A DNA stretch of 64,000 bases. Origin: Halorussus vallis. Lineage in GTDB: Archaea > Halobacteriota > Halobacteria > Halobacteriales > Haladaptataceae. The stretch covers positions 2,976,001 to 3,040,000 of the forward strand of contig NZ_CP100000.1 of the NCBI RefSeq assembly GCF_024138165.1, read 5' to 3'. Shown in pieces: positions 1 to 64,000 of this stretch. A program made the position numbers and the translations under genes. The notes below the pieces were generated by a model that saw only the letters and a program-made list of their open reading frames with translations, ran no database searches and had not been told where the DNA came from. Within the stretch, counting starts at the first letter, position 1, and the number at the start of each line of letters is the position of its first letter.

Positions 1-1
1 G

Positions 2-1357
2 GTCCGGGCGGTCAACGCCCGGACCGGCGACATCATCTGGACTTACCGGTACGCCCCGTCCGAGCAGGGTGGCGAGCGCAAGCCGGCCATCTACTGCTGC
101 GGGTCGAACAACCGCGGGGTCGCCGTGCTGGGCGACACGCTCTACATGACGACCCTCGACGCCAACGTGGTCGCCATCAACCGATACACCGGCGAGCAGA
201 AGTGGCTCTATAGCTCCGCGCCCACCGCCCGGGGCTACTCCGCGACGTGGGCTCCGGTCGTCTACAAGGGGAGCATCCTCAACGGGAGCGCCGGCGGCGA
301 GTACGGCGTCCAGGGGTTCATCGAGTCCATCGACGCCCAGACCGGCGAGCGCGAGTGGGTGACCTCGATGCTCCCGAAGGAGCAGTGGGTCGGCGACTCG
401 TGGCGCAACGGCGCGGCGACCAACTGGATGACGGTGACCGTCGACCCCGACACCGACACGCTGTACGCCAACGTCGGCAACCCCGGCCCGGACGTCAACG
501 GCATCGTCCGCCCGGGGCTGAACCCCTACTCCGACTCGGTGGTCGCGCTCGACACCAACTCCGGCGACGTGAGGTGGTACTTCCAGGAGGTGCCCCACGA
601 CTGGTGGGACTGGGACGCCTCGACGCCGCCGGTGCTGTTCGAAACCGAGGTGGACGGCCAGAACCGCAAGGTCGTCAGCCACCCCGGCAAGACCGGGTGG
701 AACTACCTGCTCGACGCTGGTAACGGCAAACTCTACGAGCGCAGCCAGGAGTTCTGCCAGCACCTCAACATGTGGTACCTGCCCCAGCAGACCTACGAGG
801 ACTCGCCGTGGGTGATGCCGTCGGCCGACGGCGGGTCGGAGTGGAACCCGATGTCCTACAGTCGGGTGACGGGCAACGTCCACATCAAGGCGATGAACTA
901 CCCGAGCAAGTTCCAGTGGGACCCCAACCCGCAGTGGGAGTACCCCTCGACGTACCTCGGCGGCGGGTTCACCGTCTACCCGGAGATGGAGGACCCCGGA
1001 CCGCCGCCCGAGGAGTGGGACCGGAACCGCGCCGTCTTCTCGGCCGTCGACCCGGTCAGCGGCGAGGTCCAGTGGCAAAAGCGGTGGCGGCAGTTCTCGA
1101 TGGGCGGGTCGATGAGCACGGCCACCGGACTGACCTTCGTCGGAAAGGGCAACGGGCAGTTCATGGCGTTCGACTCCGAGAACGGCGACCGGCTCTGGAA
1201 CCACAAGTTCGACGCCTCGGTGAACGCCTCGCCGATGAGTTGGTACGACCCCGGCACCCAGAAGCAGTACGTCGCGGTGCAGGCCGGCGGCGGCGGCCTC
1301 CGGACGTACCGGAACGGGAACACCATCGGGGTGTTCTCGCTCCAAGGCGGGAACTGA
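2..1357 (+). CDS. PQQ-dependent quinoprotein dehydrogenase, C-terminal part (5' end outside window)
   Basis: The frame is already open at the left edge, so the true start lies upstream; 451 residues are visible. It is a quinoprotein beta-propeller with repeated W-motif blades such as TGEQKWLY and NGDRLWNH. Near the visible start, YCCGSNNRG carries two adjacent cysteines, as in the vicinal disulfide over the PQQ ring of quinoprotein alcohol dehydrogenases. GNPGP and HDWWDWD match cofactor, metal and catalytic-Asp segments of the family. The enzyme would oxidise an alcohol or sugar outside the membrane and pass electrons to the respiratory chain. The substrate cannot be read from the sequence. 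It stands directly upstream of rpsL, which is unusual. The family is secure and the precise activity is not. Confidence 0.85.
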   Translation, partial: VRAVNARTGDIIWTYRYAPSEQGGERKPAIYCCGSNNRGVAVLGDTLYMTTLDANVVAINRYTGEQKWLYSSAPTARGYSATWAPVVYKGSILNGSAGGEYGVQGFIESIDAQTGEREWVTSMLPKEQWVGDSWRNGAATNWMTVTVDPDTDTLYANVGNPGPDVNGIVRPGLNPYSDSVVALDTNSGDVRWYFQEVPHDWWDWDASTPPVLFETEVDGQNRKVVSHPGKTGWNYLLDAGNGKLYERSQEFCQHLNMWYLPQQTYEDSPWVMPSADGGSEWNPMSYSRVTGNVHIKAMNYPSKFQWDPNPQWEYPSTYLGGGFTVYPEMEDPGPPPEEWDRNRAVFSAVDPVSGEVQWQKRWRQFSMGGSMSTATGLTFVGKGNGQFMAFDSENGDRLWNHKFDASVNASPMSWYDPGTQKQYVAVQAGGGGLRTYRNGNTIGVFSLQGGN

Positions 1358-1868
1358 CCGAGAGCGCCGACCGGACTACCGAATCCTCTTTTCGAATCTT
1401 CACCTTCGACGCGGCGCGCGCTGGCGCGACGCCGCGGTTTGGGGTCGCGACCATGCGCGCGAGGGATGACTGAACGAGCGCCGACGGCGCGAGTGAGGGA
1501 GTCGGCTGGGGAGGCGTGTGGCTGTCGCGGGGCGGTGCGGTACTCACTTGCATCGTGCAAGTAGCGGTCGCAGTTGCTGTCGGTCGTCTCGGTCGAGGTC
1601 GTCATCTGCGCTCCGGTTCACACGAGCAGCAGCCACCGTCGAGAGGTCGCGCGAGTCCCTGAGATAGTATCCCACAATAACACAGTTCTTACACCCAACC
1701 ACCGACTCTCCTCGAAGAACCGAACCTAAGCGTCCCGCAGAACGCTTCGATTCGATTCGCTGAGACGGCCTCAAATCGGTTAATCGACCCCGCTAGAGCG
1801 ACCTACAGCCGTAACTCCGTCCGCAAAGAGGGAGGCTTAAGTGTCTCCAACGGAAATCCACGAGCATA
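1358..1868. other. Gene-free stretch between the quinoprotein gene and rpsL
   Basis: No convincing gene is present. The stretch holds one forward arm of the type A element (about 1413-1585) and then the rpsL promoter. The sequence ggcttaagtg near 1831-1840 is a TATA-like box about 31 bases before the rpsL ATG. Short open frames here, including one with a CKNC motif on the minus strand, overlap the repeat and look accidental. Confidence 0.7.
1413..1585 (+). repeat. Type A dispersed element, single forward arm
   Basis: It begins with ggcgcgcgctggcgcgac, then has a gcgagggatgactga block, then tcggctggggaggcgtgtgg at 1502-1521, and ends in GCGGT-rich sequence followed by gtactcacttg. The same ordered blocks recur at seven other places in this window in both orientations. 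Spacing inside the arm varies. No open frame is conserved between copies. Confidence 0.8.
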
Positions 1869-2297
1869 ATGGCGAACGGCAAGTACGCAGCTCGGAAGCT
1901 GAAGAAGGACCGCCAGAACCACCGGTGGTCCGACTCCGATTACGCCCGACGCGAGCGCGGTCTCGGGGAGAAGTCCGACCCCCTCGAAGGCGCGCCGCAG
2001 GGCCGAGGCATCGTGCTGGAGAAAGTGGGCGTCGAGGCGAAACAGCCCAACTCGGCGATTCGGAAGTGCGTCCGGGTCCAGCTAATCAAGAACGGCAAGC
2101 AGGTCACCGCGTTCTGTCCCGGTGACGGCGCCATCTCGTTCATCGACGAACACGACGAGGTCACCATCGCCGGCATCGGCGGCGCGAAGGGTCGCGCGAT
2201 GGGCGACCTCTCCGGCGTCAACTACAAGGTCGAGAAGGTCAACGGCGTGAGCCTGAAGGAACTCGTTCGCGGTAACGCGGAGAAACCGGTGCGATAA
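1869..2297 (+). CDS. rpsL: 30S ribosomal protein S12 (uS12)
   Basis: This 142-residue protein is a full-length archaeal S12. It carries the family signatures [10 protein letters not shown] and FCPGDGAI and the [12 protein letters not shown] segment near residues 100-112, in the part of S12 that lines the decoding centre. Archaeal S12 is longer at the N-terminus than bacterial S12, as here. A TATA-like box lies about 31 bases upstream of the ATG, so the transcript is probably leaderless or nearly so. rpsG follows after two bases and is surely co-transcribed. In haloarchaea this gene usually follows the RNA polymerase/nusA genes; here a quinoprotein gene and a type A element are upstream. Confidence 0.98.
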
Positions 2298-2299
2298 CC

Positions 2300-2917
2300 A
2301 TGGCGGCCGAAGACCAACCCGAACCCGACAAGCCCGCGGGTACCGACGAAGAGAGCAGCGCGGCCGCCGACCTGTTCGGCGTGTGGGACATCACCAACAT
2401 CGAGTACAACAACCCCTCGACCGAGCGCTACATCACGGTGACGCCGGTCGCCCACACGATGGGTCGCCACGCCGGCAAGCAGTTCAAGAAGAGCGAGATC
2501 TCCATCGTCGAGCGCCTCGTCAATCGCCTCATGCAGACCGAGGAGAACACCGGCAAGAAACAGCAGACGCTCCAGATCGTCCGGGACGCGTTCGAGGACA
2601 TCCACGACCAGACCGAGGAGAACCCGGTCCAGGTGCTCGTGGAGGCCGTCGAGAACGCCGCCCCGCGCGAGGAAACCGTCCGGCTGAAGTACGGTGGCAT
2701 CTCGGTCCCCAAGGCGGTCGACGTCGCACCCCAGCGCGGGGTCGACCAGTCGCTGAAGTTCATCGCCGAGGGCGTCTACGCCGACTCGTTCAAGACGCCG
2801 ACCGACGCCTCGGAGGCGCTGGCCTCCCAGCTCATCGGCGCGGCCAACTACGACGTCCAGACCTACGCCATCAACCAGAAGGAAGAGAAAGAGCGCGTCG
2901 CGGCCGCGGCTCGCTAA
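2300..2917 (+). CDS. rpsG: 30S ribosomal protein S7 (uS7)
   Basis: This 205-residue archaeal S7 is a primary 16S rRNA-binding protein that organises the head of the small subunit. Recognisable segments are KQFKKSEISIVERLVNRLM near residues 59-77, GKKQQTL and ENAAPREETVRLKYGG. The N-terminal 30 residues form an acidic extension of the kind common in haloarchaeal S7. The start follows the rpsL stop by two bases. The C-terminus NQKEEKERVAAAAR is typical. fusA follows about 2.1 kb later, separated by three minus-strand genes, so the classical rpsL-rpsG-fusA string is interrupted here. Confidence 0.98.
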   Translation: MAAEDQPEPDKPAGTDEESSAAADLFGVWDITNIEYNNPSTERYITVTPVAHTMGRHAGKQFKKSEISIVERLVNRLMQTEENTGKKQQTLQIVRDAFEDIHDQTEENPVQVLVEAVENAAPREETVRLKYGGISVPKAVDVAPQRGVDQSLKFIAEGVYADSFKTPTDASEALASQLIGAANYDVQTYAINQKEEKERVAAAAR

Positions 2918-2989
2918 TCTCGGTTTCTTCTCTCCCGTTCTCGAATTTCCGCCAGCGACGGCCGTAGCTTCCGCGAGCGACGGTGCTCG

Positions 2990-3451
2990 TTATCGCCGCA
3001 GGACGTACCACCCGACGCCGACCAGCGCCGCGGCCGTCCCGCCGCCGATGAGTGCGGGGGTGACGGCCCCGGCGAGCGCGACGAACAGCGCGAAGCCGAA
3101 CGCGAGCAGTCCGAGGACGAAGCACGCGCCGGCGACGCCGCCCGCCCACCATCGCTCGGTCGGTTCTGCTCCCCTTGACGGCTCGCGGACGCGAACTCGC
3201 ACGCGCGAGGTGACCACCGCCCCGACGATGGCGAGGATGCAACAGTAGCAGAAGACGGCGATTTCGAACGCGGTGCCGCCGAGCCCCGGCCAGAGCGGGT
3301 TCTGGACGATATCGAAACTCGCTATCAGGAAGTAGCCCGGCGGGAAGCCGACGTTTCCGAGCGCGTAGGTCGAAAGCAGGACGGCGAGCGCGACGCCGGC
3401 GTCGCGCTCGCGGGGCGTCGCTCGCTCGGCGGGGGTCGAGGCGGTCGCCAT
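2990..3451 (-). CDS. Small multi-pass membrane protein, unknown function
   Basis: This 153-residue protein has about four hydrophobic helices, around residues 18-35, 55-80, 105-128 and 131-150, separated by an Arg/Glu-rich loop near residues 82-102. I recognise no named domain and no catalytic residues. The N-terminus is short, charged and cytoplasm-like. It is a lone minus-strand gene convergent with rpsG, with 72 bases between the stops. Codon use and GC content match the neighbours, so there is no sign of recent transfer. The function is unknown. Confidence 0.65.
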   Translation of the reverse strand: MATASTPAERATPRERDAGVALAVLLSTYALGNVGFPPGYFLIASFDIVQNPLWPGLGGTAFEIAVFCYCCILAIVGAVVTSRVRVRVREPSRGAEPTERWWAGGVAGACFVLGLLAFGFALFVALAGAVTPALIGGGTAAALVGVGWYVLRR

Positions 3452-3520
3452 GTGCGCGAGTAGTTCTCGAACTTACAAATAGGTTCGTCCCGGTCGTCCG
3501 CTCGCACCGTCGGGCCCCGA

Positions 3521-3847
3521 CTACTCGCCCGAAGCGCCGGCGAGGACGAACCTGCTCTCGGTGTCGCCGTTGTGAATCTGGCGGGTCGCGTCGGCGGGAA
3601 TCCGGAGCGCCTCGCCCGCCGACAGTTCCACGTCCTCGCCCTCGACCGTGACGGTGGCTTCGCCTTCGAGTAGGACGTACACCTCCTCCTGGCCGTCCTC
3701 GGCGTGGTCGTGCTCCTTGCCGGTCCAGCCGGGGTCGACGTCGAGGATGGATACGCCGAGGTTCTCGCAGTCGAGGGGGTCGCGCAGGAACCGCAGACCC
3801 TCTCCGACCGGTTCGACGTCCTGTGAATCGACTTTGGTGTAGGACAT
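3521..3847 (-). CDS. Cupin-domain protein
   Basis: This 108-residue single cupin has a classical beta-barrel core. The first metal-site motif is seen around KEHDHAEDGQEEVYVLLEGE (residues about 44-63), with the usual two histidines and the glutamate. The second motif is seen around IPADATRQIHNGD, with a late histidine. Such small cupins bind a metal and often a small sugar-like or aromatic ligand, but this one has no partner domain that names a substrate. It is a single gene on the minus strand. The ATG at 3847 gives the expected N-terminus MSYTKVDSQDVEP. The fold is confident and the function is unknown. Confidence 0.8.
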   Translation of the reverse strand: MSYTKVDSQDVEPVGEGLRFLRDPLDCENLGVSILDVDPGWTGKEHDHAEDGQEEVYVLLEGEATVTVEGEDVELSAGEALRIPADATRQIHNGDTESRFVLAGASGE

Positions 3848-4034
3848 GCGAGCAGAGGTTCGTCTTCCGGCGAGTAAAAGGTGGGTGTGGTACGGTCGGG
3901 GATGAGGAGTTCGCGTCGCCTGCTTCGAATCATCGCAACGGCCATTGAGAGGGACGATTCGAGAGCGTCTACCACTTCATCAGGAACGACAGCAACGACA
4001 CTGAACGTGACCACTCCGAAAGTCCCACCAACCG

Positions 4035-4122
4035 CAGACCGCACCGCCACACGCTTCCCCAGCCGACTCCCTCGCGTGCATGGGCGCGGCCGAAACCGCC
4101 ATCGACCGCGCCAGCGCGCGCC
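4035..4122 (-). repeat. Type A dispersed element, reverse arm (short copy)
   Basis: On the plus strand it reads accgcagaccgcaccgccac, then ccacacgcttccccagccga at 4047-4066, and ends with ccagcgcgcgcc at 4122. The gcgagggatga block is shortened compared with other copies. The copy ends about ten bases from the stop codon of the next minus-strand gene, so it sits in the 3' flank of that gene. Confidence 0.75.
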
Positions 4123-4132
4123 GTGTCGGAAA

Positions 4133-4885
4133 TCAGTCGGCCGCCGTCTCGCCGTTTCCTATCGCGTACGCTCTGGTCGCTCCGACGAGCGCCTTGCGGT
4201 ACTCGCTCTCGTCGGGGTCCGGCCCGAGCGACTTGAAGCGGTGCTTGAAGTCGGCGAGGCTCACGCCGGGTGCGTCGTTAGCGGCGGCATGGGCGAGGTC
4301 GTAGAGGCGGTGGTCGGGGTCGACGAGGTCGTGGCGTTCGACCAGCGCCAGCGCGAACGCCGCGTTGACCACCGTGATTTCGGGGTCGGCCGTGCTGGTG
4401 AGTCGCTGGCCGTCCTGAGCGCGGGCGGGTCGGTCGGCCACCGCGGCCGCCAGTTCGGATTCGAGGAACGCGACCAGTTTGTCGGTCGGGCCGACCCGCA
4501 GCGTGATGTCGTCGGCGTAGATGTCCTTCATGTGGTTGGCGATCTGATAGCAGTGGGTGAGCCGGCGGCGCTCGACCGATTTGCCGGTCAGCGCGAGGAA
4601 CAGCGCCTCCTCCATCGACTGGGTGTGGGAGGGATGGGCCTGCTCGTGGCGGGCCATGTGGGCGAACTCGTGGAGCGCGAGTTCCCGGGCCATCGCGCTC
4701 GTGGCCGCCTGTCGAGAGATGTTCAGGACGTGCTCGCCGTCCGGGTGGGCGGTCCACGTCCGCTCGTCGGGGTTCTCCCGGACGTGGACGTGGACGGGTC
4801 GCTCGAGGTCGTGTTCGGTTTCGAAGAGGTCGCGGGCGCGGAGGAACGGTGCGGCGCGACCGGGGCCGTGAACGCGAACGTCCAT
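4133..4885 (-). CDS. Haloarchaeal DUF5781-type protein with zincin-like HEFAH motif
   Basis: This protein of about 250 residues belongs to a haloarchaeal family that I recall as DUF5781. The segment ALHEFAHMARHEQ near residues 80-92 contains HExxH, and SMEEALFLAL follows about 17 residues later. That spacing is like gluzincin metallopeptidases, where a downstream Glu is the third zinc ligand. This suggests a soluble zinc peptidase or a protein derived from one; it is inference. I chose the ATG at 4885 over a GTG at 4909 because a TATA-like box (cttatt on the minus strand, about 4911-4920) lies about 28-30 bases before that ATG, which suits a leaderless transcript. It is divergent from fusA. 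Confidence 0.7.
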   Translation of the reverse strand: MDVRVHGPGRAAPFLRARDLFETEHDLERPVHVHVRENPDERTWTAHPDGEHVLNISRQAATSAMARELALHEFAHMARHEQAHPSHTQSMEEALFLALTGKSVERRRLTHCYQIANHMKDIYADDITLRVGPTDKLVAFLESELAAAVADRPARAQDGQRLTSTADPEITVVNAAFALALVERHDLVDPDHRLYDLAHAAANDAPGVSLADFKHRFKSLGPDPDESEYRKALVGATRAYAIGNGETAAD

Positions 4886-4984
4886 GCGTTCGTACCGCAA
4901 GGTTCGCACGAATAAGACTCTTGTGTTGATTGTGACCGTTTCCCAGGGTATGGCGGCCGTTCACCCGGGTTTCGGTGAACGCGA

Positions 4985-5025
4985 AACACTACGCTTTTCA
5001 ACTTCGTACAGGTAGAACATCCACA
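4985..5025 (+). promoter_or_regulatory. fusA promoter region
   Basis: The sequence acgcttttcaac at about 4990-5001 is TATA-like and centred near 30 bases before the fusA ATG at 5026. The interval has no Shine-Dalgarno sequence close to the start codon. It fits a short-leader or leaderless archaeal promoter. Confidence 0.5.
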
Positions 5026-7212
5026 ATGGGAAGACGAAAGAAGATCGTCGAACAGTGCGAGCGACTGATGGACAAGCCGGAGAACATCCGGAACATCGCC
5101 ATCGCCGCACACGTCGACCACGGTAAGACGACGCTGACGGACAATCTCCTCGCCGGCGCGGGCATGATCGCCGACCAGGGCGAGGCGACCCAGCTGATGA
5201 TGGACACCGAGGAGGACGAGCAGGAACGCGGCATCACCATCGACGCCGCGAACGTCTCGATGACCCACGAGTACGAGGGTGAGGACCACCTCATCAACCT
5301 CATCGACACGCCGGGCCACGTCGACTTCGGGGGCGATGTGACCCGCGCGATGCGCGCCGTCGACGGCGCGCTCGTGGTCGTCGACGCTGTCGAGGGCGCG
5401 ATGCCCCAGACCGAGACGGTGCTCCGGCAGGCGCTCCGCGAGGGCGTCAAGCCGACGCTGTTCATCAACAAGGTCGACCGCCTCATCTCGGAGCTCCAGG
5501 AGGGCCCCGAGGAGATGCAGCGCCGCCTGCTCAACGTCATCGACGACGTCAACGAGCTCATCCGCGGCATGACCGACGAGATGGACGACGTCGACGACTG
5601 GACCGTCTCCGTCGAAGAGGGGACGGTCGGCTTCGGGTCGGCCCTCTACAAGTGGGGCGTCTCGATGCCGTCGATGCAGCGCACCGGGATGGACTTCGGC
5701 GACATCATGGAGCTCGAGCGCAACGACAAGCGCCAGGAGCTCCACGAGCAGACGCCGCTGTCGGACGTCATCCTCGACATGGTCTGTGAGCACTTCCCGG
5801 ACCCCATCGAGGCCCAGCCCCGTCGTATCCCGCGCGTCTGGCGCGGCGACGACGAGTCCGAACTCGCCGAGCAGATGCGGCTGGTCGACCCCGACGGCGA
5901 GGTCGTCCTGATGGTCACCGACATCGGCATCGACCCCCACGCGGGCGAGATCGCCGCGGGCCGCGTCTTCTCCGGCACACTGGAGAAGGGCCAGGACCTC
6001 TACGTCTCGGGCACCGCCGGGACGAACCGCGTCCAGAGCGTCGGCATCTACATGGGTGGCGAGCGCGAGGAAGTCGACCGCGTCCCCGCGGGTAACATCG
6101 CGGCGGTCACCGGTCTCAAGGACGCCATCGCGGGTTCGACCGTCTCCAGCGTCGAGATGACGCCGTTCGAGTCCATCGAACACATCTCCGAGCCGGTCAT
6201 CACGAAGTCCGTCGAGGCCAAGAGCATGGACGACCTCCCGAAGCTCATCGAGACGCTCCGGCAGGTCAGCAAGGAGGACCCCACCATCCAGATCGAGATC
6301 AACGAGGACACCGGCGAGCACCTCATCTCCGGACAGGGTGAACTCCATCTGGAGGTCATCACCCAGCGCATCGAGCGCAACCAGGGCATCCCGGTCAACA
6401 CCGGCGAACCCATCGTCGTGTTCCGCGAGGCCATCCAGCAGGCCACCGACACCATCGAGGGCATCTCGCCGAACCGCCACAACCGGTTCTACATCAAGGC
6501 CGAACCGCTCGACCAGGCCATCGTCGAGAAGGTCAAGCTCGGCGACGTCTCGATGGACATGCCCGAGCAGGAGCGCCGTGAAGTCCTCCAGGAAGCCGGC
6601 ATGGACAAGGACACGTCCCAGAACGTCGAGCACATCCACGGGACCAACGTCCTCATCGACGACACGAAGGGTATCCAGCACCTGAACGAGACGATGGAAC
6701 TCGTCATCGAGGGTCTCGAAGAGGCGCTCGACAACGGCCCGCTCGCCGGCGAACCCGTCCAGGGGACGCTCCTGCGACTCCAGGACGCAAAGCTCCACGA
6801 GGACACCATCCACCGCGGTCCCGCGCAGGTCATCCCTGCGGTCCGCGCGGCGGTCCACAACACGCTCGTCGCGGGTAAGGTTCGACTCCTCGAACCGATT
6901 CAGGACGTCCGCATCGACGTCCCCAACGAGTACATGGGCTCGGCCTCCGGCGAGATTCAGGGTCGCCGCGGCCGCGTCGACGACATGTACCAGGAGGGTG
7001 ACCTCATGGTCGTCGAGGGTATCGCGCCCGTCGACGAGATGATCGGCTTCTCCTCGGACATCCGGAGCGCGACCGAGGGTCGCGCGTCGTGGAACACCGA
7101 GAACGCCGGATTCCGCGTGATGGCCGACAACCTCCAGGAGGAGACCATCATGGAGATTCGCGAGCGCAAGGGCATGAAGCTGGAACTGCCCCAGCACGTG
7201 GACTACTTCTAA
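5026..7212 (+). CDS. fusA: Translation elongation factor EF-2
   Basis: This 728-residue translational GTPase moves tRNA and mRNA through the ribosome after peptide-bond formation. The G1 motif [10 protein letters not shown] lies near residues 26-35. G2/switch I with RGITI and G3 DTPGHVDF follow, and G4 NKVD completes the GTP site. The C-terminal domain carries the segment around VHNTLVAGK. In archaeal EF-2 the diphthamide histidine lies near the C-terminus in the domain IV tip, and the sequence here fits that region. I set the start at the ATG of [14 protein letters not shown] rather than an in-frame ATG 51 bases earlier, because MGRRKK is the usual archaeal start and the length then matches the family. 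Confidence 0.98.
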
Positions 7213-7460
7213 GTCCGCGTCCGTCTCGCCGTTCTTCTCTCGTTTTCGTCTCGCTACCGCTTTCGACGAGTTCGGTCAGCGGCGTCCTCGCAAGCGCGTC
7301 TTCCCCTTCTGTTTTCGCTCGGGCCGACCGAGAGCCGCTCTCGCTCGACTCTCGCCGGATTCCGCCGACCGTTGCACACGGTTTCAGGTCGGGGTTGACC
7401 GGCGACTAGGAGGCACATAATGAAGGCACTTGTTAACATACTTCCACCCGGTCCCGGACA

Positions 7461-7598
7461 ATGCTCCCAATCGTCACCCTCCTGTGGGTCGGGTTCGTCA
7501 CCCTGCTCTGGGTCGGCATCACCGCGGGCGTCTGGGCGATGGTGTCCGCGAGCGGCGAGTACCCCGAGAACGTGACCCGGCCTCCCGCCGACGACTGA
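7461..7598 (+). CDS. 45-residue single-helix membrane protein
   Basis: The ATG at 7461 opens a 45-codon frame with codon use like its neighbours. The protein has one strongly hydrophobic N-terminal helix (residues about 2-30) followed by a short polar tail ending in RPPADD. The helix contains an internal duplication, TLLWVG-FV-TLLWVG, covering residues 6-19. A TATA-like segment gttaacat near 7431-7438 lies about 26 bases upstream of the ATG. A perfect 52-bp palindrome starts 19 bases after the stop. I do not recognise the family. The evidence is the promoter spacing, the hydrophobic design and the 3' palindrome. Confidence 0.55.
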   Translation: MLPIVTLLWVGFVTLLWVGITAGVWAMVSASGEYPENVTRPPADD

Positions 7599-7616
7599 CG
7601 GCCTTCCGCCGCTTCT

Positions 7617-7668
7617 CGGGCGGTTCGGCCGAGGACTCGACGCGTCGAGTCCTCGGCCGAACCGCCCG
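7617..7668. repeat. Perfect 52-bp palindrome
   Basis: The two 26-base arms (7617-7642 and 7643-7668) are exact reverse complements with no spacer, around the centre gacg|cgtc. It lies 19 bases after the stop of the small membrane gene. It is the longest of the GC-rich inverted repeats in this window. It could form a strong RNA hairpin or a DNA cruciform. Confidence 0.9.
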
Positions 7669-7711
7669 CCGGAACCGCATCCAGAACCGACGGTTTCACG
7701 ACATCGCCGAG

Positions 7712-7747
7712 GCGGGCCGGGTTCCGGGAGTCCGGAACCCGGCCCGC
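7712..7747. repeat. Perfect inverted repeat, 16-base arms, 4-base loop
   Basis: The arms 7712-7727 and 7732-7747 are exact reverse complements around the loop gagt. It lies about 70 bases beyond the stop of the broken HTH gene on the minus strand. Together with the 52-bp palindrome it occupies the gap between two convergent units. Confidence 0.9.
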
Positions 7748-7817
7748 GACGCGACCGGCGGTCGCCTCGACCGCTCGTCCCGCCCGGCTCGACTCGACCG
7801 CGAGCGATGCGTCGCGG

Positions 7818-8109
7818 TCAGTTCGCGCCGGTTTCCGCCCCCTCGACGAGTTCCAGGAGTCGTTTGGCGTCGGTGACCTTGGCGTCGATGCGGTGGCAGT
7901 GCACCTCGATCGTATTCTTCGCGATTCCGAGCCCGTCGGCGTTCTCCGCCTGCGTGAGCCTGCCCCGTCGCGGCACGGAGTTCGTCCTCGTCGACGCCGC
8001 GTCCGGTCGCGACGGCATCGACGAGCGCCGTCGGAAGAGCGTCCCGCTCGCCGCGGAGTTGTCGGTTCCGATGAGACGTTCGGAGACACCGCTTGCACAG
8101 ACGGTTCAC
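7818..8109 (-). pseudogene. Frameshifted small regulator (CxxC head plus helix-turn-helix)
   Basis: Two minus-strand frames join into one plausible protein if one base near 7962 is ignored. The upstream part reads VNRLCKRCLRTSHRNRQLRG and continues to VDEDELRAATG. The downstream part starts RLTQAENADGLGIAKNT and ends LLELVEGAETGAN. The joined product, about 96 residues, has a CxxC motif and a helix-turn-helix of the LTQAExAxxLGIAKNTxExH type, so it would be a DNA-binding regulator. The coding sense is continuous across the break, so the break is either recent or a sequencing error. The GTG start at 8109 is a guess. I do not know the family name. Confidence 0.55.
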
Positions 8110-8300
8110 GGGTATCGTAAAATCGCTTCTGCGTCGGCACGCGCTACGCGCAGAACTGCGTCGCGTGTCGTCCGATACGGAGAGTTCGGAAGATCGTTCG
8201 CCCGACCTTGCGCGTACCGCTCGGCCGGTCGGCTGTTCGTCGCGCGGTTTCGGATTCGGAATGTGGTCGGCGAGCGCCGACCGGTACCGGAAAAAACAGA

Positions 8301-8447
8301 CTACCGTGCTCCGCGGACGACGACTTCGGCGTCGCACAGCGGGCAGTCGGTCGTCTCGCTCACGTCGAAGACCGTCTGGCAGAAGGCGCAGACGTGTTCG
8401 TTCTCCGCGAGGCGCTTGCGTTCGGTCACGTGGTCTGACGCACTCAT
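8301..8447 (-). CDS. 48-residue zinc-ribbon protein
   Basis: The protein starts MSASDHVTERKRLAENEHVC and has two CxxC knuckles, CAFC and CPLC, separated by 13 residues, so it is a compact zinc ribbon and little else. Haloarchaea carry many such mini zinc-finger proteins; most have unknown function and some affect motility, biofilm or stress. I selected the ATG at 8447 because the minus-strand sequence gtataataatag (8471-8482) is a good TATA box about 29 bases upstream. A longer frame would start inside that promoter. Confidence 0.75.
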   Translation of the reverse strand: MSASDHVTERKRLAENEHVCAFCQTVFDVSETTDCPLCDAEVVVRGAR

Positions 8448-8469
8448 ACCTGGGCCGACGATTCGACCG

Positions 8470-8484
8470 CCTATTATTATACGC
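8470..8484 (-). promoter_or_regulatory. TATA box of the zinc-ribbon gene
   Basis: On the minus strand the sequence is gtataataatag, in an otherwise GC-rich context and centred about 29 bases before the ATG at 8447. It supports a leaderless transcript. Confidence 0.6.
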
Positions 8485-8606
8485 CGACTAAGAGAATCGG
8501 TACCACACACCACGTTTCGGATGGTTGCGTCTACTCCCGACGTTCCTGACCGTTTCGCACCGTCCCCCGGCGTTCGACGCTCGTTTCGAGGGTTTCGCCG
8601 CTCGAC

Positions 8607-8951
8607 CTACCGGCGGAACTCCCGGACGGTTTCGAGGAGCGGTCGTCCGAACATGGCGAAGACGATGCCGAACCAGAGGACCGAGAGGACGATTGCCCCG
8701 GCGTTCTGGGCGACGATACTCGTCTGATTCGAGGGGGTCGGCGCGAACCAGTACGCCGCGTCGCTCGTCCTGAGTTGCTCGACGAGCGAGTAGAGCCAGA
8801 ACAGCCCCGGCGCGTTGAACACGGTCATCGTGAAGAGCATAGCGACGAGGTTCCGGGTCGACGCCCACTTCGAACTCCAGTCCTCGCGCAGGAACGCGTA
8901 GTCGACCGACGCCGCGTCGGACGCGGAGCCTTCCTCCCGTTTCGTATCCAT
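8607..8951 (-). CDS. Small two-helix membrane protein, unknown function
   Basis: This 114-residue protein begins MDTKREEGSASDAASVDYAF and contains two hydrophobic helices, near residues 37-58 and 78-100. They are separated by an extracytoplasmic loop with WFAPTPSNQTS. It ends FGRPLLETVREFRR. No family is recognised. The ATG at 8951 is preferred over a longer frame because ggttaaac (8978-8985) lies about 30 bases upstream. It is divergent from the ACT-domain gene, whose start is 119 bases away. Confidence 0.65.
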   Translation of the reverse strand: MDTKREEGSASDAASVDYAFLREDWSSKWASTRNLVAMLFTMTVFNAPGLFWLYSLVEQLRTSDAAYWFAPTPSNQTSIVAQNAGAIVLSVLWFGIVFAMFGRPLLETVREFRR

Positions 8952-9070
8952 GTTGGTTTTACTCCGTCCTCTGACACGGTTAAACGTTGCTATATTGACC
9001 ATTCTGATCACACCTGCACTATTTGCGACCGCCTGAAGCCTTATGCCCGCCCGCGCGTGAGAGACGTACC

Positions 9071-9619
9071 ATGAGCGACGACGCCGAGCGAACGGACGGG
9101 TCGGGCATGCAGGCCCACACCGTTCGGCTCGAACTGGTAGACGAACCCGGGGAACTCCTCCGGGCGCTCGAACCCATCGCGGCCAACCGCGGCAATCTCC
9201 TCTCGGTCTTCCACGAGCGAGGCTCGCTGACACCCCGGGGCCACATCCCGGTCGAAGTCGACTTCGAGTGTCCGCCCGAGCGCTTCGACGTCATCGTCTC
9301 GGCGCTCCGGGACGCGGGGGTCAACGTCATCCAGTCCGGCGCCGAGCGCTACGGCGAGGAGGTCACCGTGTTGCTGGTCGGCCACCTCATCGAAACCGAC
9401 CTCTCCGGGACCCTCTCGCGGATTCAGGACGACGCCGGCGCGGCGGTCGAGGACGTCTCGCTGTCGGCCACCCAGGGAACCGACGAGGTGGCCAGCGCTC
9501 GGCTCAGGCTCGCGGCCGAAACCGGCCGCACTGGTGCGGTCCTCGACGCGGTGCGGGACGTGGCGGCCGAGAAGGACCTGCGCGTGGTCGCGCCGCTCGA
9601 CGCGGAGGGGTCGGCGTGA
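9071..9619 (+). CDS. ACT-domain amino-acid-binding protein
   Basis: This 182-residue protein has an N-terminal ACT-type fold: VRLELVDEPGELLRALEPIA, then GNLLSVFHER near residues 45-54. A second domain carries TVLLVGHLIETDLSGTL and resembles another ACT-like unit. ACT domains bind amino acids and regulate metabolic enzymes. The gene overlaps the start of homoserine dehydrogenase by four bases (GTGA), so it probably senses Thr, Met or a related amino acid for that enzyme; this is inference. A TATA-like gccttatgcc (9036-9045) lies about 28 bases before the ATG at 9071, which decides the start over an in-frame upstream ATG. Confidence 0.85.
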   Translation: MSDDAERTDGSGMQAHTVRLELVDEPGELLRALEPIAANRGNLLSVFHERGSLTPRGHIPVEVDFECPPERFDVIVSALRDAGVNVIQSGAERYGEEVTVLLVGHLIETDLSGTLSRIQDDAGAAVEDVSLSATQGTDEVASARLRLAAETGRTGAVLDAVRDVAAEKDLRVVAPLDAEGSA

Positions 9620-10557
9620 AGTTGGCCATCCTCGGCGCGGGCGCGGTCGGCCGGTCGGTCGCGGAACTGGCGGGCGACTACGGACACACCGTGGCCGCGC
9701 TGGCCGACTCGACCGCCGCGGCGGTCGAGTCCGACGGTATCGACGTGGCGGCCGCGCTCTCCCGGAAGGACGCCGGCGAGGCGGTCGGGTCGAAGTCGCC
9801 AGAGGACGCCCTCGACGCCGAGTACGACGCGCTGGTCGAGGCGACGCCGACGACGCTGGGCGACGCCGAACCAGGCTTCGGCCACGTCCGGGCGGCCCTG
9901 GAACGCGACCGCCACGTCGTGTTGGCGAACAAGGGGCCGGTCGCCGAGCGCTACGCCGACGTGCGCGCGCTCGAAGCCGACAGCGAGGGGACGGTCCGCT
10001 TCGAGGCCACGGTGGGCGGGGCGATTCCGGTGCTCTCGACCATCGAGAGCTACGGTCCCGAGACCGTCACCGCGGCCCGCGGCGTGCTCAACGGCACCGC
10101 GAACTTCATCCTCTCGCGGATGGCGGCCGAAGGACTGGACTACGAGCACGTCCTCGCGGAGGCCCAGGACCTCGGCGTGGCGGAGGCCGACCCCGCGTTC
10201 GACGTCAACGGCACCGACGCGGCGCTGAAGTGCGCCATCCTCGCCAACGTCCTCGGCGACCGGGAGTACTCGCTCGACGACGCCGAGGTCGAGGGCATCG
10301 CCGACCTGCCGGGCACCGCGCTCGAACTCGCGGCCGAGGACGGTCGGACGGTTCGACTCATCGGCGAGGCGACCCCCGACGGCGTCCGGGTCGCCCCGCG
10401 ACTCGTCCCCCAGAACGGGACGCTCGCCGTCTCGGGCACCCGGAATATCGTCCAACTCGACACCGAGAACGCCGGTCGACTGAACCTCAGTGGCCGCGGC
10501 GCCGGTGGTCCCGAAACCGCCAGCGCGGTGCTCGCCGACGTGAACCTGCTGGAGTGA
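9616..10557 (+). CDS. hom: Homoserine dehydrogenase
   Basis: This 313-residue enzyme reduces aspartate semialdehyde to homoserine with NAD(P)H, the branch point to threonine and methionine. The Rossmann motif LAILGAGAVGRSV is at the N-terminus. VVLANKGPVAERY contains the conserved lysine. GGAIPVLSTIESYG, VLNGTANFILSRM and EADPAFDVNGTDAALK are the hallmark catalytic segments. It lacks the C-terminal ACT domain of many bacterial enzymes; the adjacent, translationally coupled ACT-domain gene probably supplies that role. The start is a GTG inside the TGA of the upstream gene. The order ACT-hom-tuf-rpsJ is, as I recall, conserved in haloarchaea. Confidence 0.95.
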   Translation: MKLAILGAGAVGRSVAELAGDYGHTVAALADSTAAAVESDGIDVAAALSRKDAGEAVGSKSPEDALDAEYDALVEATPTTLGDAEPGFGHVRAALERDRHVVLANKGPVAERYADVRALEADSEGTVRFEATVGGAIPVLSTIESYGPETVTAARGVLNGTANFILSRMAAEGLDYEHVLAEAQDLGVAEADPAFDVNGTDAALKCAILANVLGDREYSLDDAEVEGIADLPGTALELAAEDGRTVRLIGEATPDGVRVAPRLVPQNGTLAVSGTRNIVQLDTENAGRLNLSGRGAGGPETASAVLADVNLLE

Positions 10558-10762
10558 GCCGACCGGTCGTGGCGGTCTGCCGTCGGGACGTCTCCGGTGC
10601 GACCGGCGAGCGAACCTGTCTCGCGTGCAACCCGTTGGCGTGCTAGGAGCCAACACAAACCGCCGGACGGCGTCGGGGTGGGGGTCGTAGCGTATCGAAA
10701 TGGTTTTAACTGCTTCTGCCAAAAGATACCGACAGAGCGCGTCTGCGCGTGAGATACCAACC

Positions 10763-12031
10763 ATGAGCGAAGACAAACCGCACCAGAACCTGGCCATCAT
10801 CGGCCACGTTGACCACGGAAAGAGCACGCTGGTCGGACGACTCCTCTACGAGACGGGGAGCGTACCCGAGCACGTCATCGAACAGCACAAGGAAGAGGCC
10901 GAGGAGAAGGGCAAGGGCGGCTTCGAGTTCGCCTACGTCATGGACAACCTCGCCGAAGAGCGAGAGCGCGGTGTCACCATCGACATCGCCCACCAGGAGT
11001 TCGACACCGACGACTACTACTTCACCATCGTCGACTGTCCCGGCCACCGCGACTTCGTGAAGAACATGATCACGGGCGCGTCCCAGGCCGACAACGCCGT
11101 GCTCGTGGTCGCCGCCGACGACGGCGTCGCGCCCCAGACACAGGAGCACGTCTTCCTCGCCCGCACGCTCGGCATCAACGAGCTCATCGTGGGCATCAAC
11201 AAGATGGACGTCGTCGACTACAGCGAGGACGACTACAAGTCGGTCGTCGACGAGGTCACCCAGCTCCTCAAGCAGGTCCAGTTCAACACCGAGGACGCGA
11301 GCTTCATCCCGATCTCGGCGTTCGAGGGCGACAACATCGCCGAAGAGTCCGAGAACACGGACTGGTACGACGGCGAGATCCTGCTCGAGGCGCTCAACAA
11401 CCTCGACGCCCCCGAGCCGCCGACGGACGCCGACCTGCGCATCCCGATTCAGGACGTCTACACCATCTCGGGTATCGGCACCGTCGCGGTCGGCCGCGTC
11501 GAGACCGGTCTGCTGAAGTCCGGCGACAACGTCTCGTTCCAGCCCAGCAACTCGGGCGGCGAGGTCAAGTCCGTCGAGATGCACCACGAGGAGGTCCCGC
11601 AGGCCGAACCCGGTGACAACGTCGGGTTCAACGTCCGGGGCGTCGGCAAGGACGACATCCGCCGCGGCGACGTCTGTGGCCCCGCCGACGACCCGCCGAG
11701 CGTCGCCGAGACGTTCCAGGCCCAGATCGTCGTTATGCAGCACCCGTCGGTCATCACCGACGGCTACACGCCGGTCTTCCACGCCCACACGGCACAGGTC
11801 GCGTGTACGATCGAATCCATCGACAAGAAGATGGACCCCGCGAGCGGCGAGGTCGCCGAGGAGAACCCCGACTTCATCCAGTCGGGCGACGCCGCCGTCG
11901 TCACGGTCCGACCCCAGAAGCCGCTCAGCATCGAGCCGTCGAGCGAGATTCCGGAGCTCGGCAGCTTCGCCATCCGCGACATGGGTCAGACCATCGCGGC
12001 CGGCAAGGTCCTCAGCGTCAACGAGCCGTAA
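10763..12031 (+). CDS. tuf: Translation elongation factor EF-1 alpha
   Basis: This 422-residue GTPase delivers aminoacyl-tRNA to the ribosome. G1 [18 protein letters not shown]2 RGVTIDIA, G3 DCPGHRDF and G4 GINKMD are all present, followed by the two beta-barrel domains. The 422-residue length is standard for haloarchaeal EF-1 alpha. I set the start at the ATG of [16 protein letters not shown] rather than a longer in-frame ATG at 10700, because atggttttaact near 10700-10711 looks like promoter DNA and the family starts this way. rpsJ follows after three bases. Confidence 0.98.
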
Positions 12032-12034
12032 CAC

Positions 12035-12343
12035 ATGCAGCAAGCACGTGTGCGACTGGCGGGCACCAGTCCCGAAGACCTGGACGACATCTGCGACGAT
12101 GTCCGCGAAATCGCCAACAAGACCGGCGTTTCGCTCTCGGGACCCATCCCGCTGCCGACGAAGACGCTGGAAATTCCCACCCGCAAGTCCCCCGACGGTG
12201 AGGGGACCGCGACGTGGGAACACTGGGAGATGCGCGTCCACAAGCGTCTCATCGACATCGACGCCGACGAACGCGCGCTCCGCCAGCTGATGCGGATTCA
12301 GGTACCGAACGACGTCAGCATCGAAATCGTCCTCGAGGACTGA
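12035..12343 (+). CDS. rpsJ: 30S ribosomal protein S10 (uS10)
   Basis: This 102-residue S10 is complete. It binds 16S rRNA in the small-subunit head and in bacteria also has a transcription role. The signature [18 protein letters not shown] lies near residues 37-54, and [13 protein letters not shown] follows. It begins three bases after the tuf stop, giving the tuf-rpsJ couple seen in many archaea. A perfect inverted repeat follows 38 bases after the stop and may mark the transcript end. Confidence 0.98.
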
Positions 12344-12699
12344 GCGGGTACCCCCGCTGACAGTTCGAGGACATCGGTCCGACTCGACGCCGGCCACCGC
12401 GGCCGGCGTCGAGTCGCGGCCGCTGTACGCCCGCCGCCAGCCGGCGGACTACCTTCTCCCTATTTCACTCTCCAGAGCCACGCACACGTGCGCGCAGACG
12501 CCAACCGTCCGTCTTCGCCCGGCTCTTTTCGCGACGCTTCCCGTCGCTGTCTTCCCCCTCGCCGAACTCCCACGCTCGTCCGTTCTCTCGCCCCTGTCTT
12601 TTTGTCGTCTCCTAGCCAATCGTCGTCCGTGAACGAACAGTTTCGCGCGGTTCGCCGCGTCCGGCGAACGCTCCGGCGCGAACCGGGAGGGCAGACGCC
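12344..12699. other. Gene-free stretch between rpsJ and the rhomboid gene
   Basis: It holds the inverted repeat at 12381-12415. The rest is pyrimidine-rich, with ctttttgtcg near 12598-12607. A 24-codon GTG frame (12629-12703) overlaps the rhomboid start by four bases but has nothing else in its favour. I see no other feature. Confidence 0.6.
12381..12415. repeat. Perfect inverted repeat after rpsJ
   Basis: The arms 12381-12395 and 12401-12415 are exact reverse complements (gactcgacgccggcc and its complement) around the loop accgc. It lies 38 bases after the rpsJ stop and may stabilise or end the tuf-rpsJ transcript. Confidence 0.85.
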
Positions 12700-13326
12700 G
12701 TGAGCCGCGGTCGGCCGAGTCCGTCGAAGCGCAGGCCCCGGCGTTCGGGCAGTCCGACCCTCCAGACGCTGGCGATATTCGCCGTCGTGTTCGCGGTCCA
12801 GTCGCTATTCCGACTGGTCGCGCCGCGACTCGCGGTCGGCCTGTTCGCGCTCGCGCCGCCGGTGTCGGTGCGGCCGTGGACCCTGCTGGTCAGCGTCTAC
12901 GCTCACGCCGGTATCGGCCACTTGCTGTCGAACGCCGTCGTCCTCCTGCTCGTGGGTTTCGCCGTCGAGCGGGTCACCACCACGTGGCGATTCCACGGGT
13001 TCTTCGCCGTCGTTGGGATGCTCGCGGGGCTCGCACAGATCGCCGTCTCGGGCATCGTCGGCCCCACTCCGGCGGTCCTCGGCGCGAGCGGCGCGGTGTT
13101 CGGCCTGCTCGGCTACCTGCTCGCTGGCAACGCAGTGACCGGTGCGGTCCTCCAGCGACTTCCGCTGGGCGGCCGAGCGAAGGCGGCGTTGCTCCTGGTC
13201 GTCGCGTTCGGCCTGACGCTGCTGACGGCCGCCCCGGGCGTCGCGCTGGTCGCGCACTTCACCGGTTTCGTGCTGGGCGCACTCGCGGGCCGTGTTCACC
13301 TCTTGCGCGCCCGCCCCGAAACATAA
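12700..13326 (+). CDS. Rhomboid-family intramembrane serine protease
   Basis: This 208-residue membrane protein has about six helices. Helix 2 begins HAGIGHLLSNAVVLLL, which holds the conserved His and Asn of rhomboids. The catalytic serine lies in GASGAVFGLLGYLL near residues 127-140. The catalytic histidine lies in VAHFTGFVLGAL near the C-terminus. The Ser-His dyad is therefore intact and the protein is probably an active protease cleaving other membrane proteins. It lacks any added soluble domain. The GTG start at 12700 gives a basic cytoplasmic N-terminus, SRGRPSPSKRRPRRS. It stands alone between rpsJ and tRNA-Ala. Confidence 0.88.
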   Translation: MSRGRPSPSKRRPRRSGSPTLQTLAIFAVVFAVQSLFRLVAPRLAVGLFALAPPVSVRPWTLLVSVYAHAGIGHLLSNAVVLLLVGFAVERVTTTWRFHGFFAVVGMLAGLAQIAVSGIVGPTPAVLGASGAVFGLLGYLLAGNAVTGAVLQRLPLGGRAKAALLLVVAFGLTLLTAAPGVALVAHFTGFVLGALAGRVHLLRARPET

Positions 13327-13366
13327 GCTTCTAATAAGTGCGGGCGCTACGAACAGTTGCGCTTGC

Positions 13367-13438
13367 GGGCTCGTAGATCAGCGGTAGATCGCTTCCTTCG
13401 CAAGGAAGAGGCCCTGGGTTCAAATCCCAGCGAGTCCA
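13367..13438 (+). tRNA. tRNA-Ala (anticodon CGC)
   Basis: A full cloverleaf of 72 bases is present. The acceptor GGGCTCG pairs with CGAGTCC and leaves discriminator A. Position 3 is a G:U pair with position 70, the alanine identity element. The D arm is gatc/gatc, the anticodon stem is CTTCC/GGAAG with loop TTCGCAA giving anticodon CGC, and the T arm is CTGGG-TTCAAAT-CCCAG. No intron is seen and CCA is not encoded. The AT-rich ttctaataag at 13328-13337, about 30-39 bases upstream, is the likely promoter. Confidence 0.97.
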
Positions 13439-13440
13439 TT

Positions 13441-13560
13441 CCACTTTTTGCTGCGTTCAGCACACCCGCGAGCCGTCGGCTCGCGGGTGTGCTTCACTGG
13501 CAAAAACTTGGGGAAAAAGCACGGCGTCACCGCCTCTGAAGCGCCCTTCGGGCGCTTCTT
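13441..13560 (+). repeat. Type B hairpin element downstream of tRNA-Ala
   Basis: A T-run (ttttt at 13445-13449, then g) is matched by caaaaa at 13501-13506. Inside lies a perfect hairpin with 16-base arms at 13459-13474 and 13478-13493 and a 3-base loop. A second hairpin, gaagcgccc/gggcgcttc, lies at 13538-13558. A related element with the same T5/A5 frame but different hairpins follows the Nfu gene near 37.0 kb. It may be transcribed past the tRNA. Confidence 0.65.
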
Positions 13561-13751
13561 CGGGGGTTCCTTGGCCCGCTCGCTCACTTCGTTCGCTCGC
13601 GGTAGAACTATCTGGAGACACAACACCGCCCCGCCTGGCTTCGACTTTTGCGATGAGTATATCGCTTCCTACAGCTCAGTACCGGCTCATAGCCCTCCTA
13701 GTTCGAACTTTACGGCGCGACGACCTTCGGACGAACGGGGTGCCAATCCGA

Positions 13752-13997
13752 ATGACCTCCCGCGCGAACGGGAACTGGTGTGCCGCCGAACGAACCATCC
13801 TGCAGACCATCGAGCGACAGAACACGTCCCATGTCGGGTCGCTGGAGGACGAACTCGACGCCGGCCCGGTGACGATAGACCGCCACTGCTACGACCTCCA
13901 GCGGAAGGGGTTCATCCGCCCCGTCGGCTCCGGCCGCTACCAACTGACCGCCGAGGGGAAGGACCGACTCCGGCGACTCCACGCCCTCGACGGGTAG
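13752..13997 (+). CDS. Small winged-helix DNA-binding protein
   Basis: The 81-residue product reads as a winged-helix domain. Helices occur around CAAERTILQTIERQN and VTIDRHCYDLQRKGF, and the wing is RPVGSGRYQLTAEGKDRLRR, a MarR/PadR-like C-terminal hairpin. It probably binds DNA, but the target is unknown. An in-frame ATG at 13653 would add 33 residues with no family resemblance, so I prefer 13752; the choice is weak. It lies between the type B element and an AT-rich membrane gene. Confidence 0.6.
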   Translation: MTSRANGNWCAAERTILQTIERQNTSHVGSLEDELDAGPVTIDRHCYDLQRKGFIRPVGSGRYQLTAEGKDRLRRLHALDG

Positions 13998-14004
13998 TAG
14001 GGAG

Positions 14005-14703
14005 TTACTCCTTGCCTTTGAAATCGGAGAGCTCTGATTGGTACCAGTCTCTTTCCATCGTTAAGAGCATGAATATCGTCCCGAATGTCATATAAACGAT
14101 CGAAAACGCTACCGACTGCATTGAGTGAACACCCAGACGGACTTCTTCCGTAACGTACACTGCTAGCATTGAACTTGCTATTATTGCGATTACAATGTTA
14201 GTCCAGAAATTGAATGGTCTGTTAGGATTGTAGAACTCTCCTGGTTTTCCCATGTTGTTTATTGCGTTTTGAATCCGTAGAGAGGCACCACCTAACAGAG
14301 ACTCCACTATCTCACAGACAGAATACGCGGTCGCTATGGCCGCAATTGACCTTGCAGCTATCAAAAGTGGAGATGGCTTATTTACTGGAAGTGGTACGAT
14401 TAGTAAGTAAGATCCTACAATCGCACCTAATATAATCGCTACAAAGAATGAAGAAGTAGAAACAATCCCGTGAATGACTCGTAGAATGACTTCTCCCACT
14501 CTTCCTATATTGATATTTGGAATTCTCAACGGGATTGGGTCTAGTTCGTGGAAAAATATCCGTCTCAGGCTCGGTGTTAGCACCGCAATTCCGAGGAATA
14601 TGATCTCGAGATCCTCGTACGTCAACATATATGCTATGATTCTAATCTTACCATAGATGAGTCTTACTTTCACATTTTGGAAATATCGTCTGCCACCCGT
14701 CAT
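14005..14703 (-). CDS. AT-rich multi-pass membrane protein of foreign appearance
   Basis: The product has about 232 residues and about five hydrophobic helices, among them SSFFVAIILGAIVGSYLLIV, SIAAIATAYSVCEIVESLL and FWTNIVIAIIASSMLAVYV. I recognise no family or catalytic motif. The DNA from about 14010 to 14700 is visibly AT-rich (runs such as attattgcgattacaatg), and the protein is low in Asp/Glu and rich in Ile, Asn and Lys, unlike every neighbour. This points to recent acquisition, near a tRNA gene. The start is uncertain: ATG at 14703, ATG at 14628 or GTG at 14727 are all possible. Confidence 0.6.
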   Translation of the reverse strand: MTGGRRYFQNVKVRLIYGKIRIIAYMLTYEDLEIIFLGIAVLTPSLRRIFFHELDPIPLRIPNINIGRVGEVILRVIHGIVSTSSFFVAIILGAIVGSYLLIVPLPVNKPSPLLIAARSIAAIATAYSVCEIVESLLGGASLRIQNAINNMGKPGEFYNPNRPFNFWTNIVIAIIASSMLAVYVTEEVRLGVHSMQSVAFSIVYMTFGTIFMLLTMERDWYQSELSDFKGKE

Positions 14704-14750
14704 ACGCCGAAACACAGGCTTTACCACCTATGACCGTAAGGAACAGCACG

Positions 14751-15641
14751 ATGAGTTTCAGGTGTTCGCTCCTCGGTCACACCTACGGGGAGGCCGAAAT
14801 CGAGCGCGAACGGGAGGAAGAGGGAACCGAAGTCGTCGTCACAGTGCGCGAGTTCCAGGAGTGCGAGCGCTGTGGCGAACGGCGCATCGTCACCGAGAAC
14901 AAGGAGGTCACGGCCATCGAGGCGCCCGACACCGAACCGGAACCCGCCGGAGCGGCTGGTGGCGGAGCGGCCTCCGGCACGGGCCAGTCCGGCGTCGCCT
15001 CCGGCGGCGTCGGCGGAACCGGCAGCGCGACCGACGTCACGGAAGCGACCGCGCCGTCGGTCGACGACGAGTTCGAGCGCCCACAATCGGCCGAGGAGGA
15101 CGACGCTATCATCCTGGACGACGACGGCGACGATGAGGACGACGGGAGCGACGCCGGCGGCGACGACGACCGTCAACCGGGCGAGTGGCCCGAGGCCGAC
15201 TCGACCCACCCCGCGGAGGTCGACGGCGACGGCCCGACCCCGTGGCCCGACGTCGGCCAGGAGGACGAGGGCTTCGACGCAGAGGTCGGCGACGGCGCGA
15301 GCGCCGACGTGGAGTTCGGCGGCGGCCTCCAGCCCGAATCGGCTCCCGAGGTCGACGAGAACGAGGAGGTCGAGTTCGTCAACGCCGAGGGCGACACCCT
15401 GGCGGCCCGCGACGGGTCGACCGGTGGGTCGTCGACCGCCCGGCGCTCCCGACCCGAACTCTCGACGGGGTTCACCTCCAGCGGGAGCGTCCCGGCCCCC
15501 GACGGCCCCTCCGAGGAGGCCGAACCGGACGCCGAGTTCGTCTGCCCGAACTGCGGCCACAGCGCACCCGTCTCCGGGTCGTCGATGCGCGCGGGCGACA
15601 TCTGCCCGGAGTGCCGAAAGGGCTACATCGCCCGGGAGTGA
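14751..15641 (+). CDS. Haloarchaeal zinc-ribbon protein with long acidic linker (DUF7093-like)
   Basis: This 296-residue protein starts MSFRCSLLGHTYGEAEIERE. Its N-terminal part carries a zinc knuckle, CERCGERR. A long low-complexity acidic and Gly/Ser/Ala-rich linker fills the middle (residues about 65-250). The C-terminus is a second zinc ribbon, FVCPNCGH followed by CPECRKGYI. I recall this family as DUF7093, known only from haloarchaea. Ribbons at both ends joined by a flexible acidic tether suggest a scaffold or nucleic-acid-binding role, which is inference. The start is placed 29 bases after a TATA-like ctttacc (14719-14725). Confidence 0.75.
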   Translation: MSFRCSLLGHTYGEAEIEREREEEGTEVVVTVREFQECERCGERRIVTENKEVTAIEAPDTEPEPAGAAGGGAASGTGQSGVASGGVGGTGSATDVTEATAPSVDDEFERPQSAEEDDAIILDDDGDDEDDGSDAGGDDDRQPGEWPEADSTHPAEVDGDGPTPWPDVGQEDEGFDAEVGDGASADVEFGGGLQPESAPEVDENEEVEFVNAEGDTLAARDGSTGGSSTARRSRPELSTGFTSSGSVPAPDGPSEEAEPDAEFVCPNCGHSAPVSGSSMRAGDICPECRKGYIARE

Positions 15642-15732
15642 GAATGGCGCTCACCCGAGGTAAAACGGACGATTCAAGAGTAGGACCGACGCGAAAAGGG
15701 TATACATCATCCTCACCAACAGGCAGATTACC

Positions 15733-16128
15733 ATGAAAGAGTACAAAATGCGCCGCGGCGAGCATCTCGAGGATCGCATCCCCGACATGAAGGCGAAGAT
15801 CGAGGATTACTTCGGCGAAGTCTCGGGTACCGAGGAGCACGACGGCCACGAACTCTACGTGGTCGAAGACCCGGACAACCCCGTCTTCGACAAGATCATC
15901 GCCGGCGCCGCCCAGTACAGCGGTAAGAAGGACAAACTCGCGGTCCACTTCGAGGAGCGACCCGCCGAGGACGTCATCGCCGAGGGCAACGCCGACGCCG
16001 CCGCCGACGCCGTCAGCAAGAAGAACAATTTCCTGCTCGAAGCCACCGGCCGGGACGCGAAGGCCCGCCGGGACTCGATGAAGCGACAGGTCGAGGACGA
16101 CGCCGACAAGCCCGACGGCGTCTCGTAA
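15733..16128 (+). CDS. DUF5611-family protein
   Basis: This 131-residue soluble protein begins MKEYKMRRGEHLEDRIPDMK. I recognise the family as DUF5611, an archaeal group of unknown function. An alpha/beta core covers residues 1-85 and includes DNPVFDKIIAGAAQYSGKKD. A charged helical tail, RDAKARRDSMKRQVEDD, follows. There is no membrane segment or catalytic motif. The ATG at 15733 is preceded by taccatg with AT-richer DNA (gggtatacatcatcc) about 27-35 bases upstream. Confidence 0.75.
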   Translation: MKEYKMRRGEHLEDRIPDMKAKIEDYFGEVSGTEEHDGHELYVVEDPDNPVFDKIIAGAAQYSGKKDKLAVHFEERPAEDVIAEGNADAAADAVSKKNNFLLEATGRDAKARRDSMKRQVEDDADKPDGVS

Positions 16129-16245
16129 CTCGCGTCCGTTTCGCTCGCCGCAGAGCGCCGCCCGTCCCCGGTATCTGCGGACTCCCCACGTTTTCTCGAC
16201 GCGGAAATGGACACCGCTAACTCCCAGCGACGGCTACCGTCGCAG

Positions 16246-16668
16246 ATGCACTATCGACTCGCAGACGACCTGCCGACGCCCGCCGAGTACGTCGCGCTCC
16301 GCGCGGCGGCCGGGATGGGCGAGCGAACCGAGACGGCCGCTCGTCGCGGCCTCCCGAACACGATATACGGCGTGACGGTCCGCGAAGCGGACGGCGCGGG
16401 CGACCCGACCGACCCGCCGGTGGGCATGGGCCGCCTCGTCGGCGACGACGGCTGTTTCTACCAGCTCGTGGACATCGCGGTCCACCCCGACCACCAGGGA
16501 CGGGGCCTCGGTTCGCGGGTCGTGGAGGTCCTGATGGAGTACGTCGAGGAGAACGCGCCCGAGTCAGCCTACGTGAGCCTCATCGCCGACGTCGACGGCT
16601 TCTACGAGCGATTCGGATTCGAGGACACCGCGCCGGACTCGAAGGGGATGTACCTGTGCGTGGAGTGA
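16246..16668 (+). CDS. GNAT-family N-acetyltransferase
   Basis: This 140-residue protein shows the GNAT fold. Strand beta-4 with DIAVHPDHQGRGLGSRVVEV holds motif A and the acetyl-CoA pyrophosphate loop (QGRGLG). The later YERFGFE segment is the typical motif B end. It should transfer an acetyl group from acetyl-CoA to an amine; the substrate is unknown. The start MHYRLADDLPTPAEYV at 16246 matches how the family begins; an upstream in-frame ATG at 16207 would add 13 residues and cannot be excluded. It is convergent with the DUF5789 gene. Confidence 0.85.
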   Translation: MHYRLADDLPTPAEYVALRAAAGMGERTETAARRGLPNTIYGVTVREADGAGDPTDPPVGMGRLVGDDGCFYQLVDIAVHPDHQGRGLGSRVVEVLMEYVEENAPESAYVSLIADVDGFYERFGFEDTAPDSKGMYLCVE

Positions 16669-16680
16669 TCGAGCGTCGGC

Positions 16681-17280
16681 CTAGATGCCGAGCCACTCGT
16701 CGTTCCGGACCTGGTACCCGTTCGCCCGACAGAACTCCGCCGCTCGCCGGCGGACGTCCCGGGACCCCGGGAGCTTCTCCTTGTCGCGAATTCGTTCGAC
16801 GACCCAGTCCGTGACGACCTGAATCCCCTCGTCGTCGTCGTCGGCGTCGATCGATTCGAGTTCTCGGAGCGTCTTCTCGTAGGCCTCGCGCTGCGACCCG
16901 CGGAGATCGGCGTCCTGGAGCGTCTCGCTCGCTTCCACGATTCGCTTCATGGCCGCGGCGATCGTCGGCCGCTGTACCCGCAATCGGACGGCAGCGGGAG
17001 AGTCGAACGTCTCCTCGTCCGTGTCCGGGACGAGTTCCTCGACGGTGTAACTCCCGTCGACCGATTCGACCTCGCTGTCGCCGACCGCCTCGACGACCTC
17101 GGTTCCCGTCGCCGGAAACGCCAGCGAATCGAGTTCCGCCTCGAAGTCGGCGAGTTCGGCCGCTTCGACCGGCGGTTCCGTCTCGTCCCCGCGTTCCAGT
17201 TCGTCGGCGATGGCGCGCTCCTGTCGGCGCCGCTCGGCGTCGTGGGCTTGCTTGTCTCGGCCCCGCTTGTCGTCTGCCAT
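16681..17280 (-). CDS. Haloarchaeal DUF5789-like protein
   Basis: This 199-residue soluble protein starts MADDKRGRDKQAHDAERRRQ. A charged helical N-terminus leads to a small domain around ELDSLAFPATGTEVVEAVGD and SYTVEELVPDT, which matches the haloarchaeal DUF5789 pattern I recall. The C-terminal half is helical and ends GYQVRNDEWLGI. No enzyme motif is visible. An in-frame ATG 21 bases earlier exists, but the family starts at MADDK. It is a single gene, convergent with the GNAT gene and upstream of sepF on the same strand. Confidence 0.65.
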   Translation of the reverse strand: MADDKRGRDKQAHDAERRRQERAIADELERGDETEPPVEAAELADFEAELDSLAFPATGTEVVEAVGDSEVESVDGSYTVEELVPDTDEETFDSPAAVRLRVQRPTIAAAMKRIVEASETLQDADLRGSQREAYEKTLRELESIDADDDDEGIQVVTDWVVERIRDKEKLPGSRDVRRRAAEFCRANGYQVRNDEWLGI

Positions 17281-17420
17281 CCTCGAACGTAGGCTCTCCA
17301 ACCGGATAGCCCTGTGGTCGGTGAGGCGTATACGACTCTCGCGCGCGTTCGCCGTTTCGACTGCCGTCGCAGTCGAGGGATTTCGACGGGACCGAAAGAA
17401 GAGACGGAACGGTCGGCCGC

Positions 17421-17777
17421 TCAGCGCCCGAGTTTCTCGCGGCTCACGCCGACGCCGGTCGGCGTGACGATGATCTGGTCGTCGCCCTTCTGGACGATGT
17501 CGCCGTCGACCTCGCGGGCGACCTGCTGGAGTTCGTTGGTGATGCGCTCGACGGTGGTGTCCTCGGTTCGCAGGCGCGTGATGTCGGCGACCACGAGGTC
17601 GCCGTCGTAGACGGCGTCCTTGATGGCGATCATGTCCTGTTGTCCTTTGATCTCGGCGATGTGGACCTGCATCGCAGCGCCGTCGGCCGCCGTGTCGAAG
17701 TCGTCGAGGTTGAGTTCGACGTAGTCCTCGGCGGTGTTGGAGTCCCGCTCGCCGAGGATTTTGCTCATAAAGCCCAT
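17421..17777 (-). CDS. sepF: Cell division protein SepF
   Basis: This 118-residue archaeal SepF anchors FtsZ filaments to the membrane at mid-cell. An N-terminal MGFMSKILG amphipathic segment should insert into the membrane. The globular core includes YVELNLDDFDT, IKDAVYDGDLVVADITRL and VDGDIVQKGDDQIIVTPTG near the C-terminus. The length and order match haloarchaeal SepF. The start at 17777 (MGFMSK) or 17768 (MSKIL) gives nearly the same protein; the first includes the full membrane anchor. It is divergent from the DUF1028 gene with 90 bases between starts. Confidence 0.93.
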   Translation of the reverse strand: MGFMSKILGERDSNTAEDYVELNLDDFDTAADGAAMQVHIAEIKGQQDMIAIKDAVYDGDLVVADITRLRTEDTTVERITNELQQVAREVDGDIVQKGDDQIIVTPTGVGVSREKLGR

Positions 17778-17867
17778 AGACACATGGCCCCGGTGTAGCA
17801 GTATAGTTCTTACGTCAGACGGGCCGGAAGACCGACCTTTTTCTCGGCGCGAGGCGTGCGTTCGGGC

Positions 17868-18680
17868 GTGACCTTTAGCATCTGCGTCCGCGAGGAGTAC
17901 GAGGACGAGAACGGCGACGACCAGACGCGCTTCGGCGTGGCGGTGACCACCCGCCTGCCGGGCGTCGGGACGCTCTGTCCCCACGTCGGCGAGCGCGGCG
18001 CGATAGCGACCCAGAGTCTCACCAACGTCGAACTCGGCCGGAAGGGCATCGAGTACCTGGAGGACGGCCTCGCCATCGAGGACGCCCTCGAAGCCCTGCT
18101 GAACGCCGACGACGGCGCGCCCCAGCGCCAACTCCACGGCGTCGACGCCGAAGGGACCTTCGCGTTCTCCGGCGAGGAGTGCATGGACTGGTACGGCCAC
18201 GAGGAGCGCGAGACGTTCACCGTCGCGGGCAACCTCCTCGTCGGCGAGTCGGTCGTCGAGGCGACCGCCGACACCTACGCCGCGGGCGCGCCGGACTCCG
18301 GCGCGCCCGCCGACGACGCGGACGCACCGCTCGCCGAGCGACTCGTCGACGCGCTCGAAGCGGGCCACGCCGAGGGCGGCGACAAACGCGAGGACCTCCG
18401 GGTCCAGAGCGCGGCCCTGCTGGTGGCGACCACCGAGGACCGCGAGATGGAGCCGTACTACAACGACCTCCGGGTCGACGCGACCGAGACGCCGATAGCG
18501 GACCTCCGGGAAACCTACGAACTGGCGAAGGAGGGCTTCGAGGCGGCGGTCGAACGCTACGGCGACGTCTACGAGGACGACGACCTGGACGCGGTCGACG
18601 GCGAGGGGTCGGAAGTCGAGTCGGTCGACGCCGGCGAGTCCGCCGGCGTCGACGACCCTCGCGCGGACGCCGAGGAGTGA
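17868..18680 (+). CDS. DUF1028-family protein (Ntn-hydrolase-like)
   Basis: This 270-residue protein begins VTFSICVREEYED and continues with FGVAVTTRLPGVGTLCPHVG. Both are hallmarks of DUF1028, a family with an Ntn-hydrolase-like fold of unsettled function. The GVDAEGTFAFSGEECMDWYG and VAGNLLVGESVVEA segments are also typical. A long acidic C-terminal tail from about residue 220 is a halophilic extension. The GTG at 17868 fits the family start (MTFSI); a second GTG 12 bases earlier is possible. It is coupled by a GTGA overlap to the membrane gene that follows. Confidence 0.8.
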   Translation: MTFSICVREEYEDENGDDQTRFGVAVTTRLPGVGTLCPHVGERGAIATQSLTNVELGRKGIEYLEDGLAIEDALEALLNADDGAPQRQLHGVDAEGTFAFSGEECMDWYGHEERETFTVAGNLLVGESVVEATADTYAAGAPDSGAPADDADAPLAERLVDALEAGHAEGGDKREDLRVQSAALLVATTEDREMEPYYNDLRVDATETPIADLRETYELAKEGFEAAVERYGDVYEDDDLDAVDGEGSEVESVDAGESAGVDDPRADAEE

Positions 18681-19312
18681 CCCGCGAATCGGTCGCCGCG
18701 CCCTCGTTCTGGACGACGCGGCGGGTCCGCCTGGCCGGGACGGCCGGACTCGTCGGCGGCGTCGGCTGGGCGCTTCTGGCGGCGGTTTCGTACGCCGCCG
18801 GCGCGAACGTGTTCACACCGACGACCCGCTCGTACGCTGTCCTCGACGCGCTCACGCCGCTGGCGCTCCTGCTCGCGACGGTCGCCGTCGCGGCGTATCG
18901 CGCCCGAACTGAGCCGCGGTGGAACCGCCTCGCCGCGGTCGGATTCGTCGCCCTCCTCGTCGGCCTCGCGGGCGCGACCGTCGGAACGGCTGCATCCGCG
19001 CTCGGCGCCGTCGCGGGGCCCGAAGGCTGGACGCTCTCGCTCGTGGGGTGGGAGGTTTCGGCGTTCGCGTACCTCCTCGCGTTGCTCGGCGCGGCGGCGT
19101 TCGGCGTCGGGCTCCTCCAGGGCGAGGTGCCGCCCCGCGTCGCGGCCGTCTCGCTCGCGGGCGCGCTGCCGGTCGGGGCCCTCGTCTCGCTCGGCCTCGG
19201 CGTCGCGGTGGGCGACGAGGCGGTCGTGCCGGTCGGCCCGGCGCTGCTGCTCGGCGCGGGCGTCGCGGCGCTCGGTCGGTTTCTCCGGACCGGGCGAGAA
19301 ATCGAGAAGTGA
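18677..19312 (+). CDS. Multi-pass membrane protein, unknown function
   Basis: This 211-residue protein has about six hydrophobic segments, including LAGTAGLVGGVGWALLAAVS, LDALTPLALLLATVAVAAY and PALLLGAGVAALGRFL. It has no visible catalytic or binding motif. The design of many short helices with Gly and Ala recalls small haloarchaeal DUF-type membrane proteins. Its GTG start lies inside the stop of the DUF1028 gene (GTGA), so the two are translated together. It ends six bases before the convergent PUA gene. Confidence 0.65.
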   Translation: MTRESVAAPSFWTTRRVRLAGTAGLVGGVGWALLAAVSYAAGANVFTPTTRSYAVLDALTPLALLLATVAVAAYRARTEPRWNRLAAVGFVALLVGLAGATVGTAASALGAVAGPEGWTLSLVGWEVSAFAYLLALLGAAAFGVGLLQGEVPPRVAAVSLAGALPVGALVSLGLGVAVGDEAVVPVGPALLLGAGVAALGRFLRTGREIEK

Positions 19313-19318
19313 CGGAGC

Positions 19319-19798
19319 TCAGACCACGAACTGGTAGAGTTCGTCGCCGACGTGGTGGAGCGACTCGACGACCTTCCCCTCGCTGCCCACCATGTCGTCG
19401 CCTGACGTCTTCGCGCGGCCGATGGCAAGCACCTTGCCGTGGGACTCCTCGGCGATGGCGACCAGGTCGCCGGCTTCGATGTCCTCGTCGGCTTCCGTGA
19501 TGCCGGGTCGCATCACGTCGGCGCCGTCGCTGACGAACGACACCGCGCCCGCGTCGACGGTGACGACGTGGGTCTGGGGCGAGTAGTCGTTCGCGCCGCT
19601 GACGGTCAGGAACGGTTCGTCGTCCACGTAGAGGACCGCCGGGTCGCCGTTCACCAGCACGAGGTCGAACTCCGAGTCCTCCAGTTCGACCAGTTCGTAG
19701 GTGTCGGCGTCCAGTTCGACGCCGAGGCCCTCGTCGAGCGCCTCCTCGATTTCGCGCACCTCGTCGCTCCGGAGGTGGTGGCGAGACTTTACCTTCAT
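19319..19798 (-). CDS. PUA-domain RNA-binding protein (MCT-1/Tma20-like)
   Basis: This 159-residue protein starts MKVKSRHHLRSDEVREIEEA. An N-terminal pre-PUA domain (residues 1-75) is followed by a PUA domain around TVDAGAVSFVSDGADVMRPG and DEDIEAGDLVAIAEES. The PUA fold binds structured RNA such as tRNA or rRNA. The two-domain order matches archaeal homologues of MCT-1/Tma20, which act around translation initiation or ribosome recycling in eukaryotes. I rejected a longer frame starting at 19894 because its N-terminus is not family-like. It is divergent from the DUF6432 gene. Confidence 0.85.
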   Translation of the reverse strand: MKVKSRHHLRSDEVREIEEALDEGLGVELDADTYELVELEDSEFDLVLVNGDPAVLYVDDEPFLTVSGANDYSPQTHVVTVDAGAVSFVSDGADVMRPGITEADEDIEAGDLVAIAEESHGKVLAIGRAKTSGDDMVGSEGKVVESLHHVGDELYQFVV

Positions 19799-19884
19799 AC
19801 CTCTACGTGGGGCGCTTCGCGGCTTAATACCCCCGCCTTCGGGGCGGGGATAAGCGTAAGAACCCGCCCGACATACTGCCACGT

Positions 19885-20181
19885 ATGAAGGCAAAGCGGG
19901 AGTACCGGGACCGCGAGACGGTCGAGGTTGCGGTGCTGGACGCCCTCGTCGACCGGGGCGAGGAAGGGATGACCGTCTTCGAGATTCGGTCCCAGGTCGA
20001 CGCCGACATCGACGAACTCGAAACCGCGCTCGGCGGTCTCAAGGACGACGGCCTCATCCACGCCAACAGCAAGGACCAGCGGACCCTCATCACTCCCGAC
20101 GACCGCGTCGTCCCCGACCCCGACGAGGAACCCGAAGAGCCCTCGTTCGTCGACCGCATCATCGAACGCCTGCCGCTTTGA
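19885..20181 (+). CDS. Winged-helix protein (DUF6432-like)
   Basis: This 98-residue acidic protein begins MKAKREYRDRETVEVAVLDA. A winged-helix fold is suggested by the helices VAVLDALVDR, MTVFEIRSQV and DIDELETALGGLKDDG, then the short wing LIHANSKDQRTLITPDDRVV. I recall the family as DUF6432 in haloarchaea. It may bind DNA, but no target or partner is evident. It is divergent from the PUA gene with 86 bases between starts. A ggggataagcg sequence near 19846-19856 is the likely promoter. Confidence 0.7.
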   Translation: MKAKREYRDRETVEVAVLDALVDRGEEGMTVFEIRSQVDADIDELETALGGLKDDGLIHANSKDQRTLITPDDRVVPDPDEEPEEPSFVDRIIERLPL

Positions 20182-20239
20182 GCGGGTGGTCTTTCGTTTC
20201 TCCCTCGACGGGAACGTTCTCTTTCGGAGCGATTCGCTA

Positions 20240-20433
20240 AAACCGCGACTGTCACTGCAATCGGGACCGCTACTGCAACTGCGACCGCCACTCGCACGAT
20301 ACAACTGAGTACCGCGCCGCCGCACCGCAACCGCAGACCACGCACCTCCCCAGCCGACTCCGTCGCGCCCTCCGGGCGCTCAGTCGTCCCTCGCGCGAGA
20401 TGGTCGCGCCACGAGGGCGCGACCGCGCGCGCC
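20240..20433 (-). repeat. Type A element, reverse arm of inverted pair 1
   Basis: The plus strand carries GCAACTGC/ACCGC-rich DNA, gtaccgcgccgccgcaccgc, ccacgcacctccccagccga at 20338-20357, then cctcgcgcgagatggtcgcg and finally gcgcgcgcc at 20433. These are the reverse complements of the forward-arm blocks. The reverse arm and the next forward arm face each other around a 40-base spacer. Confidence 0.8.
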
Positions 20434-20473
20434 GTGCCGGATGTGAAGATGCGCGAACCTAATTTTTGGTAAC

Positions 20474-20745
20474 GGCGCGCGCCGGCGTCCTCGTGAGCGA
20501 AGCGAACGGGGGCCCGTGGGAGCGAAGCTCCCACGGCGCGGCTTCATGCCGCGCCGAACCGCGCGAGGGATGAGCGAACGAGCGTCAGCGAGTGAGGGAA
20601 TCGGCTGGGGAGGCGTGTGGTTGCGGTGCGGTACTCATTTGGACCGTGTTAGCTTGCGGTTTCGTTGTCGTCGCGTTACGGTAGTTCTCGGAATTGGGCT
20701 GGTCTACGGTCGCGTCGCGGTCGCAGTCACACTGTTTCTGGTCGC
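20474..20745 (+). repeat. Type A element, forward arm of inverted pair 1
   Basis: It begins ggcgcgcgccggcg, carries an extra hairpin (gtgggagcgaagctcccac, near 20516-20534), then cgcgagggatgagcga, tcggctggggaggcgtgtgg at 20601-20620, and gcggtgcggtactcatttgg. It is the longest arm in the window. Confidence 0.8.
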
Positions 20746-20826
20746 ATAGCACCACGACTCTTGACCACCGAAATTCTATAGAGCGATTCCAACCGTTTAA
20801 TCCCGCTCGGCCACCAATAACGCGAC

Positions 20827-21981
20827 ATGACCGTCATCGAGGACCAGCAGTCGGACCTCGGCGCGACGTGGACCGAGGTCGGCGGCCGCCGAATCCCCGC
20901 CCACTACGGACGCCCGGAGCGGACCCACCGCGCGGTCCGGAACGTGGTTGGCGTCACCGAGATGCCCTACGGCGTGATGGTCGTCCGCGGCGACGACCGA
21001 GTGGAGTACGTCGACAACGTCGTCTCGAACGCCGTCCCCGCGACCGACGGCGAAGGGACCTACGCCCTCCTGCTCGACCCGCAGGGCCGGGTCGAGTTGG
21101 ACATGTACGTCTACAACGCCGGCGAGCAACTCCTGCTGTTCGTCCCGCCCGGCCGCGCCGAGGACCTCGCCGCGGAGTGGCGCGAGAAGGTGTTCGTCCA
21201 GGACGTCGAAATCGACGCCGCGAGCGACGACTTCGCCGTCTTCGGCGTCCACGGCCCGAAGTCGACCGAGAAGATAGCCAGCGTGCTCAACGCCGCCGGC
21301 GCGCCCGACGGCCACCTCACCTTCGAGCGCGGCCGGATGGCCGAAATCGGCGTCACCGTGATTCAAACCGACGCGCCGGCCGGCGAGGAGGGGTACGAGG
21401 TGGTCTGTACGACCGGAACGACCGAAACCGAGACCGGCGAGACGAGCAACGCCGAGCGCGTCTTCGACACCCTGCTCAACCACGGACTGAACGCCGCGCC
21501 GTTCGGCCGCGACACCTGGGAGACGCTCACCCTCGAAGCCGGGACGCCGCTGTTCGACGCCGAACTCGCGGGCCGGATTCCGAACGCGCTCGGACTCCGC
21601 AACGCGCTGGACTTCGAGAAAGGCTGTTACGTCGGCCAGGAGGTCGTCTCCCGCGTCGAGAACCGCGGCCGGCCGAGCGAGCGCCTGGTCGGTCTGCGCA
21701 CCGAGGCGCTCCCCGAGTCCGACGCGGCCGTCTTCGTGGACGACGAGGCGGTCGGCGAGGTCACCCGCGCGGCCGAGAGTCCCTCGCTCGACGAACCCGT
21801 CGCCTTTGCGTTCGTGGACTTCGAAGTCGGCGAGCGCGCCGACCAGGGAGCGGGAAGCGACGGCGAGGGGGACGACGCGCCGCTGACGGTCCGCGTCGGC
21901 GGCGAGGAGGTTCCCGCCGAAGTCGAACCGCTCCCGTTCGTCGAGGGGAGCGACCGCTCGGCGCGACTGCCGACCTACTGA
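20827..21981 (+). CDS. YgfZ/GcvT-like folate-binding protein
   Basis: This 384-residue protein has the aminomethyltransferase fold. The YgfZ signature KGCYVGQEVVSR near residues 267-278 marks it as YgfZ/IbaG-type rather than true glycine-cleavage T-protein. FAVFGVHGPKS and FGRDTWETLTLEAGTPLF are also typical of the GcvT superfamily. YgfZ binds tetrahydrofolate and helps assemble or repair some iron-sulfur proteins and tRNA-modifying enzymes in bacteria; the haloarchaeal role is inferred. It stands alone behind the paired type A element and is convergent with the LURP-one gene across a hairpin. Confidence 0.85.
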   Translation: MTVIEDQQSDLGATWTEVGGRRIPAHYGRPERTHRAVRNVVGVTEMPYGVMVVRGDDRVEYVDNVVSNAVPATDGEGTYALLLDPQGRVELDMYVYNAGEQLLLFVPPGRAEDLAAEWREKVFVQDVEIDAASDDFAVFGVHGPKSTEKIASVLNAAGAPDGHLTFERGRMAEIGVTVIQTDAPAGEEGYEVVCTTGTTETETGETSNAERVFDTLLNHGLNAAPFGRDTWETLTLEAGTPLFDAELAGRIPNALGLRNALDFEKGCYVGQEVVSRVENRGRPSERLVGLRTEALPESDAAVFVDDEAVGEVTRAAESPSLDEPVAFAFVDFEVGERADQGAGSDGEGDDAPLTVRVGGEEVPAEVEPLPFVEGSDRSARLPTY

Positions 21982-21990
21982 CCTGCGGGC

Positions 21991-22024
21991 CCGCACTTCG
22001 GCGGTCGTGACCGCCGAAGTGCGG
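21991..22024. repeat. Perfect inverted repeat between convergent genes
   Basis: The arms 21991-22006 and 22009-22024 are exact reverse complements of 16 bases around the two-base loop gt. It sits nine bases after one stop codon and nine bases before the other, so it could serve both transcripts as a shared 3' hairpin. Confidence 0.88.
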
Positions 22025-22033
22025 ACTTACGGC

Positions 22034-22603
22034 TCAGTTGTCCTCGATGGCGTCGACGACCATCGCGGCCGCGACCACGGCCTCCCTCCCGACGTCCAGT
22101 TCGTCGGCCAGTCGGACGACGTAGGTGTCCCGGAGCGAGAACTGCCCGTCGATGGTTCCCACCTGCCGGCCGTCGACCGTTATCACGTAGGAGTGGGGCA
22201 ACAGGTCGAAGAGTTCGCTGACGTGGCGCAGCAGCGAAACCAGTTTGCTCTTCGAGGCGATCTCGGCGTACACCGTGCCGGAGTCGGGGTCCCGGAGCGT
22301 CCACTTGTCGTGGAGCAGGGTGAAGTTGCGGTCGAGCACGACCGCCGGTTCGCCGGTCCCCTCGTCGATCAGCGTGTAGTTGCCCGCGACATCGAGGACG
22401 CCGCTGGCCTTCACGGTGAACGCGGGGTCGCCGTTCGCGTCGGCGAACGGGAACTCCTCCTTGAGTTTGAACCGCTTCTGGCGGCCCTGGAGGACGAGGT
22501 TCCCGTCGCCGTCGTAGGCCTTGTACTTGTTCCGAACGAGCGACTGGACGACCTCGTACTCGTCGTCCGTGAGGTCGATGGTCGAGAGGGAGTCGTCGGT
22601 CAC
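22034..22603 (-). CDS. LURP-one-related (DUF567) protein
   Basis: This 189-residue protein reads VTDDSLSTIDLTDDEYEVVQ at the start. It has the repeated beta-strand pattern of the Tubby/LURP-one fold, for example NKYKAYDGDGNLVLQGRQK, FTVKASGVLDVAGNYTLIDE and VVLDRNFTLLHDKWTLRD. In plants the fold may bind phospholipids; in archaea no function is known. I chose the GTG at 22603 because the minus-strand tatataacc box (about 22626-22637) lies about 28 bases before it. A longer frame would start inside or upstream of the promoter. Confidence 0.8.
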   Translation of the reverse strand: MTDDSLSTIDLTDDEYEVVQSLVRNKYKAYDGDGNLVLQGRQKRFKLKEEFPFADANGDPAFTVKASGVLDVAGNYTLIDEGTGEPAVVLDRNFTLLHDKWTLRDPDSGTVYAEIASKSKLVSLLRHVSELFDLLPHSYVITVDGRQVGTIDGQFSLRDTYVVRLADELDVGREAVVAAAMVVDAIEDN

Positions 22604-22623
22604 GGTCGCCGGTTGTTCGTTTC

Positions 22624-22638
22624 GGGTTATATACTTTC
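22624..22638 (-). promoter_or_regulatory. TATA box of the LURP-one gene
   Basis: On the minus strand the sequence is aagtatataacc, centred about 28 bases before the GTG at 22603. It is the clearest promoter in this stretch and decides the start codon. Confidence 0.65.
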
Positions 22639-22812
22639 GCGCCGTGTAACGGTCGATGTCGTTCGGTCGAAGCGATTCGACTCCGTCATCGGGCGAGGTG
22701 AGCAGTTTCCGCTCTCCATCGGGAACCAGCACTCCGAGGCCGCTCGGTTCGCGATACGAAATCGGTGGTTCTATCCGTCAATTTCATCACGTGTCTCTTC
22801 CACCCTCGAAGC

Positions 22813-22989
22813 ATGTCCGATGCCGTTCGCCGTCGACTCGATGCGCTCCTCCTACTTTGTTCGGCGCTTCTCGGAATCGTCGTCACGTACCTGTTCCTAA
22901 GCCCGAATGTGACGATTGCGTTCTTCGGTTACGCAGTCCTACCGACGGCGCTCATCTTTGTCGGCGTATCGTGGTACGTGCAGAAGTAA
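22813..22989 (+). CDS. 58-residue two-helix membrane protein
   Basis: The product MSDAVRRRLDALLLLCSALL has one helix (residues about 9-27) and, after the short loop LSPNVT, a second (about 32-54), ending WYVQK. This is a helical hairpin with a positive cytoplasmic N-terminus. No family is recognised. The ATG at 22813 gives a clean start; an upstream ATG would add 16 residues that include promoter-like DNA. It lies in a divergent gap with the LURP-one gene. Confidence 0.55.
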   Translation: MSDAVRRRLDALLLLCSALLGIVVTYLFLSPNVTIAFFGYAVLPTALIFVGVSWYVQK

Positions 22990-23098
22990 CGCCGCGTAGT
23001 CGAACACTAGCTGTAACGGGAGGTCGGTAACTCACCGAGGCGAGCGGGCGGGCGTTTCGACGATGCCGACGCTTCCGAAAGCCCTCGGCCGGCCGCGG

Positions 23099-24118
23099 TC
23101 ACTCGCTGGCGTACTCGCGGGCCGCCACGGTGACGAGCGTCTTCGTGAACCCGAGGACGATGGGGCCGACGAAGATACCCATGACCCCGAACACCGCGAG
23201 GCCGCCGAAGATGCCGAGGATGAGGATGGCGGGGTTGAGGTTCGCGCTCCGGCCGCCGAGCACCGGGCGGAGGTAGTTGTCCGAGAGGTTCACCAGCCCG
23301 AACCCGTAGACGAGCAGCGCCGTGCCGGCGACCGGCCTGCCGGTCGCCAGCAGGTAGAACCCCGCGGGACCCCAGATGAACATCGACCCGACGAACGGGA
23401 GCACGCCCAGCACCACCGATACGACCGTCCAGAACACGACGTTCGAGAAGCCCAGCACGGCCAGCGCGAGCCCCGTGAGCACCGCCTGGACCACGGCGAT
23501 GACGAACGTCGTGATCAGCACCGCGTAGGTGAGGCGGTCGAGGTCGGCGATCAGTTCCTCCTGTACGTTTCGGGGCAGCGGCGTCACCTGGCGGAACCAC
23601 GCCACCGACCGCTCGCCGCCGACGAGCAGGTAGTAGAGCACGAAGCCGAAGATCGTGAACCCGATGAAGACCTTCGAGACGCCGCCGACCAGCCCGGAGG
23701 CCTCCTGGAGGATCCGACCGACACCCGACTGGACGACGCTGGCCAGCTCCTGGAGCCCCTGGTCGACGTACTCCAGCGGGTCGACCCCGAACGTCTCGAT
23801 GACGAACCGGCGCAGCGACTCCAGCTCCGCGCCGAGTTCGTCGACTTCGAGGCTCTCTATCGCGGCGAGCGCCTGCGTGACTACCACCCGGAGCAGCAGC
23901 GCCAGCGGCAGCACGAACAGGACCGTGGCCGCGACCATCAGGAACACGGCCGACTTCCGTCGGCCGATTCGCGGCGCGAGCCGACGCTGGGCGGGGTAGA
24001 GCGCGTACGCGATCAGCACCGCGAGCGCGACGTAGGTGAAGAAGGGCCGGACGACGAGCCACGACACGAACAGCGCGACCCCCACGAGGACGGCGAGAAA
24101 CGCCCGCTCGTCGTTCAT
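23099..24118 (-). CDS. AI-2E family transporter (YdiK/TqsA/PerM type)
   Basis: This 339-residue protein has about eight transmembrane helices: three near the N-terminus (residues about 8-90), a large extracytoplasmic region around residues 90-150, and five more towards the C-terminus. The signatures YYLLVGGERSVAWFRQVTPLP, GVLPFVGSMFIWGPAGFYLL and NPAILILGIFGGLAVFGVMG match the AI-2E transporter (UPF0118) family. These export small molecules or sodium in different organisms, and the substrate here is unknown. The start MNDERAFLAVLVG at 24118 is typical. The palindrome at 24197-24232 separates it from the upstream regulator gene. Confidence 0.88.
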   Translation of the reverse strand: MNDERAFLAVLVGVALFVSWLVVRPFFTYVALAVLIAYALYPAQRRLAPRIGRRKSAVFLMVAATVLFVLPLALLLRVVVTQALAAIESLEVDELGAELESLRRFVIETFGVDPLEYVDQGLQELASVVQSGVGRILQEASGLVGGVSKVFIGFTIFGFVLYYLLVGGERSVAWFRQVTPLPRNVQEELIADLDRLTYAVLITTFVIAVVQAVLTGLALAVLGFSNVVFWTVVSVVLGVLPFVGSMFIWGPAGFYLLATGRPVAGTALLVYGFGLVNLSDNYLRPVLGGRSANLNPAILILGIFGGLAVFGVMGIFVGPIVLGFTKTLVTVAAREYASE

Positions 24119-24196
24119 GGCGACTGGTACGACGACTGGGCGGAAAAGCGGTACGGCGGAAAGTGACGGGCCGGAGGGTGGCGAATCGGAAAGGCG

Positions 24197-24232
24197 GGTC
24201 GGCGGGACGCGGCCGGCCGCGTCCCGCCGACC
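24197..24232. repeat. Perfect 36-bp palindrome
   Basis: The arms ggtcggcgggacgcggcc and their exact complement meet with no spacer at 24214|24215. It lies 30 bases after the stop of the Lrp-TrkA_C gene on the minus strand and about 80 bases before the AI-2E start. Confidence 0.88.
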
Positions 24233-24261
24233 TACCCTGGCCGCGGTTCACCGAGTACGGT

Positions 24262-25014
24262 TCACTCGGGCGCGCCGGTTTCGAAGGCGGTGACGGTCGC
24301 ATCCGACAGCGCCTCCGGCGAGAACAGGGTGATGACGTCGCCCGCCTCGACGAGCGTGTCGCCCTTCGGCGTGAGTATCTCGTCGCCGCGCTCGATGCTG
24401 ATGACCAGCGTCTCGTCGTCGAGGATGCCCGAGTCGTTGGCCTCCTTGAGGGTCTTGCCGGTGATGGCGGCCTCCTCGGAGACGGTGAACTCGATGACCT
24501 CCGCGCCGCCCGCGAGGCTCTGGACGTCGGCCAGCGACGGGCGCGGCCGGTCTTTGTCGGGGCTGAACGGATGGTAGGGGTGGAACAGTTCGTCCCGGAC
24601 GATGTCCTCGCGTTCGAGTTCCAGACCGCGGCTCGACAGCTCCTGGGTGACCCGCGTGATGTCGTCGGTGTCGGTTCCGACCGCCGTGACGATGACGTTC
24701 TCGCGGCCGGACATCAGTTCCCGGACGTTCACCACGCCCGAAATCTCGAGTACCTCCTGGGCGAGTCGGTGGCGGTCTGCCACCGGCGCGGTGCAGGTGA
24801 ACTGGTTGACGACGCGGCTGTCGGTCTGCTCGTAGTCGATGTCGGCGTGGTACCCCTCGATGATGCCCTCCTCCTCCATCTGGCGGATTCGGTGCCGAAT
24901 CGTGGCCGGGGTGACGTCGACCTCCTCGGCGATGGTCGGGGCCGTCGTGTTCCGCGCGTCGGCGACGAGATGATACAGAATTCGCTTGTCGATCTCGTCG
25001 ATGCGATAGCTCAT
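24262..25014 (-). CDS. Lrp/AsnC-type regulator fused to a TrkA_C (RCK_C) domain
   Basis: This 250-residue protein starts MSYRIDEIDKRILYHLVADA, an AsnC-type helix-turn-helix with VTPATIRHRIRQMEEEGII near residues 34-52. A RAM-like ligand-binding segment follows, TCTAPVADRHRLAQEVLEI and VNVRELMSGRENVIVTAVG. The C-terminal 85 residues are a TrkA_C domain (KGDTLVEAGDVITLF). RCK_C domains bind nucleotides or cations, so this is a regulator that may sense potassium or c-di-AMP, as inference. Its RCK_C resembles that of the TrkA protein at 25971-26654. A TATA-like gattttta lies about 27 bases before the ATG. Confidence 0.9.
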   Translation of the reverse strand: MSYRIDEIDKRILYHLVADARNTTAPTIAEEVDVTPATIRHRIRQMEEEGIIEGYHADIDYEQTDSRVVNQFTCTAPVADRHRLAQEVLEISGVVNVRELMSGRENVIVTAVGTDTDDITRVTQELSSRGLELEREDIVRDELFHPYHPFSPDKDRPRPSLADVQSLAGGAEVIEFTVSEEAAITGKTLKEANDSGILDDETLVISIERGDEILTPKGDTLVEAGDVITLFSPEALSDATVTAFETGAPE

Positions 25015-25029
25015 ACTCGGCTCTTAGCT

Positions 25030-25048
25030 CGGTATTCATAAAAATCCA
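25030..25048 (-). promoter_or_regulatory. TATA box of the Lrp-TrkA_C gene
   Basis: The minus strand carries gatttttatgaatacc, centred about 27 bases before the ATG at 25014. The next 150 bases are also AT-rich, with a second tatatagcgg near 25167-25176 whose orientation is unclear. Confidence 0.55.
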
Positions 25049-25176
25049 GGCAGTCGGGACCGCACGTCGTCCCCGAGAAATCGCCCGACGCCCACCGATA
25101 TAGTCAGTAAAACGATTGGATTTTCGAAAGGGGAAAATCGTCTGGGGTAGATTCACTATACGTAAATATATAGCGG

Positions 25177-25192
25177 CATATTTATAATCTCC
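25177..25192 (+). promoter_or_regulatory. TATA box of the HVO_0649-like zinc-finger gene
   Basis: catatttataatctc is centred about 28 bases before the ATG at 25212, matching a leaderless start. Confidence 0.6.
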
Positions 25193-25211
25193 CGCGAATT
25201 CACGTGTTGAT

Positions 25212-25463
25212 ATGTCGCACGACGACGGCGGTTCGACCCCGTTCGAGCGGTTGACCTCGCACTTCGACGACGAGGACCTAGTCTGTCCCGACTGCGGGTA
25301 CGAAGACGAGGGCGGCCACTGGAAGGCGGCGACGAGCGGCGACCACGTCCTGTATCGCCACCTCTGTCCGAGCTGCGGCACCGTCAGAAAGCGGACCTTC
25401 GAACTCGACGCCGACGTCCCGGAGCGGTCGAGCGACGGACGGTCGAGAAACGACGCGAAGTGA
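25212..25463 (+). CDS. HVO_0649-like zinc-finger protein
   Basis: This 83-residue protein has the pattern LVCPDCGYEDEGGHWKAATS and HLCPSCGTVRKRTFEL: two CxxC knuckles about 30 residues apart. I recall this as the HVO_0649 family of haloarchaeal small zinc proteins, which begin with a PFERLTSHFDDEDL-like helix. The function is unknown; related mini zinc proteins affect swarming and biofilm. A good TATA box lies 28 bases upstream. It sits between the two TrkA_C-containing genes and ends before a convergent gene. Confidence 0.78.
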   Translation: MSHDDGGSTPFERLTSHFDDEDLVCPDCGYEDEGGHWKAATSGDHVLYRHLCPSCGTVRKRTFELDADVPERSSDGRSRNDAK

Positions 25464-25488
25464 CAGACGCGAAGTGATCGCCTCTCGG

Positions 25489-25887
25489 TCAGCTCTCGGA
25501 AGCCTCGCCGCCGGCGTCGTTCGTGTACACGCGGCCGAGAAACTCCCAGTGAAGCGACGACGAATCCACCCCGTCGAAGAGCGGCCGAATCCACACTTCG
25601 TGGAGGTACGGGCCGTGGGGACACTCCGGACAGCCCTCTGCGCACGGCTGGCGCTTGACGACCTCGGTGAAGCCGTCGCGTTCGCGTATCTCGACGATCT
25701 CCTCGCCCGGGCGCGCCTCGACCAATTCGGCCGGCGTCGGGGGCGACGGGAGCGACGACCGGGCGTAGTCGGCGACGGCTTCGAGCTGGGACGCGTCGAG
25801 TTCGTCGAGTCGGTCGGCGAGGTCGGCCGGAAGATTTGGCGGGCGAGTCCCGGCCGACCGGTCCGCGTCGTCGAAGTCGGTCGGCAT
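25489..25887 (-). CDS. Hypothetical cysteine-containing protein (DUF6788-like motif)
   Basis: This 132-residue acidic soluble protein starts MPTDFDDADRSAGTRPPNLP. A central helix, LDASQLEAVADYARSSL, is followed by CAEGCPECPHGPYLHEVWIR. The CxxGCxxCPHGPY stretch with three cysteines and HGPY resembles the DUF6788 motif that I recall, and may bind zinc. The C-terminus LHWEFLGRVYTNDAGG is short. The family call is weak. An ATG at 25914 would add nine residues and overlap the promoter region of trkA, so I prefer 25887. Confidence 0.6.
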   Translation of the reverse strand: MPTDFDDADRSAGTRPPNLPADLADRLDELDASQLEAVADYARSSLPSPPTPAELVEARPGEEIVEIRERDGFTEVVKRQPCAEGCPECPHGPYLHEVWIRPLFDGVDSSSLHWEFLGRVYTNDAGGEASES

Positions 25888-25970
25888 GCCCGTCCTTTTG
25901 TCCCCGAACCACATATGATTTCGGATTCGAAAATACTATACTTGAATGCGTTTTCCATGCCTACATAGGT

Positions 25971-26654
25971 ATGTATCTCATCATCGTCGGCGCGGGTGAC
26001 ATCGGTTCGCAGCTCCTCGAACTCACGACCCGGGAGCAACACGACGTCGTCGTCATCGAGCGCGACGAAACCGTGGCCGGCCAGACGGCCCGGGAGTTCG
26101 ACTGCATGGTGTTGAACGCCGACGCGACGACGATGGACACGCTCGAAGAGGCCGGCGCTCGCCGCGCCGACGCCATCATCAGCACCACCGACTCCGACGC
26201 GACCAACGTGATGGTGATGTTGCTGGCCCAGGAACTGGAGATTCCCTCGCAGGTGTCGGTCGTCCACGACCCCGAACACATGGGCCTGTTCCGGCAACTG
26301 GGCGTCAACGTCTTGGAAAACCCCGAGAGCCTCATCGCCGAGTACCTCTACCGGGCGGTCCAGCGGCCCTCCATCAAGGACTTCATGCACCTCGCCGACG
26401 GCGCCGAGATATTCGAGATAACGGTCGCCGAGTCGGGGACGGTCGCGGGCCGGACGCTCGCGACCGCCAACGAAGAGGGCGTGCTCCCGGACGACGTGCT
26501 CGTCGTCGCCATCGAACGCGACCGGTCGGTGTTGCTCCCGCAGGGCGACACGGCCATCGAAGCCGGCGACCTCGTGACGCTGTTCTCCAAGCGCGGGTTC
26601 GCCCCCGACATCATCGAGGTGTTCGCCGGCGAACAAGTGGCGGCCGAGGCCTGA
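25971..26654 (+). CDS. trkA: TrkA-type potassium channel regulatory protein (RCK)
   Basis: This 227-residue protein has an N-terminal RCK_N/TrkA_N Rossmann domain starting MYLIIVGAGDIGSQLLELT, with GAGDIG for dinucleotide binding and VLNADATTMDTLEEAGARRA next. The C-terminal RCK_C (TrkA_C) domain carries LPQGDTAIEAGDLVTLFSK. Such proteins bind NAD(H) or ATP and gate TrkH-type potassium uptake. No TrkH is in the window, so the partner is elsewhere. Its RCK_C resembles that of the Lrp-TrkA_C gene. The start at 25971 follows AT-rich DNA (aaaatactatactt). Confidence 0.9.
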   Translation: MYLIIVGAGDIGSQLLELTTREQHDVVVIERDETVAGQTAREFDCMVLNADATTMDTLEEAGARRADAIISTTDSDATNVMVMLLAQELEIPSQVSVVHDPEHMGLFRQLGVNVLENPESLIAEYLYRAVQRPSIKDFMHLADGAEIFEITVAESGTVAGRTLATANEEGVLPDDVLVVAIERDRSVLLPQGDTAIEAGDLVTLFSKRGFAPDIIEVFAGEQVAAEA

Positions 26655-26657
26655 GTT

Positions 26658-26693
26658 CGGTCGCCGGGGGACGCCGGCGTCCCCCGGCGACCG
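26658..26693. repeat. Perfect 36-bp palindrome after trkA
   Basis: The arms cggtcgccgggggacgcc and their exact complement meet at 26675|26676 with no spacer. It begins four bases after the trkA stop codon, the closest such repeat to a stop in the window. Confidence 0.9.
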
Positions 26694-26791
26694 GCATCCC
26701 GTCCGGCGTGCTGTGAGGCGCCCTTCACTTTCACTTCGGTTTCGGACCGAACCGACAGCGTTTCACACCCCAGGTCCCTACCACCGTCAGA

Positions 26792-29737
26792 ATGAGCAAG
26801 GACTACATCGACGTCCGGGGGGCCGAAGAACACAATCTGAAGGACCTCGACATCTCCATCCCACGCGAGCAGTTCAACGTGGTGACGGGGCTGTCGGGGT
26901 CGGGGAAGTCCTCGCTCGCGTTCGACACCGTCTACGCCGAAGGCCAGCGCCGCTACATCGAGAGCCTGTCGGCCTACGCCCGCAACTTCCTCGGGCAGAT
27001 GGACAAGCCGAAGGTCGAGAACGTCGAGGGCCTCTCGCCGGCCATCTCCATCGACCAGAAGAACGCGGCCAACAACCCCCGTTCGACGGTCGGTACCGTC
27101 ACCGAACTCCACGACTACTTCCGCCTGCTGTACGCGCGCATCGGGACGCCCCACTGTCCCGAGTGCGGCCAGGAGGTCGGCGAGCAGAGCGCCCAGAACA
27201 TGGTTCGCCGGGTGCTCGAACTCCCGGAGGGTACCCGGGCGAAGATCGCCGCGCCGGTCGTGCGCGACCAGAAGGGCGCGTTCGAGGACCTCTTCGACGA
27301 CCTCGTCTCCGACGGCTACGGCCGGGTCGAGGTCGACGGCGAGGAGTTCGACCTCACGATGGACCGCCCCGAACTCGACAAGAACTACGACCACGACGTC
27401 GACGTCATCGTCGACCGGGTGAAGGTTTCGCCCGAGGCCCGCTCGCGCATCACCGACAGCGTCGAGACGGCTTTGGAGGAGGCCGACGGCGCGCTGAAGG
27501 TGATCCTGCCCGACCCGCCCGCCGACGCCGACATCGGCGGCGCGACCGCGCGTTCGACCGGCGACCTCGCCGGCGAGGACGACGACCGCCTCGTGGTGGA
27601 GTTCTCCGAGGACCTCGCCTGCACCCACTGTGGTATCGACTTCCGGGAGATAGAAACCCGGAGTTTCTCGTTCAACAGTCCCCACGGCGCCTGCCCGGAG
27701 TGTGAGGGTATCGGCGAAACCAAGGAGGTCGACGAGGACCTCGTGGTCGTCGACGAGAGCAAGCCGCTCAAGCACGTCTTCGAGCCCTGGAGCTACAACC
27801 GCACGTACTACCAGCGCCAGATAGACAACGTGGCGGACCACTTCGGCGTCAGCGTCGACACGCCGTTCGAGGACCTCGACGACGACGTCAAGGAGGCGTT
27901 CGTCTGGGGCACCGACAAGAAAGTGCACTTCGAGTGGCGGACCCGCAACGGCATCCGCGAGAAGGACGAGCGCTTCGAGGGCGTCGTCCCGAACCTCGAA
28001 CGGCGCTACCTCGAAACCGACTCCGACAGCACCCGCGAGCACATCGAGGACTTCATGGCGGTGACCGAGTGTCCGGTCTGCGAGGGCACCCGGCTGAACG
28101 CCCAGAGCCGGTCGGTGTACGTCGACGGCACCTCCATCGCCGAGGTCAACGAACTGTCCATCGGCGACGCCCTGGAGCACTTCGAGGGACTTGAGGCGAC
28201 GCTGAACGAGCGCGAAACCCACATCGCCGAGGAGATTTTCAAGGAGATTCGCGCCAGGCTGGGCTTCATGAAGGAAGTGGGCCTGGAGTACCTCACCCTC
28301 GACCGCGAGGCGTCGACGCTCTCGGGCGGCGAGAGCCAGCGCATCCGACTCGCCACGCAGATCGGGTCGGGCCTCGTCGGCGTGCTCTACGTGCTCGACG
28401 AACCGTCCATCGGCCTCCACCAGCGCGACAACGACCGCCTGCTCAACACGCTCAAGGAACTCCGCGACCTGGGGAACACGCTCCTCGTGGTAGAACACGA
28501 CGAGGAGACGATGCGGCAGGCCGACAACGTCATCGACATGGGTCCCGGGCCGGGCAAGCGCGGCGGCGAGGTCGTCGTCCAGGGGACCACCGAGGAGATA
28601 AAGGACTGCGAGGAGTCGCTGACGGGCGACTACCTCGCGGGTCGCAAGGAGATTCCCGTCCCCGAGGAGCGCCGCGACAGCGACGAGCACATCACCGTGA
28701 AGGGCGCCCGCCAGCACAACCTGAATGACCTCGACGTCGACATCCCGGTCGGCCAGTTCACCGCCATCACGGGCGTCTCGGGGTCGGGCAAGTCGACCCT
28801 GATGCACGACGTGCTCTACAAGGGACTCGCCCGGGAGATGAACGACAACACCAGCGTCGACCCCGGCGACCACGATTCCATCGAGGGCATCGAGAACGTC
28901 GAGAAGGTCAGGCTCATCGACCAGTCGCCCATCGGCCGCACCCCGCGGTCGAACCCCGCGACCTACACCGGCGTCTTCGACTACATCCGCGAACTGTTCG
29001 CCGAGACCAAACTCGCCAAACAGCGGGGCTACGAGCGGGGTCGGTTCTCGTTCAACGTCAAGGGCGGTCGCTGCGAGGAGTGCGGCGGGCAGGGCACCGT
29101 GAAGATCGAGATGAACTTCCTCTCGGACGTCTACGTCCCCTGCGAAGAGTGCGGCGGGGCGCGCTACAACGACGAGACGCTGGACGTGACCTACAAGGAC
29201 GCGACCATCGCCGACGTGCTCGACATGTCGGTCGAGGAAGCCTACGACTTCTTCGAGCACGACCAGCGCATCGCCCGCCGGCTGAAACTCCTGAAGGACG
29301 TCGGCCTCGACTACATGAACCTCGGCCAGCCCTCCACGACGCTGTCGGGCGGGGAGGCCCAGCGGGTGAAACTCGCCGAGGAACTCGGCAAGAAGGACAC
29401 CGGCGACACGCTCTACCTGCTCGACGAACCGACGACCGGCCTCCACAGCGCCGACGAGCGAAAGCTCATCGAGGTGCTCCAGCGGCTCACCGACCAGGGC
29501 AACACCGTCGTCGTCATCGAACACGAACTCGACCTCGTGAAGAACGCCGACAACGTCCTCGACCTCGGACCCGAAGGCGGCGAGAACGGCGGCGAGGTCG
29601 TCGCTCAGGGTACGCCTGAGGAGGTCGCCCGCAACGAGGAGTCCCACACGGGACGGTACCTCCGCGACATGCTCCCGGCGGTCGACCTCGAGGGGCCGCG
29701 AGCCGACAGGAAGGTCGCGCCGGCGACGGACGATTAA
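26792..29737 (+). CDS. uvrA: Excinuclease ABC subunit A
   Basis: This 981-residue UvrA is complete. It is the ATP-driven damage sensor of nucleotide excision repair and hands DNA to UvrB. Walker A motifs are GLSGSGKSS (residues about 31-39) and GVSGSGKST (about 657-665). ABC signature motifs are LSGGESQRIRLA and LSGGEAQRVKLAEELG. Zinc-finger cysteines appear in CPECGQ, CTHCGI, CPECEGIG, CEECGGQG and CEECGGAR. Haloarchaea acquired the UvrABC system from bacteria, so its presence is expected. The start MSKDYIDVRGAEEHNLKDLD is the family norm. It is a single gene here. Confidence 0.98.
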   Translation: MSKDYIDVRGAEEHNLKDLDISIPREQFNVVTGLSGSGKSSLAFDTVYAEGQRRYIESLSAYARNFLGQMDKPKVENVEGLSPAISIDQKNAANNPRSTVGTVTELHDYFRLLYARIGTPHCPECGQEVGEQSAQNMVRRVLELPEGTRAKIAAPVVRDQKGAFEDLFDDLVSDGYGRVEVDGEEFDLTMDRPELDKNYDHDVDVIVDRVKVSPEARSRITDSVETALEEADGALKVILPDPPADADIGGATARSTGDLAGEDDDRLVVEFSEDLACTHCGIDFREIETRSFSFNSPHGACPECEGIGETKEVDEDLVVVDESKPLKHVFEPWSYNRTYYQRQIDNVADHFGVSVDTPFEDLDDDVKEAFVWGTDKKVHFEWRTRNGIREKDERFEGVVPNLERRYLETDSDSTREHIEDFMAVTECPVCEGTRLNAQSRSVYVDGTSIAEVNELSIGDALEHFEGLEATLNERETHIAEEIFKEIRARLGFMKEVGLEYLTLDREASTLSGGESQRIRLATQIGSGLVGVLYVLDEPSIGLHQRDNDRLLNTLKELRDLGNTLLVVEHDEETMRQADNVIDMGPGPGKRGGEVVVQGTTEEIKDCEESLTGDYLAGRKEIPVPEERRDSDEHITVKGARQHNLNDLDVDIPVGQFTAITGVSGSGKSTLMHDVLYKGLAREMNDNTSVDPGDHDSIEGIENVEKVRLIDQSPIGRTPRSNPATYTGVFDYIRELFAETKLAKQRGYERGRFSFNVKGGRCEECGGQGTVKIEMNFLSDVYVPCEECGGARYNDETLDVTYKDATIADVLDMSVEEAYDFFEHDQRIARRLKLLKDVGLDYMNLGQPSTTLSGGEAQRVKLAEELGKKDTGDTLYLLDEPTTGLHSADERKLIEVLQRLTDQGNTVVVIEHELDLVKNADNVLDLGPEGGENGGEVVAQGTPEEVARNEESHTGRYLRDMLPAVDLEGPRADRKVAPATDD

Positions 29738-29945
29738 AATTCCGAGCTTTTCGCCGGTCGGAATTCTAGTACGTTCGGACTAACTCCGGTAATTGTTCCA
29801 TTACCTCAAATAATTGTAGAATTCATTACAATTGTCGCCGGCTAAGTACTGGATAACAAAGTGTGGTCCGGGAGAAATTGGCTTACCGTGTCGAGACGGG
29901 TGGCGGCGGCGTTAGAACGACAAGTGATTGAGCGATTTCGGTAGT
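29738..29945. other. AT-rich intergenic region with short palindromes
   Basis: No gene is seen. Directly after the uvrA stop, aattccga (29738-29745) and tcggaatt (29758-29765) form a hairpin around a T-run. Further on, ggtaat/attacc and aattgta/tacaatt are short inverted repeats in a strikingly AT-rich stretch (about 29789-29841) that could bind a regulator. The next gene, a DUF7344 protein, starts at 29946. Confidence 0.55.
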
Positions 29946-30500
29946 ATGAGCTCGGCTGACAACACACCGGAGCAGGAAACACTGTCCGAAGATCTAATCT
30001 TCGACGTGCTTAAAAACCGGCGACGACGGTACACGCTGCATTACCTCAAGCAGCAGGACCGGCCGGTCGAGCTGAGCGAACTCGCAGAGCAGGTGGCGGC
30101 GTGGGAGAACGACACGACGGTGGAGGGGCTGTCGGCCAACGAGCGCAAATCGGTCTACACCTCGTTGTACCAGACGCACCTTCCGAAGCTCGCCGATGCG
30201 GGAATCGTCGAGTACAACCAGAATCGGGGGGTCGTCGAGCTTTCGGGAAACGCGGCCCAGCTCGAGGGGTACTTACGTCCGCAGAACGATTTTCCGTGGA
30301 TACGGTACTACCTCGCGTTGGCGGTCGTGAGTGCGGTTCTCGTGCTCGGAGACTTCCTCGACCTACCGCCGTTTACGGCGATTCCGGACGAAATCTGGGG
30401 CGTCCTCATCGTGGCGGCCTTCGCGCTCTCCGCGCTTGCGCACTACCTGCAACGACGGCGAGGCACTCGGCGGGAACGTCCGCCCACGGTCGAGGAGTGA
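29946..30500 (+). CDS. DUF7344 winged-helix protein with two membrane helices
   Basis: This 184-residue protein carries the DUF7344-type domain: LSEDLIFDVLKNRRRRYTLH, then LSELAEQVAAWEN and SVYTSLYQTHLPKLADAGIV, and a wing around VEYNQNRGVVELSG. The C-terminal part has two hydrophobic helices (residues about 122-140 and 148-167) and a basic tail. It is a membrane-attached DNA-binding domain, a layout common in haloarchaea and of unknown target. The ATG at 29946 is chosen over an earlier in-frame ATG at 29928 because MSSADNTPEQETLSEDLIFD fits the family. Confidence 0.82.
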   Translation: MSSADNTPEQETLSEDLIFDVLKNRRRRYTLHYLKQQDRPVELSELAEQVAAWENDTTVEGLSANERKSVYTSLYQTHLPKLADAGIVEYNQNRGVVELSGNAAQLEGYLRPQNDFPWIRYYLALAVVSAVLVLGDFLDLPPFTAIPDEIWGVLIVAAFALSALAHYLQRRRGTRRERPPTVEE

Positions 30501-30692
30501 CCGCTCGGGCGAGGAAGTAATGGGGAGCTAACCGAATCGAAAGGCCGAATTTATCGGGCGTGCGGGTCGTCGCGATAGCGACGATCGGCTCGCGACCGGG
30601 CGACCGCTTCTGACGACCGGACGGCGGCGTCCGGCGTAATCGACCGCCCGAGAGCGGTGCATACTTGGGCGCCAGGGTCATACGACCCATCG

Positions 30693-31784
30693 ATGTACGA
30701 TTTCGTCGTGGTGGGTGCGGGTCCGGCGGGGTCGCGTTTCTCGCGGCGCGCCGCGGCGGCGGGCTACGACGTGCTCGCGCTCGAACGGGGCGAGGTCGGC
30801 AGACCCCTCGCGTGTTCGGGCCACGTCAGCACCGACCTCTGGCAGTTCACGCCCGCGGGCGCTCGCGAGGACCTCCTCCAGAACGAGGTGTACGGCGCGC
30901 GCTTCCACGTCGGCGGTCCGGGGAGCGACGACTACCCCTTCTACAAGCGCGAGGTCGTCTCGAACGTCATCGACCGGGTCGGCCTCGACAGATGCCTCGC
31001 CGAGGCCGCCCGCGAGGCGGGCGCCGACCTCCGGGAGAACCACAGCGTCTCCGCGGTCGAGGAGTACCCCGACTGGGTCGAGGTCACCGCGACCGGCCCC
31101 GACGGCACCGAGACGTTCGAGGCGAGGATGGTCGCGGGTTGCGACGGTCCCGTATCCCGCGTCCGGTCCGAACTCGGCCTGCCCGAACCGGGCGAGAAAC
31201 TCCAGGGCGTGCTGGCGTTCTCCGAGGAGGACGACCCCGGCGACTTCGTCGACGTCCACCTCACGGCGCCGCGCTTCTTCGCCTGGCGCATCCCCCGGGG
31301 CGACTCGGGCGTCGAGTACGGCCTCGCCGCGCCGCCGGGGTCGGACCCCTCCGCGAAGGACCTCTTCGACGAGTTCACCGCGGGTTACGACGTCGAAACC
31401 AGCCACTTCTGCGCCGGGATGATTCCGGTCGGACCCGCCGACTCGGTGACGAGTCGGCGGGGGTTCCTGCTGGGCGACGCGGCCGCCCAGACCAAGCCGT
31501 TCACCGGCGGCGGCATCCTCTACGGGATGACCGCCGCCGACCACGCCGCCCGCGAGATAGACCCCGACGACCCCGCGACCTTGGGAGACTACGAACGGGC
31601 GTGGCGCGACGACCTGCGCACCGAGATCGAACTCGGTCACTGGATTCGGAAGGCCTACTCGCTACCCGAACCGGTTCAGAAGGTCGGCCTCGGGGCGTTC
31701 TCGGGCGAGATCGGCGTCCACATGGACAAGCCGACCTCGTTCTTCTCGGTCGAGCATCTGAAGAAGATGCTGAAGGGGTCGTGA
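30693..31784 (+). CDS. Geranylgeranyl reductase family flavoprotein
   Basis: This 363-residue FAD enzyme starts MYDFVVVGAGPAGSRFSRRA with the GxGxxG dinucleotide motif and continues to ALERGEVGRPLACSGHVSTD, a strong hallmark of geranylgeranyl reductases. GFLLGDAAAQTKPFTGGGIL near residues 263-282 is the second FAD-binding motif. Haloarchaeal members saturate the isoprenoid chains of archaeal lipids or of menaquinone. This one could do either. No lipid genes are adjacent. The ATG at 30693 gives the standard N-terminus. Confidence 0.9.
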   Translation: MYDFVVVGAGPAGSRFSRRAAAAGYDVLALERGEVGRPLACSGHVSTDLWQFTPAGAREDLLQNEVYGARFHVGGPGSDDYPFYKREVVSNVIDRVGLDRCLAEAAREAGADLRENHSVSAVEEYPDWVEVTATGPDGTETFEARMVAGCDGPVSRVRSELGLPEPGEKLQGVLAFSEEDDPGDFVDVHLTAPRFFAWRIPRGDSGVEYGLAAPPGSDPSAKDLFDEFTAGYDVETSHFCAGMIPVGPADSVTSRRGFLLGDAAAQTKPFTGGGILYGMTAADHAAREIDPDDPATLGDYERAWRDDLRTEIELGHWIRKAYSLPEPVQKVGLGAFSGEIGVHMDKPTSFFSVEHLKKMLKGS

Positions 31785-31903
31785 CTCGACGCCGCGGTGG
31801 CGTCCCTCGCTCCAACGCGTCCGAACGACCACCGGAATTCGAGTCCGTCAGCGGACAGGTACATCCGGAGAACTTTTAACTACTTCGTCAGAACAGCGGT
31901 CGC

Positions 31904-32212
31904 ATGGACGTCTCCGACGTGTCGTCGACGCAGCGTTTCGCCGCCGGAATCGTACTGGTCGTGGTCGCACCGATGCTCGGACAGCCGAATCTCGGACTCC
32001 TCACCCGAATCGCGGGAATCGGAACCTTCCTCGGCATCGGACTGCTCGGCGCCGCGCTGGAACCGCCGATGACGAGGGCGCTCGGTGCCGACGAGTGGAG
32101 CGACCTCTCGACGGCCAAACAGGTCCCCGTGTTGTTCGTCCTCGCGATAGCCGCGCTCGTGCTCTGGTTCGGCGTCGGAGTTCTCGAAGGCGTCGTCGCG
32201 AGCGCGATGTAG
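31904..32212 (+). CDS. Small membrane protein, unknown function
   Basis: This 102-residue protein has three hydrophobic segments, near residues 13-27, 34-53 and 74-97. Between the last two lies TRALGADEWSDLSTAKQVPV. No family is recognised. A TATA-like aacttttaacta (31871-31882) lies about 27 bases before the ATG. It is convergent with the SDR gene, with 15 bases between the stops. Confidence 0.55.
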   Translation: MDVSDVSSTQRFAAGIVLVVVAPMLGQPNLGLLTRIAGIGTFLGIGLLGAALEPPMTRALGADEWSDLSTAKQVPVLFVLAIAALVLWFGVGVLEGVVASAM

Positions 32213-32227
32213 CGTCGGCTCCTGCGC

Positions 32228-32968
32228 TCACACCGTCTCGGGAAGCCACCCGCCGTCTATCTCGATGTTCTCGCCGCTGATGTAGCCGCTTTCGTCGTCC
32301 AGGAAGAACAGCATCGCCTGCTCGACGTCGCCGAAGCCGGCCGGTCGACCCCGCGGAAGGTCGTCGGGGAACTCGTCTGAGTTCTCCACCACGTAGGGCG
32401 AGACGGCGTTCACGGTGATTCCGTCGTGCTGGGTGTCGTTGGCCAGCATCCGGGTGAACATCAGCACGCCCGCCTTCGCGATGAAGTACGGCGCGTTCTT
32501 CGGGTTGACGAGGCCCTTCTCGGAACTGGCGTAGCCGACGTTGACGATGCGGCCCCACTCCTGGTCGCGCATCCCCGGCAGGGCGCGCTTGCAACAGAGG
32601 TAGGTGCCGTTGACGTTCGCCTGGATGACGGTGTTCCACTGCTCGTAGGGAATCTCCTCCCAGTGGCGGGGCGCGAACGGGCCGACGTTGTTCACCAGCA
32701 CGTCGACGGTGCCCAGTTCGTCCTCCACCGCGTCGAACATCGCGTCCACGTCGTCGGGGTCGGTCACGTCCCCCTGCACGGTCGCGGCCGCAGGCGCGCC
32801 GCGCTCGCGAGCCGCCTCGGCGACCGATTTGGCGGCGTCGGCGCTCGACCGGTAGTGGACCGCCACGCTCGCGCCGCGCTCGGCGAGCGAGAACAGCAAC
32901 TCGCGGCCGACGCCCTTCGCGCTCCCGGTCACCAGCGCCACTCGTTCGTCGAGGTCGGGTCGTATCAC
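32228..32968 (-). CDS. Short-chain dehydrogenase/reductase (FabG-like)
   Basis: This 246-residue Rossmann enzyme has the classical SDR pattern TGSAKGVGRELLFSLAERGA (TGxxxGxG), NNVGPFAPRHWEE (NNAG position), YFIAKAGVLMF (YxxxK catalytic pair) and GYISGENIEIDGGWLPETV at the end. It reduces or oxidises an alcohol or keto group with NAD(P)H. FabG-like enzymes in haloarchaea act in diverse pathways and the substrate is unknown. The start is probably the GTG at 32968, giving VIRPDLDERVALVTGSAKGV. It is divergent from the Usp gene with about 105 bases between starts. Confidence 0.85.
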   Translation of the reverse strand: MIRPDLDERVALVTGSAKGVGRELLFSLAERGASVAVHYRSSADAAKSVAEAARERGAPAAATVQGDVTDPDDVDAMFDAVEDELGTVDVLVNNVGPFAPRHWEEIPYEQWNTVIQANVNGTYLCCKRALPGMRDQEWGRIVNVGYASSEKGLVNPKNAPYFIAKAGVLMFTRMLANDTQHDGITVNAVSPYVVENSDEFPDDLPRGRPAGFGDVEQAMLFFLDDESGYISGENIEIDGGWLPETV

Positions 32969-33073
32969 GTCCGGACGTTCGACCCGCGGGCACAAGGCTG
33001 TTGATGACGGCGTTTCTTCGGCGGAGAGTAAACGGCCCCACACGCTTAATATCCCGGCCGAAAACCTTCCTGT

Positions 33074-33523
33074 ATGGCTCTGGATACGATACTGCTCGCG
33101 GTCGGGCCCGGCGACGCCGAGCGCACGGACGCGCTCGCGAAGGCCGCCATCGACGTGGCCGGACCGTCGGGGGCGACGGTCGTACTGGCCCACGTGTTCA
33201 CGCAGGACGAGTTCGACGACGTGGTCGACCGCCTCGCGTACGACCCGACCGGCGAGATTGACCCAGACGAGGTGGCCGCCCGCCACGCCACCATCAAGGA
33301 ACTGACCAACGCGCTCTCGTCGGCGGGCGTCGACTACCGAGTCCGCGGCGCGGTCGGCCCCCACGGCCAGAGCATCGTCGACATCGCCAACGACGTTTCG
33401 GCCGACCGCGTGCTCGTCGGCGGACGCACACGCTCGCCCACCGGCAAGGCCGTCTTCGGTAGCACCGCCCAGGAAGTGATGCTATCGGCGCCCTGCCCGG
33501 TGACGTTCGTCCGGAGCGACTGA
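33074..33523 (+). CDS. Universal stress protein (UspA)
   Basis: This 149-residue protein is a single Usp domain. It starts MALDTILLAVGPGDAERTDA. The ATP-binding loop is at the C-terminus, VLVGGRTRSPTGKAVFGSTA (GxxGxGxxxxxGS type), followed by SAPCPVTFV. USP proteins bind ATP or AMP and help under stress. Haloarchaea encode dozens of copies. A cttaatat TATA box (33043-33050) lies about 27 bases before the ATG. It is divergent from the SDR gene. Confidence 0.92.
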   Translation: MALDTILLAVGPGDAERTDALAKAAIDVAGPSGATVVLAHVFTQDEFDDVVDRLAYDPTGEIDPDEVAARHATIKELTNALSSAGVDYRVRGAVGPHGQSIVDIANDVSADRVLVGGRTRSPTGKAVFGSTAQEVMLSAPCPVTFVRSD

Positions 33524-33663
33524 GTCGCGGGCCGCCGACCGTCGATTTCCGACGACGACCGCGACTCCTCTTTCGACCGTCATCTCCGTGCCTTTCGGTA
33601 CCATACTCGTCGCCGAGTAAATGCTTGTAGTTAAGTGCGCAGGGAGCATCATCCCCGGCGTGA

Positions 33664-34641
33664 ATGGCGTACTACGCGGGCGTTGACCTCGGCGCGACGA
33701 ACGTGCGAGCGGCGGTCGCCGACGACCAGGGGGACGTCGTGAGCGTCCACCGGATGAACACGCCGCAGGGGCCGACCGGCATCGCGGTCACGGAGGCCGT
33801 GCTGGAGTGCCTCCGCGAGGCGAGCGCCGACGCCGACGTCGACCCCACGCGAATTCGAGCGGCCGGCATCGGCTCCATCGGCCCGCTCGACCTGGCGGCG
33901 GGTGCAATCGACAACCCGGCGAACCTCCCCGACACCGTGGACCGCATCCCGCTGACGGGGCCCGTCGGCGAACTCATCGACTCCGACCGCGTCTACCTCC
34001 ACAACGACACGGTCGCCGGCGTCATCGGCGAGCGCTTCAACAGCGACCGTAACCCCGACGACATGGTGTATCTCACCATCTCGTCGGGCATCGGCGCGGG
34101 CGTCTGCGTCGATGGCGAGGTGCTGGCGGGGTGGGACGGCAACGCGGGCGAGGTCGGCCACATGGTCGTCGACCCACACGGCCGGCGCACCTGCGGGTGC
34201 GGCCGCGAGGGCCACTGGGAGGCGTACTGCTCGGGCAACAACATCCCGAAGTACGCGAAACTCCTCGCCGAGGACGACCCGGGCCTCGACACCGAACTCC
34301 CGCTCGACGACCCCGACTTCGACGCGGTGGACGTCTTCTCCCACGCGGGCGAGGACGAGTTCGCCGACCACGTGGTCGAACAACTGGTCCACTGGAACAC
34401 CCTCGGCGTGACCAACATCGTCCAGGCCTACGCGCCGCTGGTCATCTACATCGGCGGCGCGGTCGCGCTGAACAACGAGGAACTCGTCGTCGACCCCGTC
34501 CGCGAACGCCTCCAACAGCAGGTGTTCAACAACGTCCCGGACGTCCAACTGACGACGCTCGGCGACGACGTGGTGCTGGAGGGCGCCATCGCCAGCGCGC
34601 TGACCGAGGGGACCGGCGACCGCTCGCGCCTCGCCAGATAG
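33664..34641 (+). CDS. ROK-family sugar kinase (glucokinase-like)
   Basis: This 325-residue kinase starts MAYYAGVDLGATNVRAAVAD with the ATP phosphate-1 motif. NDTVAGVIGERF is in the catalytic region and GSIGPLDLAAGAI precedes it. The ROK zinc motif appears as GHMVVDPHGRRTCGCGREGH with a following WEAYCSG. The third zinc cysteine of the bacterial CxCGxxGCxE motif is His here. The gene probably phosphorylates glucose or a related hexose with ATP. TATA-like gtagttaagt lies about 33 bases upstream of the ATG. No other sugar gene is adjacent. Confidence 0.88.
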   Translation: MAYYAGVDLGATNVRAAVADDQGDVVSVHRMNTPQGPTGIAVTEAVLECLREASADADVDPTRIRAAGIGSIGPLDLAAGAIDNPANLPDTVDRIPLTGPVGELIDSDRVYLHNDTVAGVIGERFNSDRNPDDMVYLTISSGIGAGVCVDGEVLAGWDGNAGEVGHMVVDPHGRRTCGCGREGHWEAYCSGNNIPKYAKLLAEDDPGLDTELPLDDPDFDAVDVFSHAGEDEFADHVVEQLVHWNTLGVTNIVQAYAPLVIYIGGAVALNNEELVVDPVRERLQQQVFNNVPDVQLTTLGDDVVLEGAIASALTEGTGDRSRLAR

Positions 34642-34764
34642 TGCTCGGCGACCCGGGACCGCCTCTCGCCGGGGCCGGACCTGCGCCTTCGGCGACAGCT
34701 TCCGAACCGTTCGCATCCTGCCGACGCCAACCCATTTATCAGTCTCCGAACCGTCGTAGCGTCC

Positions 34765-36243
34765 ATGCACCGGCGCGAGTTTCTAGGGGGTGTCGCCGGA
34801 GCGACCGTGGTCGCTTCCGCCGGAATCGAAACCGCCGCGGGCCACGCCGGCCCGTACCGACCGCTCGGAAGCGTCGACATCGCCAACGCCAAGGAGGCGG
34901 TCCCCGACCCGAAGGGCGGCTACGCCTACGTCGCCACGACCGACGGGTTCGCCGTCGTCGACCTCGCGATTCCGAGCGAACCGCAGGTCGTCGCCGAGCG
35001 GACCGGCATCATGGGCGAGCGCGAAACCGGCCCGCTCCGGGACATCTACGACGTGAAGGTCGAGGGCGACCGCCTCGTGGCGGCCGGCCCGGCGAACCCG
35101 ATTCAGGGCGACGTTCTGCAGGGGTTCGCACTGTTCGACGTGAGCGACCCGAAGAACCCGAAGCGGGTCGGCTTCCACGAGACGACCTACCCCATCCACA
35201 ACTGCTTCATCCGGGACAAGAAGGTCTACCTCACCGGCAACCACGCCAGTTCGCGCCCCAACGGCGGGACGAAGAACGCGAACCCGCTGGTCATCGTCGA
35301 CGTGAGCGGCGACGACCCGACCGAGATCGCGCGCTGGTCGCTGCTCAGCCGCGACAAACGGTGGGGGAAGGTACCCTCGGGCATCCGAACCATCCACGAC
35401 GTGTGGGTCGGCGGCGGCCGGGCCTACCTCGCCCACTGGGACGCCGGGACGTACATCCTCGACGTGAGCGACCCGAAGAACCCGACGTACGTCACTCGCC
35501 TCGGGGGCCGACCCATCGACGAACTGCTCTCGGTACCCAAGGACGCGGTCCGGGCCCACGTCCTCCGGCCGCCGGGCAACGCCCACTACGCGATGCCCAA
35601 CGACGACGGAAGCCTGGTGGGGGTCAACAAGGAGGCTTGGGAGGCCGAGGGGAAGGGCGGCCCAGGCGGGCTGGACCTCTGGGACGTCTCGAACCCGAAG
35701 AACCCGAAGAAGCTCTCGACCATCGACGCGCCGCCGTCGCCCGACCCCCAGATAGGCGGAACCTGGACCACCTCGCACAACTTCGACATCGTCGGCGAGC
35801 GCCTGTTCACCTCGTGGTACCAGGGCGGCGTGAAGGTACACGACATCAGCGACCCGGCGAATCCGAAGCGGTTGACGTGGTGGCGCCAGCCCCAGGAGGC
35901 GTCGTTCTGGACGGCCAAGCGGGTCAAGCCGCGGTTCTTCATCGCCAGTAGCTACGGCCGGCGGAACAACGGCCGGGGCGGCCTCTACGTCTTTCCGAAC
36001 CACGCCGGCCAGCAGAAGGACGCTCCGCCGCTGACGACGACGGGAACCGGGAACGGAACCGGCACCGGGTCGAACGCCTCGAGCGGGTCGGCCACGACGA
36101 AGGTGGCGCTCTCGGACGACCAGACCACGACCCGGGCTACTACCGAGAGTTCCGGCGGTTCGGGCGGCGTTCCCGGGTTCGGGATTCCGGCGACGCTCGC
36201 GGCGCTTCTGGGCGCGGGCGCGTGGCGGAAGTTCCGGAAGTGA
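34765..36243 (+). CDS. LVIVD-repeat surface protein with Tat signal and PGF-CTERM anchor
   Basis: This 492-residue secreted protein starts MHRREFLGGVAGATVVASAG, a twin-arginine signal. The body has repeated LVIVD/beta-propeller units such as LVIVDVSGDDPTEIARWSLL, YILDVSDPKNPTYVTRLGG and VKVHDISDPANPKRLTWW. A Thr/Gly/Ser-rich linker from about residue 415 ends in VPGFGIPATLAALLGAGAW with a basic tail, a PGF-CTERM archaeosortase signal. It would be exported folded, trimmed and lipid-anchored to the cell surface. The ligand is unknown. It is alone between a ROK kinase and a type A element. Confidence 0.9.
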   Translation: MHRREFLGGVAGATVVASAGIETAAGHAGPYRPLGSVDIANAKEAVPDPKGGYAYVATTDGFAVVDLAIPSEPQVVAERTGIMGERETGPLRDIYDVKVEGDRLVAAGPANPIQGDVLQGFALFDVSDPKNPKRVGFHETTYPIHNCFIRDKKVYLTGNHASSRPNGGTKNANPLVIVDVSGDDPTEIARWSLLSRDKRWGKVPSGIRTIHDVWVGGGRAYLAHWDAGTYILDVSDPKNPTYVTRLGGRPIDELLSVPKDAVRAHVLRPPGNAHYAMPNDDGSLVGVNKEAWEAEGKGGPGGLDLWDVSNPKNPKKLSTIDAPPSPDPQIGGTWTTSHNFDIVGERLFTSWYQGGVKVHDISDPANPKRLTWWRQPQEASFWTAKRVKPRFFIASSYGRRNNGRGGLYVFPNHAGQQKDAPPLTTTGTGNGTGTGSNASSGSATTKVALSDDQTTTRATTESSGGSGGVPGFGIPATLAALLGAGAWRKFRK

Positions 36244-36637
36244 CGCTTCGGCGGACTTGAACCGGGTTTCGGCAGACCGTCCTACCGATTGGCGCGCGCT
36301 GGCGCGACCTCGTGTCGCGCCTTCTCCGTGCGAGGGATGACCGAAGGAGCGAAGCGACTGAGGGAATCGGCTGGGGAGGCGTGTGGCGGTGGCGGTGCTG
36401 TTTCACTTGGTTCGTGCGAGTGGCGGTCTGCGGTGCGGTTGGCGGCCGCGGTCGCGGTGCAGTCTCTTTCAGCCATCGTGCAAGTCGTCGAACACGAGCC
36501 CGTTCACGGAACCACAGCGTTCGCGCTCGTCCGTAATGAGGAATCGTGCAGAAAACCCCGACGATACACGCTCACGCCTCCGTCTCGGCCGAGAAAAACC
36601 CAAAGTCCTACCATCCCGAGGCCCCTAGCCACTCCCA
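36244..36637. other. Gene-free stretch between the LVIVD gene and the Nfu gene
   Basis: It is dominated by a type A forward arm (36291-36490). The rest contains an AT-richer aaaacccaaagtcctacc stretch near 36595-36613 that probably belongs to the Nfu promoter. No gene is supported. Confidence 0.65.
36291..36490 (+). repeat. Type A dispersed element, single forward arm
   Basis: It begins ggcgcgcgctggcgcgac, then gtgcgagggatgaccga, tcggctggggaggcgtgtgg at 36367-36386 and a GCGGT-rich end with tttcacttggttcgtgcga. The 36291 start follows a stretch with no similarity to the other copies. Confidence 0.8.
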
Positions 36638-37000
36638 ATGAGCGAATCCGACGACTCCCTGCAGGCCCGGGTCGAGCGCTGGCTCACCGGCCAGATGCCC
36701 ATCATCAGCATGCACGGCGGCGAGAGCGCCGTCCAGAAGGCCGACCCCGACACCGGCGAGGTCGTCGTGGAACTCGGCGGGGCGTGCTCCGGTTGCGCCA
36801 TCAGCCCCCGGACCGCCCAGAACATCAAACTCGACCTCGTGAAGGACTTCGAGGAGGTCGAGGACGTGACGGTGCGAGTCGCCGACGACGGCACGGGCGA
36901 CTGGGACATCGACCAACCCGAGAGCGTCATGGGCATCGACCGCAACGAGGGCGGCCGCGGGGGCCGCGGCGAGGGGTCGCCGAACAGCGATTTCTTCTAG
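36638..37000 (+). CDS. NifU-like C-terminal domain protein (Nfu)
   Basis: This 120-residue protein carries an Nfu domain with [20 protein letters not shown] near residues 47-66; the CSGC motif binds a [4Fe-4S] cluster as a carrier. A C-terminal tail of Gly/Arg (GGRGGRGEG) follows the domain. Nfu proteins pass clusters to target enzymes. It is a single gene and the start [20 protein letters not shown] is clean. A type B hairpin element begins directly after the stop codon at 37000. Confidence 0.88.
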
Positions 37001-37160
37001 CCCACCTTTTTACTGCGTCGGGTCGCCGAGCAGGCCTCTGGCCTGCTCGGCGACCGCTCCTTGCAAAAAGCTGGACCAAAAAGGGACACGCGAGAGAGCC
37101 GAGTCGCCGCGGCGACTCGGCTCTCTTGCATCTTCGGACTGCTGGTGCGCGCGCCTTCGG
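37001..37160 (+). repeat. Type B hairpin element after the Nfu gene
   Basis: Starting right after the Nfu stop, ttttt (37007-37011) is matched by caaaaag (37064-37070). Between them is a perfect hairpin with 16-base arms at 37021-37036 and 37040-37055. A perfect 34-bp palindrome (37093-37126) follows, and a third hairpin, gcgcgc-cttcg-gcgcgc, lies near 37148-37165. The T5/A5 frame is shared with the element at 13.44-13.56 kb while the hairpins differ. Confidence 0.65.
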
Positions 37161-37300
37161 CGCGCTGATGTGCTCCTTGCTTGATTATCGCAATTGGGGA
37201 CAACGCAACCGGCGAAAAATCGGGGGAGTCGGCCTCGGTGTCGTGACACTCGGCCGAGACGGTCGTTCGCGGCGCGGCGGACCCGTCACCGCGGTACGTC

Positions 37301-37396
37301 TCAAACGTGTTCGAGGAGCCACGGTGCTCCGGCCGCGAGGAGCGCACCGAGGAGCATATATCGGTACGCGCTGTCGGGGAGGAGTTTCTCTCCCAC
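37301..37396 (-). CDS. 31-residue hydrophobic peptide (small membrane protein candidate)
   Basis: The minus-strand GTG at 37396 opens VGEKLLPDSAYRYMLLGALL, which runs on to LLEHV and stops at 37301. It has a charged N-terminus and one hydrophobic helix. A TATA-like aagcttatgc (37421-37430) lies about 29 bases before the GTG, the classical spacing for a leaderless haloarchaeal gene. It is short, so codon evidence is limited. It could be a small membrane protein or an accidental frame. The next gene on the same strand ends 48 bases upstream of this start. Confidence 0.45.
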   Translation of the reverse strand: MGEKLLPDSAYRYMLLGALLAAGAPWLLEHV

Positions 37397-37443
37397 GTCT
37401 CGAGGGCTGTTCGACCGCCGGCATAAGCTTTCGGGCACTCGCG

Positions 37444-38880
37444 CTACTGTAGAGCGTTCTCGACGCTCGCGGCGACGCTCCGGGCCTGCTCTGCCAGCGG
37501 TTCGGAGACGTCGCCGGTCGCCACCGCGTCGTCGAGTTCGTCGTCGTCGACCCGCTCGACGGTGCCGTCGGGGTGGCGCACCACGTCGACGTGGAGGTCG
37601 ACGTAGCGCGCCGCGTCGGGGAACAACTCGACGGGCGTGCAGACGTTGACGTAGGTCCCCTTCGACTCGCCGTCGGCGCTCCGGTAGGCCGTGGGGTACC
37701 ACCACCGGCCCTCGCGGAACTTCGTGATCGCCACGTCGCCCGACTCGCGTCGGGTGCCGAGCGCGTCGTAGGTGCCGCCGCCGCTCATCTCGCGGCGGAC
37801 CGTCGCCTTCCCCGCCTCGGGGTCGAAGGCGGTGACCTCGCCGCGGCCGAGCGCGAAGCACCGGCCGTCGGGCTTGCCGTGGACGATCTTCAGCTTCCGG
37901 CCCTCCTCGGGGCCGAACTGCCGGAGCACCGCGCCGGTCGGGAAGTCGCCGCTCAGGTCGCAGAGGTCCTCGACGAAGTCGACGGCCGTGCTCGCGGAAC
38001 TCCGGGCGGCCTTCACGCGGTGGTGGCCGGGCATGGTCGTCGTCAATTCCCGGCGGAGCGCGTCGAGTTCGAACCTCGACTCGCGGCCGAACCAGCACCA
38101 GTCGGTCGCTTCGGGCGCGACGAGGCGGCGGGGCAGGTCGCCCGAAGACGCGTCTTCGGGCGACGCCGGCGCGTCCGCCAGCGCGGCGTCGATTTCGGCG
38201 GCCGTCTCGGCGGCCCGCGAGAGCGCGCCGTCCATCGCGTCGACGCTCGCCTCCGCGGCGGCACGCTCCCAGCGGATGCCCCACCCGTCGGGCGCCTTGG
38301 TCGGGAGCATCTCGGTGGTCCGGGCCAGTTCCGTGCGGGTCGCGTCGTCGCCGGCGGCGACGACGCGGTCGATGCCCTTCGAGAGGCTGACGACCCCGCC
38401 GAACGCCTGGACGTCGGTGCCGAGCGAGGGCCGCCCGCTCACCCACGGCGGCGCGGGGTCGTGGACCTGCACGCGCACGCGGTCGCCCTCGTGGACCCGC
38501 CGGTCGACCTTTCCGAACGAGAGGTAGCCTTCGCGGTCGCCGAGGTCGACCACCGCGCCGCCGCCCAGCGTCTCGGTTATCTCGGCGTCGAACACCGCGC
38601 CGCGCGGGGCCGGGTCGGCCCATCGGAAGGTGTCCCGGCCGATGTCGGCCAGTTCGTCGGCGACGCGCTCGACCGCCTCGGTCGCCCCGGAGATCCCGAC
38701 GCCCTGTCTGTCGTCGGTCGTCTCGACGGTCGCGTCGTACTCCCGTTCGGGGAACTCGGCGTCGAAGCGCCGTCGGATGGGCGGCGAGGCCTGTACCACC
38801 CGGAAATCTTCGCAGAATCGCTCGGTCAAGGCGGTGGTGTAGATGCCCCGAACGCGGACGCGGGGACCGGCGTCGCTCAT
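37444..38880 (-). CDS. FAU-1-family RNA-binding protein / ribonuclease (AU-1) with DUF402 domain
   Basis: This 478-residue protein starts MSDAGPRVRVRGIYTTALTE. The N-terminal part includes an S1-like segment, VFDAEITETLGGGAVVDLGD and RVHEGDRVRVQVHD. The C-terminal part has a DUF402 domain around RRESGDVAITKFREGRWWYP and PVELFPDAARYVDLHVDVV. This architecture matches the FAU-1/AU-1 family of archaeal RNA-binding proteins, which act on AU-rich RNA and are reported to cleave RNA in Pyrococcus. The start overlaps the stop of the upstream gene (ATGA), so the two are co-transcribed. Confidence 0.88.
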   Translation of the reverse strand: MSDAGPRVRVRGIYTTALTERFCEDFRVVQASPPIRRRFDAEFPEREYDATVETTDDRQGVGISGATEAVERVADELADIGRDTFRWADPAPRGAVFDAEITETLGGGAVVDLGDREGYLSFGKVDRRVHEGDRVRVQVHDPAPPWVSGRPSLGTDVQAFGGVVSLSKGIDRVVAAGDDATRTELARTTEMLPTKAPDGWGIRWERAAAEASVDAMDGALSRAAETAAEIDAALADAPASPEDASSGDLPRRLVAPEATDWCWFGRESRFELDALRRELTTTMPGHHRVKAARSSASTAVDFVEDLCDLSGDFPTGAVLRQFGPEEGRKLKIVHGKPDGRCFALGRGEVTAFDPEAGKATVRREMSGGGTYDALGTRRESGDVAITKFREGRWWYPTAYRSADGESKGTYVNVCTPVELFPDAARYVDLHVDVVRHPDGTVERVDDDELDDAVATGDVSEPLAEQARSVAASVENALQ

Positions 38881-39251
38881 AGCTCCTCGCGGGCGCTCGC
38901 GAAGCGCACCCGGTCGTGGACGGTCGGACCGAGGGTGAGTTCGACCGTCCCGTCGTCCAACGGTCGGCCGCCCTCGACGTAGACGCCCCAGGTGTCGAAG
39001 CGGAGCCACCCCCGGACGTCCTCGCTGTGGGTGAACAGGTCGGCGTACTCGACGGCGTGTTCGGGATACTCGTCGGCGCTGTGCGTCAAATCCATGTCGG
39101 AGTAGACGACGTCGTGCTCCTCGAAGAACGACTCGAGTCGGTCGGCGTCGCGGTCGGCCGCGTCGGCGGCCGCGTCGAGGGCCTCCCGCAGGGTTTCCTC
39201 GTCGACGCCCGCCTCGCGGAGCGCACGTCGGGTGCGAGGGTCGAGACTCAT
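38877..39251 (-). CDS. Haloarchaeal conserved protein (DUF7532-like)
   Basis: This 124-residue acidic protein starts MSLDPRTRRALREAGVDEET. A helical N-terminal half is followed by beta strands around RFDTWGVYVEGGRPLDDGTV and LGPTVHDRVRF. I recall such proteins as DUF7532 beside FAU-1 in haloarchaea. Its ATG is at 39251, although a start eight codons earlier is possible. The last codons overlap the FAU-1 start (ATGA), which argues for a shared job in RNA metabolism; this is inference. Confidence 0.65.
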   Translation of the reverse strand: MSLDPRTRRALREAGVDEETLREALDAAADAADRDADRLESFFEEHDVVYSDMDLTHSADEYPEHAVEYADLFTHSEDVRGWLRFDTWGVYVEGGRPLDDGTVELTLGPTVHDRVRFASAREEL

Positions 39252-39409
39252 GTCCGAACGCTCGGCGACTGTCACCTTCGGTCTGGCGGTTCGGGGTCGC
39301 GGGGTCGGGCGGGTCCGTCGCGGGACGCGGGCGCGGCTACCGGTCCGGGCGACGCGCGAAAAAGCGGGGCGGGGCGTCCGTCTCGTTCGGTTCGGGCGAC
39401 GAGTCCGGG

Positions 39410-39592
39410 TCAGTCGTCGGCGGGGACCTGGCCGGTCCAGTTGGCGTCGGTCGTGCCGAGCAGTTCCGGTTCGGCCGTCTCGTCGGCCTCGTCGGCTTCG
39501 GCTGTCGCTTCGTTCGGTGTTCGTTTCTCCTCTCGGTCGCCTGTCGGCGGCGCCGAGTACAGCATCCCCCTGCTCTGGCTTCGGTACTGCAT
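39410..39592 (-). CDS. 60-residue hypothetical protein
   Basis: The product begins MQYRSQSRGMLYSAPPTGDR and ends GTTDANWTGQVPADD. It is acidic in the middle (EATAEADEADETAEPELLG) and has no membrane helix. I do not recognise a family with certainty. The ATG at 39592 is preceded on the minus strand by tttatcaac (39617-39625), a TATA-like box about 28 bases upstream. It is divergent from the PrsW gene. Confidence 0.55.
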   Translation of the reverse strand: MQYRSQSRGMLYSAPPTGDREEKRTPNEATAEADEADETAEPELLGTTDANWTGQVPADD

Positions 39593-39727
39593 CGTTATCC
39601 CAATCTGAGGCAGTTTCTCGTTGATAAAGTCGCCCCTACGAGTGTTTATGGTATATAATCACGATTAAGGTGTCATAGGTCCCGCCGGGGGTCAGATAAT
39701 TATCGGAGCGGTCCTTACTGGTACCTG

Positions 39728-40894
39728 ATGGAACGGGAACGCGACCCGGTCGAGGAAGGAGCGACGGACTCGGCCGACCTCTACGATATCGCGACGTGGG
39801 AGCGCAGAAGTCGGCTGGACGGATTCGCGAGCCGCGTCTACCGGGGCGTCCAGATCTCCGCGCGGGCCATCGTCATCGTGCTCGCGGTCCTCATCCTCCT
39901 CGCCCAGGTCGCGCTGACCGGCCTGGCTGTCGCGTTCAGTCGCCCGATAATCGGAGCGTTCGTCCTCCTGTCGGTCGTCCCGGCGTTCGCGCTGGCCGCC
40001 TACATCTGGTACGCCGACGTGACGACGAACGAACCGCTCACGCTGTTGGTCGGGACGTTCGTCCTCGGCGTGCTGTTCGCCGGGTTCGCGGCGATCATCA
40101 ACACCCTCGCCGGCGCGGTGACGGCGATTCCGCTGGTCGGGATGGCGCTGTTCTTCTACTTCGTCGTGGCGCCGGTCGAGGAGACGGTCAAGTGGCTCGC
40201 GGTTCGACTCTACGCCTTCCGGAGCGACCGCTTCGACGCGGTCATCGACGGCGCGGTGTACGGCGCGATGGCGGGGCTGGGCTTCGCCACCATCGAGAAC
40301 GCCATCTACATCACCCAGGGGCTGAGCGACACCGCCACCGTCGGCTCGCAGGCGGTCATCACCGCGGGCCAGACCGCCGCCGTGCGCCTGCTGGCCGGCC
40401 CGGGTCACGTCATCTACTCGGCGTTCGCGGGCTACTACCTCGGACTGGCGAAGTTCAACCGCGAGAACGCCGGTCCCATCGCGGTGAAGGGCCTGCTCAT
40501 CGCGGCGTTCATCCACGCGACGTACAACACCGCGGTCACCTACCTCACCCCGGCGCTGGCCGTCCTGGAGGCCGCCTTCGACGTCGCGGTCGCGCCCGGC
40601 GTGGCGTTCATCGCCTTCATCCTCGTCTACGACGGCGTGTTCGGCTACCTGCTCTACCGCAAGATTTCGAAGTACAAGAAGGCCTACAAGCAGGTCAACA
40701 TGAGCGAGAGCGTCACGTTCGAGGACTCCGAGCGGTTCCCCGACGCCGACGACTCTGCGACCGAGCGGGTCGACGCGCCCCACGGCTTCGAGTCGGCCGA
40801 GTCACCCGAGAACGCCCGGACCGTCGACGACTCCGAGGCGTCCGACGACCGCGCGACCGAATCCCGCCGCGACCGGTTCGACGACTGGGACTGA
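39728..40894 (+). CDS. PrsW-type intramembrane metalloprotease
   Basis: This 388-residue membrane protein has about eight helices. PrsW motifs are intact: APVEETVKWLAVRLY (EExxK) near residues 153-167, GFATIENAIY near 188-197, GPGHVIYSAFAGYYLGLAK, and FIHATYNTAV near 262-271. Those glutamates and histidines bind zinc. In bacteria PrsW cleaves anti-sigma factors; archaeal substrates are unknown. An acidic C-terminal tail with Ser/Asp from residue about 325 is a halophilic extension. It is divergent from a short hypothetical gene. Confidence 0.9.
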   Translation: MERERDPVEEGATDSADLYDIATWERRSRLDGFASRVYRGVQISARAIVIVLAVLILLAQVALTGLAVAFSRPIIGAFVLLSVVPAFALAAYIWYADVTTNEPLTLLVGTFVLGVLFAGFAAIINTLAGAVTAIPLVGMALFFYFVVAPVEETVKWLAVRLYAFRSDRFDAVIDGAVYGAMAGLGFATIENAIYITQGLSDTATVGSQAVITAGQTAAVRLLAGPGHVIYSAFAGYYLGLAKFNRENAGPIAVKGLLIAAFIHATYNTAVTYLTPALAVLEAAFDVAVAPGVAFIAFILVYDGVFGYLLYRKISKYKKAYKQVNMSESVTFEDSERFPDADDSATERVDAPHGFESAESPENARTVDDSEASDDRATESRRDRFDDWD

Positions 40895-40956
40895 GTCGGT
40901 CCGACGCTACGTTTTCGTCTTCCACCGTCCGTTTCCTACACGCCTCCGTCCGTTTC

Positions 40957-41559
40957 CTACACCCCGGCGCCCGACTCCTCCAGCAGTCGCTCCGCGTACT
41001 TGGCTATCGCGTCGACTTCGAGGTGGACCGGGTCGCCCGGTTCCTTCTCCGAGAAGTTCGTCACCGCGCGCGTCTCCGGGATGATGGCGACCGTGAAGGT
41101 GTCTTCGCCTCGCTCGGCGACCGTGAGGCTGATGCCGTCGAGCGCGACCGACCCCTTGTTGACGACGTACTGGCCGTAGCCCTCGGGGATGGCGAACTCG
41201 TAGGTCCAGTCCTCGCCGACCTCCCGGACATCCACGACCTCGGTGGTCGTGTCGACGTGACCCTGGACGAGGTGGCCGTCGAAGCGGCCGTCGGCGGCCA
41301 TCGCGCGTTCGAGGTTCACCTCGTCGCCCGCCTCGATTCCGCCGAGGTAGGTCTTCGCGACCGTCTCGCTCGCGAGGAACACCTCGAACCAGCCCGGACC
41401 GTGCTCCTCGACGGTGAGACAGACGCCGCTGACGCTGACGCTCTGCCCGCGTTCGAGGTCGGCCGCGACCTCATCGCCGGCGACGGTCACCCGCCGCCCG
41501 TCCTCGGCGTCGGCGACCTCGCGCACCTCGCCGACCTCCTCAACGATTCCGGTAAACAT
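40957..41559 (-). CDS. ribE: Riboflavin synthase (alpha chain)
   Basis: This 200-residue enzyme converts two 6,7-dimethyl-8-ribityllumazines into riboflavin. It has two lumazine-binding domains. The first starts MFTGIVEEVGEVREV and the second starts with GHLVQGHVDTTTEV near residue 95. The segments VSGVCLTVEE and SVALDGISLTVAE are typical. This bacterial-type enzyme is widespread in haloarchaea. I chose the ATG at 41559 over a longer frame starting at 41709 because MFTGIVEE is the universal start. The last codons lie inside a 17-base direct repeat (see findings). Confidence 0.95.
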   Translation of the reverse strand: MFTGIVEEVGEVREVADAEDGRRVTVAGDEVAADLERGQSVSVSGVCLTVEEHGPGWFEVFLASETVAKTYLGGIEAGDEVNLERAMAADGRFDGHLVQGHVDTTTEVVDVREVGEDWTYEFAIPEGYGQYVVNKGSVALDGISLTVAERGEDTFTVAIIPETRAVTNFSEKEPGDPVHLEVDAIAKYAERLLEESGAGV

Positions 41560-41683
41560 ATCATATCTGTGGGTCCGGTCGACTGAAAAGGGTTGCGGAC
41601 TCCGGTTTCGGGGGTGTCCGTCTGGGCTCGCCGCTCGCGTTCGCTCGCCGGGTTTTTGGTCCGGGGGCGGATAGAGGGAGTCG

Positions 41684-41929
41684 ATGAGCAAACCGGGCAT
41701 CATCGGCACGATTCAACTGGCGGCGACGCTCGTGTTCGCCCTCCCGGTGGGGCTACTGGGCGTGAACAAACTGCTGGCGGGCGAGACGGTCGTCGGCGGC
41801 GCGTTCCTCGGGGTCGCGGTCCTGATGGTCGCCCTGGAGGAGTATCTGACGACGCCGACCGACGTTCCGGCCAGCCTGGCCGAGAAGACGGTCGGCAAGG
41901 TGGCCAAGACCCCCGACGACGAGGAGTGA
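41684..41929 (+). CDS. Small two-helix membrane protein (DUF7533-like)
   Basis: This 81-residue protein starts MSKPGIIGTIQLAATLVFAL. Two helices (residues about 5-26 and 36-52) flank a short GVNKLLAGETVVGGA loop. The tail EKTVGKVAKTPDDEE is polar. I recall this as DUF7533 in haloarchaea; the function is unknown. It is convergent with the membrane gene at 41984 and divergent from ribE. Confidence 0.65.
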   Translation: MSKPGIIGTIQLAATLVFALPVGLLGVNKLLAGETVVGGAFLGVAVLMVALEEYLTTPTDVPASLAEKTVGKVAKTPDDEE

Positions 41930-41983
41930 CGAGCGCGGTCGCCGTCGGGTCGTAATTCCGCGGAAAGTCGTCTCTTCCTGCTC

Positions 41984-42742
41984 TCAGAACGGGAATCCGC
42001 CGTAGCGCAGGTACACCATGTCCAGAATCAGGACCAACTGGAGGACTCCCTGGACGCCTCCGAGCATGGCGTTCTGGCGCCCGATGGCCGCGATGACCGA
42101 CGCGTCGGGTCGCGGAGAGCGCATCTCGCGGTACATCCGAATCTCGCCGGGCATGAGGAAGCCGAACCCTTGGACCGACAGCAGCGTGACGATGCCCAGC
42201 GCGACGGCCACCGTCGGCTCGGTCATCCGGAACTCCCCGATAGTGAGCGCGACCCAGGCCAGCGACCCGACCGTCGCCAGGACGAAGGGGACCTGCCAGC
42301 GCCGGTCGCGCCACGCGTCAAGTCGCCAACCCAGCAGCAGCAACACGGGAATCAGGTTCGCGGCGGTGAACAGCGCCAGCCACGGTTCGGCGTGCGGGAA
42401 TAGGCCGAGTCGCTGGGCGAGCGTGATGCCGCCGCCGATGGTGACCACCGCGAGCGAGGGCAGGAGGAACGCCGTCTTGGGCGTGAGTCGCCGGAACACC
42501 GCGGCGCTCTCCTCATCGTCGAGGCCGCCGATGACCGGACCGAGCACCGCGCCCATGAACAGGTCGATGCCCGTCCAGAGGACGCCCGCCATCACGTGGA
42601 CGTAGGTGTGTTGCTGTACCGATGCGACCGTCACCGCGTAGCCGAGCGCGGCCAGCGGGATGCAGACGACCGCCGCCGCGAAGGCCGGGTTCGCCTGCCG
42701 GCCCATCCCCGCGACCGTGCCGCGAATACTCGCCGTTGACAT
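41984..42742 (-). CDS. Seven-to-eight-helix membrane protein (CopD/DUF2269-like)
   Basis: This 252-residue membrane protein starts MSTASIRGTVAGMGRQ. Helices repeat through the whole length. The segment TYVHVMAGVLWTGIDLFMGA near residues 45-64 contains HVxxGVxWxG, a pattern of CopD-like or DUF2269 membrane proteins, where the His may bind haem or a metal. IRMYREMRSPRPDASV is a charged loop near residue 205. The function is unknown. The ATG at 42742 fits; a longer frame to 42790 would add 16 residues. Confidence 0.6.
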   Translation of the reverse strand: MSTASIRGTVAGMGRQANPAFAAAVVCIPLAALGYAVTVASVQQHTYVHVMAGVLWTGIDLFMGAVLGPVIGGLDDEESAAVFRRLTPKTAFLLPSLAVVTIGGGITLAQRLGLFPHAEPWLALFTAANLIPVLLLLGWRLDAWRDRRWQVPFVLATVGSLAWVALTIGEFRMTEPTVAVALGIVTLLSVQGFGFLMPGEIRMYREMRSPRPDASVIAAIGRQNAMLGGVQGVLQLVLILDMVYLRYGGFPF

Positions 42743-42822
42743 ACGTCGCCCCCGCTCTTCGTGACAGGTTAACGATGCGTATTCCGGCAATATGGGTCGG
42801 CGCGCCCCGATGGTCGGCGACG

Positions 42823-42858
42823 GCGGCGGGTCGCGCCCGTGTGGGCGCGACCCGCCGC
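42823..42858. repeat. Perfect inverted repeat, 16-base arms, loop gtgt
   Basis: The arms 42823-42838 and 42843-42858 are exact reverse complements (gcggcgggtcgcgccc and its complement). It lies about 74 bases after the stop of the UvrD gene on the minus strand. Confidence 0.88.
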
Positions 42859-42931
42859 GCCGTGGTTCGATGTTGACGGTCGGATGCGGTTCGACCCGCC
42901 GGCCGCTGGGCTGCCGAAAAAGTTCGGTGGT

Positions 42932-44770
42932 CTACTGGGCCGGCTTACCCTCGACCGTCTCCAGCACGTCCTCGACGCCCTTGCCGTTCTGCTCGTTGTA
43001 GAGCAGCACGTCGATGGGGAGCGTCGGCGCGCCGCTCACGAGGTCCTCCATGATGACGAGGCGCTCGCGGGCCCGCGACATCCCGACGTAGAACACCCGG
43101 CGCTCGTTGTCGGTCAGCGTCGGCACGGGGTCGGTCTTGGAGGTGAATTCGATGTCGTCGGGCACCTCGTCGGGGTCGACCGTCGCGGCCATCTGCTCGA
43201 CCACTTTCTCGGTGAGGTCGGTGGCGACGAACACGTGGTCGGCCTCACGACCCTTCGCGGAGTGGATGGTGCCGATGCGGACCCGGTCGACGGGCATGCC
43301 GTGGTACTGCTCGTTCTGGAAGTACGCCCGCATCGAGTTCTTCTGGAAACTGGTGACCTTCCGGACCATGTCGGCGGCCGAGGCCGGGCCGGGCATGAAC
43401 GGCGCGTGGTCGGTGACGAACTCGGGTTCGACCTCGATCTCGGCGAGGTCGTCGACGCCCGCCTCCTCCTTGCGCTCGTCGATGGCGTCGAAGAGTTCGT
43501 CGCGGTCGTTCGTGCCGAACGCCGACTCCTGGAGCATGTCGGCGAGGCGGCGGGCCTGCAGGCCCGTGATGGGTTCGTCTTCGTCCATCTGCTCGACCGC
43601 CCGGACGTACTGTTCGAGGCGGTCGGTCCACATCCGCTGGTCGGTCAGACACCGGAAGGGGATGCCCTCGTCGATGAACTCGTCGATGAACCGGAACATC
43701 TGGTAGCGTGCCCGGAACAGGATCATCAGCGTGCCGTCGTGCTCCTCGACGGTGTAGCGGACGTTCCGGACCAGGTCGAGCATCGAGGGACCGTCGACCT
43801 GTTCGACGGACCCGCCCTCCTTGCGGGGCGAGAGGTTCTTCTCCTGGCGCTTGTCGATGTGGCGGACCTCGTGCTGGACAACCTTCAGAATCTCCGACGG
43901 GAGACGGTGGGAGGTGTCGAGGATGACGTCGTCGCCGCCCTCCTCAAGCAGGAGTTCGGGGTCGGCGCCCTGCCAGGCGTAGACGACCTGGTCGTCGTCG
44001 CCCGCGATGAGGACCTTCTTCATGTGGGGCTTCCACTCCTCGTAGACGTCGTACTGGAGGCCGGTGATGTCCTGGAACTCGTCGATGACGAGGTAGTCGA
44101 CGTTCGGCAGCAGCGATCGCTGCTTGACCCGTTCGAGCATGTCGGCGAAGCCCACGAGGTCGTTGTCGCCCTTGTACTTGCGCCAGGCCCGGATGGCCTC
44201 GGGCACGTCGAAGCGGTCGTCGGAACTCGGCCACGTCGGGGTGTACTTGTTGCCCTCCTGGGCGTTCTCGTCGATGTCCGGCGGCAGGCGGACCTCCTCG
44301 TCGTTCCACTGGAAGGGGACGTCGTACCAGTCGGCGACGTCGCGGCGGGTCCGCTGGAGCCACTGGCTGGTGGCGATTATCTTGTTGCCGAGCGTGGTCG
44401 AGCGGGCGGTCCGGCGGCCCGCGCCGCTGTACTCGTCCTCGAACTCGAGGCCGAAGTCCTCACAAAACTCCTTCTTGTCGGACTCGCCCACCACGTCGTT
44501 TCGCGAGAGGTCGAGCAGTTCGTAGGCCTTCGCGTGCATCGTACAGACCGACCCCTGGAGCGACCGGGGGTTCAGCCCTCGTCGCTCGGCGAGTCGCTCG
44601 CGGACCTCGTTGGCGGCCGCACGGGTGTACGAAACCAGCAGAATGTCGTTGACGCCGACGCCCTCCTGGTCGAGGAGGGCTTCGACGCGGTCCAGAAGTT
44701 CGGTCGTCTTCCCGCTCCCGGGACCACCGAAGAGGCGGGTGACTTGTTCGTCCGTCGCGTCTTGGCTCAT
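42932..44770 (-). CDS. UvrD/Rep-type superfamily 1 DNA helicase
   Basis: This 612-residue helicase carries SF1A motifs in order. Walker A is LFGGPGSGKTTELLDRVEAL near residues 13-32. Motif II is YLVIDEFQDITG, motif III is IAGDDDQVVYAWQGAD, motif V is IGTIHSAKGREADHVFVATD, and motif VI is RRVFYVGMSRARERLVIMED. It moves 3'-5' on DNA with ATP and probably acts in repair or in restarting forks. It is shorter than bacterial UvrD (about 720), so part of an accessory domain is missing. The start at 44770 gives MSQDATDEQVTRLFGGPGSG. It is a single gene. Confidence 0.92.
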   Translation of the reverse strand: MSQDATDEQVTRLFGGPGSGKTTELLDRVEALLDQEGVGVNDILLVSYTRAAANEVRERLAERRGLNPRSLQGSVCTMHAKAYELLDLSRNDVVGESDKKEFCEDFGLEFEDEYSGAGRRTARSTTLGNKIIATSQWLQRTRRDVADWYDVPFQWNDEEVRLPPDIDENAQEGNKYTPTWPSSDDRFDVPEAIRAWRKYKGDNDLVGFADMLERVKQRSLLPNVDYLVIDEFQDITGLQYDVYEEWKPHMKKVLIAGDDDQVVYAWQGADPELLLEEGGDDVILDTSHRLPSEILKVVQHEVRHIDKRQEKNLSPRKEGGSVEQVDGPSMLDLVRNVRYTVEEHDGTLMILFRARYQMFRFIDEFIDEGIPFRCLTDQRMWTDRLEQYVRAVEQMDEDEPITGLQARRLADMLQESAFGTNDRDELFDAIDERKEEAGVDDLAEIEVEPEFVTDHAPFMPGPASAADMVRKVTSFQKNSMRAYFQNEQYHGMPVDRVRIGTIHSAKGREADHVFVATDLTEKVVEQMAATVDPDEVPDDIEFTSKTDPVPTLTDNERRVFYVGMSRARERLVIMEDLVSGAPTLPIDVLLYNEQNGKGVEDVLETVEGKPAQ

Positions 44771-44924
44771 TACAGCAATGCCATGGGCCCGGCCCCCATA
44801 AAGGGATGTGAATTCGTCTCGGGACCGAGCGCGGGATTTTCGGGGCGCAAGCCGCCGGACGGCGGGCCGACGGTCGCCGATTCTCGGGTGACCGAATCGG
44901 GGAGAAAACGCCTCGCGGAGCGTA

Positions 44925-45086
44925 CTACGAGTTGTTGCGCGGCGACCGGGCCTTGCGGATGTCGCTCCCGTCCCGTATCTTGTCCTCGCACTCGGGACAC
45001 ACTCGCGGGTTCTCGATGCCTCTCGGGGTGAACACTCGCGCGTACGCACGGGTCACGAAGGAGCCGCAGTTCTGACACTCTGGCAT
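44925..45086 (-). CDS. 53-residue zinc-ribbon protein (DUF7563-like)
   Basis: The minus strand encodes MPECQNCGSFVTRAYARVFT and then ENPRVCPECEDKIRDGSD. Two CxxC knuckles, 26 residues apart, make a zinc ribbon. I recall the family as DUF7563. The C-terminus is basic (RKARSPRNNS). A TATA-like box on the minus strand, gaaatatagtgtaag (45109-45123), lies about 29 bases before the ATG. The function is unknown. Confidence 0.75.
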   Translation of the reverse strand: MPECQNCGSFVTRAYARVFTPRGIENPRVCPECEDKIRDGSDIRKARSPRNNS

Positions 45087-45391
45087 TTCTCTCGTGGAGA
45101 TACTGGAATCTTACACTATATTTCTGTCGACACGCCACGAACGTCTCGACGACCGGACCGGAACGAAGTCGACTGAGGGAGACGGTTTCGAGAGAAGGTA
45201 TCTGATAGCTGAAAATGACGACGGCGAGCAAGGCTGTCGGGTCCGCCTGAAATACGAGGCATCTGCGGGCGACGCGGTCGCGTCGCCCGCAAGTGCCGTG
45301 TGCAACTGCGTCGCCCCCAATTGCCGCGCGGAACCCGACGCGCTTGCCCCGGCCGCGCGACTGAAACGTCCGGAGGTCCCGAGTACGGACG
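45087..45391. other. Gene-free stretch between the DUF7563 and DMT genes
   Basis: This is a divergent gap. It holds the TATA-like box of the zinc-ribbon gene near 45109-45123 and the inverted repeat at 45264-45291. No gene or clear DMT promoter is visible. Confidence 0.55.
45264..45291. repeat. Perfect inverted repeat in a divergent gap
   Basis: The arms 45264-45276 and 45279-45291 (tgcgggcgacgcg and its exact complement) flank the loop gt. Unlike the others it is not just after a stop codon but between two divergent genes. Confidence 0.85.
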
Positions 45392-46345
45392 ATGGCCCTC
45401 TCGCTCGCGCTCTCGCCGCTCGCGTTCGGGACCCGCCTCGGTTTCGCTCCGCAATCCTCGGTTCCGCTCGACGTCCTCGCGCTGGCGCTGATTCCGGCGG
45501 TGCTCTGGGGGGCGAGTCCCATCGTCTCCAAGCGCGGCATGGCCGCCGGCGGTTCGTCACTCCAGGCGTCGCTGGTGGTCGTCGTGGTCGACAGCACGCT
45601 CTACTGGGTCGCGCTGTTCGCGCTCCACGGCGCGAACCCGCTCGCCGGACTGTCGCCGTCGACGCTCGGTCTGTTCGCGTTCGCGGGGCTGGTCGGCACG
45701 TCGCTCGGCCGCCTCGCGACGTTCACCGGCGTCGACAGGGTCGGCGCGAGCGTCAACAGCGCGGGCGTCAGCACCCGGCCGCTGTTCGCCACCGCGCTCG
45801 CGGCGGTCTTGCTGGGCGAGTCGGTGACGACCGCGACGGTGGTCGGCGTGCTCGTGCTGGTCGGCGGCCTGGTCGTGCTGGCGCTGGCGAAGGGCGGCGA
45901 CGTCTCGGGGTGGGAACCCCGAGAACTGCTCTTCCCGCTCGCGGCCGCCTGCGCGTTCGCGGTGGGCAACGTCGTCCGGCGGTTCGGGCTGACCACCACC
46001 GACGCCTCCACGCTCCAGGCTGTGACGGTCAACGAGACGGCGGCGCTGGTCGGCCTGGTCGGCTACGCGCTGGCGAAGAACCGCCGAGACGTTCTCGACG
46101 CGCCGAAACGGACCTACGGCTTCTTCGCGCTCAGCGGGACGCTGACCGCGTTCGCGCTCCTCTCGCTGTTCGAGGCGCTGGACCGGGGGTCGGTCGCGCT
46201 GGTCGACCCGCTGGCGGGGACCGCGCCGCTGTTCACGACGGTGTTCGCGGCGGCGTTCCTCCGGGGCTTGGAGCGGGTCACGCGCGGGGTCGTCGCGGGC
46301 GCGGCGCTGGTCGTCGTCGGCGCGGGCGTCATCACCGCGCTATAA
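45392..46345 (+). CDS. EamA/DMT-superfamily transporter
   Basis: This 317-residue membrane protein has about ten helices in two EamA halves. The first half includes LALALIPAVLWGASPIVSKR and LFAFAGLVGTSLGRLATFT. The second includes LLFPLAAACAFAVGNVVRRF and ALSGTLTAFALLSLFEALDR. The C-terminus GVVAGAALVVVGAGVITAL is typical. DMT exporters move metabolites such as amino acids or drugs, and the substrate is unknown. The start is taken at 45392; a later in-frame start is possible because the first 25 residues are not well conserved in the family. Confidence 0.82.
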   Translation: MALSLALSPLAFGTRLGFAPQSSVPLDVLALALIPAVLWGASPIVSKRGMAAGGSSLQASLVVVVVDSTLYWVALFALHGANPLAGLSPSTLGLFAFAGLVGTSLGRLATFTGVDRVGASVNSAGVSTRPLFATALAAVLLGESVTTATVVGVLVLVGGLVVLALAKGGDVSGWEPRELLFPLAAACAFAVGNVVRRFGLTTTDASTLQAVTVNETAALVGLVGYALAKNRRDVLDAPKRTYGFFALSGTLTAFALLSLFEALDRGSVALVDPLAGTAPLFTTVFAAAFLRGLERVTRGVVAGAALVVVGAGVITAL

Positions 46346-46363
46346 AAGAGGGGACCGTTCGGG

Positions 46364-46546
46364 CTACGCTTCCGGTTGCCAGCCGCAGACTGTGCATTCG
46401 GTCGCGGACGTATCGTGGAGTCCGCTGCACTCCGGACACCGCTTCTTGTTGTAGTCCTGCTCCCAACCTACGACTTCGGTTTCGTGGCCGCGGTCGGACA
46501 GGAACTCGTCGAAGAGGTCGTCGTCTCCGGTTGGTGCGGTCGCCAT
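46364..46546 (-). CDS. HVO_0416-like zinc-finger protein
   Basis: This 60-residue protein starts MATAPTGDDDLFDEFLSDRG and ends TSATECTVCGWQPEA. The pair CPECSGLHDT and CTVCGW gives two CxxC knuckles 15 residues apart. I recall this as the HVO_0416 family of haloarchaeal mini zinc proteins, with the VGWEQDYNKKRCPEC signature. It is convergent with the DMT gene, with 18 bases between stops. The ATG at 46546 is preceded by AT-rich gtttgcattagca about 15-27 bases upstream. Confidence 0.8.
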   Translation of the reverse strand: MATAPTGDDDLFDEFLSDRGHETEVVGWEQDYNKKRCPECSGLHDTSATECTVCGWQPEA

Positions 46547-46705
46547 ACATGGTATGCTAATGCAAACCACTCATATAACCGTGTCGGTCGAACATCCCGC
46601 CTGTAGACCTCTCGAAACGGCTGATTTCTCGGAAACCACTACCTATCGAGTCGAGTAGGTGCGGCCTAACCGCTGTTCTGACTATCCGCGGGGACGCCGG
46701 GCACG

Positions 46706-46741
46706 GGTGGGCCGACGGCCCCGGAAAGCCGTCGGCCCACC
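46706..46741. repeat. Perfect inverted repeat, 14-base arms
   Basis: The arms 46706-46719 and 46728-46741 (ggtgggccgacggc and its exact complement) surround the loop cccggaaa. It lies about 77 bases after the stop of the DUF2071 gene on the minus strand, the outer of two such repeats there. Confidence 0.85.
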
Positions 46742-46771
46742 TCGCCGGACCCACTCGCGGAACTCGTCGGT

Positions 46772-46799
46772 CGGGGGAGTCGACCTGTCGACTCCCCCG
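46772..46799. repeat. Perfect inverted repeat, 13-base arms
   Basis: The arms 46772-46784 (cgggggagtcgac) and 46787-46799 are exact reverse complements around the loop ct. It is 19 bases after the stop of the DUF2071 gene on the minus strand, the inner of two such repeats. Confidence 0.88.
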
Positions 46800-46817
46800 G
46801 CCACCCCGACCCGAGGT

Positions 46818-47531
46818 TCACTCCGCGCGCCGATTCCGGGAGACGACCGTCTCGACGCCCGGACTGTAGTAACAGACCGGGTCGGCGTCGGGCGTCTCGA
46901 ACGCGTTCGCCCGGAAGAGGGTGTTCTCCTCGACGGAGACCGCCGCGGGGTGGAGCGGCCAGCGCCTATGGTGGGCGTCGGCGTACCGGAGCGTCCCGTC
47001 GGGCGACTCGGTGTAGAGGCGGTGGCGTTCCGTGAGGAACGCCGCCAGCGAACCGCGTTCGGCCAGAAACCGCTCGCCGTCGGGGCCGTACGTCGCGGCG
47101 AAATGGGCGGGCCGGTCGCCGGGGTGGCGACGCCTGCTCTCGAAGCGAACTTGGTCGCCGTCGGCGCCATCATTGTCAGTTTCGGCGTCGACGTCCATCT
47201 CGGCGAAGTAGTACGGTAGGAAGTGGGTCAGCCGCGCCCCGAGCACGGTGAACGGGTCGCCCGCATCGAGGTTGAAGAAGTAGATGGCCGGCCGTCCCTC
47301 GACGGTGACGTAGGTCCGGAGGTTCACCTCCGGCACCCTGACGCCGTTCCCGGCCGGGAGCCAGTACGGGCGCACGTCGACGTTGACGAACGGGAGTACC
47401 GACAGCCACGCCCGACCGTCGTAGGTGTCGAGGGTCACAGCGTCCGGCACGTGCGGAGCGACGATGCTCGGGTCCATCGACCAGTTGGCGAACAGGACGT
47501 GACGCCAGCCCATGTGGAGCGGAACGACCAT
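46818..47531 (-). CDS. YqjF-like protein (DUF2071)
   Basis: This 237-residue soluble protein starts MVVPLHMGWRHVLFANWSMD. DUF2071 signatures are WSMDPSIVAPHVPDAVTLDT, RPYWLPAGNGVRVPEVNLRT and AIYFFNLDAGDPFTVLGARL. The YqjF family has an acetoacetate-decarboxylase-like fold and no known reaction. The C-terminal segment with PDGTLRYADAHHRRWPLH is also typical. The first 11 residues fit the family, so the ATG at 47531 stands. It is divergent from the RDD gene. Confidence 0.85.
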   Translation of the reverse strand: MVVPLHMGWRHVLFANWSMDPSIVAPHVPDAVTLDTYDGRAWLSVLPFVNVDVRPYWLPAGNGVRVPEVNLRTYVTVEGRPAIYFFNLDAGDPFTVLGARLTHFLPYYFAEMDVDAETDNDGADGDQVRFESRRRHPGDRPAHFAATYGPDGERFLAERGSLAAFLTERHRLYTESPDGTLRYADAHHRRWPLHPAAVSVEENTLFRANAFETPDADPVCYYSPGVETVVSRNRRAE

Positions 47532-47667
47532 CGGTATCGGTCATCGAGGAACGTCGGTTTCGGTTCCGGCGCGATGCGTCGATTCGGTACGGGCGACGCT
47601 CCGTCGGGGGAAAGCCGTTGTGGCCTCGGCGAGTAGATACATCCGTCCGGCCCGCGTCGGCCCGACG

Positions 47668-48099
47668 ATGAGACGGTCGACACGCTCGGACGACATCGAA
47701 CTCGCGACCGTCCGCCGGCGCGTCGGCGCGTACCTCCTCGACGTGCTCGTCGTCGGCGGTGGCGTGGTCGCCGCCGCGCCCCGCCTCGGACGCACGCGGC
47801 GCGAGCGGTCGCTACTCGTCGGCGTCCTCGGACTCGTCGTCGCCAACCTCTACCACGTCCTGCTCGAAGGAGTCCTCGGTCGGACCGTCGGCAAGGCGGC
47901 CGTCGGCGTCCGCGTCGCGACGACCGACGGCGGTCGTTGCACCGTCCGCGCCGCGACGATTCGGACGCTGTTCCGGTTCGTCGACTGGCTCCCGGCGGGC
48001 TATCTCGCCGGCTTCGTCAGCATCGCGCTCACGGAGCGCCGGCGGCGACTGGGCGACCTCGCGGCGGGCACCGTGGTCCTCAGAACCGAGGACGACTGA
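47668..48099 (+). CDS. RDD-family membrane protein
   Basis: This 143-residue protein starts MRRSTRSDDIELATVRRRVG and has the RDD layout: VRRRVGAYLLDVLVVGGGVV (Arg/Asp at the start of helix 1), then VANLYHVLLEGVLGRTVGKA with the GKxxxGxRV-like GKAAVGVRVATTD, and helix 3 LFRFVDWLPAGYLAGFV. RDD proteins have three helices and unclear function, possibly ion exchange or transport. The start at 47668 is preferred over a longer frame with no family resemblance. Confidence 0.85.
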   Translation: MRRSTRSDDIELATVRRRVGAYLLDVLVVGGGVVAAAPRLGRTRRERSLLVGVLGLVVANLYHVLLEGVLGRTVGKAAVGVRVATTDGGRCTVRAATIRTLFRFVDWLPAGYLAGFVSIALTERRRRLGDLAAGTVVLRTEDD

Positions 48100-48140
48100 A
48101 TCGCGGGCCGTCGGCGAGGTCCGCTTGGCGGTCGCTCGAC

Positions 48141-49391
48141 TCACTCCAGTGCGAAGAGGTGATAGGCCGACTCGCCGGTCTGGGCGACCACGTAGAGAGT
48201 GCCGTCGTCCAGCACCGGACCGGGACCGACCCGGCCGTGGAAGGACTTCTCGAACCGCTTGGCAGGTCCGGGCGTCAGCGGATTCGACCCCGGCGTCGGG
48301 TCGAAGGCGTACAGTTTGTCGCCGCCGACGAACAGCGTGTCCCGGCCGAGCGCCGGCGCGGTCAGGTTCCAGTCGCCGACGTCCTGCTTCCAGACGCGCT
48401 CGCCCTTCCGGGGGTCGATGGCGTGCAGACCGCTGGTCCCCGCCGCGTAGACGTACTTCTGGACCGCGAGTCCCCCGTCGGCCCAGCCGATTTGGACCTG
48501 CCAGTCCGTCTTCCCGTTCGATTCGTTCCTCGGGAGGAAGCCGTAGATGTTCCCGTCGAGGCAACTGACGTAGACGCGGTCGGCGTCGACGGTCGGCGGC
48601 ACTCGCGGCGTTGAGTCGAGGTTCCACTCGGCCGCGCCGGTGCCGTCCGGGCCGAGCAGGTAGAGCTTACCGGCCTTCGTCGCGAGTGCGACGTAGTGAC
48701 CCATGAAAATTGCGGGCGAACCGAGGAGTTCGCCGAACAGCCGGCGCGACCAGTCGGTTTCGCCCGTCTTGGGGTCGATCCGGTGTACCGTCTCGTCGAC
48801 CGGAACGTAGAGCCAGTCGCCGCCGTACGTCGACGGCGACTTCACCGACGCGTTCCGGCCGAAGGTCCGCTCCCACTTCGCCTCGCCGGTCTTCGGGTCG
48901 AGCGCGAGCAGGCGATTCCTCACGCCGACGTACGCCGTCTCGCCGCGGACGAGCGGGGGTTCGTGCACCTGCTCCTTCGACCACAGTTTCGTCCCGTCGG
49001 CGGCGGCGTACACGTCCAGTCGGTCGCCCACCGGCTGGTACACCCGACCGCCGGAGACGACCGGCTCTCGCCGGGTGAACCCCGAAACCTCGGCGCGCCA
49101 GCGCTCGGTCACGCCGTCGACCGGCGCTTTCCCGTCGGCGACGGTGCGGGTGTTGCTGGCGTTACAGCCGAAACTCGACCACTCGCCGTCGGCGCCGTAG
49201 ACGTGCTCGCCGGGCTCTGGAAGGTCGTCGACGCCGGGCTTGGGCGGGTCGTCGGGGCCGGATACCGACACGTCGTCGGCTATCGCCGAACATCCCGAGA
49301 GCGCGGTGGTCGCCGCGCCGAGCGCGGCGACCACCGCGCGCCGGGAGACTGCGGAGTCAGAAGCAAAGGGGGAGGAGCGTCTGGAGGGCAT
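48141..49391 (-). CDS. PQQ-like beta-propeller lipoprotein (BamB-like)
   Basis: This 416-residue exported protein has the N-terminus MPSRRSSPFASDSAVSRRAV with a twin-arginine motif (SRR), then TALSGCSAI, a lipobox. The body is a PQQ-like beta-propeller with repeats such as ALDPKTGEAKWERTFG, RIDPKTGETDWSRRLFG and AIDPRKGERVWKQDVG. It probably binds other proteins or a ligand at the cell surface; no cofactor residues of true quinoproteins are seen. A TATA-like gaattatttcg on the minus strand (49413-49423) lies about 28 bases before the ATG at 49391. Confidence 0.87.
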   Translation of the reverse strand: MPSRRSSPFASDSAVSRRAVVAALGAATTALSGCSAIADDVSVSGPDDPPKPGVDDLPEPGEHVYGADGEWSSFGCNASNTRTVADGKAPVDGVTERWRAEVSGFTRREPVVSGGRVYQPVGDRLDVYAAADGTKLWSKEQVHEPPLVRGETAYVGVRNRLLALDPKTGEAKWERTFGRNASVKSPSTYGGDWLYVPVDETVHRIDPKTGETDWSRRLFGELLGSPAIFMGHYVALATKAGKLYLLGPDGTGAAEWNLDSTPRVPPTVDADRVYVSCLDGNIYGFLPRNESNGKTDWQVQIGWADGGLAVQKYVYAAGTSGLHAIDPRKGERVWKQDVGDWNLTAPALGRDTLFVGGDKLYAFDPTPGSNPLTPGPAKRFEKSFHGRVGPGPVLDDGTLYVVAQTGESAYHLFALE

Positions 49392-49738
49392 ACGTCCCGA
49401 GTCGAACGCCGACGAAATAATTCTCACGCTTACAAGTCGGTCGTCGGAAGACGCTCGGCGAACCCTTCACGGAAAACGTACGGTGACGCGTTCCACCGCA
49501 AAACGGTCGGTGCACCTTCCACGAGAAGCGCCCGCCCGACTAACCGGCGGGCGGGACTGAAAGGGGCCGCCTTCTCGACGAACCCCGGCGATGTCAAGCA
49601 CCACAGGGAACGAACGTAGTGAGTGACCGAGGCGCGCAGCGAGCCGCGGGAGTCGAGAAGGCGGGGGCTTTCGAGGCAGTCATCGTCACGTCGTAACCGA
49701 TAGAAGGGTAACCTCCAATAATTCCCCTCACTCGCCGC
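49392..49738. other. Gene-free stretch before the M32 carboxypeptidase 1 stop
   Basis: It holds the TATA box of the BamB-like lipoprotein (near 49413-49423) and the candidate structured RNA at 49531-49672. The rest has no open frame with good codon use. Confidence 0.6.
49531..49672. ncRNA. Candidate two-domain structured RNA or inverted-repeat element
   Basis: A first hairpin has arms CCCGCCCG (49531-49538) and CGGGCGGG (49548-49555). It is followed by actgaaaggggc. A second, long stem pairs gaaag (49559-49563) with ctttc (49668-49672) and gccttctcgac (49569-49579) with gtcgagaaggc (49652-49662), and encloses about 70 bases. The right flank continues gcgggggctttcgagg. I recall similar tgaaagggg...gggggctttcgagg elements in other haloarchaea; this is from memory. 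The strand is undecided. It lies in the gap between the BamB-like and M32 genes and encodes no protein. Confidence 0.5.
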
Positions 49739-51223
49739 CTACAGCCCGTATATCTCCCCGAACTTCTCCTCGGCGTAGTCGAGGAAGTAGTCGGCGGTGA
49801 GGTCCTCGCCGGTCGCCCGCCGAATCAGTTCGTCGGTTTCGTACCGCCGGCCCGGCCGGTGGACGTGCTCGGTCAGCCACTCCCGAATGGGCGCGAAGTC
49901 GCCGTCCCGAATCAGCCCCCGCGGGTCGTCGAGTTCCTCCTCGATGGTCGCCCAGAGCTGTGCGGCCAGCACGCTGCCGACCGTGTAGTTCTGGAAGCGC
50001 GCGAAACCGCTGGTCCAGTGGATGTCCTGGAGACAGCCCGCGCTGTCGGTGTCGGGGCGGACTCCGAGGTACCGCTCCATCTTGTCGTTCCACGCGCTCG
50101 GTATCTCCGAAATCGCGAGGTCGCCCGAGACGAACTCCCGCTCTATCTCCGAGCGCAGGATGATGTGCATGTGGTAGGTGAGTTCGTCGGCCTCGACCCG
50201 AATCAGGTTGTCGTCGCGCACCCGGTTGGCGGCCCGGTAGGCCTCCTCGGGGGTGACGCCTTCCAGTTTCTCGGGGAAGTGCTCGCGGAACGTCGGCAGG
50301 AACAGCTCCCAGAACTCCCGGGTCCGACCGACGTGGTTCTCCCAGAAGCGCGACTGGGACTCGTGGACGCCCGACGACCGGGGTTTGCCGAGTGGCGATC
50401 CGTAAGTGTCCCGTCGGAGGCCGAGCCCGTAGGCCGCGTGGCCGAACTCGTGGATGGTCGCGGTCAGCGCGTCGACGGGGTCGTCCTCGTTGAACCGCGT
50501 CGTGATGCGGGCGTCGAACTGGGTGCCCGACATGAACGGGTGGGGCGCGGTGTCGAGGCGGCCGCGGTCCCAGTCGTAGCCCAGCAGGTCCAGGGCGTCC
50601 TCCGAGAGATCGCGCTGGCGCTCGGCGTCGAAGCGCCCCGAGAAGACTTCCGGAATCTCGTCGGCCGCCGAGATCTCCTCGATGAGCGGGACCAGTCCCT
50701 CCTTCAACTCCTCGAAGATGCGCTCGACCGTCGAGAGTTCGAGGGACGGCTCGCTGTCCTCGAACATCACCTCGTAGGGGTCCCGGGAGTCGTCGATGTG
50801 TTCGACGCGCTCGACGTGGAGGTCGACCAGCCGTTCGAGGGTCGGTTCGAACGCCCCGAAGTCGTCGTTGGCCTTCGCCTCCCGCCAGTCGTCCTGGGCT
50901 TCCGACTGGAGGCGCGCGAGTTCCGCGACCAGGTCGCCCGGCACGTCGGTCGCGCGGTCGTACTCGCGGCGGATCTCCCGGAGGACCGCCGCCCGCTCGT
51001 CGTCCGGGTCCTCGGCCTCGGCGGCGTCGAGCAGGCGGCCGGTTTCGTCGTCGGTCAACTGCTCGTGGCCGAGGCTCGACAGCGTGGCCAACTGCTCGGA
51101 CCGGGCGGGCGTGCCGCCCTCGGGCATCGCCACCTGCTGATCCCAGTAGAGGACGCCGGCGCCGTCCTGCAGGTAGCTGAGTCGCTCGTAGCGGTCGAGG
51201 AGGTCGTCGTAGGCGTCTGCCAT
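49739..51223 (-). CDS. M32 carboxypeptidase 1 (thermostable carboxypeptidase Taq family)
   Basis: This 494-residue zinc peptidase removes residues from the C-terminus of peptides. The zinc motif is IHEFGHAAYG near residues 255-264 (HExxH), with the third ligand in HESQSRFWENHVG. YLGVRPDTDSAGCLQDIHW and FQNYTVGSVLAAQLWATIEE are other family blocks. It starts MADAYDDLLDRYERLSYLQD and lacks a signal peptide, so it is cytoplasmic. A close paralogue lies at 53360-54892 with two lipoprotein genes between them. The short stop-side gap is marked by the candidate RNA. Confidence 0.93.
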   Translation of the reverse strand: MADAYDDLLDRYERLSYLQDGAGVLYWDQQVAMPEGGTPARSEQLATLSSLGHEQLTDDETGRLLDAAEAEDPDDERAAVLREIRREYDRATDVPGDLVAELARLQSEAQDDWREAKANDDFGAFEPTLERLVDLHVERVEHIDDSRDPYEVMFEDSEPSLELSTVERIFEELKEGLVPLIEEISAADEIPEVFSGRFDAERQRDLSEDALDLLGYDWDRGRLDTAPHPFMSGTQFDARITTRFNEDDPVDALTATIHEFGHAAYGLGLRRDTYGSPLGKPRSSGVHESQSRFWENHVGRTREFWELFLPTFREHFPEKLEGVTPEEAYRAANRVRDDNLIRVEADELTYHMHIILRSEIEREFVSGDLAISEIPSAWNDKMERYLGVRPDTDSAGCLQDIHWTSGFARFQNYTVGSVLAAQLWATIEEELDDPRGLIRDGDFAPIREWLTEHVHRPGRRYETDELIRRATGEDLTADYFLDYAEEKFGEIYGL

Positions 51224-51340
51224 ACCGTCGCGTTACCTCGCCGGCGTATCAACGTGCGGGTCGCGGCGAGGGCCGCGGGGTTCCCGGCGTCCCGCGCGCA
51301 CCTCCGAACGCTTAAGATGGTGGTAATTCAACACTTTCGC

Positions 51341-51877
51341 ATGCCCTCCAGAAGACGAGTCCTCGCGGTCGGCTGTCTCGCGCTGACCGGCGGCGCGGGT
51401 TGCGTCCGGATGCGGAGCGCGGTCGCCGCCGAGAACGCGAACGACGGAACCGACGAGACGACCGACGAAACCACCACCGAGACGACCGGCGCCACCGCAA
51501 CGACGAGCGCCACCGGCGAGTTCCGAATCGTGATTACCGACGGCGACGGCGGGGAAGTCGAACTCGCGACCGGCGCGGACGTCGCCACGGTCGGCGACGT
51601 CCGGCAGTCGAGACAGGGCGACTATCACGTACCGATGACGCTGACCGACGAGGGGACCGCCAAGTTCCGGTCGGGCCTCGAATCGGTCGGCGCGCTCGAA
51701 AACCGGGACGACCACGAGATTCGGACGTACTTCGACGGCAACCTGGTCCACTCGGCGCACCTCGGCCCGAGTCTGGCCGCGGCCATCCGCGAGGGCGACT
51801 GGAATGGGGAGTTCGTCCTCGCGACCGCCGACCGCGAGACGGCCCGTCGGGTCAGGGTCGCGCTCGAAGGCAGATAG
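51341..51877 (+). CDS. Lipoprotein with a SecDF P1-head-like domain
   Basis: This 178-residue exported protein starts MPSRRRVLAVGCLALTGGAG followed by Cys, a Tat-type signal with a lipobox. A Thr/Glu-rich linker follows to about residue 62. The C-terminal 115 residues resemble the SecD P1 head: VPMTLTDEGTAKFRSGLESV, YFDGNLVHSAHLGPSLAAAI and GEFVLATADRETARRVRVAL match the usual ltxeGaxkF...G...vatA..La order. There are no membrane helices beyond the signal. It may interact with SecDF, or this may be a spare fold; both are inference. Confidence 0.65.
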   Translation: MPSRRRVLAVGCLALTGGAGCVRMRSAVAAENANDGTDETTDETTTETTGATATTSATGEFRIVITDGDGGEVELATGADVATVGDVRQSRQGDYHVPMTLTDEGTAKFRSGLESVGALENRDDHEIRTYFDGNLVHSAHLGPSLAAAIREGDWNGEFVLATADRETARRVRVALEGR

Positions 51878-51917
51878 GCCGGTCCGACGCTCGGTCGGCG
51901 CTCGTCTCTCCTCGCTT

Positions 51918-51950
51918 CGGTCGGCGGGCGGCGACGCCGCCCGCCGACCG
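51918..51950. repeat. Perfect inverted repeat between convergent genes
   Basis: The arms 51918-51932 (cggtcggcgggcggc) and 51936-51950 are exact reverse complements around the loop gac. It sits 40 bases after one stop and 34 bases before the other, in the convergent gap. Confidence 0.87.
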
Positions 51951-51984
51951 GGAAATCCAGTAACGTCCTGCGTTCGGCGACCGC

Positions 51985-53184
51985 TCAGGTTCTGTTCTTG
52001 ACCCCCGACGCCCACTGGGGCCACTGCTGGCGCTCTTCGAGGCCGCTGACGTCGACCTCGCCCGACATCGCCATGATGGCCTTGGCGTCGCGCAGACTCC
52101 ACACCGCGCCGTCCTCGTGGAAAAGGCCGTTCAGGATACCGAACTTGCGCTGGGCGGGCACGAACGCCGGCTGGAGCATCAGCGACCAGAAGAAGTTGCC
52201 GAACCCGGCCTGGTGTATCAGCGGCGCGACCGACGCGTAGTTGGGCACCTTCTGGTGCCCGGGGGGTTCGGAGTTGAACCCGGTCGCAGACCGGATGCGC
52301 TGCCACTCCGAGAGGTACACCGGAACGTCGAGTTCGTCGGCGACGTTCTTGTTGGATTGGAGCATCTCCCGGTAGACCTCGCGGTTCTCCGCGAAGTTGT
52401 AGTGGAACTGGAGCGCGTCGCAACCCCAGTCGAGGTAGTCGGCGTTGTTGGCCATGCTGGTCGACCCCACCGTCAGCGGCACCGACCCCTTCATCTGCTT
52501 CATCGTCCGGAACATGCTCTTGGCGAAGTTCATCACGTAGCCCCGCCATCCGGGTTCGTTCATCGCCTCGATGGCCAGCAGGCGGTCGTCGTCGCCGTAC
52601 CGCTCCATGAACCACTTCACGTACTTCCGGGGTTCGCCCCACCGCGACTTCCGTCGCATGACCTTCGAGGAGGGCGACCGGACCCCCGTCGCCGTCTGCG
52701 GGTTCGTGTTGTGCAGGCGCTTCTTCGTCGGTTCGGCGCCCGCGAAGTCGAACAGACCCATCAGCACCTTCAGCCCGCGCTCCTCGGCGGCCGAGAGGAA
52801 GTGGTCGAGGCGCTTTTCGAGCTTCTGGGGGTCCTCGTGCCAGAGTTCGAAGCTAGACCACGTCCGGATGGCGTTGAGGTTCACCTTCGTCGCGTAGCCG
52901 AGGTCGCGCTCTATCACCTTGCGGTCGTAGTTCGCCCACTGCTGGTAGAAGTTGAACGCCCGCGCGGGTAGGTAGATGGCGCCCCGGACGTCGACGACGC
53001 CGAGGTTCTGTGCGTAGTCGGCGGAGCCGAGGTCGTACTGGACGGTCGTTCCCGCCGGCGACGTCGGTTCGCTCGAACTGGTCGTCTGCGAGTTCGGCGC
53101 GATGGCGGAACACCCGGCTATCGACGCGAGACTCCCCGCGACGCCCGCGGTGAGGAACCGGCGCCGGGTAGAGGGCTTGACCAT
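51985..53184 (-). CDS. Glycoside-hydrolase-like lipoprotein (cellulase/GH5 superfamily)
   Basis: This 399-residue exported protein has a Tat-type start, MVKPSTRRRFLTAGVAGSLA, with lipobox IAGCSAI. A TIM-barrel of the GH5/cellulase superfamily follows. The first catalytic region is LAIEAMNEPGWRGYV (NEP motif) near residues 194-208. The second Glu lies in VYLSEWQRIRSATGF near residues 299-313. A substrate-cleft segment is IRTWSSFELWHEDP near the N-terminal third. It may cut a beta-1,4-linked polysaccharide at the cell surface, but the substrate is unknown. It lies between the two M32 genes. Confidence 0.78.
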   Translation of the reverse strand: MVKPSTRRRFLTAGVAGSLASIAGCSAIAPNSQTTSSSEPTSPAGTTVQYDLGSADYAQNLGVVDVRGAIYLPARAFNFYQQWANYDRKVIERDLGYATKVNLNAIRTWSSFELWHEDPQKLEKRLDHFLSAAEERGLKVLMGLFDFAGAEPTKKRLHNTNPQTATGVRSPSSKVMRRKSRWGEPRKYVKWFMERYGDDDRLLAIEAMNEPGWRGYVMNFAKSMFRTMKQMKGSVPLTVGSTSMANNADYLDWGCDALQFHYNFAENREVYREMLQSNKNVADELDVPVYLSEWQRIRSATGFNSEPPGHQKVPNYASVAPLIHQAGFGNFFWSLMLQPAFVPAQRKFGILNGLFHEDGAVWSLRDAKAIMAMSGEVDVSGLEERQQWPQWASGVKNRT

Positions 53185-53359
53185 AGGCGATGCACTACAT
53201 CCTTCTCAATAACGGTTATTGCGAGAAGACAGAATCGAGACAGGTACGGTAGCTGTCTCCCGGAGGAAGATAGCCGGACGAGAGAGCTTCTCCCCGCCGA
53301 AAAACGATAGAAAAACCGCGAGTCGATCGAGCACGGTCGGCTCGGCGGAATTACTCTGC

Positions 53360-54892
53360 TTACTGGTACTCGTCGAGTTCGTACAGGTCGCCGTACTTGG
53401 CCTTCGCGTAGTCGAGGAAGTGGTCGGCGGTGTACTCCTCGCCGGTCGCCCGCTCGATGAGGTCGTCGGTGGTGTACCGACTGCCGTGCCGGTGGACGTT
53501 CTCGGTCAGCCAGTCGTGGAGCGGTTCGAAGTCGCCCTCGGCGATCTTCTCGTCGATGTCCTCGACGTCGTCCTGGATGCTGTCGTAGAGCTGTGCGGCC
53601 AGCACGCTCCCCAGCGAGTAGGTCGGGAAGTAGCCGAAGTCGCCGTGGCTCCAGTGGATGTCCTGCAGACAGCCGTCGGCGTCGGTGTCGGGGCGCACGC
53701 CGAGGTACTCTTCGTACTTGTCGTTCCAGACCTCCGGCACGTCCTCGACGTCGAGGTCGCCCCGGATGAGGTCGCGCTCGATTTCGAACCGGACCACGAT
53801 GTGCATGTGGTAGGTGAGTTCGTCCGCCTCGACCCGAATCAGATTGTCCTCGTACACCTGGTTGGCGGCCTCGTAGACGTCCTCGACCGAGGCGTCCTCG
53901 AGCTTTTCGGGGAACCGCTCGCGCATCGTCGGCAGGAACCGCTCCCAGAATGGCGCCGAGCGCCCGACGTGGTTCTCCCAGAGGCGCGACTGGGACTCGT
54001 GGACGGTCATGTCGCGGGACTCGCCCAGCGGCGTGCCGTAGTCCTCGCGGGGCAGGCCGAGCGTGTAGGTCGCGTGGCCGAACTCGTGGATGGTGCTCAT
54101 CAGCGCGCCCAGCGGGTCCTCCTCGTTGAACCGCGTGGTGACCCGGGCGTCGAACTGGTTGCCAGTCGAGAACGGGTGGGGCGCAGTGTCGAGGCGGCCG
54201 TGGTCCCAGTCGTAGCCCAGCGTGTCGAGCACGTCGCGGGCCAGTTCCTCCTGGGTGTCGACGTCGTACTCGCCTTCGAAGGTGTCGGTGGCGAGGTCGG
54301 CGTCCGACTCCCGGACCGCCTCGACCAGCGGGACGAGTTCGTCGCGGAGCCGTTGGAGCACTTCCTCGGCCTTCTCGATGCCGAGGTACGGCTCGTAGTC
54401 CTCGAACAGCACCTCGTAGGGGTCGCGGTCGGGGTCGATGTGCTCGGCGTACTCGCGCTTGAGTTCGACCAACTTCTCGAGCGTGGGCGCGAACGTCTCG
54501 AAGTCGTCCTCCTCGCGGGCCTCCTTCCAGACCGGCATCGCCTCCGAGGAGACCTCCGAGATTTCCTTCACGAGCTCCTCGGGCACCTTCGCCGCCCGGT
54601 CGTGCTTGCGGCGAATCTCGCGGACGACCGCCTCGCGCTCGGCGTCCAGGTCCTCGGCTTCGAGTTCGTCGAGCAGGTCGGCCATCTCGTCGGACGTGAG
54701 CAGTTCGTGGCTCAGCGTCGAGAGCGTCGAGCGCTGTTGGGACCGGGCGGGCGTGCCGCCCTCGGGCATCATGACCTCCTGGTCCCACCCGAGCACGCCC
54801 CCGGCCTGGGCGATGTTCGAGAGTCGCTGCACCTTCTGCACGAACGCCTCGTACGCGTCTGACGCCTCGTCCGCGGCGGCTTCGCTTGCCAT
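53360..54892 (-). CDS. M32 carboxypeptidase 2 (paralogue)
   Basis: This 510-residue zinc carboxypeptidase starts MASEAAADEASDAYEAFVQK. The zinc motif is IHEFGHATYTLGLPRE and the third ligand is in TVHESQSRLWENHVGRSA. Blocks such as MPEGGTPARSQQ, IRVEADELTYHMHI and YLGVRPDTDADGCLQDIHW are shared with the copy at 49739-51223, so both are intact and descend from one duplication. The N-terminus is extended by about 16 residues compared with copy 1. No signal peptide is seen, so it is cytoplasmic. Confidence 0.93.
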   Translation of the reverse strand: MASEAAADEASDAYEAFVQKVQRLSNIAQAGGVLGWDQEVMMPEGGTPARSQQRSTLSTLSHELLTSDEMADLLDELEAEDLDAEREAVVREIRRKHDRAAKVPEELVKEISEVSSEAMPVWKEAREEDDFETFAPTLEKLVELKREYAEHIDPDRDPYEVLFEDYEPYLGIEKAEEVLQRLRDELVPLVEAVRESDADLATDTFEGEYDVDTQEELARDVLDTLGYDWDHGRLDTAPHPFSTGNQFDARVTTRFNEEDPLGALMSTIHEFGHATYTLGLPREDYGTPLGESRDMTVHESQSRLWENHVGRSAPFWERFLPTMRERFPEKLEDASVEDVYEAANQVYEDNLIRVEADELTYHMHIVVRFEIERDLIRGDLDVEDVPEVWNDKYEEYLGVRPDTDADGCLQDIHWSHGDFGYFPTYSLGSVLAAQLYDSIQDDVEDIDEKIAEGDFEPLHDWLTENVHRHGSRYTTDDLIERATGEEYTADHFLDYAKAKYGDLYELDEYQ

Positions 54893-55033
54893 CGAGGCCA
54901 GCTAAGGTGTCAACCGTTATCAAAGCGAGGGTTTCGGAACGAAATACGCGCATCGACCGGCGGTCGCTCGCGTCCGGTGGTCGTCCGCGCACGGCGACCG
55001 CTCGCGCTCGGCGACCGCTCGGAACGGCGACGT

Positions 55034-56248
55034 TCAGTCCTGGACGAACCGCTCCGCGGTCCCGCGGTATATCTCGTAGCACCGCTCCAGCACGTCGAGG
55101 CTCACGCTCTCGTCCTTGGTGTGCGCTTCGCCCGGTTCGGAGGCCCCGCAGACGACGCAGGTCGTCCCGGCCTGCGCCAACCACCCGGCGTCGGTCGCGT
55201 GGGGTTTCGTGACGAGTTCGGGCATCGGCGACCCGGACGCCGACTCGGCGTCCGGGTCCGCACCCGCCGCCCGCTCCGCATGGGCGTCCCTCGCGGCCGC
55301 CAGCACCGTCTCGGCGAACGCCTCGTCGTCGCAGCGCATCGGCGGGAGGTCCTGGTCGACGGCCCACTCGACGCCCGCTATCTCCTCGACGCGCTCCAGC
55401 GCGGCGCGCTCGCCGGGGACGGTCCGCTCGTCGACGGTCACCTCGCAGGTTTCGGGGATCACGTTCCAGGCGCTCCCGCCGTCGATTTCGGTCGCGGCGA
55501 CGCTCCCCCGGAGTCGCTCGCCGAACACCTTGACCGCGGGGAACTCTAGGTCCCGAATCAAATCGACGGCGTCGCAGGCCCGGTAGATGGCGTTGTCGCC
55601 CGACTCTGGTTCGCTGGCGTGGGCCGCGGCCCCGCGAGCGGTGACGGTGCTCCCCCGGCGGCCCTTGTGGGCGACCACCACGTCGGTCACGCCCGGCTTC
55701 GAGTAGTTCGTCGACCCCTCGGCGACCACGGCATGGTCGGGCGCGAACCCCTCGTCGATGGCGGCCCGGGCGCCCACGCCGCCGATTTCCTCGCCGACGA
55801 AACTGGCGAAGACGAGTTCGCACTCCGAACCGGCGAGGTCGGCGTCGTCGGACTGCGTCCGACTTCCCGAGGTCCGGTGGACCTCGCTGTCCCGAAACGC
55901 CAGCATCGCCGCCGCCACGGAGCCTTTCATGTCGGCGGTGCCCCGGCCGTAGAGCCGGCCGTCGCGCTCCTCGACGACGTAGCCGCCGTCGTCGGTCGTC
56001 TGGGACGCCGCGGGCGGCACCACGTCGTGGTGGCCCACGAGCGCGAGCGAGCGACGGGCGGGACGGTCGACTTCGCCCGCTCCGCCTCCCCGTCGCGCGA
56101 TGACGTTCCCGGCGTCGTCGCGGGTCACCTCGGCGTCGGTTTCGGCCCGGAGCCACGACTCGATGCGGTCGCCCGCCGCGGTTTCGTCCTCGTGGCTCGG
56201 TATCGAGACGAGTTCGCGGGTGAGGTCCTCGACCTCGCGTGCGCTCAT
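55034..56248 (-). CDS. M20-family metallohydrolase (ArgE/DapE/CPG2 type)
   Basis: This 404-residue enzyme has the M20 pattern: LALVGHHDVVPPAASQTTDD near residues 72-91 (first metal His/Asp), YGRGTADMKGSVAAAMLAFR (shared metal Asp), and ASFVGEEIGGVGARAAIDEG with the EE pair. A dimerisation domain follows in the middle (residues about 190-300), and the late His is in TKPHATDAGWLAQAG. It hydrolyses an acyl-amino acid or peptide. The start MSAREVEDLTRELVSIPSHE is family-like. It is near two M32 peptidase genes, suggesting peptide turnover. Confidence 0.88.
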   Translation of the reverse strand: MSAREVEDLTRELVSIPSHEDETAAGDRIESWLRAETDAEVTRDDAGNVIARRGGGAGEVDRPARRSLALVGHHDVVPPAASQTTDDGGYVVEERDGRLYGRGTADMKGSVAAAMLAFRDSEVHRTSGSRTQSDDADLAGSECELVFASFVGEEIGGVGARAAIDEGFAPDHAVVAEGSTNYSKPGVTDVVVAHKGRRGSTVTARGAAAHASEPESGDNAIYRACDAVDLIRDLEFPAVKVFGERLRGSVAATEIDGGSAWNVIPETCEVTVDERTVPGERAALERVEEIAGVEWAVDQDLPPMRCDDEAFAETVLAAARDAHAERAAGADPDAESASGSPMPELVTKPHATDAGWLAQAGTTCVVCGASEPGEAHTKDESVSLDVLERCYEIYRGTAERFVQD

Positions 56249-56403
56249 GTCTCTGTTGAGGGCGTGCGGAGATTTCAAATCGATGGTGGCTAGGGTGGGT
56301 GTTCGTCGACGCTGGAGCCGGTCGATTCGACGATGCGACGAGTGTTGTCAACTTTGCACGAGCCAAAGCACGTCGAATGGAAGACGAGACGCTAGCTACT
56401 CGC

Positions 56404-56547
56404 GATGCAAATGAGTACCTGCACCGCAACCGCATTGCGACAGCCACACGCCTCCCCAGCCGACTCCCTCGTTCGCTCCTAACAGTCGCTCACTCGGTCA
56501 TCCCTCGCGCGGAATGGTCGCGCCACGAGGGCGCGACCGCGCGCGCC
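56404..56547 (-). repeat. Type A element, reverse arm of inverted pair 2
   Basis: The plus strand runs gatgcaaatgagtacctgca, ccgcaaccgcattgcgacag, then ccacacgcctccccagccga at 56444-56463, catccctcgcgcggaatgg, and ends gcgcgcgcc at 56547. It faces the next forward arm across a 41-base spacer. Confidence 0.8.
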
Positions 56548-56588
56548 ACGTCGGACGTAGAGATTCACGAACTACCATCTCTGGTCAC

Positions 56589-56790
56589 GGCGCGCGCTGG
56601 CGCGACTTCGCGGTCACGCGAGCGAAGCGAGGGTGACCTCGGAAGACGCGGGTTGTCTTCCGGCAGTTTGGAGTCGCGCCTTCGTTGCGCGAGGGATGAC
56701 CGAGTGCCCCGTAGGGGCACGAAAGAATCGGTTGGGGAGGCGTGTGGTCTGCGGTGGCGGTTGCGGTGAGGTTACTCACTGGAGTCGTGC
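56589..56790 (+). repeat. Type A element, forward arm of inverted pair 2
   Basis: It begins ggcgcgcgctggcgcgac, carries an extra hairpin-like gaagacgcgggttgtcttc, then cgcgagggatgaccgag, tcggttggggaggcgtgtgg at 56728-56747 and the GCGGT-rich end with ggttactcactgg. Confidence 0.8.
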
Positions 56791-56880
56791 TAGTCCTCGC
56801 TACCGTTACTTCGACCTCATTCGACGAAGTTCTGTTACGTTCGCTGTAACTCACTACTCATACTCCGAAACCGTTTGCGT

Positions 56881-57138
56881 TCAGGCCTCTTCTCGCTGGT
56901 AGTCCCGGACCGCCTCGCGCACCCGGCTCAAGCGCGCCGAGGTTTCGCCGGTGGTTTCGCTCTCCAGCCTGTCGAGTTCGGCCCGGACCTCTTCGAGTCG
57001 GTCGGCCTTCGGCGGGGCGTCGTCGGCCTGCATCTCCGAGAGCACCCGCTCGATGGACACCAGCGGCTCGCGAACGTCGCGTTCTGCTTCCTCCCGAATC
57101 TCCCGAATCTCCTCGTGGACGGCTTCGAGGTCGGTCAC
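56881..57138 (-). CDS. Haloarchaeal coiled-coil protein (DUF7553-like)
   Basis: The product of about 85 residues is almost entirely helical: VTDLEAVHEEIREIREEAER, then VREPLVSIERVLSEMQADDA and RLEEVRAELDRLESETTGET, ending REAVRDYQREEA. Heptad-like spacing suggests a coiled coil. I recall this as DUF7553 in haloarchaea. The start is either the GTG at 57138 or a GTG at 57150 (VRCDVTDLEAV); I prefer 57138 because VTDLEAVHEE is closer to the family start. The function is unknown. Confidence 0.6.
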   Translation of the reverse strand: MTDLEAVHEEIREIREEAERDVREPLVSIERVLSEMQADDAPPKADRLEEVRAELDRLESETTGETSARLSRVREAVRDYQREEA

Positions 57139-57314
57139 GTCACACCGCACGCCGCGCGGGTGAAAAGGTGTATTGGCTGTACTGACTGTCGGTTCGCGGC
57201 CCGTTCCGTCCGTCGGCGGTCGTCACCGGCCGCGACGGCTGTCGGTCGTTGGCTCCCGCCACACCCGGACCACTCCGCCCCAAGCGGCAAGCCCTTCGAC
57301 GTCCTAAGCGGGCT

Positions 57315-58367
57315 ATGTTCGACGAGCGGTGCGGATACACCTACGAGGCGGCGACCCTGTCGGACCTCGGAGGCGTCTGCTGTTGGCGGCCGACCTGGGA
57401 GGATACCGAGCGGTGCATCTGGCACGCCAACGTACCGCAGAAACCGACCGCGGCGCTGGAGGCGGCCACGCCGACGCTCGGCCAGCGCCTGGACGGCCTC
57501 ACGCTGACCGACGTGGAACTGTCTGACACGACGTGGTTCGCGGGCCGAACGCTCGTCGACGCCCAGTTCGTCGACTGCAACTTCCAGGACGTCGACTTCA
57601 GTGGCTCCGACCTCCGACACGCGCGATTCGAGGGCGTCGACGCCCAGCGCGCCCGGTTCACCGGCGCGAACCTCGAACACGCCGAGTTCGACCGCACCGA
57701 CCTCCGGGCCTCGAACCTGGAGGACGCGCGGTTGCACTACGCCGTCTTCGCCAACGTCCGAGTCGACGAGTCGACGCTGTTCGGGAAACGCGTGGTCTAC
57801 GAGGCCGAACTCGGCGAGCGAACCGACTCCGAGGAGCGAATCGAGCGCTTCGAGGCCGCCCGCTGGACCTACCGAACGCTCCAGCAACTCGCGGAGGACA
57901 ACGGCCTGACGCGGGTCGCCCAGCGGTACTACCTCCGCCAGAAGGACCTGCGTCGGCGCCTCGCCTGGGAGTCGGGGTCGTACGTCCGTGCGGTCGGCGA
58001 GGAGGGCTGGCGGTGGACCACGGGCTACGGGAGCAGTCCGTGGCAGGTCGTCACCACCTCCGCGATGGTCATCCTCGTCTGTGCGGTGCTGTACCCGCTG
58101 ACCGGCGGCATCCAGGAGGCGGCCGACCAGCGGGTCATCACCTACACCATCGAGAATCCCGACACGGCGCCCGGCTGGTACCTGGGACTCGTCCTCTTCA
58201 AGAGTCTCTACTTCAGCACCGTCACCTTCGCGACGCTGGGCTACGGCGACATTCAACCGGTTGGGACGGTCGCGCGGGCCATCGCGGGAGTCGAGGCCCT
58301 TACGGGGCAACTGCTGGTGGCACTCTTGGTGTTCGTGCTTACCCGGAACGTGACGTGGTCGGAGTAG
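57315..58367 (+). CDS. Pentapeptide-repeat protein fused to a potassium-channel pore
   Basis: This 350-residue protein has three parts. The N-terminus MFDERCGYTYEAATLSDLGG is followed by VCCWRPTWEDTERCIWHANV, a Cys-rich, zinc-like head. Pentapeptide repeats (residues about 65-150) follow, for example DLRHARFEGVDAQRARFTGA and NLEHAEFDRTDLRASNLED. The C-terminal 100 residues have two helices around a pore loop with TLGYGD near residue 309, the potassium filter. It is therefore a two-helix potassium channel tethered to a right-handed beta-helix. A sensory role for the head is inference. The ATG at 57315 is the family-like start. Confidence 0.85.
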   Translation: MFDERCGYTYEAATLSDLGGVCCWRPTWEDTERCIWHANVPQKPTAALEAATPTLGQRLDGLTLTDVELSDTTWFAGRTLVDAQFVDCNFQDVDFSGSDLRHARFEGVDAQRARFTGANLEHAEFDRTDLRASNLEDARLHYAVFANVRVDESTLFGKRVVYEAELGERTDSEERIERFEAARWTYRTLQQLAEDNGLTRVAQRYYLRQKDLRRRLAWESGSYVRAVGEEGWRWTTGYGSSPWQVVTTSAMVILVCAVLYPLTGGIQEAADQRVITYTIENPDTAPGWYLGLVLFKSLYFSTVTFATLGYGDIQPVGTVARAIAGVEALTGQLLVALLVFVLTRNVTWSE

Positions 58368-58495
58368 TTCGGGGAGGTAGAGACGACGGTCGTCGCGGGG
58401 GCGAGTCTACAAGAGAGTTGGGAGCGTGTTTCTCCGTCGGGCCGAACTCCGGACGCGCCACCGCGACGTCCGGACTCGACCTCGGAGGAGAACGC

Positions 58496-58708
58496 ATGAC
58501 CGACGCCACGACGGAGAACGAACGCATTGCCCGCCGAGTCCCCGAGGAGATAGTCACCGGCCGGTCCTTCGAGGCGAACGACGCGGTCTTCACCCGAGTC
58601 GAGGACGGGAAGACCGTCGAGCGGTGGCTGCAACCGGACACGTTCGGTCTGCTCCGCCAAATCGGACTCGTCTCCGCGCACGGGGAACTGCCCGACGAAC
58701 TCAGATAG
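58496..58708 (+). CDS. 70-residue hypothetical protein
   Basis: The product starts MTDATTENERIARRVPEEIV and ends GELPDELR. It reads as a small alpha/beta domain (TGRSFEANDAVFTRVEDGKT, then QPDTFGLLRQIGLVSAHGE) with no membrane segment and no known family. Unusually for this window it has a Shine-Dalgarno-like ggaggag (58484-58490) five bases before the ATG. It follows the channel gene by 128 bases. Its last eight bases overlap the 3' end of the convergent gene. Confidence 0.6.
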   Translation: MTDATTENERIARRVPEEIVTGRSFEANDAVFTRVEDGKTVERWLQPDTFGLLRQIGLVSAHGELPDELR

Positions 58709-59066
58709 AACAGTCGTCGACGTACTGGAACCCCTCGTCGTAGTCGTCGTCGCCGTAGCCGTCGTTTCCGTCGCCGTAATCGTCGAACCCGTCGGTTCCG
58801 CCGTCGCGGGAGGTCCGTCCGTCGACCCACCGCTCGCCGTCGTCGGACCGTCGGCGCTCGTCCCGCTCTTCGCGGTCGGTCCGGTCGGTTCGGTCTACGG
58901 CCTCCGTCTCCCCCGCTGCGTTCTCCTCCTCGCGCTCCGCGGCGTCGAGTTTGGTTTCTATCGCGTCGGCGATCCACGCCTCGACCGTCTCGCCGCCGTC
59001 GAGGTCGGCTTCGATGTCGGCCTTGGTGTCGGCCTCGACCGTGACCAGGAGGTGCTCGTGACGCAT
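58701..59066 (-). CDS. Acidic protein with a ribbon-helix-helix-like start
   Basis: This 121-residue protein starts MRHEHLLVTVEADTKADIEA and continues DLDGGETVEAWIADAIETKL, which looks like a short beta strand followed by two helices. The rest is low-complexity, rich in Asp, Gly and Tyr (GDGNDGYGDDDYDEG). It may be a small DNA-binding or protein-binding unit with a disordered tail; the call is weak. It overlaps the 3' end of the previous plus-strand gene by eight bases. The ATG at 59066 is clear. Confidence 0.55.
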   Translation of the reverse strand: MRHEHLLVTVEADTKADIEADLDGGETVEAWIADAIETKLDAAEREEENAAGETEAVDRTDRTDREERDERRRSDDGERWVDGRTSRDGGTDGFDDYGDGNDGYGDDDYDEGFQYVDDCSI

Positions 59067-59113
59067 GGACCGCCGTACGGGACGGGCGCGGATAAATCGG
59101 TCGTCCGTCGCGG

Positions 59114-59809
59114 TCACCTCTCCATCGCCTCGGTCGCCTCGTCGGCCGCCTCCTCGGGTCGGGCCGAGTCCCACCCCGCGACCAGCAGACCGCCGGCGAG
59201 GTCGAACACGAGGTCGTGGACCGTGTCGTCGAGGCCGTACTGGATCAGCACGCCCTTCATGCCGAGTAAGCTCGGGACGAACTCGAGTATCTCCCAGAAC
59301 ACGCCGAACGCCAGCACGAAGACGACGACGAACGCCGATTCGGCCGCCGGAGGCAGGTTGGTGCGGTCGGAGTTGCGGTCGACCGCCTTCACGGTGGCGT
59401 AGCCCGCGCCGGCGACGATGGCCGCCGAGAGCGCGTGGGTGACGGAGTCGTACCACGGAATGTGCTGGTACGGCCCGAGCACGCCGACCGCGTGGAGGAA
59501 CACCGCGACCGAGAGCCACAGCAGGTGGTCGACCGCCAGCGAGACGCCGAAGTCCCGCCGGAGCACCGCCGGAATCAGCGTCACTCCCAACCCGACGAGG
59601 CCGTTGACCACGACGCCGGTCCGGCCCCGGTAGAGGCCGTAGGCCGCGATGGCGAGCAGGCCCAGTTGGAACAGGCGGACGAGCCACCGCTCGCGGTCCT
59701 CGCTCAGGAGTCCGCCGTCGTCCTCGCGTTCGTCGTCGACTCTACGTTCGTCGTCGTCCCCGCGTTCGTCGCCGTCGGCCCGCCGCCCGTCGGCGCTCGC
59801 GGGGGTCAC
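59114..59809 (-). CDS. YjdF-like membrane protein (DUF2238)
   Basis: This 231-residue protein has an acidic N-terminal tail to about residue 35 and then about six helices. DUF2238 signatures are PWYDSVTHALSAAIVAGAGY near residues 119-138, GVFWEILEFVPSLL near 169-182, and DDTVHDLVFDLAGGLLVAGW near 194-213. The conserved Asp/His/Glu residues inside these helices may bind a metal. YjdF function is unknown. It overlaps the upstream gene by four bases (ATGA), so the two form an operon. Confidence 0.82.
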   Translation of the reverse strand: MTPASADGRRADGDERGDDDERRVDDEREDDGGLLSEDRERWLVRLFQLGLLAIAAYGLYRGRTGVVVNGLVGLGVTLIPAVLRRDFGVSLAVDHLLWLSVAVFLHAVGVLGPYQHIPWYDSVTHALSAAIVAGAGYATVKAVDRNSDRTNLPPAAESAFVVVFVLAFGVFWEILEFVPSLLGMKGVLIQYGLDDTVHDLVFDLAGGLLVAGWDSARPEEAADEATEAMER

Positions 59810-60402
59810 GCGCCGTCACCTCCGTCGCCGAGCACCTCCGGCCCCGTCTTCCCGGCCGGCGCGCGGTAGTAGAAGTACACCTCGAAGAACCCGGCCGCGA
59901 CGACGCCGGCGACGGTCGCCCGGATGAACTCCCACATCACCGCGTTCAGCGACCCGATGAGGTTCGTCCCGAGGTACCGGTCGGAGTAGAACTGGAGGAT
60001 GGCCCAGACGCCGATGGCCGCCATCGTGGTCAACACGACCGTCACGTCGGCGAACCACGGCGCCATCTCGACCTCGGTGAACAGCGAGAGGTCGACGACG
60101 GCGGCCAGCGACACCGCGGCTACCGCGACGTAGAGCGCCCAGTCGGTCGTCCACGCCGGGCCGAACGACCGCGTCAGCGCCGGGAGCACCGCCAGCGCGA
60201 CCACGACCGGCGGGAGCGTCATCGAGGCGTCCCGCGAGACGACCGCCGGCAGGACGAGTATCGCGAGGTCGGCCAGCAGGAACGCGGTCCAGATGAGGTC
60301 GCCGTAGGCGGCGTTCGCGGGAATCGACAGTGCGAGCAGGCCTACCAGCACCCAACTCGCGACGGTCCCGTAGTCGTCCGCCAGCGACGTGAGGACACCC
60401 AT
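59806..60402 (-). CDS. Multi-pass membrane protein upstream of YjdF-like gene
   Basis: This 198-residue protein starts MGVLTSLADDYGTVASWVLV and has about six helices, for example AFLLADLAILVLPAVVS, ALYVAVAAVSLAAVVDL and VTVVLTTMAAIGVWAILQF. The C-terminus is VYFYYRAPAGKTGPEVLGDG. No named family is recognised. It shares an ATGA overlap with the YjdF-like gene and looks like a paralogous or partner protein, because WEFIRATVAGVVAAGFFEVY resembles the end of that protein's pattern. Confidence 0.65.
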   Translation of the reverse strand: MGVLTSLADDYGTVASWVLVGLLALSIPANAAYGDLIWTAFLLADLAILVLPAVVSRDASMTLPPVVVALAVLPALTRSFGPAWTTDWALYVAVAAVSLAAVVDLSLFTEVEMAPWFADVTVVLTTMAAIGVWAILQFYSDRYLGTNLIGSLNAVMWEFIRATVAGVVAAGFFEVYFYYRAPAGKTGPEVLGDGGDGA

Positions 60403-60945
60403 ACTCGAGATAGGTCGCCGAACCGATTGAACCTTGTTGCCGGGAGGGCGGGCGAGTCGGGGTCGGACCGTTCTTCTCGCTTCGACTTTGTGGCCGCCGT
60501 TCGTGCGGTTCGGCTCCGGTGGTGGGGCGAATGTGACGGCGACGGATGCTGTTTGTTCGATGTCGGTACTCGTTCGTGGATGTAAGTAGACGACCGACGG
60601 CCAGATTTCCCCGTCGGAGCGTGAGAGTCGTCAAAGACGCTATTATCGGGGACTAACACGACTCAAATGAGTACCCGCACCGCAACCGCGACGGCCACAC
60701 GCCTCCCCAACCGATTCGCTCGTTCGCTCCGCTCACTCGCTCATCCCTCGCGCGAATTGGCGAGACACGAGGTCACGCCAGCGCGCGCCGAATACGCAAG
60801 GACGAATTGAGCGTTCGCAGCGGACGACCGCCGATTCGAGCCTACGAAAACCGCCGGACGAGAACGAGTCCCACAGCCCGCTTCTCCGGCGCGAACCCGC
60901 GGCTCGAAGCGTAGCCTTATCAACGCGCCGCCCGAATAAATGGCC
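60403..60945. other. Gene-free stretch before the PINc-ATPase gene
   Basis: It contains the reverse type A arm at 60663-60789 and the PINc-ATPase promoter (gccttatcaa at about 60914-60923, about 28 bases before the ATG). The left 260 bases show nothing that I can name. Confidence 0.6.
60663..60789 (-). repeat. Type A dispersed element, single reverse arm
   Basis: The plus strand runs tcaaatgagtacccgcaccg, caaccgcgacgg, ccacacgcctccccaaccga at 60695-60714, catccctcgcgcgaattgg and ends gccagcgcgcgcc at 60789. No forward arm follows. Confidence 0.78.
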
Positions 60946-62796
60946 ATGAACGTGTTACCGGACACGAGCGTCGTCGTCGACGGTCGCGTATCCGAGCGCG
61001 TCCGAGACGGCGAGTTCGAGGGCGCGACGGTGTACATTCCGGAGGCCGTCGTCGCCGAACTCGAAGGACAGGCCAACCGCGGCCAGGAGAGCGGCTGGAA
61101 CGGCCTCTCCGAACTCCAGCGGCTCGCCGACCTGGCCGACGAGGGGACCATCGACCTGGAGTACGTCGGCGAGCGCCCTGCACCCGAGCAGACCGGCGCG
61201 GCCCACGAGGGCGAGATAGACGCGCTCATCCGCGAACTCGCCGACGAGCACGACGCCACCTTCGTCACCAGCGACAGCGTCCAGGCCGAGGTGGCTCAGG
61301 CCAAGGGCCTCGACGTCGAGTACATCGCGCCCAAGACCCGCGAACAGGAGGACGAGCGCCTCGCCATCGAGGACTTCTTCGACGAGACGACGATGAGCGT
61401 CCACCTCCGGGTCGGCGTCGAGCCGATGGCCAAGCGCGGCGAGATAGGCGAGATGCACTACGAGAAGATTCGCGACGAAATATCGACCGAGGAGGACCTC
61501 AAGGAGTACGCCCAGGAGATCATCCAGGTCGCCAAGCGGAGCAACGAGGGGTTCGTCGAACTCTCCGAGGAGGGGATGACCATCGTCCAGTACCGCGACT
61601 ACCGCATCGCGGTCGCCGAACCGCCGTTCGCCGACGCCTGGGAGATCACCGCGGTCCGGCCCATCGTCAAGACCGACATCGAGGACTACGAGTTCGCCGA
61701 CGAACTCAAGGACCGACTGCTCGAACACCAGCGCGGCGTCCTCATCGCCGGGTCGCCCGGCGCGGGGAAGTCGACCTTCGCGCAGGCGGTCGCGGAGTTC
61801 CTCAGCGACAACGACTTCGCGGTCAAGACGATGGAGAAGCCCCGCGACCTCCAGGTCGGTCCCAACATCACCCAGTACACCGAACTCGGCGGCCAGATGG
61901 AGAAGACCGCCGACTCGCTGCTGATGGTCCGGCCCGACTACACCATCTACGACGAGGTCCGCAAGACCGACGACTTCGAGGTGTTCGCCGACATGCGCCT
62001 GGCGGGCGTCGGCATGGTCGGGGTCGTCCACGCCACCCGTGCCATCGACGCGCTCCAGCGACTCATCGGCCGGGTCGAACTCGGCATGATCCCCCAGATC
62101 GTCGACACCGTCGTCTACATCGAGGCCGGGAAGGTCGAGAAGGTCTACGACGTCTCGACCCAGGTCAAGGTGCCCGAGGGGCTGATGGAGGAGGACCTCG
62201 CCCGCCCGGTCATCATGATCGAGGACTTCGAGACGGGCAAACCGGAGTACGAGATCTACACCTTCAACCGCCAGGTCGTCACCGTCCCGCTCACGGAGGG
62301 CGAACAGGAGGAGAGCGGCGTCTCGCGACTCGCCCGCCAGGAGATAGAGCGCGAGATTCAGTCGGTCGCCCGCGGTCCCGTCGACGTCGACGTCCAGGGC
62401 CAGAACCGCGCAACGGTGTACGTCAGCGACGACGACATCTCCTACGTCATCGGGAAGGGCGGCGGCCGCATCGACGACATTGAGAGCCGCCTCGGCATCG
62501 ACATCGACGTCCGGACCCAGAGCGAGAAGCCCCAGTCGATGTCCGCGACCGGCGCGAGCGGCGGCGGGACCCAGCAGGGCAACGTCGTGACGCCCGAGGT
62601 CACCTCCCGGCACATCGTCATCCCCACCGAGGGCCACGCCGGCGAGACGGTCGAGGTGCAGGCCGACGGCGAGTACCTGTTCACCGCGACGGTGGGACGG
62701 GGCGGCGACATCCAGGTTTCGCGAGGGAGCGCCATCGCCGAGGAACTGGAGCGGGCCATCGACCGCGAGCGCGCCATCACCGTGGTCGGGACCTGA
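60946..62796 (+). CDS. PINc/VapC-type protein with ATPase and KH domains
   Basis: This 616-residue protein has three parts. An N-terminal PIN domain carries MNVLPDTSVVVDGRVSERVR and TFVTSDSVQAEVAQAKGL; its acidic Asp/Glu residues could cut RNA. A VirB11-like ATPase starts near residue 260 with Walker A GVLIAGSPGAGKSTFAQAVA and continues to YEVRKTDDFEVFADMRLAGV. A KH domain follows with VYVSDDDISYVIGKGGGRID near residues 489-508, an RNA-binding GXXG loop. This architecture is conserved in archaea and may act in RNA processing. The start is the ATG at 60946, two codons after another in-frame ATG. Confidence 0.92.
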   Translation: MNVLPDTSVVVDGRVSERVRDGEFEGATVYIPEAVVAELEGQANRGQESGWNGLSELQRLADLADEGTIDLEYVGERPAPEQTGAAHEGEIDALIRELADEHDATFVTSDSVQAEVAQAKGLDVEYIAPKTREQEDERLAIEDFFDETTMSVHLRVGVEPMAKRGEIGEMHYEKIRDEISTEEDLKEYAQEIIQVAKRSNEGFVELSEEGMTIVQYRDYRIAVAEPPFADAWEITAVRPIVKTDIEDYEFADELKDRLLEHQRGVLIAGSPGAGKSTFAQAVAEFLSDNDFAVKTMEKPRDLQVGPNITQYTELGGQMEKTADSLLMVRPDYTIYDEVRKTDDFEVFADMRLAGVGMVGVVHATRAIDALQRLIGRVELGMIPQIVDTVVYIEAGKVEKVYDVSTQVKVPEGLMEEDLARPVIMIEDFETGKPEYEIYTFNRQVVTVPLTEGEQEESGVSRLARQEIEREIQSVARGPVDVDVQGQNRATVYVSDDDISYVIGKGGGRIDDIESRLGIDIDVRTQSEKPQSMSATGASGGGTQQGNVVTPEVTSRHIVIPTEGHAGETVEVQADGEYLFTATVGRGGDIQVSRGSAIAEELERAIDRERAITVVGT

Positions 62797-62823
62797 GAGA
62801 TCTCCTTCCCGCCGTCGGTTTCT

Positions 62824-63795
62824 TCACTCCGACCCGACCCGCGGGTCGACCGCGAGGTACGCGAGGTCCTGGACGAGGTTCCCCACGATGCCCGCGAACG
62901 CGACGACCATCGTCACGCCGAGGATGAGCGGGACGTCGCGCTGTTCGATGGCCGCGAGTCCGACCGTGCCGATGCCGGGAATCGAAAAGACGTGTTCGAG
63001 GATGAAGACGCTCACCACGAGCACGCCGAGCAGGTCGGCGAAGAACAGCGAGAGGAGCGGGAGCGCGGCGTTCTTGACGACGTGGCGGCCCACCACCCAG
63101 TTCGACGCGCCCTTCGCGCGCACCAGTTTGAGGAACTCGGTGTTGACGTACTCGCGGGACTCGGCCCGGGCGTACCGGAGTTGGCCGGCGAGGAGGCTGA
63201 CGCCGAGGATGACGGCCGGGAGGACGACGTGCGAAACCGTCCCTTCGCCGAAGAAACCCTCGCCGAACGCGCCGAGACCGAACAGGAGGGCGACCTTCGC
63301 GAGCCAGTAGTTCGGAATCCCGTAGCCGAGGTAGGCCCCGCCGCTCGCGACCCGTTCGAAGGCGCTTCCGGGGTTCAGCGCCGCGTACACCCCGAGTCCG
63401 ACCCCGCCGACCAGCGCGAACACCATCGCGGGGACGAGGTACGCCAGCGTGGCGGGAAGCGCCCGACCGAGGACGGCCGTGACCGGAGCGTTCTGGCTGT
63501 ACGACCGGCCCCAGTCGAGCGTCGTGATGTCGACCAGCCACCGGAGGTACCGTTCGGTGACCGGTTCGTCGAGGTTCCGTTTCTCCTTGTATGCGCTGAT
63601 GGCGTTCTGCACGATTTCGGCGCGTTCGGACGCGTTGGCCCGCTGAGCCTCCGGGGAGTGGCCCGCCTGATAGGCGACCAGCCCCACGTTCGGGTCGGCG
63701 GTCAGCGCGACGAACGCGAACGTGACCGATATCACGAGGTAGACGGCGAACACCGCGAACAGTACTCGCTTGGTGACGTGCTTCCACAGCGCCAT
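62824..63795 (-). CDS. Peptide/nickel-type ABC transporter permease (DppB/OppB-like)
   Basis: This 323-residue protein starts MALWKHVTKRVLFAVFAVYL and has about six helices. The EAA-type cytoplasmic loop is REYVNTEFLKLVRAKGASNW near residues 216-235, which contacts the ATPase. The N-terminal extracytoplasmic region (residues about 35-115) is typical of OppB/DppB. The C-terminal FILEHVFSIPGIGTVGLAAI is also typical. It would pass peptides or related compounds. The ATPases and binding protein are not in the window. The ATG at 63795 follows the Shine-Dalgarno-like gaggagag on the minus strand. Confidence 0.9.
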   Translation of the reverse strand: MALWKHVTKRVLFAVFAVYLVISVTFAFVALTADPNVGLVAYQAGHSPEAQRANASERAEIVQNAISAYKEKRNLDEPVTERYLRWLVDITTLDWGRSYSQNAPVTAVLGRALPATLAYLVPAMVFALVGGVGLGVYAALNPGSAFERVASGGAYLGYGIPNYWLAKVALLFGLGAFGEGFFGEGTVSHVVLPAVILGVSLLAGQLRYARAESREYVNTEFLKLVRAKGASNWVVGRHVVKNAALPLLSLFFADLLGVLVVSVFILEHVFSIPGIGTVGLAAIEQRDVPLILGVTMVVAFAGIVGNLVQDLAYLAVDPRVGSE

Positions 63796-63930
63796 CGTCT
63801 GGAGTCTCTCCTCGGTGGAAAAGTGAACGAACTGATACAAAGAGTTTATGAACGAGAGTAGTAATGTATCTGCCATATCGCCGTCGTCGCGCTCGGCGAC
63901 CGCCCGCTCCGAAACGGGGTGTCCGAACGA

Positions 63931-64000
63931 ATGGCCGCAGATGCCGACCCGTCTCCCGACCGGGAACCCATCGAGTGGGTCGACTGGGACCGACTCGACA
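63931..64000 (+). CDS. Start of a gene cut by the right edge
   Basis: An ATG at 63931 opens a frame that is still open at 64000. It reads MAADADPSPDREPIEW and then VDWDRLD, an acidic N-terminus of the kind found before the first helix of haloarchaeal transporter proteins. It is divergent from the DppB-like gene, so it may belong to the same transport system, for example a second permease. Only 23 residues are visible, so no family can be named. Confidence 0.35.
   Translation, partial: MAADADPSPDREPIEWVDWDRLD

Follow-up and report, generated by a model that had tools for sequence, protein, structure and literature searches.

Hairpin-bearing repeat arms, single and in head-to-head pairs, form an apparently undescribed interspersed family in Halorussus vallis and other Halobacteriales

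The 64,000-nucleotide stretch of the Halorussus vallis genome considered here (contig NZ_CP100000.1, positions 2,976,001 to 3,040,000; hereafter the window, with coordinates counted from its first letter) contains two head-to-head pairs of repeat arms, at 20291–20652 and 56397–56793, whose arms read outward from a centre of 40 or 41 bases. Both pairs had been proposed from the letters alone, and both are present; the extent first given for pair 1, 20240–20745, does hold the pair but is slightly too wide, its margins being degenerate GCGGT-type repeats. Arm A2 of pair 1 occupies 20291–20433 on the reverse strand, with its core at 20338–20357 and a GGA loop in hairpin 2, and its parts run from the outer end CTCAGTTGTATCGTGCGAG through GCGGT repeats, core, hairpin 2, GCGAGGGACGA and hairpin 1 (GGTCGCGCC-CTCGT-GGCGCGACC) to the start GGCGCGCGC. 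The directional 40-nt centre, GTGCCGGATGTGAAGATGCGCGAACCTAATTTTTGGTAAC, follows at 20434–20473 on the forward strand, and then arm A1 at 20474–20652 (forward strand; core 20601–20620; outer end CTCATTTGGACCGTGTTAG). Pair 2 is composed of arm A2 at 56397–56547 (reverse strand; core 56444–56463; outer end CTCATTTGCATCGCGAGTA), a directional 41-nt centre at 56548–56588 (forward strand) and arm A1 at 56589–56793 (forward strand; core 56728–56747).

Each of the two A1 arms also harbors a double-hairpin module with the plan hairpin, GCTCG, hairpin, GGYGG, inserted 5′ of hairpin 1 in pair 1 (20483–20550) and within the hairpin 1 loop in pair 2 (56605–56660). The module recurs at L054, L055, L069, L077, and L078, and in several arms its position is either inside the loop of hairpin 1 or precisely at GCGAGG^GATGA. 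Single arms are found in the window as well: one at 1413–1561 (forward strand), with about 20 nt upstream (about 1392–1412) that resemble half a centre; a degenerate one that lacks hairpin 2 at about 3990–4129 (reverse strand; ends approximate; core 4047–4066); and A1 arms without a centre at 36291–36420 (forward strand) and 60653–60789 (reverse strand). Elsewhere in the window, 36995–37081 belongs to a second dispersed family of about 150 bp, CCTTTTTTGGTCCAGCTTTTTTCGAGGAG-hairpin-GACGAAGAAAAAAGGTGG, which is also seen at L043, L048, L049, L079, and L080, ends near the stop codon of the adjoining gene, and looks like a 3′-end or terminator element. The neighboring genes at 49739–51223 and 53360–54892, about 71–78% alike in DNA, are a tandem gene duplication.

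Read from the inside outward, an arm consists of GGCGCGCGC, hairpin 1, GCGAGGGAYGA (GCGCGAGGGAYGA), hairpin 2, the core TCGGYTGGGGAGGCGTGTGG, and a tail made of a variable GCGGT run, which in most copies finishes with TACTCATTTGnATCGTGCRAG. The whole is non-coding and measures about 130–200 bp, its two hairpins adjoining an invariant core that contains GGGGAGG. The genome carries at least 60 such loci with about 75 arms, the locus count being a lower bound as the copies were gathered by search. Used as DNA blastn query, 20240–20745 returns 116 genome matches at E<=0.001 and the second pair returns 113, while the 20-base core has 82 matches with at most one mismatch and its reversed control none. 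A scan of 54 fetched stretches together with the window yielded 19 clean pairs and 36 single cores; under a wider definition of the core, 22 pairs with a centre are found in the genome. All 55 scored pairs and solos are intergenic according to gene calls from a simple codon model, and no clear rule governs their orientation relative to flanking genes at these 55 loci, tandem, divergent, and convergent gaps being used roughly as they occur.

Of 392 Halobacteriales genomes sampled, searches with the core find the arm in 88, which belong to 25 of the 95 genera of this order covered; named genera with the arm are Halorussus, Halosimplex, Haladaptatus, Haloarchaeobius, Halosegnis, Halococcus, Haloarcula, Natronomonas, and Halolamina; none of 242 genomes sampled from the rest of the phylum has it. 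Two bacterial MAG contigs among the arm-bearing records are probably mis-binned. Within one genus the number of cores ranges from 0 to 82, and copies are mostly 65–85% alike, which gives no sign of very recent spread. A viral contig collection contained no exact core, and viral carriage of the arms was set aside on that ground. In one genome, direct core copies are arrayed in tandem every 29 bp, and in another they lie about 90 bp apart (G067:C1:117144-117250; G093:C20:112650-112759). A GGGYGGGACTGAAAGGGGCCGCCCGCTCGCG-like motif that seems to be another repeat module lies 3′ of many arms in other taxonomic families and of some here (L127, L130, L131, L133, L037, L045, L046, L096).

The two spacers, originally judged alike by eye, are indeed alike: their alignment score was reached by none of 3,000 random pairs of 42-mers from the window. 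This similarity persists as more copies are added, with a mean pairwise centre score of 0.374 over 22 pairs, compared to 0.151 for shuffled centres (maximum over 50 shuffles, 0.168). Once every second centre is reversed the mean falls to 0.259, and the centre is therefore directional. In nearly all pairs A2 lies on the CCGGC side of the centre and A1 on the GGTCAC side, the two subtypes being marked by the start of hairpin 1, GGTCGC or similar in A2 and TGGCGCG in A1. The alignment, which comprised the 22 centres of the Halorussus vallis genome and five distinct congener centres, contains no TATA-like conserved block. A centre pattern of two GC-rich blocks 34–46 nt apart occurs 19 times here and 13, 9, 7, 7, 6, 6, and 6 times in seven other genomes of the taxonomic family, and elsewhere in the order, outside that family, it is at background level only. 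Across 55 centres from eight genomes and two genera, a TTCnCGAA-like middle tends to persist. Centres thus recur in Halorussus congeners and in a sister genus, which is probably Haladaptatus, judging by a matching position in Haladaptatus halobius.

An inverted pair with a kept centre had been taken to imply that the intact unit is one long imperfect palindrome and that single arms are its half-copies. The pair is a recurrent composite, counted 22 times here and with additional instances in related genomes, but the view that it is the intact unit is not supported: ten other genera supplied 30 copies, of which 29 are solo arms. Because of these solos and the background level of the centre pattern outside the taxonomic family, the more widespread unit is the single arm, which is also the basic one; Halorussus and its sister genus carry a paired A2-centre-A1 composite. 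Some solos do keep half a centre and are truncated pairs, as the half-copy idea would have it, but many A1 solos have none. The expectation that other genomes might show only solo arms nearly holds outside the family, where the sole head-to-head pair among the thirty copies (L141, in G104 of another family) has a 26-nt spacer, lying between GCGCGCC and GGCGCGTGC, that is unlike the Halorussus centre in appearance; it fails in congeners and the sister genus, where pairs are present. Similarity between pair mates (0.480) does not exceed that between A2 and A1 arms drawn from separate pairs (0.491; P=0.79; L034 and L069 excluded for ambiguous orientation), and a long palindrome as the selected unit is rejected on that ground. 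The complementarity that is kept resides in local hairpins within each arm, without co-evolution between pair mates.

In these hairpins, substitutions are compensated. Over 25 distinct uninserted arms, 99% of hairpin 1 cells are paired, compared to 72% after shuffling, its covariation score is 0.648 against 0.143 for shuffled alignments, and both sides have changed in six of eight pairs; hairpin 2, with a recurrent tandem G.A step, scores 0.443 against 0.181 (21 arms), and both alignments lean towards structure because the structure was read from the same sequences, slid controls giving at most 0.17. An independent test with fixed windows found each copy's own partners 95% complementary; after partners were swapped between copies the figure was 73.5%, and the highest among 200 swaps was 77.7%. 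The swap test is weak for hairpin 2 because it ignores tandem G.A pairs, and the aligned count is used for it instead. The folding check suggested at the outset, carried out on the pair as a DNA strand, gives a predicted −127 kcal/mol (z −8.9), with the local hairpins formed and the invariant blocks paired from one arm to the other; by this model, the pair can fold as a branched inverted repeat via those blocks.

Either selection or template switching could also account for hairpins being preserved in divergent copies. In one alternative account the arms are selfish hairpins sustained by DNA mechanics: quasi-palindromes would be propagated and mended through template switching and gene conversion, no dedicated enzyme being needed, and the compensatory changes would be mutational, not selective. 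Stems that are re-drawn between copies with complementarity retained, double-hairpin modules residing inside hairpin loops, and loops of the kind that favors DNA snap-back are all consistent with such an origin. It leaves unexplained, however, why the 20-base core, which is not a palindrome, is invariant, why the centre has a direction, and why the order is usually A2-centre-A1, and we consider this account unlikely.

The hairpin loops bear on the level at which constraint acts. Among 62 hairpin 2 loops in the genome, 32 are c(GNA)g and 14 are c(GNYA)g, and neither c(GNRA)g nor UNCG occurs; the N of the GNA loops is free (GGA 15, GCA 13, GAA 7, GTA 4). The c(GNA)g loop is found in seven of 14 arms of other taxonomic families and, as a control, in eight of 233 non-arm hairpins of the same loci. 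On G-C stems, GNA and GNNA loops produce extraordinarily stable DNA mini-hairpins (PMC4686876), whereas the stable loops of RNA are GNRA and UNCG (PMC11773311). Wobble is not in excess among single mismatches in four arm sets (G.T 10 vs. A.C 9), and it accounts for three of 336 helix cells in a count made without an RNA-positive control. A TATA-like box lies upstream of one of the 36 solo arms here. Given the GNA and GNNA loops, the near absence of wobble, and the lack of a visible promoter, a DNA-level role is favored over an RNA-level one, with the constraint on the arms probably acting on DNA. The second repeat family found here also has some GNA loops, and the preference for them may therefore not be element-specific.

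The same data weigh on the proposal that the arms are a structured non-coding RNA or UTR element, transcribed and acting as RNA, with the centre of the pairs serving as a divergent promoter. Two covarying hairpins with an invariant core are the typical look of an RNA family, the arms do diverge from the centre, and in one other genome a TTTATAAAT-like box lies immediately upstream of several copies (L126, L136, L146). Set against these are loops of DNA rather than GNRA or UNCG type, G.U pairs that are not in excess, the rarity of TATA-like motifs at solos and their absence as a conserved block from the centre, and an inconsistent orientation to flanking genes, which together make an RNA element distinctly improbable. 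Rfam 15 covariance models at the gathering threshold return only tRNA in the window, and the arms are accordingly not assigned to a known RNA family. A terminator or promoter role was also rejected, there being no orientation rule and no enrichment of TATA in this genome.

The same intergenic sites are occupied in some congeners and empty in others, so that sites have been gained or lost between species. The 56.4-kb site is empty in the congener G082, where 64 bp separate the same two genes that are 632 bp apart here, and the 60.7-kb arm sits in a gap that is 513 bp long here and, empty of the arm, 64 bp long in G082. The 20.3-kb site is occupied by a pair in G082 (same flanking genes, similar centre, reshuffled hairpins), a solo in G108, a different mosaic in G074, and tail-to-tail arms in G058, and it is empty in three further congeners (G041, G176, G130). 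Flanks of the empty sites are too diverged to define a junction or a target-site duplication, and the exact element boundary is likewise undefined. A chromosomal element selected at each site, as a protein-binding or fork-stalling structure for chromosome organization, would agree with the G082 pair between the same genes, with the invariant core and directional centre, and with the location of about 58 of 60 blastn clusters on the main chromosome C1 (78% of the genome, the other replicons being C2–C5; a bias judged from the best-scoring copies only), but 0 to 82 cores within one genus and site gain and loss between congeners are hard to reconcile with an essential organizer, and we deem it no more probable than an RNA element.

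A non-autonomous element, as in the original prediction, remains the best reading, although its partner enzyme was not found among Y1 transposases, reverse transcriptases, TnpB, and neighbor genes. The Y1 (HUH) transposase domain PF01797 is absent from the high-copy genomes G041, G108, G031, and G152 (26–37 cores each), and a RAYT partner of the Y1_Tnp type was rejected on that basis, and the reverse transcriptase PF00078 was detected in none of 28 genomes of the taxonomic family, which argues against retro-mobilization or a group II-derived repeat. A blastn comparison of 74 arms with nine TnpB loci and the Y1 loci gave only hairpin-motif matches of 22–40 bases; the arms do not match TnpB element ends and were not retained as PATEs of the local TnpB elements. 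In an all-against-all ORF comparison around about 120 loci no recurrent neighbor gene emerged, the top cluster being a second non-coding repeat, and a linked cargo or partner gene was dropped.

We give about an even chance to the reading that the arms are a non-autonomous, REP/BIME-like family of DNA-hairpin elements mobilized in trans through single-stranded DNA. Where replication or extrusion exposes a strand, the arms would fold into very stable DNA hairpins; a trans-acting enzyme might then recognize hairpin and core as single-stranded DNA and excise or copy the unit to other intergenic sites. In the composite, A2 and A1 arms are joined head to head around the centre, much as bacterial REPs are joined into BIMEs. 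This reading sets a putative enzyme, putative cut sites, and putative transposition beside the observed repeat family, with its compensatory structure, DNA-type loops, intergenic location, and occupied and empty sites. A more specific proposal, plausible though doubtful, holds that single-stranded DNA folded into GNA/GNNA mini-hairpins is what is under constraint, in a mobilization or chromosome-handling route whose candidate enzyme would be neither Y1/RAYT nor a reverse transcriptase; if true, it would be an archaeal route not described before.

The original suggestion of a candidate undescribed element is supported, with no Rfam match and no description in the literature searched: no paper carrying the core was found there, and a search for haloarchaeal interspersed repeats yielded only the Haloquadratum PATE/SMR work. 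The arms thus apparently constitute an order-wide, multi-hairpin interspersed repeat family that had not been described before; few REP/BIME-like repeat systems are known from archaea, and the literature searched contained none. A numerous and structured family of this breadth, with a solo unit and a directional-centre composite, offers a ready comparative system. Its loop and wobble statistics provide a test of DNA versus RNA constraint on a repeat family, and the partner enzyme still to be found is a well-defined goal, since one would expect a gene whose occurrence follows copy number from genome to genome in the sample.

Among known systems, MITEs are similarly short, non-coding, and apparently non-autonomous, and their inverted-repeat layout has a counterpart in the paired form; in contrast to MITEs, single arms are spread without a second inverted end, and no matching transposon ends were found among the TnpB and Y1 loci compared. 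Fungal mitochondrial double-hairpin elements likewise consist of two neighboring hairpins, lie in intergenic DNA and look mobile, a likeness that serves as a lead only and concerns a different domain of life. In Haloquadratum walsbyi, PATEs and SMRs are transposase-free interspersed repeats; palindromes of other elements serve as insertion sites for SMR-A, and the PATE palindromes, near the PATE termini, are related to those of IS605-type transposons (PMC3119063). Double-hairpin modules inside arm hairpins resemble SMR-A within palindromes, but the arms show no match to the TnpB elements found here, and their hairpin-hairpin-core plan differs from the near-terminal palindromes of PATEs.

Bacterial REPs and BIMEs are small, intergenic, high-copy hairpin repeats with RAYT transposases, found alone or in inverted pairs joined by a short linker; a REP unit is 20–40 nt long, with GTAG or GGAG at the foot of its hairpin and a short conserved G-rich motif beside it. 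The arms are likewise high-copy, intergenic, and hairpin-forming, they form inverted pairs around a linker (22 here, with the centre pattern in further members of the taxonomic family), and a conserved G-rich motif adjoins the hairpin. They differ in a larger unit of 130–200 bp with two hairpins, in a GGAG placed in the core 3′ of hairpin 2 rather than in the REP layout, in the absence of PF01797 from the four high-copy genomes, in a centre that is conserved and directional, and in an archaeal host. Because of the unit layout and the missing RAYT, we do not file the arms as members of REP/BIME, although these bacterial repeats are the closest to them in working.
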